Of a stretch of DNA of 27,941 nucleotides, positions 1-27,941 are shown piece by piece. The notes under the pieces were generated by a model that was not told the origin of the DNA, did not search any database, and saw nothing but the letters and a program-made list of their open reading frames with translations. The stretch spans positions 1 to 27,941 of the IMG/VR virus record IMGVR_UViG_3300041955_000261; one strand, written 5' to 3'. Within the stretch, counting starts at the first letter, position 1; every line of letters begins with the position of its first letter. Made by a program: the position numbers and the translations under genes. The stretch comes from a virus.

Positions 1-1
1 G

Positions 2-265
2 CCTCCGCTCAACATCCCCTTTGTGGACTTGGCTCAAGCGCTTGTGCTTGATCTGCGGATGACCCAAGTGACGGATGGAACTAACACGGGGCAATTGTCG
101 GACGTGCTGGCAGTCAGCGGCAAGAAGGACGACGCTGGGAAGACGCCGGTGGAACTGTCGTCCCAAGTGGTTGTCACGGACGGGAAGAATGAGGCCCCGT
201 TCGATTTCCAGTACGACGCCACCGGCCAGAAGTTCGGGGCGGGAACCGCGTTCTTGCAGGGATAA
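2..265 (+). CDS. C-terminal end of an unrecognised protein (5' end outside window)
   Basis: The frame is open from the left edge to a TAA at 263-265, giving 87 visible residues. A GTG at 23 lies inside the frame, but the reading continues upstream through PPLNIPF, so this is most likely the tail of a longer gene. The visible part is rich in Asp, Gly, Thr and Val, with stretches such as VELSSQVVVTDGK that suggest beta structure. The next gene starts ten bases after the stop, so the two probably share a transcript. A virion or tail role is possible from the composition and the company of the next gene, but no family is recognised. Confidence 0.6.
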   Translation, partial: PPLNIPFVDLAQALVLDLRMTQVTDGTNTGQLSDVLAVSGKKDDAGKTPVELSSQVVVTDGKNEAPFDFQYDATGQKFGAGTAFLQG

Positions 266-274
266 GGGCCAAGC

Positions 275-1087
275 ATGGTTGCTACTTCCGTACTGACGCG
301 CGCGGTCTGGAATGATCTGCTCACGCGGATCAACAACCTGGCGAAGAACCCGCCCGCCGGCTGCACGGCTTTGGCCGCGTTGCCGCTTGTGACCGCACCG
401 CACCGCTGGAGCGTGGCCGACATTACGGCGGCCCGGAGCAAGCTCAGCGCTATCTGCTCCACCAATGTCTTCAATGCGCCCACGGGCATCTGGAAGCAAG
501 CGATCATCGACGAGCTTAACACGGCCATCGCCAAGGGCTGGTGCAAGTGCCAGCAGGCGTGTTGCGTGCCCAACAAGACCGGGACGGTCCCGATGCCAGG
601 CGGCTACAACGTGACCATTCCCTATTCGCAAATCCTCACGCAATACCTCTACGGGAACGTCAGCTACAGCGATATGGTCGCGGCAATGGGGTCCGACGTG
701 GTGACAGCCCTTGCGGCGTGCATCGCTGCCGGCGGGACCACCGGCCAAATTATCCAGTACACCCAGCGGCACCTCCACTGGACGAATTGCGCCTATCAGG
801 ATCAATGGGTCGGGGGCGGCATAAGGTCTTACAACGGAAACGACACGTATTCGTATACGTGCAGCAACACGGATACCACGGTCGTTGGCTCCGGCTGGGT
901 GCCAGAGCTTGCGCCGAACTATGCCAGCGGCACCACGACCGGATCGACGAACTACTACGATCAGCCGATAGGGACGGGGTACTACTACGACTATGCAGCC
1001 GGCCGCTACTACGAGACGTTCTGGATCGGCGCGTTCGACATGGATGCTTACGTCTACGATTTGTCCGTTACCAAAGTTTGTCCATAG
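275..1087 (+). CDS. Hypothetical protein, Tyr/Gly/Thr-rich C-terminal half
   Basis: This 270-residue protein starts at ATG 275 with a purine-rich stretch (GGGATAAGGG) just upstream. Residues 1-110 look helical and contain a Cys-rich patch (CKCQQACC, about 91-98). Residues 111-270 are rich in Tyr, Gly, Ser and Thr (for example TNYYDQPIGTGYYYDY), as in many phage tail or receptor-contact proteins. There is no signal peptide or membrane segment. It sits between the partial upstream gene and a small basic protein, before a terminator. A structural or decoration role is an inference from composition and position only; no family is recognised. Confidence 0.7.
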   Translation: MVATSVLTRAVWNDLLTRINNLAKNPPAGCTALAALPLVTAPHRWSVADITAARSKLSAICSTNVFNAPTGIWKQAIIDELNTAIAKGWCKCQQACCVPNKTGTVPMPGGYNVTIPYSQILTQYLYGNVSYSDMVAAMGSDVVTALAACIAAGGTTGQIIQYTQRHLHWTNCAYQDQWVGGGIRSYNGNDTYSYTCSNTDTTVVGSGWVPELAPNYASGTTTGSTNYYDQPIGTGYYYDYAAGRYYETFWIGAFDMDAYVYDLSVTKVCP

Positions 1088-1108
1088 AAACTTGAAAGGA
1101 GCCTGAAA

Positions 1109-1297
1109 ATGGCAAAGAAGTGGATTGCCGGGGCGATCAAGCACCCCGGCGCATTGGCCACAAAGGCGAAGGCGGCCGGCAAGTCGCTGGCGGCCTTCGA
1201 GGCGCACCCGCCGAAGAACATTTCGACTTCGACCCGGCGGGAGATCAATCTGGCGAAGACCCTGGCGACCTTCCATCACAAAGGCCGGTCGAAGTAG
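1109..1297 (+). CDS. Small basic phage protein (62 aa)
   Basis: ATG 1109 follows an excellent Shine-Dalgarno sequence (AAAGGAG) at 7-base spacing. The product is 62 residues, strongly basic, with the pattern KWI-AIKHPGAL near the N-terminus and a C-terminal RREINLAKTLATF stretch. Small proteins with this layout (KW, A-K-PGAL, then a basic LAKTL helix) recur in tailed-phage genomes near virion genes; that is recalled by pattern, not searched. Its function is unknown; a DNA-binding or capsid-interior role would fit the charge. The hairpin terminator at 1324-1366 follows it directly, so it is the last gene of its transcription unit. Confidence 0.75.
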   Translation: MAKKWIAGAIKHPGALATKAKAAGKSLAAFEAHPPKNISTSTRREINLAKTLATFHHKGRSK

Positions 1298-1323
1298 AGG
1301 CAAGTGCGGCGAGTGTGATCCGA

Positions 1324-1366
1324 GCAAGTGCCCAGGTGGCGAACCATCTGGGCACTTGCGTTTCTT
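1324..1366 (+). terminator. Strong intrinsic terminator
   Basis: A perfect 12-bp inverted repeat (GCAAGTGCCCAG at 1324-1335 with CTGGGCACTTGC at 1348-1359) continues inward with a G-T wobble and TGG/CCA around a CGAA tetraloop. It is followed by GTTTCTT. The stem is 16 bp with one wobble. The T-run is short but present. It ends the unit carrying the 62-aa protein, and the SPFH gene begins 13 bases after it, so that gene needs its own promoter or is reached by read-through. Confidence 0.8.
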
Positions 1367-1378
1367 GAGGAGCAGCTT

Positions 1379-1954
1379 ATGGAAAGCGCGTTTGCGTGGC
1401 TCGGCCAACTCGTCGAAACGCTGTACAGATTCATCCCTCACATCCTTATCATCCGCGCCACACATGGCGGGGTGTCGTGGGTCCGTGGAAAGCACATCAA
1501 GCTTCTCGCCCCCGGCTTGCACCTTTGGTGGCCGCTCACGACCGAGGTGGAAGTGATTGTGACGGCCCGGCAGACGCTCGCCATCCCGGACCAGGTGATG
1601 GCCACGAAGGACGGCAAGAAGGTGGTCGTCAAGACACTGGTGGTCTACCGGATTCCCGATCCCGTGCGGGCCATCGGCAAGCTGAATTGGGACGTGGACA
1701 CCACGATCAACGACCTGACGCAATCGGCCGTGGTCCGCGTGATTGCCACGCACACGTACGACGAGATCATGGCGGGCATCCGGGATGAATCGCTCACGAC
1801 GACCCTGACGAAAGAGACCCGCCGCGAGTTGCGGCAGTTTGGCGTCCACGTCACTCGCTGCAAGCTCGTGGACTTCGCCGATTGCAGGGTCTTCAAGGTT
1901 CTGACATCCCAGGCGGATCGCCAGGGCATGGCCACGCACCAGTTCTACCAGTAG
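1379..1954 (+). CDS. SPFH/Band-7 domain protein
   Basis: ATG 1379 is chosen over an upstream GTG at 1328 because the upstream part lies in the terminator hairpin and because GAGGAG precedes the ATG at proper spacing. The product has 191 residues. Almost all of it fits the SPFH (stomatin/prohibitin) fold: RATHGGVSWVRGK and LLAPGLHLWWPL (about 23-56), ARQTLAIPDQVMATKDGKK, VVYRIPDPVRAIGKLNWDVD, then the C-terminal TKETRRELRQFGVHV helix. It lacks the long coiled coil of stomatins. SPFH proteins oligomerise at membranes; phage copies are seen but their job is not known to me. It ends four bases before the convergent minus-strand block. Confidence 0.85.
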   Translation: MESAFAWLGQLVETLYRFIPHILIIRATHGGVSWVRGKHIKLLAPGLHLWWPLTTEVEVIVTARQTLAIPDQVMATKDGKKVVVKTLVVYRIPDPVRAIGKLNWDVDTTINDLTQSAVVRVIATHTYDEIMAGIRDESLTTTLTKETRRELRQFGVHVTRCKLVDFADCRVFKVLTSQADRQGMATHQFYQ

Positions 1955-1957
1955 TCG

Positions 1958-2347
1958 TCAGGACCGTCGCGCCGGGCAGCTTTGGCAGAGGTCGGGCGTG
2001 ATTTCGAGGCTGAATTGCTCCGCCTGGGGGTTGCCGCAGAGGCCGGTGACGCAGAGCGTTCCGGCTACCACCTGGACCTTGAGCATTCGCAGCGTGCAGG
2101 GCGGCCACGCGGGGTAGAGGCGAGAACCTTCCGCCCGATAGCCGGGGATGGTGGGCGGGGGGCCGGGAAACTCCAACGAGCCGTCCGGGCGGACCTTGGG
2201 CCGCCCGTGGATCATTTCCACGTCGGGGATGGCGTGTTCCACCAGGCGATAGAGGTTCGACGCCGGGCCGCCGGAGTGGACCAGGTAGGCGCAGAGGCTT
2301 TGCGGGACGGGCGGGATGCTCTTGTCGTCGGGACAGTTGCAGGGCAT
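1958..2347 (-). CDS. Cys/Pro-rich small protein, unrecognised
   Basis: The frame is open much further upstream, but that part is antisense-frame shadow of the next gene. ATG 2347 sits five bases after that gene's stop, with GGTGAG upstream. The product has 129 residues, is proline-rich, and has cysteines near both ends (CNC at 3-5; CGNP and a final CQSC at about 121-124), which could bind a metal. The central sequence YLVHSGGPASNLYRLVEHAI looks folded. It is the last gene of the minus-strand operon and converges on the SPFH gene. No family is recognised. Confidence 0.65.
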   Translation of the reverse strand: MPCNCPDDKSIPPVPQSLCAYLVHSGGPASNLYRLVEHAIPDVEMIHGRPKVRPDGSLEFPGPPPTIPGYRAEGSRLYPAWPPCTLRMLKVQVVAGTLCVTGLCGNPQAEQFSLEITPDLCQSCPARRS

Positions 2348-2352
2348 GGGTC

Positions 2353-2820
2353 TCACCACAGGTCTCGGGGACAGTTTTCGGTGGCCATTGTGATCTTGTT
2401 CTGGACGGCGTAGCCGCCTTCGGCCACGCGGCAGCCGCAGCCGCGACAAATCTGCTTGTCGGGGTCGAACCAGTCGCAGGTCTTGCAGAACTGGTGGAAT
2501 ATCCGCTCGACTTCCTTGTCCGGGCGGCTGGGCCGTCCGGCCGCCGTCCACTGGGCCAGCGCTGCCGCGTAGGACGCCGCTCGATGCACCAGCCCCGGTG
2601 GCTCGGGGACGGGCGGCCCCGCTGGCGTGTCTGTCTTCGGCGGCTCCGGCGGCGCTTCGGCCTCCAGCCCGAGGCAGCGGCGACAGTCCACGGGCTGTAC
2701 GAGTTGCCGGTAGCGGGGCTTGCTCTCGTCCCCGCACAGCGCGTGCTTCAGCGCGCCCTTGACCGTGGCCAGGAGGCGCGTGGGACACGCCGGGTACAAC
2801 GGGTCGTCGTCGGTTGCCAT
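2353..2820 (-). CDS. Phage zinc-ribbon-like protein
   Basis: A 155-residue protein starting at ATG 2820. The N-terminal part has scattered cysteines (ALCGDE, CRRC), the middle is a proline-rich linker (about 53-76), and the C-terminal 45 residues carry a clear metal-binding pattern: FCKTCDWF, then CRGCGCRV, then a Lys and ENCPRDLW at the end. The C-x2-C, C-x2-CGC, K, CP-x3-W arrangement is familiar from small phage proteins of unknown function. It lies 10 bases downstream of the exonuclease gene in the same operon. Zinc binding is inferred from the motif; the target is unknown. Confidence 0.75.
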   Translation of the reverse strand: MATDDDPLYPACPTRLLATVKGALKHALCGDESKPRYRQLVQPVDCRRCLGLEAEAPPEPPKTDTPAGPPVPEPPGLVHRAASYAAALAQWTAAGRPSRPDKEVERIFHQFCKTCDWFDPDKQICRGCGCRVAEGGYAVQNKITMATENCPRDLW

Positions 2821-2830
2821 ACCGGCCTCC

Positions 2831-3451
2831 TCAAAACATCCGCAAGAGAGCGTGATAGACTTCCGCCTCGGCCAGGCAATCGGCTAGGGCGTCGTGTGGA
2901 TTGGTGTTGGTGATGCCCAGCCGCTTGCACATGGCCCCCAAGCCGACCCGTGGGAACGGGGCCGGCTCGCCCGCGAAGGCCGCTTTGTCGTTCAGTGAGA
3001 TCGCGTAGAGCATCCCGTCGCGGGCATGGCTGTGGAAGATCAGGTCCGTCTCCTCCACGCCCAGCCACGCCTTCAGGAAACTCGACTCGAAGGCCCAGTT
3101 GTGCGCCAGCGGGATCAGGCACTTCTTGAACGGCAGCCTCAAGGCCACGAACCAGTCGTGGAGCCAGTCCCGAACTTGGCCCGATTCGGGGGCGTGCAGC
3201 AGGAGTTCGGTCATGGGGATTTTGTGCTTGTGCTTGGCGGCCTCGGCCTCCCGCTCGGGGTACTCCGGCTTGACGCGGGTGTAGAACGGCCGCACGCCGG
3301 CCAAGGGCCGGAAGTCGGAATCCAATGGCACCACGGCTACTTGGATGATTTCGTGGTAGCCGGGGCGGGTGCCGGTGGTTTCCAGGTCAACGGCAGCCAT
3401 CAGGCAGCCGTTAAGGTGGACGAGGCCGGGGTAGACAATCGAATCAGCCAC
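2831..3451 (-). CDS. DnaQ-like 3'-5' exonuclease (DEDDh)
   Basis: A 206-residue protein starting at GTG 3451, preceded by a strong GGAGGAG. It is a single-domain DEDDh exonuclease, the family that proofreads or trims DNA and RNA 3' ends with two metal ions. Exo I is AAVDLETTG (D22, E24). Exo II is HNWAFESSFL, where the usual Asp after Phe is Glu (E122). Exo III is HDALADCLAEAE (H186, D191). It overlaps the end of the DUF5664 gene by 8 bases, so translation is probably coupled. The polymerase at 22106 has its own exonuclease-like N-terminal domain, so this enzyme may act in degradation or recombination instead of proofreading. The Glu at exo II is worth checking. Confidence 0.9.
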   Translation of the reverse strand: MADSIVYPGLVHLNGCLMAAVDLETTGTRPGYHEIIQVAVVPLDSDFRPLAGVRPFYTRVKPEYPEREAEAAKHKHKIPMTELLLHAPESGQVRDWLHDWFVALRLPFKKCLIPLAHNWAFESSFLKAWLGVEETDLIFHSHARDGMLYAISLNDKAAFAGEPAPFPRVGLGAMCKRLGITNTNPHDALADCLAEAEVYHALLRMF

Positions 3452-3899
3452 AGCGGGTTCTCCTCCCCGACTTGTGAGTCTTCTTTGCCGGCTTGCGGGC
3501 CTTGCGAACGACCCGCAGTGCCTTCCTCAAGACCGGACCATAGTTCGGCATGTCGTTCAACTCGGCCGGCAAACGTCCGCGCTCGATCATTTCCTCATAG
3601 TGGATCAGGGCCATCGCGTTGAACATGATCGCGGCCAAGTGGTCTTCGTCCCGCTTGCCCTGCTGGTAGCGCATAACGTGCCGCTTGAGCGAGGCCACGC
3701 AGCGAGAGAAGGGCATCCCGCGCTCCCAATTCCTCTCGGCATACTTGGCCGCGCCCATGCGGAGCCAGTGGCCTTGCCGTTCCTCGGCAAACGGTGAGAT
3801 CAGGTCGGGCCGAGGCTTGTCGTCGGCCGTGTCGCGGATCGCCATGCCCTTGCCGAAGGATTGCCGTTTGCCGCTGTCGGTCATGCCATACTTGCTCAT
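3444..3899 (-). CDS. dATP/dGTP diphosphohydrolase-like (DUF5664, MazG-like)
   Basis: A 151-residue protein starting at ATG 3899 in an ATGA overlap with the 57-aa gene. The core (about 28-108) matches the DUF5664 pattern: KPRPDLISPF, GAAKYAERNWERGMPFSRC, SLKRHVMRYQQGKRDEDHLAAIMFNAMALIHYEE. This family, an all-alpha MazG-like fold, includes MazZ, which removes diphosphate from dATP/dGTP in phages that replace adenine with 2-aminoadenine. The last 30 residues are very basic (KARKPAKKTHKSGRRTR), unusual for the family and possibly nucleic-acid binding. Family membership is fairly sure; which nucleotide it cleaves is not. No PurZ-like gene is visible in the window. Confidence 0.8.
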   Translation of the reverse strand: MSKYGMTDSGKRQSFGKGMAIRDTADDKPRPDLISPFAEERQGHWLRMGAAKYAERNWERGMPFSRCVASLKRHVMRYQQGKRDEDHLAAIMFNAMALIHYEEMIERGRLPAELNDMPNYGPVLRKALRVVRKARKPAKKTHKSGRRTRCG

Positions 3900-4069
3900 T
3901 GGTCTTCTCCAAGGTTCTCAGGTGCTACTTCGATGATGTCGCCGCCATACTCGTCGGCGAAGGCCGCTTCGTCTTCCGGCCACTGGTCGGTTTCCACTTC
4001 GGCGACCAACTCGGCCCGCAACACGGAGCGCGAGAGGAAACCGTTCGAGCGGTAGATGCGGAGCGTCAC
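3896..4069 (-). CDS. Small acidic protein (57 aa), GTG start
   Basis: This short gene fills the gap between the primase-helicase and the DUF5664 gene. GTG 4069 overlaps the primase-helicase stop (GTGA), and AAGGAGAA lies at good spacing inside the end of that gene. The TGA overlaps the next ATG (ATGA). The product begins VTLRIYRSNGFLSRS and is acidic towards the C-terminus (EVETDQWPEDEAAFADEYGG). Its function is unknown. The two overlaps at both ends and the strong ribosome site make it a real gene despite the length. Confidence 0.8.
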   Translation of the reverse strand: MTLRIYRSNGFLSRSVLRAELVAEVETDQWPEDEAAFADEYGGDIIEVAPENLGEDQ

Positions 4070-6720
4070 GACTTCTCCTTTTCCGCCGGCTTGAGGGTCA
4101 GGTGAGGAACAAACTTTGCATGGTCTGTGCCGGAGATGGTTTTATGCCGCACGGGCAGTTCTCTGCCAACGCGGTTCTTCGACCAGGCGTATCTATCGGA
4201 CGCATCGAGCCAGTTCTGGAAGCGGTTGTAAAACTCCGTGAAGGGAGTGTGCTTCTCTGGCGTCTGTTCGCAGCGCTGCGTGATGAACTGATCCAGGGGC
4301 GTCTGATTGTCCTCCTGGGCGGACAGCTTGCTGCCCGTTGTCACCACCGGCAATCGCAGTCGGTCGATCATCGGCGGCAACTCCAGGTGCATGAGCGTGT
4401 AGAGGAAGTGCGGGGCTTCCTGGTCAAGGAGCGGCTCCAGCTTCGGCTTGGCGATCTTCTGCTCTTTCAGCAGATCGCCGACCGAAATCGCCGTGATGCG
4501 GGTGTCGCCGGGGAAGACGGGGCAGTTCTCGCGCCGGTTGGCCGTCTGGACCCAATGGGTCGCGTTAGGCTGCGCGAAGCAATCGTGCCGCATCTTGCGG
4601 ATCAGAATGGTCCGCCCCGTGCTGTACTCCTTGATCTTGGCGTAGGCACCGGGGGCCTTGGAGATGTCCACCTCCTCCACGGCGCAGATGATCGCGCCGG
4701 ATAGCTCGCCGTTGAATTCGCTGGTGAGCGACCGTTCCGCCTTGACCACGCCCTTTGTCACCAGCCGTTGCAAGGACTCGTAGAAAATGCTCTTCCCGCT
4801 ATCCTCCGGGCCAAAGAAGAAGAGGTACGGGAGGGGCTGGAAGGGGTCGCGGAAGGCGCAGGCGACCCAACTCCGCAGGTAGTCGGCCCCCGTCTTGAGG
4901 TTCGCGTCGATGGCCCAGGGCAACTCTCGCAACACCGGCGTTAGCTCGTGGCCGATGTGATCGAAGATCATGTCCCAGTGGGGATGGCAAGGAACCTCGT
5001 CGTCCGCCAACTCGGCCGGCTGGTACTTGAACTGCGCGGCGTCGAGATTCCATTGTCGGCCGCCGGGGTACTCTTCGCGGAAGGGGAGATTTACCAGCCG
5101 CCAACCGCGTGCGACGGCCGCGCCCATGACGGCCTCGGCCTCGTTCTTTGCGTGCCCCAGGTGTTGCAGCACCATCTTGACGTTGGAGGCGGGTTGCCGG
5201 ACCCATTCCTTCTTCGGATTCTTCAGCACCCAACCCGTGTGCTCAACGGCGGCCGACTCTACGGCCCGAATGATGTTGTCGAACTCGTTGAAATCGAGTT
5301 CATCGTCTTCCTTGGGGTCCGTCTGGACCTTGAAGATTTTGACGTATTTCCCCTTCTTGTCTTCCCAACCCTCCAAGGGTTCTTCATCCTTCTTCCGTTC
5401 GATCTCCACCACCAGCCGGCCGTCCTTGTGGGCCTTGAGCGTCACCTTGCGGTCGCCGATATTCGGCAGCGTGAGGTCTTCACCCAGGGTCTTGGCGGCT
5501 TCGATGGCAGCCTTGGCCGAGGAAAAGACGTAGCCGCCTTGCTCGCGCTCCACGCCGCCGAAGAGCGTGCAAGCGGTCGCCAAATCCGGGTAGCGGTTGA
5601 AGTAGCAGGTGGTCCAACCCTGGCCGTCCTGGGTCCAAGTATCGGCCTCATTGATGCCCGGTGAAAAGCGATAGACGCGCCAGGCCCCATTGGGCAGCGG
5701 GAAGAGAAAGCAGTTGGGCGTGCCGAGATCGCGGCCCTCGGAGAGCGTCTTGAAGATGCCTACCAATTTGGAAGCCTGGTCTTCGGGCTCCTCGATCAAC
5801 TTCTTGAGTGCGCAGGTGTGGGTCTGGAGCAGATGATGGTCGGCGACCCAGAGGGTGGTCGCGCCGGAACGCATCAGGGCCTCAATCTGGGCCTTGTGGC
5901 TTTCGTCCAGGGGAACGATCTTGCGGCTGGACGCCAGGGCCTCAAAAGGGTCTTGGTCGTTTTCGGCGATCTCGTTGACCTTGATCTTGGACCGTTGCCT
6001 CTTGACGACTTCAATATGCGAACGCCAGTTGGCCGGCAGGTCGGCTTCGCTCAACTGCTTCGTTGCCGGCTTGATGATCTCCAGGCCGTGGTTCTCGGCG
6101 GTCATTTTCCGGTGCCAAATCCACATGACGTGGCCGCAGGCGTCGATGGCGCTGGCGAAGTCGAAGCCCACTTCGGCCGACATCATCCCCAGGATGCAGC
6201 GGGCCAGTGCGGCATGGGCCGTGTGGTTGGCGGTCGGCACGCCGGCATCGTCAAGATAGATGTAGAGGTGGATGCCGCCGCCGCCAGTGCTACGGCGGAC
6301 TTCGACGTAGGGCAGGGCGCAAGCCGCTTGCTTGACTTTCTCCAATTGCTCCTCGTCGATGCCGACGCCCCTGGCGTGAGAAGTCAGGCTGTCGAAGTCG
6401 TAGCCAAAGTGCCGGGAACAACGGGCCTTCCAGTCCCAGCCCGTCATGCCGATGCCCTCGGCGTAGAGGTCAAAGGGATAAGTGATCTTGCGATCTTCCC
6501 AGATCGGGTCCGTGGCGGCGTTCTTTGGAATGCGGAGGGAATACCAAGTGTCGCTCCCGTTGGACCAGGTGGACCTCTTGCCGGCCACTGGCTCGCCATC
6601 AGCGGCAATGACGTTACACTGCACCTCCATGTCGATGGACCACCGGTCCACCAGATCGGCGTTTGCCGCCGTCTTGCGGGCCTGGAGAAAGTTATGGAGG
6701 GCTTCGCTGACTTTAGGCAT
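4066..6720 (-). CDS. Primase-helicase (AEP-like primase plus SF3/D5-type helicase)
   Basis: An 884-residue protein starting at ATG 6720 (MPKVSEAL), with GAGAGAG upstream; six further in-frame codons upstream are the end of the HNH gene. The N-terminal third has primase-like motifs: GMTGWDWKARCSRHFGYDFD (acidic pair at about 108-110) and RRSTGGGGIHLYIYLDD (about 142-158), matching the SxGxGxH motif of archaeo-eukaryotic primases. The C-terminal third is an ATPase: Walker A GPEDSGKS (about 637-644), Walker B-like IICAVEEVD (about 677-685), and a sensor-like THWVQTANRRENCPVFPGD, as in phage D5 or NrS-1 type helicases. It should prime and unwind DNA at the replication fork. It is the main gene of the minus operon, coupled to genes on both sides by overlaps. 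Confidence 0.88.
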   Translation of the reverse strand: MPKVSEALHNFLQARKTAANADLVDRWSIDMEVQCNVIAADGEPVAGKRSTWSNGSDTWYSLRIPKNAATDPIWEDRKITYPFDLYAEGIGMTGWDWKARCSRHFGYDFDSLTSHARGVGIDEEQLEKVKQAACALPYVEVRRSTGGGGIHLYIYLDDAGVPTANHTAHAALARCILGMMSAEVGFDFASAIDACGHVMWIWHRKMTAENHGLEIIKPATKQLSEADLPANWRSHIEVVKRQRSKIKVNEIAENDQDPFEALASSRKIVPLDESHKAQIEALMRSGATTLWVADHHLLQTHTCALKKLIEEPEDQASKLVGIFKTLSEGRDLGTPNCFLFPLPNGAWRVYRFSPGINEADTWTQDGQGWTTCYFNRYPDLATACTLFGGVEREQGGYVFSSAKAAIEAAKTLGEDLTLPNIGDRKVTLKAHKDGRLVVEIERKKDEEPLEGWEDKKGKYVKIFKVQTDPKEDDELDFNEFDNIIRAVESAAVEHTGWVLKNPKKEWVRQPASNVKMVLQHLGHAKNEAEAVMGAAVARGWRLVNLPFREEYPGGRQWNLDAAQFKYQPAELADDEVPCHPHWDMIFDHIGHELTPVLRELPWAIDANLKTGADYLRSWVACAFRDPFQPLPYLFFFGPEDSGKSIFYESLQRLVTKGVVKAERSLTSEFNGELSGAIICAVEEVDISKAPGAYAKIKEYSTGRTILIRKMRHDCFAQPNATHWVQTANRRENCPVFPGDTRITAISVGDLLKEQKIAKPKLEPLLDQEAPHFLYTLMHLELPPMIDRLRLPVVTTGSKLSAQEDNQTPLDQFITQRCEQTPEKHTPFTEFYNRFQNWLDASDRYAWSKNRVGRELPVRHKTISGTDHAKFVPHLTLKPAEKEKS

Positions 6721-7213
6721 TGATTTCTCTCTCTGCAAGGTGCTTCCAGGTCTTGCGGCGACGAACGTTCTGCACCGTTGTCAGGCAGACGCCATAGCGG
6801 CTTGCAACGAGGGGATCGGGATCGCTTGACCGCCTTATCTCACAAACCTGGGATTCGGTGAGACGTGCGGACATATTTAGCTCACCGATGGGGTGATAGT
6901 CCCGGTCCTTTTGATGGCGGTCGGCTGTGTTATCGGCGTCGGTGCCCAGGAACAAATGTCTTGGATTGACGCAGAGGCGGTTGTCGCAACTGTGGCAAAC
7001 GCGCAATGTCAAAGGGTCCGTCCTCTGAACTAAGAAGTAGGCAAGGCGATTGGACCGAAAACTTCGGCGGTCTATCGAGAACTGGCCATAACCGTACTTT
7101 GTCACGGTCCCTTGCCATTCCCAGCAGGCATCCATGCCGCGTCGGTCCACTTTGGACCAGAAGCGCGTGATTTGTTCTGAGGTCAGGGTGGGGATGGGCT
7201 TTGTCTTGGGCAT
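6713..7213 (-). CDS. HNH homing endonuclease with C-terminal HTH
   Basis: A 166-residue protein starting at ATG 7213. The HNH core runs through WSKVDRRGMDACWEWQG, GYGQFSI, RLAYFLV and RVCHSCDNRLCVNPRHLFLGT (about 19-92), giving the two Cys-x-x-Cys-like and His residues of HNH_3 proteins. The C-terminal LTESQVCEIRRSS and ASRYGVCLTTVQNVRRRKTWKHL (about 108-158) is a helix-turn-helix that would position it on DNA. Two other loci in the window carry the same C-terminal domain (9316-9474 and 24604-25110). It overlaps the primase-helicase start by 8 bases. Both genes begin ATG-CC-AA, which may reflect a duplicated start site, but that is weak. There is no clear ribosome site. Confidence 0.88.
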   Translation of the reverse strand: MPKTKPIPTLTSEQITRFWSKVDRRGMDACWEWQGTVTKYGYGQFSIDRRSFRSNRLAYFLVQRTDPLTLRVCHSCDNRLCVNPRHLFLGTDADNTADRHQKDRDYHPIGELNMSARLTESQVCEIRRSSDPDPLVASRYGVCLTTVQNVRRRKTWKHLAEREINA

Positions 7214-7279
7214 GGGTGTCGTTTCACAGAGCGTATAAACGCACTTGGCGACGGGCCTCGAAACAGCGTCCGCGGCGAT

Positions 7280-7359
7280 ACCTATACATGACCCTAGAAA
7301 CTCGGGTTTTTTCAGCGGAAGTTCTGAAAATAGCGACGTTTTTAGGGTCATGTATAGGT
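7280..7359. promoter_or_regulatory. 80-bp interrupted palindrome between divergent operons
   Basis: The outer arms 7280-7301 and 7338-7359 pair over 22 bp with one G-T wobble; 17 bp (ACCTATACATGACCCTA) are perfect. An inner 7-bp arm pair (TTTTCAG 7309-7315 and CTGAAAA 7324-7330) shares the same centre (between 7319 and 7320), with an 8-base apex. The two arm pairs are separated by a mostly unpaired 7x7 internal loop. It lies exactly where transcription diverges, between HNH/primase and the ParB-like gene. Each arm holds TATACA, a possible -10 box. An operator, an overlapping divergent promoter pair, a ParB-like binding site or a replication origin are all possible. Confidence 0.75.
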
Positions 7360-7384
7360 GAGCAAGTTTGACGCGGAAGCACCC

Positions 7385-8314
7385 ATGCCAGAGCAACCAG
7401 CCGACGAATTTCGCCCGATCCCCCTGGACCAGCTCGTCGAGCCGTGGGTGGTCCTGCGGGTCGTCAACCGCGAGGCCGTCGAGTACCTGGAACTGCGTGA
7501 TTCGATTGCCAAGCAGGGTCTGCTGAATTCCATCTGTGTGCGGCCGTCCCTGCGGCGGCCGGGCTACTACGAAGTGGTGGACGGACTCTATCGGTACACG
7601 GCGGCTTGCGAACTGCGGCTGCCGGCGCTCCCCTGCATCGTGAAGCAAAGCGTCAGCGACGAAGAGGTGCTGGCGCTTCAGATTCAGGCCAATGCGTTGC
7701 GGCCCGAGACGACGGCCATCGAATATGCCCGGCAAATCAGGCGGATCATGGACGCCATCACGGCCCGGCAGGGAAGGGACGCTTCCTTGGCCGACCTGAG
7801 CAATTTGATCCATAAGAGCCCAGACTGGATCGGCGCGCAACTCCGCTTGCTTGGTCTAGGCCGCGATATTCAGACGGCCGTGGAGCGGGGCGAGATACCG
7901 CTTGGCTCGGCCTATGTGCTCGCCAAGTTGCCGAGAGTCCAGCAGACACAATTTGTGGAACTGGCGAAGACGGCCACGGTGCGGGAGTTCACCCCTGTCG
8001 TGACCCGTCTCCTGAAGCAGATTCAAGAGGCGGCCCGGCAAGGGAGGCTTCACGACTACTGCAAAGATTTCGAGCCGGTGCCGCACCTGCGGCCGTTGAA
8101 GGAGGTGCTCGCCGAGCACAACGAGCACGGTCTTGGCGGCTTGGCCGTCGTGAAAGCCGGCAGCCAGACGCCGGTGGACGGCTGGTATTTGGCAATCCGG
8201 TGGGCGCTGAATCTGGACGAGGAAAGCATCCGCCAGCAACAAGAGAAAGTCCTGGCGCGGACCCGCGCAAATCTCTTGGAACGGAGGGCAAAGCCATGTG
8301 ACGACAACGAGTAA
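7385..8314 (+). CDS. ParB-like protein 1
   Basis: A 309-residue protein. ATG 7385 (MPEQPADEF) is preceded by GGAAG at short spacing; a GTG at 7358 lacks a ribosome site and would begin inside the palindrome, so it is less likely. The N-terminal domain (about 8-110) resembles ParB/Srx: PIPLDQLVEPW, LELRDSIAKQGLLNSICVRP, YEVVDGLYRYTAACEL, then QIQANALRPETTAIEYARQI. A helix-turn-helix follows (SLADLSNLIHKSPDWIGAQLRLLGL). The C-terminal 100 residues are not recognised. Phage ParB-like proteins can bind sites, act as nucleases or regulate. It is the first gene right of the palindrome, which makes that site a candidate target. A second, different ParB-like gene lies at 20807. Confidence 0.85.
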   Translation: MPEQPADEFRPIPLDQLVEPWVVLRVVNREAVEYLELRDSIAKQGLLNSICVRPSLRRPGYYEVVDGLYRYTAACELRLPALPCIVKQSVSDEEVLALQIQANALRPETTAIEYARQIRRIMDAITARQGRDASLADLSNLIHKSPDWIGAQLRLLGLGRDIQTAVERGEIPLGSAYVLAKLPRVQQTQFVELAKTATVREFTPVVTRLLKQIQEAARQGRLHDYCKDFEPVPHLRPLKEVLAEHNEHGLGGLAVVKAGSQTPVDGWYLAIRWALNLDEESIRQQQEKVLARTRANLLERRAKPCDDNE

Positions 8315-8339
8315 CCCACCTTCTCGACGCTTGAAGCGT

Positions 8340-8380
8340 GAACCCTGAATCCCGATCCCGAACCCTGAATCCTGAATCCC
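8340..8380. repeat. 20/21-bp tandem duplication in the 8397 leader
   Basis: GAACCCTGAATCC occurs at 8340-8352 and again at 8360-8372, each followed by similar bases (CGATCCC, then TGAATCCC), so the leader is a two-copy tandem repeat. A small palindrome, ACGCTT-G-AAGCGT (8327-8339), lies just before it. The repeat ends 16 bases before the ATG at 8397 and does not contain the ribosome site. Together they occupy the only gene-free stretch (8315-8396) between the two genes. Confidence 0.7.
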
Positions 8381-8396
8381 AACAGAGAGAACAACG

Positions 8397-9137
8397 ATGT
8401 CTACCAACACTGCGATGGTCCCCGTCGATTTCGACCAGCTTCCCTCCACCCAGATCGGCACCGACGATCAGTTCGCGGAACTGGCCAAGGGGGGCGACTA
8501 CATCGGCCGGATGCAACTTTACACCAAGAGCAAGGCCAACTTGAAGGGACTGATCCCCACCGGCCACTACGGCATCCCGGAGTCCGACGAGGAGATCATC
8601 GACCTGGGCGACTCCGTGGACCTGTTGCCGCTGGCCCGCCGGCCCAAGGCCATCGACATGAGCGACATGGAGGCGCTCGTGATTTCCTACGACATGGAAG
8701 CGGCTGAGTTCAAGCGGATCATCGCCAAGTCGGCCGAGTCCGATTCGCACTGCCAGTGGGGCATCAGCTTCCTGGTCTACGAGCGGAGCACCAAGCGTTT
8801 CCTGGAGTTCTTTTGCGGCAACAAGTCGAGCCGCATCGAATCGAAGAAGCTCTTTCCCTTCCTGCCGCACAGCCAGGCAGACATCGACGCCTTGGCGGCG
8901 GCCGGCAACGATGTCGGCGATCTGAAGCCGCACGGCCCGGTCCCCGTCACGCTGAAGACGAAGGTGGCCGAGAACAGCAAAGGCGTCTGGCACGTCCCCG
9001 TGGTCGTGATGTGCGGCTCGCCGTTTACGGCGTTGCCCTGCGGCGACGTAATCGGCCGGGAAATCACCAAGTTTCTCACCGTCAAGGACAACGGCGTCGA
9101 GAAGGTCCAGGACAGCAAGCCGGCCCGCGCCCGCTGA
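8397..9137 (+). CDS. Hypothetical 246-aa protein, possible DNA-binding accessory
   Basis: ATG 8397 follows AGAGAGAA at suitable spacing. The product is a soluble 246-residue protein without signal peptide. The first 80 residues include GRMQLYTKSKANLKGLIPTGHYG. The middle has CQWGISFLVYERSTKRFLEFFCGNKSSRIESKK (in two parts, about 120-152), with alternating hydrophobic pattern as in beta sheets. The end (about 190-232) contains VWHVPVVVMCG and CGDVIGREITKF. It lies between the ParB-like protein and the methyltransferase. A single-strand DNA-binding or recombination accessory would suit the neighbourhood and the missing SSB gene, but I do not recognise a family and claim no function. Confidence 0.7.
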   Translation: MSTNTAMVPVDFDQLPSTQIGTDDQFAELAKGGDYIGRMQLYTKSKANLKGLIPTGHYGIPESDEEIIDLGDSVDLLPLARRPKAIDMSDMEALVISYDMEAAEFKRIIAKSAESDSHCQWGISFLVYERSTKRFLEFFCGNKSSRIESKKLFPFLPHSQADIDALAAAGNDVGDLKPHGPVPVTLKTKVAENSKGVWHVPVVVMCGSPFTALPCGDVIGREITKFLTVKDNGVEKVQDSKPARAR

Positions 9138-9235
9138 TAACGCACCCGCTGCACCGCTCCCATTCTTGGTGACGTGCATCATGGGCGGGTATTTGTTCCC
9201 TGCTGGACTTGCTACAAGGCCCCGGCGGGGTTCTC

Positions 9236-9303
9236 GACACCGTGGTGTTCAAGCAGCACGCCGGCTAGAGCCGGAGGTCCGGGTTCAAGTCCCGGCGGCG
9301 TCT
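9236..9303 (+). other. tRNA-like cloverleaf with a 4-base anticodon loop
   Basis: The T-arm is canonical: CCGGG, loop TTCAAGT, CCCGG (9279-9295). The 3' acceptor side CGGCGTC (9296-9302) pairs with GACACCG (9236-9242) at 6 of 7 positions. Between them a D-arm-like hairpin (GTG 9245-9247 with CAC 9257-9259) and a perfect 5-bp anticodon-like stem CCGGC/GCCGG (9261-9274) fit in order, with an AGGT variable loop. The anticodon loop is only TAGA, three bases short of seven, and the D-loop lacks GG. There is no encoded CCA. It may be a decayed tRNA gene, a tRNA mimic, or the tRNA 3' half of an attachment site. The T-arm is sure; the rest is not. Confidence 0.4.
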
Positions 9304-9315
9304 TCTCCGGTTGGG

Positions 9316-9474
9316 CCGGGTGAGAAAGCACCAAGCCATAAATTGTCGGAATCTGAAGTTCGACAAATACGCACCTTGCGCCGGCGGCAAAAAGACATCG
9401 CCCGCCAATATGGCGTTTCGCAAGGCACAATCAGCCTTCTAAAGACGCGGAAGACGTGGACGCATCTCCTATGA
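9316..9474 (+). pseudogene. Remnant of an HNH homing endonuclease (C-terminal HTH only)
   Basis: The frame ending at TGA 9472-9474 encodes GEKAPSHKLSESEVRQIR, then KDIARQYGVSQGTISLLK and RKTWTHLL. This matches, element by element, the linker and helix-turn-helix of the HNH proteins at 6713-7213 (GELNMSARLTESQVCEIRR, RRRKTWKHL) and 24604-25110. No HNH motif remains: upstream the frame runs into the tRNA-like element and shows no family resemblance. It has no good start (TTG 9343 or a distant GTG). It overlaps the next gene by ATGA. It could still be made as a small DNA-binding protein, but a truncated remnant is the simpler reading. Confidence 0.7.
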
Positions 9475-9998
9475 ATCCAAACTGCGTTCTTATTTCGGCC
9501 CCGTCGATCGACTTCCGCACCTTCATTGGCCTCAGCCATAAGGTGCTGGGCCGCTCGCCGGCAGCGCCCTCGGACGCCTGCCGGCGGGAGTTGTCGGACG
9601 CCGAGCGGTTCCTGAGTTGCCTGGCGGCCTTGCGCGACGAGCACGCCCCCGTGGGCTTGTCGCCCCATTTGCTCACGCACGTCTCGTTCAGCGCCTTCAT
9701 CGGGGCTGACGAGCGGGACATGCTGGAAATCCTCCAGCTTTGCGGCGGCCTTCCGTTTGTAGCGGTGGAAACGACTGTGCGGGGCGTGCAGGCGGCGGTC
9801 GTCACGGGCACGCTCTGCCAATGGAGGGATGCCGTCATTTCGGGGTGCGGCAAAGGCGTCCCTACTGCGGTGCGGCATTGCTTCAACAAGTTGCACGGTC
9901 TGTTTGTCGCCGCCGGCCTGAATGTCTGGCACGATTTCACGCCCCGCAGCACCGCCGACCAGACTTTCTTGCTTCTTGAAGACAAAAGAGGCCGCTGA
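9471..9998 (+). CDS. Possible divergent ThyX-like protein
   Basis: A 175-residue protein; ATG 9471 overlaps the remnant's stop. No strong ribosome site is present. The segment SPHLLTHVSFSAFIGADERDMLEI (in two parts, about 68-92) recalls the ThyX pattern EH-x-x-FTF...SR, and VVTGTLCQWRDAV (about 116-128) recalls the GN-x-R-x-W segment near the ThyX C-terminus. The RHR-x7-S catalytic motif of flavin-dependent thymidylate synthase is missing. If related, it has lost the known active site and may have another role. The resemblance is from memory and weak; a plain hypothetical protein is the safe label. It precedes the methyltransferase by 72 bases. Confidence 0.6.
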   Translation: MNPNCVLISAPSIDFRTFIGLSHKVLGRSPAAPSDACRRELSDAERFLSCLAALRDEHAPVGLSPHLLTHVSFSAFIGADERDMLEILQLCGGLPFVAVETTVRGVQAAVVTGTLCQWRDAVISGCGKGVPTAVRHCFNKLHGLFVAAGLNVWHDFTPRSTADQTFLLLEDKRGR

Positions 9999-10009
9999 TT
10001 GTCGAATTC

Positions 10010-10052
10010 CGCGCCGGTTTTGCAACGTACTTGGTGGGACACTATCACACCT
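10010..10052 (+). promoter_or_regulatory. Repeated promoter-like element, copy A
   Basis: GCGCCG, then TGCAACGTACT (10021-10031), 14 bases, and CACACCT (10046-10052). The same layout recurs at 27153-27193 with identical 14-base spacing. TTGCAA (10020-10025) and TATCAC (10043-10048) are 17 bases apart, as in a sigma-70-type promoter. It stands 18 bases before the methyltransferase ATG at 10071, in a short gene-free stretch. A phage promoter or operator is the likely role. Confidence 0.6.
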
Positions 10053-10070
10053 TCCATCCTGATCGTCACC

Positions 10071-11264
10071 ATGCAGCCCTTCTTCGAGCGAGACAACCTG
10101 AGCCTGTACTGCGGCGATTGCCTGGATGTGCTTGCCACGCTGCCGGAGAACAGCGTGGACTTCGTGGCGACGGACCCGCCCTACGGGATTTCGTTCATGG
10201 AGAGGGACTGGGACCACGATGTTCCTGGACCCGAGTATTGGCGAGCCATCGCCCGCGTGTGCAAGCCCGGCGCTTTGATGCTCGCCTTTGGCGGCACGCG
10301 GACCTATCACCGGCTGACCTGTGCAATCGAGGACGCCGGCTGGGAGATTCGAGACTGCTTGATGTGGCTCTACGGCCAGGGTTTCCCGAAGGCGGCCGAC
10401 ATCGGCAAGTTGATCGACAAAGCGAAGGGCGCGCAGCGCGAGGTCATTGGCGACAAGCTGGACCGCCCCGGCTATCACCTGCGGGAGGGCAAGGGGAACG
10501 GGTGCTATGGCGGCGGCAATGGCCTCCATGCGCCCGGCACCGACGCTCGGCTACGCGCCGCGCAGATAACGGCCCCGGCCACTGCCGAGGCCACAAAATG
10601 GACCGGCTGGGCGGCGGCGCTGAAACCCGCCTTCGAGCCAATCGTCCTGGCGATGAAGCCGATGGACGGCACCCAGGCCCACAACGCCCTGACCTGGGGC
10701 GTGGCGGGCATGAACATCGACGCCGCCCGCATCGGCACCGATAGCACGGTGCGCACACGGGGCGACAGCCTGACGGCCGCTGGCTGGTCCAGCACGAAAC
10801 GCTCCCCCGTGGGTGGGTCGGAATGCGGGCGATGGCCGGCGAATCTGTTGCTGGATGAAGAGGCTGCCGCCCAATTGAACGAGCAGACCGGCACGCTCAC
10901 CAGCGGCACCAACTGCGTCCGCACCAAGTCTGGCGACGGCTATCACGGCGGCATCGGCAACGCGGGCGACGTTCAGGTGAGCTACGGCGACAGCGGCGGG
11001 GCCAGTCGCTTCTTTTATGTAGGCAAGGCGACCAGGAAGGAACGCGGGCCGGGCAACGACCACGCGACAGTAAAGCCCCTGGACCTAATGAAGTATCTGC
11101 TCACGCTGCTCTCGACCCCGAACGGCGGCGTGATCCTGGACCCCTTCGCCGGCAGCGGCACCACGCTGTTGGCCGCGCAGCAACTCGGTCGGTGCTCAAT
11201 TGGCGTCGAGTTGAGCGAACACAACTGCGAGATCGCCAAGTCTCGCCTTGAGAGGATCGCATGA
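10071..11264 (+). CDS. DNA adenine methyltransferase (beta class)
   Basis: ATG 10071 ([21 protein letters not shown]) is preferred over the upstream TTG at 9999, because the family begins here and the upstream codons read through the promoter-like element. The product has 397 residues. The catalytic motif DPPYGISF (about 43-50) precedes the AdoMet-binding [13 protein letters not shown] (about 358-370), the order of beta-class enzymes. The middle ([43 protein letters not shown]) is typical of phage site-specific methyltransferases. It probably methylates adenine N6 in a target that cannot be read from sequence. No partner restriction nuclease is nearby, so protection against host restriction or a regulatory mark is likely. 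It overlaps the helicase start (ATGA). Confidence 0.9.
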
Positions 11265-14065
11265 CGCTTGAATCCGTGAAGGTCGAGGCCCAGACATCCG
11301 GCGGGACGCGCATTCGCGTGCCCGTGCTGCTGGAGCGGAAGGATGGCCGCATCTATTTCTGGGACGGCAAAGTCGGCACGAAGACCCGCTACGGGCTGAT
11401 GGCGGAAGTCAAGGCGATGTCCGGTGCGCATTTCCACGGCTACGACGACGAGGGCGAGTACGCCAGGGTCAAGGTCTGGTCGGTGGACGACTGCCAACGC
11501 AACCGCTTCCAGATCGGCTACCTCTGCGGGGAGGACGTTTATACGTGGTTTGATCGTCCGCTGATTCGCCATGAGTACCGGCAATTTCTTCGGGCCGGGC
11601 AGCCAGCCGAGGTCATGCCCCATCAATACGATCTGGCCGACGCCGGCCTGACGTACCACTACCAGATATTCGCGGCCGAAATGGGGTGCGTGGATGGCGA
11701 CGCCGCTGTCCAGATCAACAGGGCCGGCCGGGGATTCAAAATCAGCTTGGCGGAATTGTGCCGCAAGTTCCATTGCGGAAAAGATGGTGGCCGGGCATGG
11801 GATCGGTCCATTCCCACCTTTATTCGGTCCCTATGTGGCGACACGTTACGGCTGAACCGCATCGTCAACGTACTGGACAAATCACGCCAGCCCGTTGTCC
11901 AGGTGCGACTGACCAATGGTGCCTCTATTCGAGTGACCCCTGACCACGAGTTCTTTGACACCGACGCTAACCTGCTTCGCGCTGACGCGCTGAAGTCCGG
12001 CAGCCGCATTTTGGTCAGCGGGCTTCTTAACAATGGAGCGGAGGCTTGGACACCATTAGACCGGCATGATGTGGGTGCGTATGTCTGGGTGCCTTGCCCA
12101 GGTCATCCATGTGCCGGTCGCCGGGGCACCATGCACGAGCACGTGCTGGTCATGGAGAAGTACCTCGGACGGTATCTTCGGGACGACGAGGTAGTTCATC
12201 ACATTAACGGGCGCAAGGACGACAATCGTTTTGAGAACTTGCAATTGCTGCGGGACGCGGAGCACAAAAAGCTTCACGCACAAAGAGGCGGCTTCAGAAA
12301 TCTCTCGGGTGGCCGTGATCGTGTTGACTTCAACGTGGGCCTGGGGACCGTGGAATCGGTGACGCCGGCTGGAAGTGCTCATGTCTATGACGTGGTGTGC
12401 GCGGACCCGTACCGCAATTTCGTTGCCAATGGCATCGTGGTCAAGAATTGTGGCAAAACGCTGGCCGCCCAGATGGCGATTGAGAAGTCGGGTGTCGATC
12501 TGGTCTGGTGGGCAGGGCCGAAAACCAGCATCCCAAACATCAAGCGCGAGTTCAAGCTGTGGGGGTTTCCCTTCGACGGCATCCAGGTGGAGTTCTTCAC
12601 CTACGAGCGACTGGTCCGCGTGATGGACGAATGGGACGGCTCGCAAACCTTGCCTCGGTTCTTTGTGGCCGATGAATCGAGCCGCTGCAAGAACGACACG
12701 TCGCAGCGCTCGAAAGCCTGCCAGAAGCTCGCGGACCTGATCCGAGAAAAGTACGGCCTGGACGGCTACGTGATCGAGATGTCGGGCACGCCGTCGCCCA
12801 AAACGCCGTGCGACTGGTGGAGCCAATGTGAGATCGCCTGGCCGGGATTCTTGAAGGAGGGCAGCCGCCGGGCGATGGAAGAACGGCTGGCCTTCATGGT
12901 CGAGCAGCAATTCGACGCCGGCAAGTTCAAGAAGCGGATCGGCTGGAAAGACGACGAGCGGAAGTGCGCCCAGTGCGGCGAAACCCGCGAGGAAGGGCCG
13001 CATGAGTTGGACGGCGAGGCCAACCCCGACGATTACCACAAGTTCGTCCCCAGCACCAACGAGGTCGCCTACCTCTACGAACGCCTCAAGGGCCTGGTGA
13101 TCGTCAAGCACAAGAAGGACTGCTTGCACCTGCCCGAGAAGCGCTACCGCAAGATCGTGTGCAAGCCTACGGCCAGCATTTTGCGCGTGGCGGAATCCCT
13201 CGTCCGCGCGGCCCCGAATGCCGTGACGGGCATGACCTTGCTGCGGGAACTGAGCGACGGGTTCCAGTACCGCGAACAGCAAGAGGGAGTGACGAAATGC
13301 ACGCATTGCACGGAGGGCACCGTGGCTCAGTGGGTGGACCCGGACGATGCCGAGGCCCGATACGAGGCCGTTGACATGCTGGACCCCGACCTAGTGGCCC
13401 GGCTGGTCAAGGAGACGGTCCCCTGCCCGCTGTGCAACGGCACGCGGGAAGTTCCCAAGATGGTGCGATTCACGCGAGAGCTGCCCTGCCCGAAGGACGC
13501 CGCCCTGAAGATGCTGCTGGACGAGAACGAGGAAGTCGGGCGGCTGGTGGTTTTCGCCGGCTTCACGGGTTCCGTGGATCGCATCGTCAAGCTGTGCCTC
13601 AAGGAAAAGTGGGACGTGGTGCGGTGCGACCAGGGGAACTTCCAGGTCTTCGCCGCCAAGAGCGACAGCCCGGAAGGCATTTTGATAACGGGCGAAGAGC
13701 CGCTGGATTACTGGGCCAACACGGAGGGACACGGCAAGGTCGCCTTCGTGGCAAACCCTGAATCGGGCGGCATGAGCCTGACATTGGTAGAGGCCCGCAT
13801 GGCGGTGTACTGGTCCAACAGTTGGAAGCCGGAGTACCGCGTGCAGAGCGAGGATCGCATCCACCGCAAGGGCATGGACGAGAACTTGGGCTGCACCATT
13901 GTGGACCTGATCCATCTGCCGAGCGATGACCGCGTGCTGGGCGTGATTCGCGCCAGCCGTCGCCTTGAATTGATGACGATGGGCGAACTGATGGCCGGCA
14001 TCCGGTGGGACGCAGGCGGGGACGAAGCAGACGGAACTCTCCAGATTGTGGAGGCCGTGTCGTGA
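11261..14065 (+). CDS. SNF2/SF2-type DNA helicase interrupted by an intein
   Basis: 934 residues as translated; 680 after removal of the 254-residue intein at 143-396. The host protein has [10 protein letters not shown] before motif I, a Walker A split as AAEMG / CGKTLAA, motif [14 protein letters not shown], motif [13 protein letters not shown], and motifs [19 protein letters not shown] and [12 protein letters not shown]. The QSEDRIHR-x-G signature marks the SNF2 superfamily. Zinc-finger-like pairs sit between the lobes (CAQCGETR, and CTHCTEG with CPLCNGTR). Phage members act in replication restart or DNA remodelling. The intein must splice to rebuild the ATP site, so activity depends on splicing. 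It is coupled to the methyltransferase upstream (ATGA) and to the next gene (GTGA). Confidence 0.9.
11687..12448 (+). mobile_element. Intein with HNH endonuclease in the helicase Walker A
   Basis: Residues 143-396 of the helicase frame. Block A is [10 protein letters not shown] with catalytic Cys1. Block B is RVTPDHEFF, the TxxH motif. An HNH domain ([33 protein letters not shown]; about 292-328) sits between the splicing halves. Block F is [18 protein letters not shown] and block G is VVKN followed by Cys397, the +1 residue that also is the Cys of GCGKT. The penultimate residue is Lys where His is usual. Splicing would join EMG to CGKT. It is a complete, probably active homing intein. Confidence 0.92.
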
Positions 14066-14409
14066 AGTGCATCCAGTGCCGCATCCGCGTGTATTCCGGC
14101 CGCTGGGGCAAGGGCACTCACGGCTTCCGCCCTAGTTGGGGCAACCGTCTTTATGCCGCGGTCCAGGAAGCAGTTGCCGGCAAGGGCGAGCTTTGGGGAC
14201 TGGCGTTCACGCTCACCGAGCCGAACTCGGTGGGACTAGCCGTGACGATTGGAATCTGGGTGGGCTGGCGGCCAGGCGATCCGAACTTGCTTGTCGGGCG
14301 GCTCCACGAACAGATGGTCGCTCGCTTGAGGCCGGAGTCCGAGCGTCAGATCGAAGTCGAGGTCATGGATAGCCGCGACATAAAAGAAGACTCGTTGCTC
14401 GCAATCTGA
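14062..14409 (+). CDS. Hypothetical 115-aa protein
   Basis: GTG 14062 overlaps the helicase stop (GTGA), so translation is probably coupled. The longer open frame upstream is shadow of the helicase. The product begins [17 protein letters not shown], with a Cys-x-x-Cys pair, and continues with a mixed alpha/beta-looking stretch ([26 protein letters not shown]) that is hydrophobic but not a clear membrane helix. The C-terminus is acidic. It is the last gene of the methyltransferase-helicase run; 47 bases separate it from the protease. No family is recognised. Confidence 0.7.
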
Positions 14410-14456
14410 ATGCCTGTTGCATGATTCCCCTCCTTTCACCTCTTGGAGTTGCAACG

Positions 14457-15422
14457 ATGAAGTACGTGCTTTTGGTCCTGACCCTGCTTGCCCTGGCCGC
14501 GCCGGCGGTCGCCAGCATTCCCGACGACTTGCAGCGTGTGAGCGTCACCATCAAGGCCGGCGATGCCCAAGGCTCCGGCACCCTCGTCACCCGGCAGATC
14601 GGCGAAGACACCGTGACCTTCGTGTGGACCGCCGCCCACGTCGTTGACGGCCTGCGCACCACGCGCACGGTCGTCACGCCGCAGGGCACGCCGCGGATTC
14701 TGGTCGAGTACCGGGACGCCGAGATCGTCCAGGAGCGCCAGCAAACCGGCCGCCGGGTGGGCGAAGTCAAGTACGACTGCAAGATCATCAAGGTCAGCGA
14801 TGCCGACTACGGCGAAGACCTGGCCGTGCTCATGGTCCGCTGCAAGGGCGCGTATCCGCTGAGCGCCTGTGCGAAGTTCCACCCGGACATCAATTACATC
14901 CCGCCCATCGGCGTCGATCTGAGCCACTGCGGCAGCCTGCTGGGCCAGTTTGGGGCCAACAGCTACACGACCGGCGTGCTCAGCCAGACGGGCCGCACAC
15001 TGCCGATGAAGGGGGCCAACGTCAAGGTCTTCGATCAGGTGACGGCGGTTGCCTTCCCCGGCTCGTCCGGCGGCGGCATGTTCCTCAAGGCCAGCGGCGA
15101 GTACATCGGGATGCTCACCCAGGGCGTGATGAAGCTGCAAGGCTTCAACTTCATCGTCCCGGTGCGGCGCATCCACGCTTGGTCAAAGGCCGCCAAGGTC
15201 GAATGGGCCATCGACCCCAACGCGGAGATGCCCACCTTGAAAGAGATCGACGCGATTCCCGTGGAAGACGCCGGCCAGTCGCCGAGCGGCTACCCGCAGC
15301 ATAATTCAGCCGGCGGCATCGGAGAAGGCGGTGCGCCGTGCGCCAAGCCACCGTTGAACTTCAACGACGCCATCCTGTGGGTCGAGCAATTTCTGAACCG
15401 CGCGAGGTGTCGGTCGCTCTGA
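14457..15422 (+). CDS. Secreted trypsin-like serine protease
   Basis: ATG 14457 is chosen over an upstream start at 14421 because GGAG lies 8 bases before it and it begins a clean signal peptide (MKYVLLVLTLLALAAPAVA, cleavage probably after Ala 19 or nearby). The 321-residue protein has the trypsin-fold triad: H61 in WTAAHVVDG, D121 in YGEDLAVLMV, and S204 in FPGSSGGGMF. The spacing and the GSSGG motif fit HtrA/trypsin-like peptidases. A PDZ domain is absent; the C-terminal 80 residues are low in pattern and end in a helix. Export to the host envelope is predicted. A protease in a replication region is unusual: superinfection control, surface shaving or a host gene captured by the phage are possible. 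Confidence 0.9.
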   Translation: MKYVLLVLTLLALAAPAVASIPDDLQRVSVTIKAGDAQGSGTLVTRQIGEDTVTFVWTAAHVVDGLRTTRTVVTPQGTPRILVEYRDAEIVQERQQTGRRVGEVKYDCKIIKVSDADYGEDLAVLMVRCKGAYPLSACAKFHPDINYIPPIGVDLSHCGSLLGQFGANSYTTGVLSQTGRTLPMKGANVKVFDQVTAVAFPGSSGGGMFLKASGEYIGMLTQGVMKLQGFNFIVPVRRIHAWSKAAKVEWAIDPNAEMPTLKEIDAIPVEDAGQSPSGYPQHNSAGGIGEGGAPCAKPPLNFNDAILWVEQFLNRARCRSL

Positions 15423-15470
15423 GGCCGAAACTGTTCTGCCCGATTCTGGCCTGACTGACAGTTCGAGGTT

Positions 15471-15494
15471 GGGCGGCGGCGGGCAGCGCCGCCC
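15471..15494. other. GC-rich hairpin after the protease gene
   Basis: GGGCGGCG (15471-15478) and CGCCGCCC (15487-15494) form a perfect 8-bp stem with an 8-base loop, 48 bases after the protease stop. No T-run follows, so it is not a standard intrinsic terminator. It could slow transcription or protect the mRNA 3' end. It lies in a 200-base gene-free stretch shared with the pentamer array. Confidence 0.5.
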
Positions 15495-15511
15495 GGCCTT
15501 CATTATCACGC

Positions 15512-15576
15512 GGCGAGGCCAGGCGCGGCACGGCTTGGCGAGGCGCGGCCTGGCGGGGCGAGGCAAGGCGAGGCAC
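15512..15576. repeat. GGCNN pentanucleotide array, 13 units
   Basis: Thirteen consecutive 5-base units, each starting GGC, run without a break: GA, CA, GC, AC, TT, GA, GC, CT, GG, GA, AA, GA, AC follow the GGC in turn. The array covers 65 bases, ends 46 bases before the metallophosphoesterase ATG and lies between the GC hairpin and that gene. It has no coding role that I can support. Fixed GGC with variable last two bases suggests a decayed simple repeat or a repeated protein or RNA contact. Confidence 0.8.
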
Positions 15577-15622
15577 TTCAATCAAGCAAACCATCAACCG
15601 GCGAGGCGAATACGGAAAGATC

Positions 15623-16936
15623 ATGCGATTGACAAAGCAGAAGGTCCAGAAGATCAAGGCGGCCATCGCCGATGGCGTCGCGCAGCCTGAGATCGCCAGA
15701 CAATTCACGATCAGCCGTTCGCTCGTGTCGGACATCGCCACGGGTCGGGTCCACAAAGATGTGCCGTGGCCGGGCGGCGAACCGCCCGCGCCCAAGCGGG
15801 CCGGCGGCCAGCACAAAGACATCCCCGACTACGATCCGACCGACAAGAAGGTCTTGGAGTTGGAAGCGGAGATCGTTCACCTGACCGAAGAGAGAAACCG
15901 CGAACGGCAGAAGGTCAAGGCCGGGGCGAAGATCGCCGGCCTCTTCAAGGCCGTTGTCGCGGAAATGGAACATCGGATCAAGCCTTTTGCGGCGCTGCCG
16001 CAAGCCGTGGACTTCCGCCGCAAAGCACAGATTACCGAACACGTCGTCATGCACCTGAGTGACTGCCACGCCGATCAGGTCGTGCGGCCCGAGGAGGTGG
16101 GTGGGCTGGAGGAGTACAGTTTCCCTATCGCCTGCGCCCGTGCCGAGCGGTACGTGGACACCGTGATCGAGTGGTGCCACGACACGCTGGCCCCGAAGTT
16201 CTCATTCCCCGTGCTGTGGTTGTTGGCGTATGGCGATTTCACGTCGGGCGAAATCCATAAGGCTTGCGAGAGGAGCTACTATCGCAACCAGTTCCGCAAT
16301 TGCCTGGCCATCGGGCAGCTTCACGCCCTGATGCTGCGAGACTTGGCGGCCCATTTCGAGACTATCAACGTCCTGTATTTGTCAGGCAACCACGGTAGGA
16401 GAACGCCGAAGAAGGATTTCGGCGGGGCGCATGACAACTTCGATTATCTCGTTGCCGAGATTGCTCGGCTGCACAGCCGCGATTTGAGGAATGTCAACTT
16501 CGCTATCCCCGACGCTTGGAGCGCCAACGTCAGCATCAATGGCGTTGGATTCTCAGTATCACATGGGGACGACGTTCGGGGCAGTCTGGGCATTCCCTTT
16601 TACGGCATGGTCCGGCGGCAGAAGGGCCTGATTGCCCTCGGCGCGGCGGCCGGTGGCCAGCGGTGCCGCTACTTTGTGGCCGGGCATCATCATACGGCCA
16701 GTTCGTTATCGGACATTGATGGCGAACTTCTTGTCAACGGCGCATGGCTTGGAACGGACAGCTTCGCCTACAACTCCCTGGCTGCCTATAAGGAGCCAAC
16801 TCAGCTTCTTCACGGCGTCAACGCAAAGCACGGGGTCACATGGCGATTGCACGTCAAGCTACGGCATGAGAAGGAGAAGAACGGCCCGCGTCGATACTGC
16901 ATTGATGGCGGGAGAGAGACGGGGCCGTTGCGATGA
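15623..16936 (+). CDS. Metallophosphoesterase with N-terminal helix-turn-helix
   Basis: A 437-residue protein; ATG 15623 follows GGAAAG. An N-terminal helix-turn-helix (about 14-42: DGVAQPEIARQFTISRSLVS) is followed by a Pro-rich linker and a helical, charged segment (about 73-100). The calcineurin-like phosphoesterase core has all five motifs: HLSDCHADQ (D147, H149), LAYGDFTSG (D205), YLSGNHGR (N256, H257), FSVSHGDD (H314) and FVAGHHHTAS (H355, H357). The family includes nucleases such as SbcD/Mre11 and phosphatases; a DNA-binding head suggests DNA as substrate. It ends in an ATGA overlap with an AP2/HNH endonuclease. The enzyme class is sure, the substrate is not. Confidence 0.88.
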   Translation: MRLTKQKVQKIKAAIADGVAQPEIARQFTISRSLVSDIATGRVHKDVPWPGGEPPAPKRAGGQHKDIPDYDPTDKKVLELEAEIVHLTEERNRERQKVKAGAKIAGLFKAVVAEMEHRIKPFAALPQAVDFRRKAQITEHVVMHLSDCHADQVVRPEEVGGLEEYSFPIACARAERYVDTVIEWCHDTLAPKFSFPVLWLLAYGDFTSGEIHKACERSYYRNQFRNCLAIGQLHALMLRDLAAHFETINVLYLSGNHGRRTPKKDFGGAHDNFDYLVAEIARLHSRDLRNVNFAIPDAWSANVSINGVGFSVSHGDDVRGSLGIPFYGMVRRQKGLIALGAAAGGQRCRYFVAGHHHTASSLSDIDGELLVNGAWLGTDSFAYNSLAAYKEPTQLLHGVNAKHGVTWRLHVKLRHEKEKNGPRRYCIDGGRETGPLR

Positions 16937-17427
16937 AACGAATCCCGTTGACACAAGGCAAGGAGGCCCTGGTAGACGACCAGGACTACGAGTATCTCAT
17001 GCAATGGAAATGGTGCTGGCATTGGACGGCACGCCGCACCACGACTTACGCACGCAGAGACATTGGCGGGCGAAGGCATAAATCATCTGTTCACATGCAC
17101 CGCGTAATCGCCGAGCGAATGGGGCACTTGGCTCAGGGACGACAGATCGACCATGTGGATGGAAACGGGCTGAATAACCAGCGGAGCAATCTGCGGGTTG
17201 CCACACAATCGGAGAACGGCGGCAATCGCGGGCGAAATCGAAACAACAAGTCGGGCTACAAAGGAGTGTGCTGGGACGCAACACGGCAGAAATGGCTTGC
17301 GGCCCTGAAGCATAGAGGAAGACAAGTGCTACACAAACGCTTTGACGATCCGAAAGAAGCCGCCCGCGCCTACAACGACGCCGCACTTAAACACTTCGGC
17401 GCGTTCGCGTTCTTGAATCCTGTTTAG
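16933..17427 (+). CDS. HNH homing endonuclease with AP2 domain
   Basis: A 164-residue protein starting at ATG 16933, overlapping the previous stop. The HNH part is KWCWHWTARRTTTYARRD, VHMHRVIAERMG, IDHVDGNGLNNQRSNLR (to about 96). The C-terminal half is an AP2 DNA-binding domain: NKSGYKGVCWDATRQKWLA, KRFDDPKEAARAYNDAAL (about 110-155). HNH-AP2 proteins are free-standing homing endonucleases common in phages. It sits exactly at a gene junction, as the HNH gene at 24604 does, so it disrupts nothing. Its target site is probably the uninterrupted junction in related phages. Confidence 0.9.
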   Translation: MKRIPLTQGKEALVDDQDYEYLMQWKWCWHWTARRTTTYARRDIGGRRHKSSVHMHRVIAERMGHLAQGRQIDHVDGNGLNNQRSNLRVATQSENGGNRGRNRNNKSGYKGVCWDATRQKWLAALKHRGRQVLHKRFDDPKEAARAYNDAALKHFGAFAFLNPV

Positions 17428-17436
17428 GAGATCAAC

Positions 17437-17610
17437 ATGCCGATTCATCGCACCACCAAGAACGGCAAGCCGGCGATGCAGTACGGCGCTCGGGGTGCCA
17501 AGTATACCTACACCGCCGGCAATAAGGCGAGCCGCGAGGCCGCCAAGAAGAAATGCGTCAGACAGGCCCTCGCCATCCAGCGACGAAGCGGCGTGCCGGC
17601 GGACCTGTGA
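17437..17610 (+). CDS. Small basic protein (57 aa)
   Basis: ATG 17437 has AGGAG at ideal spacing, in the ten bases after the HNH stop. The product is basic and begins MPIHRTTKNGKPAMQYGARG; it continues AKYTYTAGNKASREAAKKK and ends CVRQALAIQRRSGVPADL. The pattern of Y-GA-GA-Y-Y-G, then an Ala/Lys helix with a Q-A-AI end, is one I have seen in small phage proteins close to structural genes, without known function. It is the first of four small proteins in a row with strong ribosome sites. It is too short for usual cut-offs but well supported. Confidence 0.75.
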   Translation: MPIHRTTKNGKPAMQYGARGAKYTYTAGNKASREAAKKKCVRQALAIQRRSGVPADL

Positions 17611-17657
17611 CGTGAATCGTTTCTGTTTCCCTGACCCTCTGAACAAGGAGATTTCCT

Positions 17658-17813
17658 GTGGCAGCGAACAAGGTATCGACGAAACCCCAAGCCGCCAACG
17701 GCTCGATGACTGGCTCGCGCAAGGGCGCGGTCAACTCCAGCCTGAAGGCGGGCAAGAACCCCGTGGTCGTGCCCATGATGGGGAAGACCAAAGGCGGCAA
17801 GAAGGCCAAGTAA
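17658..17813 (+). CDS. Small Lys/Gly-rich protein (51 aa), GTG start
   Basis: GTG 17658 follows AAGGAG at 7 bases, a very strong signal. The 51-residue product is Lys-, Gly- and Ser-rich (begins VAANKVSTKPQAANGS and ends MMGKTKGGKKAK) and probably disordered. A nucleic-acid coating or capsid-interior role is conceivable from charge alone. It is followed by a long hairpin at 17824-17859. No family is recognised. Confidence 0.65.
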   Translation: MAANKVSTKPQAANGSMTGSRKGAVNSSLKAGKNPVVVPMMGKTKGGKKAK

Positions 17814-17823
17814 CCCGTACCCG

Positions 17824-17859
17824 TGGCCGCTGGGCGCGGAAGCCCGCGCCCGACGGCCA
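17824..17859. other. Long hairpin between small genes
   Basis: TGGCCG (17824-17829) pairs with CGGCCA (17854-17859), and GGGCGCG (17832-17838) with CGCGCCC (17845-17851), separated by one T-G wobble and one C-A mismatch. The apex is GAAGCC. It gives about 14 pairs. No T-run follows; the next gene's ribosome site AAGGAG lies 5 bases later. It may stabilise mRNA, tune expression of the next gene or act as a partial terminator. Confidence 0.6.
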
Positions 17860-17879
17860 ACTCTTCAAGGAGTCACAAA

Positions 17880-18086
17880 ATGGCTGACAAGATTTTCGTG
17901 CCCGCCGTCACCACCAGCACGTTGGGCGACCGGCTGGAAGCCCTGCGGACGACCCAGAAGGACTACGAGGACCAAATCCCCGCGCGGATCGCCCCCTATC
18001 TGCCCGAGGCCGCCGACACCTCGCCCGTCAGCGAGCGGGAATTTCCCAATCTGCCCAGCGGCTCCCAGGTGAAGGAAGACCAGTAA
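17880..18086 (+). CDS. Small hypothetical protein (68 aa)
   Basis: ATG 17880 follows AAGGAGTCACAAA, an excellent ribosome site; the in-frame GTG at 17823 is in the hairpin and is rejected. The product starts MADKIFVPAVTTSTLGDRL and is acidic towards the end, with a helical middle (EALRTTQKDYEDQIPARI). It overlaps the next gene by one base (TAATG). Placement in a run of small genes with strong ribosome sites suggests abundant products. No family is recognised. Confidence 0.75.
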   Translation: MADKIFVPAVTTSTLGDRLEALRTTQKDYEDQIPARIAPYLPEAADTSPVSEREFPNLPSGSQVKEDQ

Positions 18087-18424
18087 TGGCGAAACGCAAG
18101 GCAACCAGCAAGGCCACCAGCCGACCTTCCCGGACGCCGATTGGGCCGGTCGCCCCGCCCCCGATGATCGGCCGGTTGCAGAGCAGCGGCATGATGCGAT
18201 ACGGCGAGGGACCAGTGCCGCCCGCGGTCAACGTTGCAGCCAGGGCGCGAAAGCCCTCGGGCCGCAAAGTAGCTTCGGCCCCGTCGCCCACGGCCGTGCC
18301 GACGAAAGACAGCGGGATGACGCGGATGGGAGACATGCTTTCGCAATCGCCTGCCGACATCGCCGCCATGATGCAGAACCGCCCCGGTGGCAGGCCGGCC
18401 AGCAGGAAGGGCCGCCGTAAGTAG
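18086..18424 (+). CDS. Basic, Pro/Ala/Arg-rich low-complexity protein (112 aa)
   Basis: ATG 18086 shares one base with the preceding TAA. The product begins MAKRKATSKATSRPSRTPIG and is rich in Arg, Lys, Pro, Ala and Ser with a basic end (PASRKGRRK). One short patch (MTRMGDMLSQSPADIAAMM) could form a helix. It is mostly disordered by composition, resembling phage or bacterial proteins that bind nucleic acid without a fold. No domain is recognised. The 71 bases after it hold no clear gene or signal. Confidence 0.65.
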   Translation: MAKRKATSKATSRPSRTPIGPVAPPPMIGRLQSSGMMRYGEGPVPPAVNVAARARKPSGRKVASAPSPTAVPTKDSGMTRMGDMLSQSPADIAAMMQNRPGGRPASRKGRRK

Positions 18425-18495
18425 CAGGAAGACCTGGACCGGCAGTAGCACGACACGTTGATCGTCGACTGCACCTACAACCCTTTCAATGTGCC

Positions 18496-18714
18496 ATGCG
18501 CGCAATTTTCTTGGGCGGAGTGTTTGATGCGCAAGAGCGGGTTGCCAACGGCGACCAGCGCTTCCGCGACGTGCGAATGCAGACTGGGGAAGTCGTCCGC
18601 TACGAACTGCTGATGCGGTACGGCGACACGCTGATCTACGCCCACGGCCTGACGTTGTATCAGGTCATGGACTTGCTTGTGAATCATTACTGCATTGGAG
18701 ACGAACCGTGCTGA
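18496..18714 (+). CDS. Small hypothetical protein (72 aa)
   Basis: ATG 18496 is the first clear start; the frame is open a little further upstream without an alternative ATG. There is no convincing Shine-Dalgarno sequence. The product begins MRAIFLGGVFDAQERV and contains GEVVRYELLMRYGDTLIY and LTLYQVMDLLVNHYC, a compact alpha/beta pattern. It overlaps the next gene by 7 bases (GTGCTGA). No family is recognised. Confidence 0.6.
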   Translation: MRAIFLGGVFDAQERVANGDQRFRDVRMQTGEVVRYELLMRYGDTLIYAHGLTLYQVMDLLVNHYCIGDEPC

Positions 18715-18935
18715 ACAAACTGTGCTGGTGCTTCTGGCAATTGTTCCCTTGCACCTACCGGACCTATTACGGCGATGAAGGTGGCCGGCTGCACTTCGCC
18801 GTGTGGAAGATGTGGTTCGGCCGCTGCTACTACATCCACGACGTAATCGTGGACACGTTCACCACCCTGCTTGACGACACGCTGCGGATGCTCGAATCCG
18901 CTTGTGCCGCCCGCCGCGAGACTCTTGCCGATTAG
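18708..18935 (+). CDS. Small aromatic-rich protein (75 aa), GTG start
   Basis: GTG 18708 overlaps the previous stop and is preceded by GGAG. The product is rich in Trp, Phe, Tyr and Cys at the start (LNKLCWCFWQLFPCTYRTYYG, in part), then KMWFGRCYYIHDVIVDTF and a helical Leu-rich end. The N-terminus is hydrophobic but too mixed for a sure membrane helix. Coupled translation with the 72-aa gene suggests the two products act together. No family is recognised. Confidence 0.6.
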   Translation: MLNKLCWCFWQLFPCTYRTYYGDEGGRLHFAVWKMWFGRCYYIHDVIVDTFTTLLDDTLRMLESACAARRETLAD

Positions 18936-18970
18936 TTGGACTCACCTCTTCGATGTGCCGGTAAAGTGCG

Positions 18971-19987
18971 ATGATCCTTGAACCCATTCCAGAGAGCGAG
19001 ATCGGCGAGTACCGCAACTTGCTCCGGGGCCAGACAGTCTACGGCGTATTTCGTCGGCGGGACTTGCCCCCTGGCGTCTTGCAATTGATGCAGGACCGGC
19101 GGCCGGCGGAACTGCTGCGAATCAAGAAGTCGCGCCGCTGGTGTTCGCTGCCGCACGGCTGTCCGCAAACAGGTTTCCGATGGGAGGTCGTGTTCGATTT
19201 CGGACCCTATAAATCGACGTATAACGGCCCCCATGATCTGCCCGGCGGTACGCAATGCGACATTTGCCATACATGGTGCCGGTACGGTCATTTCCTGGTT
19301 CATCCGGCGTGGAAAGCGGCGGAATTGGTCGTCGGTCGGGACTGCGCGGTCCTCTTGTCCGATCTCGACCCGGCATGGGCCGAGAAGAAGCTGGCACAAG
19401 AGGTTCGGAGACGAATGCGGGCGCGCCGGCTGGCTCAGATCGAGGAAGAGAATCGCCGCCTTACCGAGGAGGCGGAGCGCCGAAGAGAAGCAGCCTTCCG
19501 CCTTGGACAGGAGGCAGCGGCGCAGCAGGCGGCGGACAACATCGCTGCGGCCATGTTGCAGGACTATGGGCAGCGCGGCCGCCCTCGTGAGGAGCGCCTT
19601 GTGTCATGTATCAGCAACGTGTCTCCCGCTCAGATGCCCTCCGACCTGCCGTGGCGGCAATGGTGCGCGACGGTGCGGCAACGGGCGGCATTCGACCTGC
19701 GCGAGGCAATATCCTCTGCCGCGTATTCGTCGCATCAAGGGAATACGACGTTTCGCGTCATTGTCGCCGGAATTGATGTCAGCGGAACCGTGTATCCAAA
19801 GGAGGGCGGGTGGCGGTATGTGTGGAGGCTGCCATCAGCGGTGGAATACTCCAAACGTCAATTTCAGTCCCGCGCAAAGGCGTATGAGGCTCTGGTCGCC
19901 CACCTGGAGCGCGCCCTGCCTCAATATGCCGAGAGTGAGCACGCAAAGCAGGCATACCTCGCGTCAACTCTACGGGCGGCGATCTAA
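18971..19987 (+). CDS. Zinc-motif and coiled-coil protein (338 aa), unrecognised
   Basis: ATG 18971 (MILEPIPESEIG) with GGTAAAG upstream. Three regions are visible. Residues 1-135 contain a Cys/His cluster: WCSLPHGC, CDICHTWCRYGHF and VGRDCAVLL, probably one zinc site. Residues 137-190 are a charged, Ala/Glu/Arg-rich coiled coil (VRRRMRARRLAQIEEENRR and onward). Residues 230-338 look globular (FRVIVAGIDVSGTVYPKEGGW, in part). The first two parts resemble phage proteins with C-x2-C plus coiled coil, but I cannot name the family. Its stop lies inside a 14-bp tandem duplication carrying the next gene's ribosome site. Confidence 0.7.
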   Translation: MILEPIPESEIGEYRNLLRGQTVYGVFRRRDLPPGVLQLMQDRRPAELLRIKKSRRWCSLPHGCPQTGFRWEVVFDFGPYKSTYNGPHDLPGGTQCDICHTWCRYGHFLVHPAWKAAELVVGRDCAVLLSDLDPAWAEKKLAQEVRRRMRARRLAQIEEENRRLTEEAERRREAAFRLGQEAAAQQAADNIAAAMLQDYGQRGRPREERLVSCISNVSPAQMPSDLPWRQWCATVRQRAAFDLREAISSAAYSSHQGNTTFRVIVAGIDVSGTVYPKEGGWRYVWRLPSAVEYSKRQFQSRAKAYEALVAHLERALPQYAESEHAKQAYLASTLRAAI

Positions 19988-20010
19988 GGAAGTCAGTCTA
20001 AGGAAGTCAA
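19983..20010 (+). repeat. 14-bp tandem duplication carrying a ribosome site
   Basis: TCTAAGGAAGTCAG (19983-19996) is followed directly by TCTAAGGAAGTCAA (19997-20010), identical at 13 of 14 bases. The first copy holds the TAA of the previous gene; both hold AAGGAAG. The second AAGGAAG is at proper distance from ATG 20013, the first is too far. It looks like a recent slippage duplication. Confidence 0.85.
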
Positions 20011-20012
20011 CC

Positions 20013-20810
20013 ATGCCTATCTTCTGCGTAAGCGACCTGCATTTGTGCGACCGCGGCTACCGCGACAACTTCTGCGCCGTGGAGGGCCGCGAGGCCCGCT
20101 TCCACAAGTTTTTGGATTATGTAGAGACCGAGGGTGGCCAACTCTACGTCCTGGGCGATTTGTTCGACTTCTGGCAGGCCAATATGAGCCGGGCCGTCGT
20201 GGCATACCTGGACCTGCTCACGCGCCTGGACAAGATGCAGGCGGTCTACGTCATGGGCAACCATGATTGCGCCTTGTCGGCGTTCATTGGCCAGACGGCC
20301 TTGATGCCGGGGCACCCGTTCTTCCTGCGGGAGGTGCGGGGCTTTGAGCGGACCATCGGCGGCAGGCGGTTCGCCTTCCTCCACGGCCATGAATCCGACC
20401 CCTATTGCCGTGACGCAAATCCCGGCATGGGCGACATTACCGCGATCATCTCCGGCATGTTGGAAGACCGCAACCGGGGTCCATTCACGGCAAATCATCA
20501 TGCCGTCGAAGACCAGTTCGTCGGCACGCTGGAAGCGGCCTTGACCCTCTGGCGGCATCTGACGTTCCAGCACGGCCGCATGGACGAAATGCTCGACGGC
20601 GTGGAAGCCTACCGCAAAGAAGCCGGGGCCGACGTGGTGGTCTACGGCCATACGCACGAGCCGGGCCACATCGGCGATTACCATTTCAACTCCGGCTGCT
20701 GGGCCAGGACCAACGACACCTTCGTGCGGATCGAGGAGGACGGCCAAACCGCCGTCTGGGAATGGCTGCCCAGCAACCGGCCGGCGCTGTTTCCCCAAAC
20801 TTTGCGATGA
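20013..20810 (+). CDS. LpxH-like metallophosphoesterase
   Basis: A 265-residue protein; ATG 20013 is set by the ribosome site at 20001-20006 and by the family start (MPIFCVSDLHL). A longer open frame upstream is a shadow of the preceding gene. Motifs: SDLHL (D8, H10), LGDLFDFW (D49), MGNHDC (N83, H84), LHGHESDP (H124, H126) and YGHTHEPG (H213, H215). The layout resembles UDP-2,3-diacylglucosamine hydrolase LpxH and related phosphatases. A lipid A role is unlikely to be needed by a phage; nucleotide or nucleic-acid phosphoester cleavage is as likely. It is the second metallophosphoesterase in the window. It overlaps the ParB-like gene (ATGA). Confidence 0.85.
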   Translation: MPIFCVSDLHLCDRGYRDNFCAVEGREARFHKFLDYVETEGGQLYVLGDLFDFWQANMSRAVVAYLDLLTRLDKMQAVYVMGNHDCALSAFIGQTALMPGHPFFLREVRGFERTIGGRRFAFLHGHESDPYCRDANPGMGDITAIISGMLEDRNRGPFTANHHAVEDQFVGTLEAALTLWRHLTFQHGRMDEMLDGVEAYRKEAGADVVVYGHTHEPGHIGDYHFNSGCWARTNDTFVRIEEDGQTAVWEWLPSNRPALFPQTLR

Positions 20811-21631
20811 AGCCGCTGGAGCAATACCAGGCGTACCCCATCCCGGTGGCGGCCATCTACTACGATGCCGCGTTCAACTGCCGGGGCGAGTTCACGCTGC
20901 AATCGGTGAGGGAACTGGCGGACAGCATCGCCCAAGCGGGGCGGCTGATCTGCCCGGTGGCCGTGCAGCCCTGGACGGGAGAGCCTGGATGCGACTACCG
21001 GCTGATCGTCGGCCACCGCCGCTTCCGGGCCGTGACCGCCTTCCTGAAATGGACGGAGATTCCGGCCTACATCTGCGAAGGATTGAGCGACCATGCAGCC
21101 CGCATGTTGAACGTCGTGGAGAACTTGCAACGCAAGAGCCTGAACATCCTGGAAGAGGCCCGCGCGATCCAGAACCTTTATCCCGAAGGGGCAAGCGTGC
21201 GGGAGGCGGCCCGTGAGCTAAAGCAGTCCACGCGATGGGTCTGGGTCCGGGTGCGGCTGCTGCGGATGCCGGAAGCGATCCAGCAGAAGGCCGCCGCCGG
21301 CCTGCTCTCGCAGACGAACCTGGAACGGCTGGCGGGCCTGGAGAAACCGGACGAGCAGATCAAGCTCGCCGACGCGATAGTTGAGGCGCGGCAGCGTGGC
21401 GGCGGCAAATTCCTGCCGGGTCTGGACAAGGCGTATAAACGCTCGCGGGCTCGTCCGCGCGAAGAGATCAATCGCATGGTCGAGCGGCTGCTGGCCGCCG
21501 GCATTGCCGGCCTGCCACCTCGGGTGGCCGCCTGGTGCGCGGGCCACGTCTCGGACGAGGACTTGCTGAAAGACATTGAGGCGGAACATCTGAGAGGTGA
21601 ACCCGATGGACACGCCAACGGCCCCGGCTGA
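20807..21631 (+). CDS. ParB-like protein 2
   Basis: A 274-residue protein starting at ATG 20807 in an ATGA overlap. It is closer to classic ParB than the protein at 7385. The N-terminal domain has YPIPVAAIYYD, SVRELADSIAQAGRLICPVAVQP, YRLIVGHRRFRAVTAF (the GHRR box) and LNVVENLQRKSLNILEEARAI (the ENxQR box). A helix-turn-helix follows (SVREAARELKQSTRWVWVRVRLLR). The C-terminal third is different from chromosomal ParB. No ParA gene is in the window. It may be a site-specific DNA-binding regulator or a plasmid-style partition protein. The next gene starts inside its end. Confidence 0.88.
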   Translation: MKPLEQYQAYPIPVAAIYYDAAFNCRGEFTLQSVRELADSIAQAGRLICPVAVQPWTGEPGCDYRLIVGHRRFRAVTAFLKWTEIPAYICEGLSDHAARMLNVVENLQRKSLNILEEARAIQNLYPEGASVREAARELKQSTRWVWVRVRLLRMPEAIQQKAAAGLLSQTNLERLAGLEKPDEQIKLADAIVEARQRGGGKFLPGLDKAYKRSRARPREEINRMVERLLAAGIAGLPPRVAAWCAGHVSDEDLLKDIEAEHLRGEPDGHANGPG

Positions 21632-21962
21632 GCGGGGAATCGACATACGAAAGCTGAAGCCCGGCACGATCCTTCTCGTGGAAGCGGAACCCTGGCTCTA
21701 CGAGATCAAGGTCGTGTATCCGGTCCACGGCATCGTGGAGATCAGTTCGAGCGACCCGCACCTGCGAGTCGCTACCGTGGGCCAGGTGCTCCATAGCGTC
21801 CACTGGCCGAGTCTGGGCGCACCGATCCCGTCATGGCTCGGAAAGGGCCTCGCCCTGGAAATCCGCTTCCGCAACGGCCTTTATCGCACGCAGCCCTTAA
21901 CGGCCGTCAGCGTGAAGGGAACACGCGAGGACGGTGGCCGTTGGTCCTACGACGTGTTCTGA
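21606..21962 (+). CDS. Hypothetical 118-aa protein
   Basis: ATG 21606 is chosen over GTG 21597 because GAGAGGTGA lies at proper spacing before the ATG. The gene overlaps the ParB-like end by 26 bases. The product begins MDTPTAPAERGIDIRKL and has beta-rich stretches (PGTILLVEAEPWLYEIKVVY, HGIVEISSSDPHL), which suggest a small barrel. It is not recognised. The stop is followed by the 143-base structured leader of the polymerase. Confidence 0.7.
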   Translation: MDTPTAPAERGIDIRKLKPGTILLVEAEPWLYEIKVVYPVHGIVEISSSDPHLRVATVGQVLHSVHWPSLGAPIPSWLGKGLALEIRFRNGLYRTQPLTAVSVKGTREDGGRWSYDVF

Positions 21963-22000
21963 GAGATTTCCGGCGTGCGTTTCGGCGATGAACCCATAAG

Positions 22001-22072
22001 CGCGTGGCTGGTGACTGGGATGGGGCCTGACCCGTAACGGTATCCCCGCCGTGGCTGGCGGGGAGTCACGCG
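22001..22072 (+). ncRNA. Candidate structured leader RNA before DNA polymerase
   Basis: The gene-free stretch 21963-22105 holds nested pairings: GTGACT (22011-22016) with AGTCAC (22064-22069) encloses GGGAT/ATCCC (22017-22021 with 22042-22046, holding GGG/CCC inside) and a hairpin CCCCGCC/GGCGGGG (22044-22050, 22057-22063). CGCGTG (22001-22006) can pair instead with CACGCG (22067-22072), competing with the outer stem. A three-way junction with an alternative pairing is the pattern of a switch. It matches no riboswitch or ribozyme I know. The polymerase ATG lies 34 bases downstream. Confidence 0.4.
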
Positions 22073-22105
22073 AAGCCGGAAGTCTCGTTGAATCTGGAAA
22101 GCAAC

Positions 22106-24607
22106 ATGCCTGACGAACTGCCACTCAAACACCTGTTTCTCGACACCGAGACCTGCGGGCTGCACGGGATGCCAGTGCTCTTTCAATACGCCGTGGAAGA
22201 TGGCCCCATTACGCTCTATGAGGTCTGGCGGCATCCCATTCACGAAACCCTCAAGCTGATTGAGTGGTTCTGTGAACATGCGGTTGTCTTCTTCAACGCT
22301 GCGTTCGACTGGTTCCAAGTTTGCAAGACCTACACCATCTTCCGCCTCTGCGACCCAGACTGGATTCCCGAGGAGCATATCGACGCGATCGCCCTGCTGG
22401 AACCGCAAGGGCAGGACGGCCCGTGCATCAAGCCGGCGGCGGCGCTGGACCTGATGCTCCACAGCCGCAAGGGACCGATGCAATCGCTCATGGCCCGCGA
22501 GGATGTCCGCATCAAGCGGGTTCCCACGGCGCTGGCCTATGCCCTGGCCGGCGAGTTGGAGGCCCGCGTCCAGTTCGACAACATCTACTTTGCCAAGCGG
22601 GCAGACCCGGAAGCGCCCAAGTGGCAGGTCTTCGACCGCCACGATTCCTTCGGCGACCTGGACACGGAGTTCAAGGATGTCGTCTTGAAGTTTTCCCCGG
22701 CGGGCGGTCTGAAATTCCTCGCTGAACATATCCTGAAGCTCAAGCCAAAGTTTCACTACAGCGATGTGGAGCCATCGCCCGCCTGGCGGCCCTACGAGTT
22801 AGGCTACGCGCCCACGGCCCCGGCTGTGTCGAGCCCCGAGAGGGGCTGGGCCATTGAAGCCGATGAAGCCGGCGGCAAGAAGGTCACGAAGTACGCCTGG
22901 CCGGGCGTGATCCGCAAGTTCATCGACCACTGGGCCACCCGCGCCGACGCCCGCGAGTACGCCAACGACGACATCGTTTATACGCGCGCTCTCTTTGAGC
23001 ATTTCGGTCGGCCGCCCTATGGCGACAACGACTCAACCCTGGCCTGCATGGTGGCCGCCGTCCGCTGGCACGGTTTTACGATCAACCGCGAAGGGATCAT
23101 GGCCCTGACGGCGAAGGCCCAGGCCGTGGTCGCCGCCAGCCCGGTCAACATCAACAAGCCGAGCGAGGTCCGGGCCTACGTCATGGCCGCGATGAACGAC
23201 ACCGAGAACGTGATCCTCGAAGAGTCCACGAAGAAGGCCAACCTCGAAGCCATCAGCAAATGGGGCATCGGCCAGATGTGCCCGATGTGCAAGGGCAAAG
23301 GCTACTTGGACAAGGAAACCGACATCTGCCCGCAGTGCAATGGCGCGTGCTACGTCGGCGAGCCGGAATCGTGCGGCAGGTGTGAAGGCGATGATCCGCA
23401 CTGCGCCCGCTGCGGCGGTACGGGACTGCTGAAGGTGGGCCGGCACCCGGCGGCCGTCCGCGCCAAGGAAATCCTCGCGGTCAAATTCGCCGCCAAGGAA
23501 ATCGAGCTATACGAAAAGCTCCTCCTGGCCGGCAAGTTCCACGCCTCGTTCGTCGTGATCGGTGCCCTCTCGTCGCGCATGGCCGGGGCGGACGGCCTCA
23601 ACGCCCAGGGGATCAAGCACACCAAAGAGGTCCGGCAGATGTTCCCGTTGGTTTGGGACGGGTATCTACTCTGCGGCGGTGACTTCAGTTCCTTCGAGGT
23701 GACGATCGCCGACGCCGTGTGCAACGACGAGGCCCTGCGCGCCGAGTTGATCGCCGGCCGGAAGATTCACGCCCTGTTCGGCATGGCGATCTTTCCCGGC
23801 ACGACCTACGAGGAGGTCAAGTCGAGCGACGGCAGCACGACCAACGATATGTACACCAAGGGCAAGCAGGGCTTCTTCGGCACGATGCTCTACGGCGGCG
23901 ACCACAGCACCTTGGTCAACCGCCTGGGGATCAGCGAAGAGGTTGCCAAGCGGGCCATCGAGAGCTTCGGCAGTCGGTTCACCGGCGTCAAGAAGTGGCG
24001 GAAGCGAGTGGCGGATTCGTTCTGCTCCATGACCCAGCCGGGCGGCATCGGTACGAAAGTTGTCTGGAAAGACCCGGCCGACTTTGCCCAGACGATGCTC
24101 GGCTTCCGCCGCTACTTCACCTTGGAGAACCGCATTGCCCGCGCGATCTTCGATTTGGCCCGCAACACGCCGAAGCACTGGAAGGATTGCAAGGTCAAGG
24201 TCGTCCGCCGCGATCGGGTGCAGACGGCCGGCGGTGCCGTCTCTTCGGCCCTCTATGGCGCGGCCTTCTCGATGCAAGCGGCCAACATGCGGGCGGCGGC
24301 AAACCATGAAATCCAGTCGCCGGGTGCCGAAATCACCAAGCACGTCCAGCGGAAGATTTGGGACTTGCAGCCGGTCGGGGTAAACGAGTGGCGGGTGGCA
24401 ATCCTGAATATCCACGACGAACTGATGTGCGTCACGCACCCTGAGTACGTGAAGCAGGTAACGACCGTTGTTACGGAGGCCGTTGAGTTCTTTCGTCCCA
24501 AAGTGCCGCTCATTGCAATGGATTGGAATGAAGAGATGTGCTCATGGGCTGAAAAGAAGTCCGGCAGCAAACAAGTCAAGATACGGCCGGCGGAGATGAT
24601 GAAATGA
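22106..24607 (+). CDS. Family A DNA polymerase with DnaJ-like zinc insert
   Basis: An 833-residue protein. ATG 22106 (MPDELPLKHLFLDTETCG) has GGAAAG upstream; TTG 22088 is less likely. The N-terminal exonuclease domain shows LFLDTETCG (about 10-18), FFNAAFDWFQV (about 62-72) and YANDDIVYTRAL (about 285-296). The polymerase part has SSRMAGADGLNAQGI, motif A GGDFSSFEVTIAD (about 524-536), a KQGFFGTMLYGGD helix-O-like region and motif C NIHDELM (about 768-774). Between them, residues 392-440 hold nine cysteines in CxxCxGxG-type repeats, as in the DnaJ zinc domain; normal PolA lacks this. It is the replicative polymerase of the phage. Its stop overlaps the HNH gene start. Confidence 0.93.
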   Translation: MPDELPLKHLFLDTETCGLHGMPVLFQYAVEDGPITLYEVWRHPIHETLKLIEWFCEHAVVFFNAAFDWFQVCKTYTIFRLCDPDWIPEEHIDAIALLEPQGQDGPCIKPAAALDLMLHSRKGPMQSLMAREDVRIKRVPTALAYALAGELEARVQFDNIYFAKRADPEAPKWQVFDRHDSFGDLDTEFKDVVLKFSPAGGLKFLAEHILKLKPKFHYSDVEPSPAWRPYELGYAPTAPAVSSPERGWAIEADEAGGKKVTKYAWPGVIRKFIDHWATRADAREYANDDIVYTRALFEHFGRPPYGDNDSTLACMVAAVRWHGFTINREGIMALTAKAQAVVAASPVNINKPSEVRAYVMAAMNDTENVILEESTKKANLEAISKWGIGQMCPMCKGKGYLDKETDICPQCNGACYVGEPESCGRCEGDDPHCARCGGTGLLKVGRHPAAVRAKEILAVKFAAKEIELYEKLLLAGKFHASFVVIGALSSRMAGADGLNAQGIKHTKEVRQMFPLVWDGYLLCGGDFSSFEVTIADAVCNDEALRAELIAGRKIHALFGMAIFPGTTYEEVKSSDGSTTNDMYTKGKQGFFGTMLYGGDHSTLVNRLGISEEVAKRAIESFGSRFTGVKKWRKRVADSFCSMTQPGGIGTKVVWKDPADFAQTMLGFRRYFTLENRIARAIFDLARNTPKHWKDCKVKVVRRDRVQTAGGAVSSALYGAAFSMQAANMRAAANHEIQSPGAEITKHVQRKIWDLQPVGVNEWRVAILNIHDELMCVTHPEYVKQVTTVVTEAVEFFRPKVPLIAMDWNEEMCSWAEKKSGSKQVKIRPAEMMK
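24592..24607. repeat. Junction repeat, copy 1 (end of polymerase gene)
   Basis: GGAGATGATGAAATGA here matches GGAGATGATGAAGTGA at 25095-25110 with one difference. The two copies flank the HNH gene at 24604-25110 and each carries a stop codon overlapping the next start. Copy 1 encodes the polymerase C-terminus EMMK. Confidence 0.8.
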
Positions 24608-25110
24608 TAAAGCTGACTCAAGCGGACGTTCAGCGTTTCTGGTCCTTTGTGGACCGAAAGGGTCCAGCGGACTGCTGGCTCTGGCAAGGAGGCGGCCCTC
24701 GCAATCCCTATGGCAACTTCTCGATTGGCCCCCGTGGCTTGGCCAAGACGTATTTGGCTCACCGCGTTTCCTACCAACTGGCATACGGCCCAACGCATTT
24801 GCATGTGTGCCACTCTTGCGATAACCCTCGCTGCGTGAATCCACAACACCTATTTGCTGGCACGCAGAGAGACAACCGCCAGGACTGCAAGCGAAAGAAT
24901 CGAACGGCGAGAGGGCGACAGCATGGAAAGGTAGTGCTCACCGAACATGAGGTCAAGCAAATTGTTGGCTTGGACAATAGAGGCCATACGTCGGGCGAGA
25001 TCGCTCGGGAACTGCGTCGTAAGCCAACCACCGTTTACAACGTGATTAAGGGATTAAGCTGGTCGTGGCTCACAGGACGCCAGCGGAAAGTGCTGGAGAT
25101 GATGAAGTGA
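24604..25110 (+). CDS. HNH homing endonuclease with C-terminal HTH
   Basis: A 168-residue protein starting at ATG 24604 (ATGA overlap with the polymerase). The HNH_3 core: RFWSFVDRKGPADCWLWQGG, YLAHRVSYQLAYG, HVCHSCDNPRCVNPQHLFAGT (about 11-92). The C-terminal helix-turn-helix is LTEHEVKQIVGLDN and GEIARELRRKPTTVYNVIKGL (about 112-150). It is a sister of the 6713-7213 protein. Its last residues, EMMK, copy the polymerase C-terminus, because the insertion carried a duplicate of the gene junction. Homing into the end of the replicative polymerase would leave both neighbours intact. Confidence 0.9.
   Translation: MIKLTQADVQRFWSFVDRKGPADCWLWQGGGPRNPYGNFSIGPRGLAKTYLAHRVSYQLAYGPTHLHVCHSCDNPRCVNPQHLFAGTQRDNRQDCKRKNRTARGRQHGKVVLTEHEVKQIVGLDNRGHTSGEIARELRRKPTTVYNVIKGLSWSWLTGRQRKVLEMMK
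25095..25110. repeat. Junction repeat, copy 2 (end of HNH gene)
   Basis: GGAGATGATGAAGTGA, one base different from 24592-24607. The A/G difference turns the overlap start from ATG (HNH) to GTG (25107 gene), so the GTGA here is probably the original polymerase-to-25107-gene junction. Confidence 0.8.
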
Positions 25111-25418
25111 AGTACATCGACCGCTACGAGATCGAGTATCGCAATGGAGACGGCCCGTGGGAGCGTGTCGCCGAGGTTTATCCGAACTATCGCTGGCGGA
25201 CTGTCCGTCTTTGGCTCCTCCTTGGGCTGATCTGCCGGGCAAAGATCATCAATAACGCCGAGGCCGCCGCGCTGCGGGCACGTTGCGAGGCCGCTGACAT
25301 CGCCTTGGGCCTGATAAAAGGCGATGCGCGGGAGCGGTTTCGCGTCTGGGAGTACGGTCACAACGGCTGGTGGCGCACGAAAGAGATCGACGCCGAGTTC
25401 AACGGACACCTGATCTGA
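25107..25418 (+). CDS. Hypothetical 103-aa protein, GTG start
   Basis: GTG 25107 overlaps the HNH stop (GTGA), within the junction repeat that supplies GGAG upstream. An earlier in-frame start at 25065 lies in the HNH gene and is rejected. The product begins VKYIDRYEIEYRNGDGPWE and has a Trp/Arg-rich hydrophobic patch (WRTVRLWLLLGLICRAKII, about 29-47) that could be a short membrane-associated helix. The end is WEYGHNGWWRTKEIDAEF. It shares a one-base TGATG overlap with the nuclease gene, so its product may cooperate with it. No family is recognised. Confidence 0.7.
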   Translation: MKYIDRYEIEYRNGDGPWERVAEVYPNYRWRTVRLWLLLGLICRAKIINNAEAAALRARCEAADIALGLIKGDARERFRVWEYGHNGWWRTKEIDAEFNGHLI

Positions 25419-25816
25419 TGGGTGACATCCGCCGACCGAAGCACAGCCAGGAGTGGCACATCCAGCAAGCTCTCATCGCCTACCTCAAGGTCCGGGGATG
25501 GCATGTGGAGCGGATGATCGGCAATGCCTTTCAGATGGGCGTGCCCGACCTGTTCATCGCGCATCCCAAGTGGGGACAGCGTTGGATCGACGTGAAACGA
25601 CCGGGAAAGAACTACAGCTTCACCAAGGCTCAAAAGCTGAAATGGCCGGTGTGGGAAGCCTTCGGTATCGGCCTTTGGATTCTCACTGCCGCAAGTCAAG
25701 AAGAATACGACAAGCTGTTCGCACCACCCAACTGGCGCGACTACTGGAAAGCGTCGTGGGGCAAGACCCCTGACATCGACGCTCTGCTCGACGAGCTAGA
25801 CCGCGAAGGCTGGTAG
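25418..25816 (+). CDS. VRR-NUC-type nuclease
   Basis: A 132-residue protein; ATG 25418 overlaps the previous TGA. The longer frame upstream is not supported. The PD-(D/E)xK core is visible: HIQQALIAYLKVRGWHVER, GNAFQMGVPDLFIAHP (PD at 43-44), WIDVKRPGKNY (D58, K60) and FTKAQKLKWPVWEAFG (Q72). Small single-domain VRR-NUC proteins in phages cut branched DNA such as Holliday junctions. It fits the replication and recombination module. Assignment to VRR-NUC against a related PD-(D/E)xK family is probable, not certain. Confidence 0.85.
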   Translation: MGDIRRPKHSQEWHIQQALIAYLKVRGWHVERMIGNAFQMGVPDLFIAHPKWGQRWIDVKRPGKNYSFTKAQKLKWPVWEAFGIGLWILTAASQEEYDKLFAPPNWRDYWKASWGKTPDIDALLDELDREGW

Positions 25817-25850
25817 CTCGCCGCTCTTAACCCGTTGAATCCGCCCACTG

Positions 25851-25884
25851 CGGAGAAACCCTGCGCCCGGAGAGACCCTGCGTC
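25851..25884 (+). repeat. 17-bp tandem duplication in the 25886 leader
   Basis: CGGAGAAACCCTGCGCC (25851-25867) is followed directly by CGGAGAGACCCTGCGTC (25868-25884), 15 of 17 identical. Each copy carries GGAGA, the likely ribosome site; the second lies 11 to 12 bases before ATG 25886. This is the same kind of duplication as at 19983-20010. Confidence 0.8.
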
Positions 25885-25885
25885 T

Positions 25886-26386
25886 ATGGAACTGCAACAA
25901 CGTCCTGAGCCCTGGATGTGTATGCCCTTGGCCTTTGCGATGGCCCTGGACGTGCCGGTCGCCGACCTGCTCGCGGCCATCGGCCACGACGGCGGCGAAA
26001 TCGTGTTTCCGAGCCTCCCTGAGCCGCTGTGCCGGCGGTGCTTCCACGTCCAGGAGCTAATCCAGGTCGCCTTGGCTCGCGGCTTCGCCGTCACGCCGAT
26101 CGAGTTGTTTCCCGTGCTGCAACCGACCGAGGCTGGGCCGTTCCACAAAACGGTGCTCTACCCGGACAACAACTGGCGGCGATTCGAGGCAACGATTCGC
26201 GCCAGTCGCGGCGTGATTGACGGCACCGGCGCACGCTTCGGCCATACGGTTGCCTACGACCACGGCCGCATCTACGACCCGCGCGGGCCGGTCTACGACT
26301 ACAGCCGGCTCGCCTGCGAGGCCCACCAGTTCTACACCCGCTCTGCCTGGCGAATCGACGCCATTGGAGAACGCACCCATGAGTAA
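25886..26386 (+). CDS. C39-like cysteine peptidase-fold protein
   Basis: A 166-residue protein. ATG 25886 is preferred; TTG 25835 would extend it through the tandem repeat. The start EPWMCMPLAFAMALDVPVAD resembles the Cys-helix of papain-like C39 peptidases (C12), followed by LLAAIGHDG and FHVQELIQVALARGFAV. The His and Asp are in ARFGHTVAYD (H120) and RIYDPRGPVYD (D131). Phage proteins of this shape are seen, without known substrate. They could be processing proteases, transglutaminase-like or inactive. The fold call rests on motif order; activity is inferred. It overlaps the sigma gene by 8 bases. Confidence 0.65.
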   Translation: MELQQRPEPWMCMPLAFAMALDVPVADLLAAIGHDGGEIVFPSLPEPLCRRCFHVQELIQVALARGFAVTPIELFPVLQPTEAGPFHKTVLYPDNNWRRFEATIRASRGVIDGTGARFGHTVAYDHGRIYDPRGPVYDYSRLACEAHQFYTRSAWRIDAIGERTHE

Positions 26387-27059
26387 TTACAACGACGCGC
26401 TCATCACTGACATGCACCGTGCAACCAGAGGCGAAACCCTGGATGCAGCGAAGAACGCCGCCCTCTTCGAGCGGGTGGCGGCCGGGGACGCGGCAGCCCG
26501 CGAAGAAATGATCGTTGGCAACATGCCATTGGCGGTTGCCAAGGTGGAGAGCTTCCTTCGCTGCTTTCCGGGAGTCACCCACCTTCGGGACGATCTAACG
26601 AGCGCCGCCTTTACCGGGTTGGTCAAGGCCGTCAACCAGATGGCAGATGGATGCCGGATCAAGCAACCAGAGAACTGGAATCCGACCGACTGCATCGGGA
26701 CATGGATCAATCGGGAGTTGAGTCGACTCACCGAGAGCGAGGCACCGATTCACATTCCACAAGACTCTGCGCGTCTGGCAAAGCAAAAGGGCGAACCGAT
26801 CCCCATTCCTGTAGTTCAGAACGTCATCCCCGAACGCTTCGAGGTTCCTTCTTACGAGAAGGAGCTGGAGATGCGCGATCTGATTGGGTCTTGTTGCCGC
26901 AGCCCGGAGGAGCGGACCTTCGTTGCCATGCGGGAGGCTGAGCACACCTACGCTGAAATCGCCGCGGCCATTGGCAAGCCGCTCGCATCCACTTACGCGA
27001 TGGCCAAAGCACTGGACGCCCGAGTCCAGCAGAAACTCAAGGCCCTATGCAACGAATGA
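26379..27059 (+). CDS. Phage-encoded sigma-70 family factor
   Basis: A 226-residue protein; ATG 26379 has GGAG upstream. Region 2: LFERVAAGDAAAREEMIVGNMPLAVAKVE and DLTSAAFTGLVKAVNQMADG (about 30-95). A linker has IHIPQDSARLAKQKG, like the region 3 entry. Region 4: MREAEHTYAEIAAAIGKPLASTYAMAKAL (about 184-212), a helix-turn-helix for the -35 box. It would redirect host RNA polymerase to phage promoters. It lies about 100 bases before the second copy of the promoter-like element, so self-recognised promoters are plausible. It overlaps the genes on both sides. Confidence 0.85.
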   Translation: MSNYNDALITDMHRATRGETLDAAKNAALFERVAAGDAAAREEMIVGNMPLAVAKVESFLRCFPGVTHLRDDLTSAAFTGLVKAVNQMADGCRIKQPENWNPTDCIGTWINRELSRLTESEAPIHIPQDSARLAKQKGEPIPIPVVQNVIPERFEVPSYEKELEMRDLIGSCCRSPEERTFVAMREAEHTYAEIAAAIGKPLASTYAMAKALDARVQQKLKALCNE

Positions 27060-27178
27060 TCCGGCGCATCTTCCTGGACCTGGATGACGACAACTGGGCG
27101 TCGGACCCGCGCAACTATTTGGAAGAAAACCTTGGGCGTCGGTCGAAAAACCCGCGCCGTATGCAACGTACTAGATAG
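27056..27178 (+). CDS. Small ORF (40 aa), possible HAD-type fragment
   Basis: ATG 27056 overlaps the sigma factor TGA (ATGA); an in-frame ATG lies nine bases earlier. The product begins MIRRIFLDLDDDNWASDP. The stretch RIFLDLDD is like motif I of HAD-family phosphatases, which phages encode in longer form (about 170 aa or more). If related, this is a truncated remnant, as nothing of the other motifs remains. Its end overlaps the promoter-like element copy B. It could equally be a chance short frame; coupling to the sigma gene is its best support. Confidence 0.4.
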   Translation: MIRRIFLDLDDDNWASDPRNYLEENLGRRSKNPRRMQRTR

Positions 27179-27193
27179 GCGACTGTCACACCT
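27153..27193 (+). promoter_or_regulatory. Repeated promoter-like element, copy B
   Basis: CGCGCCG, then TGCAACGTACT (27162-27172), 14 bases, CACACCT (27187-27193): the same parts and spacing as copy A at 10010-10052. ATGCAA and TGTCAC are 17 bases apart. Copy B lies 52 bases before the ligase ATG 27246, and its left part overlaps the end of the 40-aa frame. The stretch 27179-27245 has no gene. Confidence 0.6.
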
Positions 27194-27245
27194 ATTGCCC
27201 GGATTCTGACCGCGCACGTCGTCGAGTTCATTGCAGGTGTACCTG

Positions 27246-27941
27246 ATGGCAAAACGCGAATTCCTTCAACTGGCTGACCACTATGATCCGCACAGGCACG
27301 ACGTAGCGGGTTGGTTCATCTCTGAAAAGCTGGATGGCCAGAGGTGCTTCTGGGACGGCGGCCTCACCCGTGGCCTGCCCACAGAGCAAGTGCCCTGGGC
27401 TTCCGTCACCGATCCGAAGACCGGTCAGCGCAAGGCCAAGATCAAGCCCGTGTCAACCGGCCTGTGGAGCCGCTATGGAAATCCGATCATGGCCCCGGAT
27501 TGGTGGCTCAATCAGCTTCCCTGCTGCCCGCTGGACGGCGAGCTTTGGAGTGGTCGGGGCAAGTTCCAGCTCTGCCGGTCGATCTGCGGCGGTGACACCC
27601 CCGACGAGCGATTCGACAAGATCGTCTTCGCGGTCTACTCCACCCCGCCGCTGGGCGCGGTCTTCGCCACCGGTGAGATCAAAAACGCGAACATGGTCTG
27701 CCACGTCGATTACCTCACGATTGAGGCGTGGATTCGCCAACGGCTCAATTCACGGGGCAGCCGCTTTGACGGGCTTCCCGTCCCGAAGCGCTGCCTGGGC
27801 GACGACTTTAGGTTCCTGACGGCCGAGCAGACGTTCGGCAAGGAACTGGCCGTCTTGAACGAGGCCCTGGAGAACACCGACAACTCGGTCTGCTACCTCC
27901 ATCCGCAGACGAAGTTGATCGACATTCCGGGCGAGGCTGGC
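27246..27941 (+). CDS. ATP-dependent DNA ligase, N-terminal part (runs off window)
   Basis: ATG 27246 has AGGTG at proper spacing. 232 codons are visible and the frame is open at the window end. Motif I is ISEKLDGQRCFW with the adenylated Lys (K28). Next come VSTGLWSRYGNPIMAPDWW and motif III PLDGELWSGRGKFQ (about 95-108), then KIVFAVYSTPPLGAVF, the motif IIIa region. Phage ligases of this type seal nicks left in lagging-strand synthesis and repair. The C-terminal OB-fold with motifs V-VI lies outside. It is apparently controlled by promoter-like element copy B. Confidence 0.9.
   Translation, partial: MAKREFLQLADHYDPHRHDVAGWFISEKLDGQRCFWDGGLTRGLPTEQVPWASVTDPKTGQRKAKIKPVSTGLWSRYGNPIMAPDWWLNQLPCCPLDGELWSGRGKFQLCRSICGGDTPDERFDKIVFAVYSTPPLGAVFATGEIKNANMVCHVDYLTIEAWIRQRLNSRGSRFDGLPVPKRCLGDDFRFLTAEQTFGKELAVLNEALENTDNSVCYLHPQTKLIDIPGEAG

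Follow-up and report, generated by a model that had tools for sequence, protein, structure and literature searches.

What is the function of the 80-bp palindrome at positions 7280-7359 of the window, the whole stretch of 27,941 nucleotides analyzed here, at the point where two phage operons diverge? The original prediction described a concentric palindrome which was unlikely to have arisen by chance and which carried TATACA in each half-site, and on both counts the sequence agreed. The inverted repeat (7280-7315/7324-7359) has arms of 36 nt with 83% complementarity and a gap of 8 nt, and is the top-scoring inverted repeat of the window. Its outer arms, perfect over 17 bp and extending to 22 bp if one mismatch is allowed, share their centre with inner arms of 7 bp (TTTTCAG/CTGAAAA). 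A 17-bp arm within 110 bp was present in none of 100 Markov shuffles of the window; the largest shuffled arm was 16 bp, and arms of at least 12 bp occurred with a mean of 0.41 per shuffle. As single-stranded DNA the palindrome gave a folding energy of -26.3 kcal/mol (z = -8.6).

The palindrome is located in an intergenic space (7214-7384) flanked by a leftward HNH gene and a rightward ParB-like gene. The ParB-like gene (7385-8314, plus strand; PF02195 and PF17762) opens the rightward operon. The leftward operon is opened here by the HNH endonuclease gene (6713-7213, minus strand; phrog_1872, E = 9.5e-27), which is absent from the corresponding place in many relatives, and its main gene codes for a primase-helicase (4066-6738, minus strand; phrog_1156 DNA primase, E = 7.3e-21; PF19263). 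These domain and phrog matches confirm the flanking genes as they had been named from the sequence. The accompanying statement that all genes to the left are read leftward is valid only to about 2.8 kb, because the far left (275-1954) is read rightward. No host sigma-70 promoters or terminators were found in the intergenic region.

Relatives were collected by searching IMG/VR with the ParB-like protein, which gave 11 and then 35 loci, in records that may be incomplete. No similar DNA was found in the phage collection, genome contigs searched with ParB gave no match, and literature searches revealed no published report of these phages. In 34 related records the pair of arms has the primase operon on one side and the ParB operon on the other; in all loci except the most divergent one, about 20-30 bp separate the outer end of the palindrome from the ParB start. 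A lack of conservation of the arms in related genomes, which the original prediction had named as a refuting outcome, was thus clearly not observed. The arms vary strongly among phages and are nearly identical inside one phage (e.g. TTTGGCAGTCTTTTATAGG, TTTGGGAGTCATGTGTAGG, TTTTTCGTTAGGTCTAGG and TTTTGGCCATTGATTAGGG). The two members of the pair are spaced 73-81 bp apart in 29 of the 34 records, and 88, 99, 152, 199 and 212 bp apart in the others. Since this spacing is variable, the palindrome appears to be a by-product of tight spacing, and symmetry is not the conserved feature. In some relatives (e.g. L035 and L037) the identity between the two arms extends 6-10 bp past the GG, beyond the identity with the third copy described below; gene conversion, in the form of local copying from one arm to the other, may contribute to the palindrome in such relatives.

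Alignment of all copies revealed one directional, two-part module consisting of an inner element, a variable spacer and an outer block ending in TRTA-GG. The middle of the block lies 17-18 bp away from the inner element; in the window the inner CTGAAAA is accompanied by the block TTTTTAGGGTCATGTATAGG 17-18 bp further outward. The module thus has the layout of a sigma factor promoter, namely two elements about 16-18 bp apart, directional and situated before genes. The putative rightward promoter consists of the -35-like CTGAAAA (7324-7330, plus strand), which recurs with the same spacing across the copies of each genome, and the -10-like block TTTTTAGGGTCATGTATAGG (7339-7358, plus strand), delimited by the module alignment; its transcription start is predicted at about 7357-7358. 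The putative leftward promoter, based on the same alignment and on the copies within the genome, consists of CTGAAAA at 7309-7315 and the block TTTCTAGGGTCATGTATAGG at 7281-7300, both on the minus strand. It follows from the module alignment that the concentric inner arms are two -35-like elements placed back to back. With the -35 elements registered by hand, the inner element was, depending on the phage, CTGAAAA, TGGAAA, TGGGAA, TGGGGA, TGAGAA, GAAAC or GTCACA. The conserved outer block exceeds a usual -10 element in length, and part of it could accordingly be read by another protein.

Each whole record was also searched with its own arm. In addition to the pair, no record gave more than one other strong copy; where present, it is single, co-directional and located ahead of the gene (MQRVTDL...) that opens the packaging, or late, operon, which carries the terminase large subunit (PF05876). 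This third copy is present in nearly all records containing the late region. In 11 of these (G002, G008, G012, G013, G014, G016, G017, G029, G031, G033 and G035) it showed 0-3 mismatches; the expectation from shuffled arms was 0-1.6 per genome. Records without it mostly end before the first gene of the late operon, and three proviruses end exactly where the next gene starts. The window fragment is without the late region, and the third copy of the window phage itself is for this reason not visible. Similar, unscored stretches precede both the ParB gene and the first late gene in G019, G041 and G042; in G019 the module is not clearly recognisable at either place. When genome contigs were searched with the terminase, one related complete prophage (G043) was identified on contig QQVP01000119.1 (444 kb), which belongs to a Planctomycetota MAG. 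Its pair is spaced 212 bp apart, and its third copy before the late gene is diverged and weaker but recognisable. A second copy of the first late gene occurs in G012 (77166-77849) with a different promoter word, TTTTGGGACTCTTCTATA, and perhaps belongs to a second related provirus.

A candidate for the protein which reads these promoters is encoded by the last long gene of the rightward cluster (26379-27059, plus strand). Its 226-aa product was assigned to the sigma-70 family by profile, fold and phrog searches. A 15-member profile of the family matched only sigma factors in the PDB, the best being 1l0o_C (E = 1.4e-11), which we take to be the sigma-F/SpoIIAB structure. Homology to sigma region 2 is present, the profile matching region 2 of RpoS, SigA and RpoD as well as the full-length sigma 1l0o_C. 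The alignment with 1l0o_C reaches the helix-turn-helix of region 4, where the AlphaFold2 model has a helix pair (191-198/202-225). The model (mean pLDDT 78) comprises two domains, the relative arrangement of which is uncertain, with, at the position of region 3, only a short linker containing one helix between them as in two-domain (ECF-like) sigmas, and its Foldseek matches were mostly RNA polymerase sigma factors. The window protein also matched the sigma factor family phrog_351 (E = 0.0013). Profile searches detected the sigma gene in 33 of 38 records and in the prophage, the match in the most divergent record having an E value of 5e-14; the remaining five records are fragments which apparently end before this region. 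Among closer relatives the sigma is much more variable than its neighbours, with identities of 54-68% compared to 70-93% for the neighbouring proteins.

The variation of the promoter elements was compared with that of the proteins in 13 close genomes, using distances corrected for core-genome distance (partial r). The inner element correlated with sigma region 4 (partial r = 0.57, p = 0.0005) and not with region 2 (r = 0.11), while the outer block correlated with region 2 (partial r = 0.42, p = 0.003) and not with region 4 (r = 0.03), the p values being those of distance-permutation tests, which can overstate significance. This is a double dissociation: the inner element tracks region 4 only, and the outer block region 2 only. 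In the same genomes, ParB distances showed no correlation with the inner element or the outer block (r = 0.02 and 0.08, respectively), and those of the DNA polymerase none with the promoter elements. The primase was weakly correlated with the outer block in this close set (r = 0.27, p = 0.03), and with the -35 element across all 26 genomes (r = 0.31).

Among 3604 columns from 13 protein families, residue 206 of the window sigma, located in the last helix of region 4, had the highest mutual information; by permutation z-score it was third, after two clade-marker columns. With respect to the -35 class, GAA is associated with Y, H, S or F at this residue, GGG with Q or R, and GAG with N, while GGA is mixed. 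The one-residue rule is broken by G041, where GAG occurs with A, by one copy in G030, and by G002 and G014, which both combine GGA with Y. On the core-protein tree there are 11 changes of the -35 class, and independent pairs point in the same direction by about 5 to 0, which is borderline in a sign test (median p = 0.06). The prophage, which was outside the set used for finding the rule, has a TGAA element with Y at residue 206 and fits it. We regard it as an even question whether every lineage possesses a sigma of its own, paired with -35 and -10 words specific to that lineage, the specificity having been reset repeatedly and largely via this one residue of region 4.2. If true, these phages would offer a natural series of mutually distinct sigma/promoter pairs from which a sigma recognition code could be read (Y/H GAA, Q/R GGG, N GAG).

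Based on the sequences, the palindrome is very probably a divergent promoter pair for the phage-encoded sigma factor, which would also drive the operon of the sigma gene itself. Each arm would be one promoter, its -35-like CTGAAAA being read by sigma region 4 and its -10-like outer block (TTTTTAGGGTCATGTATAGG) by region 2, and transcription would start outward near the GG. One promoter would serve the leftward operon (HNH, primase, exonuclease) and the other the rightward cluster (ParB, methylase, helicase, DNA polymerase and, near the end, the sigma gene), whereas the third copy, outside the window fragment, would serve the late operon (terminase, portal, capsid). Catalysis would be provided by the host RNA polymerase core. 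Since the sigma gene is inside the rightward cluster, positive feedback is likely, and the circuit would probably be self-reinforcing once started. The palindromic look would result from two identical directional sites facing away from each other at close range. The usual spacing puts the -35-like elements about 8 bp apart, and two polymerases may consequently hinder each other.

The original prediction had offered an operator over overlapping divergent promoters, a ParB-type binding site and a replication origin as candidate roles. Of the first, the divergent promoters are supported, but the arms themselves seem to be the promoters and not an operator overlaid on them. A phage repressor or activator, possibly ParB, which binds both arms over ordinary host promoters would agree with matched arms that diversify together, with the adjoining ParB-like gene and with the site at the late operon. 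This reading is nevertheless improbable: the site is directional and bipartite, a host-type -35/-10 promoter was not found in 6900-7700, the two blocks separately track sigma regions 4 and 2 instead of ParB, and the spacing of the pair varies. An operator for a repressor or activator in part of the long outer block is possible. The ParB-type site was not upheld, as the unit is directional, occurs singly at the third place and does not track ParB in sequence; a parS site, which would be short, symmetric and co-varying with ParB, was rejected on these same observations.

The TATAGG start suggested promoters read by a single-subunit phage RNA polymerase like those of T7 and SP6, with a variable block at -12 to -5. 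The outer block alone is indeed similar, having an AT-rich start, a variable middle and TRTA followed by GG. However, no such polymerase was found in 10,146 ORFs of the 38 records (the SP6 positive control gave E = 4e-118), and a search of 8 records for PF00940, run without a positive control, gave no match. The conserved upstream element CTGAAAA, which promoters of this type do not need, tracks sigma region 4, and T7/SP6 promoters were rejected as very unlikely. An origin of replication or a cruciform, with the extruded hairpin as the functional element, would suit the strong hairpin potential and the replication genes on either side. We consider it extremely unlikely, since none of 15 records showed a GC-skew inflection at the palindrome, the halves are 73-212 bp apart among the relatives, and the third copy stands single before the late operon without a partner arm.

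The proposed sigma-dependent promoters can be compared with several known systems. The sigmas of SPO1 (gp28, gp33/34) and T4 (gp55) redirect the RNA polymerase of the host to phage genes of the middle or late class, and such phages are lytic and have many promoters. Redirection of the host enzyme by a phage sigma is proposed here as well; in contrast, the phages described here include a prophage in a Planctomycetota contig, and the promoters head each operon, the replication operons included. Sporulation-type sigma factors of Bacillota phages have been linked to host sporulation genes (PMC9429907). The top PDB match of the present family, 1l0o_C (labelled "sigma factor" by the tool), is a point of likeness to these, but the sites found in the phage records head the phage's own operons.

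Phage sigmas with few promoters of their own are already known, best in phiEco32 and 7-11, where these promoters are well conserved (PMC4331800). Shared features are a sigma distantly related to the sigma-A family, conserved promoters in low copy number, a sigma gene behind a sigma promoter, and the assumed use of host core RNA polymerase; phiEco32 in addition has an anti-sigma protein (PMC4331800). The present case differs in belonging to another phage group, in that only three copies were found, two of them back to back and so close that they form a palindrome, and in a sigma family which diversifies fast together with matched promoters. New are thus the phage group, the three-promoter layout with its palindrome-like tight pair, and a matched change of sigma and promoter which has occurred repeatedly. 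A striking palindrome would be explained as a point of regulatory switching, and for an uncultured phage group with a Planctomycetota prophage among its members a promoter map would be available that is nearly complete and includes the regulator. Since sigma and promoter appear to have changed together many times while the surrounding genomes remained similar, the set would be a ready-made test bed for the choice of -35 and -10 elements by sigma factors, and a source of promoter/sigma pairs that may not cross-talk.

Several further features were observed. In 25 of 33 records the primase operon has in its leader a symmetric 12-mer, GCGTNTANACGC (GCGTATAAACGC in the window, 7231-7242), and several of the other records have near variants of it. 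The position of the 12-mer is nearly constant, about 72-93 bp from the centre of the pair on the primase side, and copies also occur near the late promoter in G013, G016, G017 and G029. From its sequence the 12-mer looks like an operator, and as a candidate ParB-type site it would be preferable to the palindrome. In the full records of G002, G003, G009-G013, G017, G020 and G029, the cumulative GC-skew has its maximum close to the sigma gene (in most cases no more than about 1 kb away) and not at the palindrome; this maximum possibly marks a replication or strand-bias boundary.

The rightward cluster contains a second ParB-like gene (20762-21631; PF02195 and PF17762). The helicase-like protein encoded at 11261-14065 has an HNH-type inserted stretch, intein-like in appearance; in G002 and G008 the homologous proteins have 678 aa instead of 934, and the G002 sequence is continuous without the insert. 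A single odd tRNA-like gene is located at 9236-9303, for which ARAGORN called a two-base anticodon and the Rfam tRNA score was 38.5.
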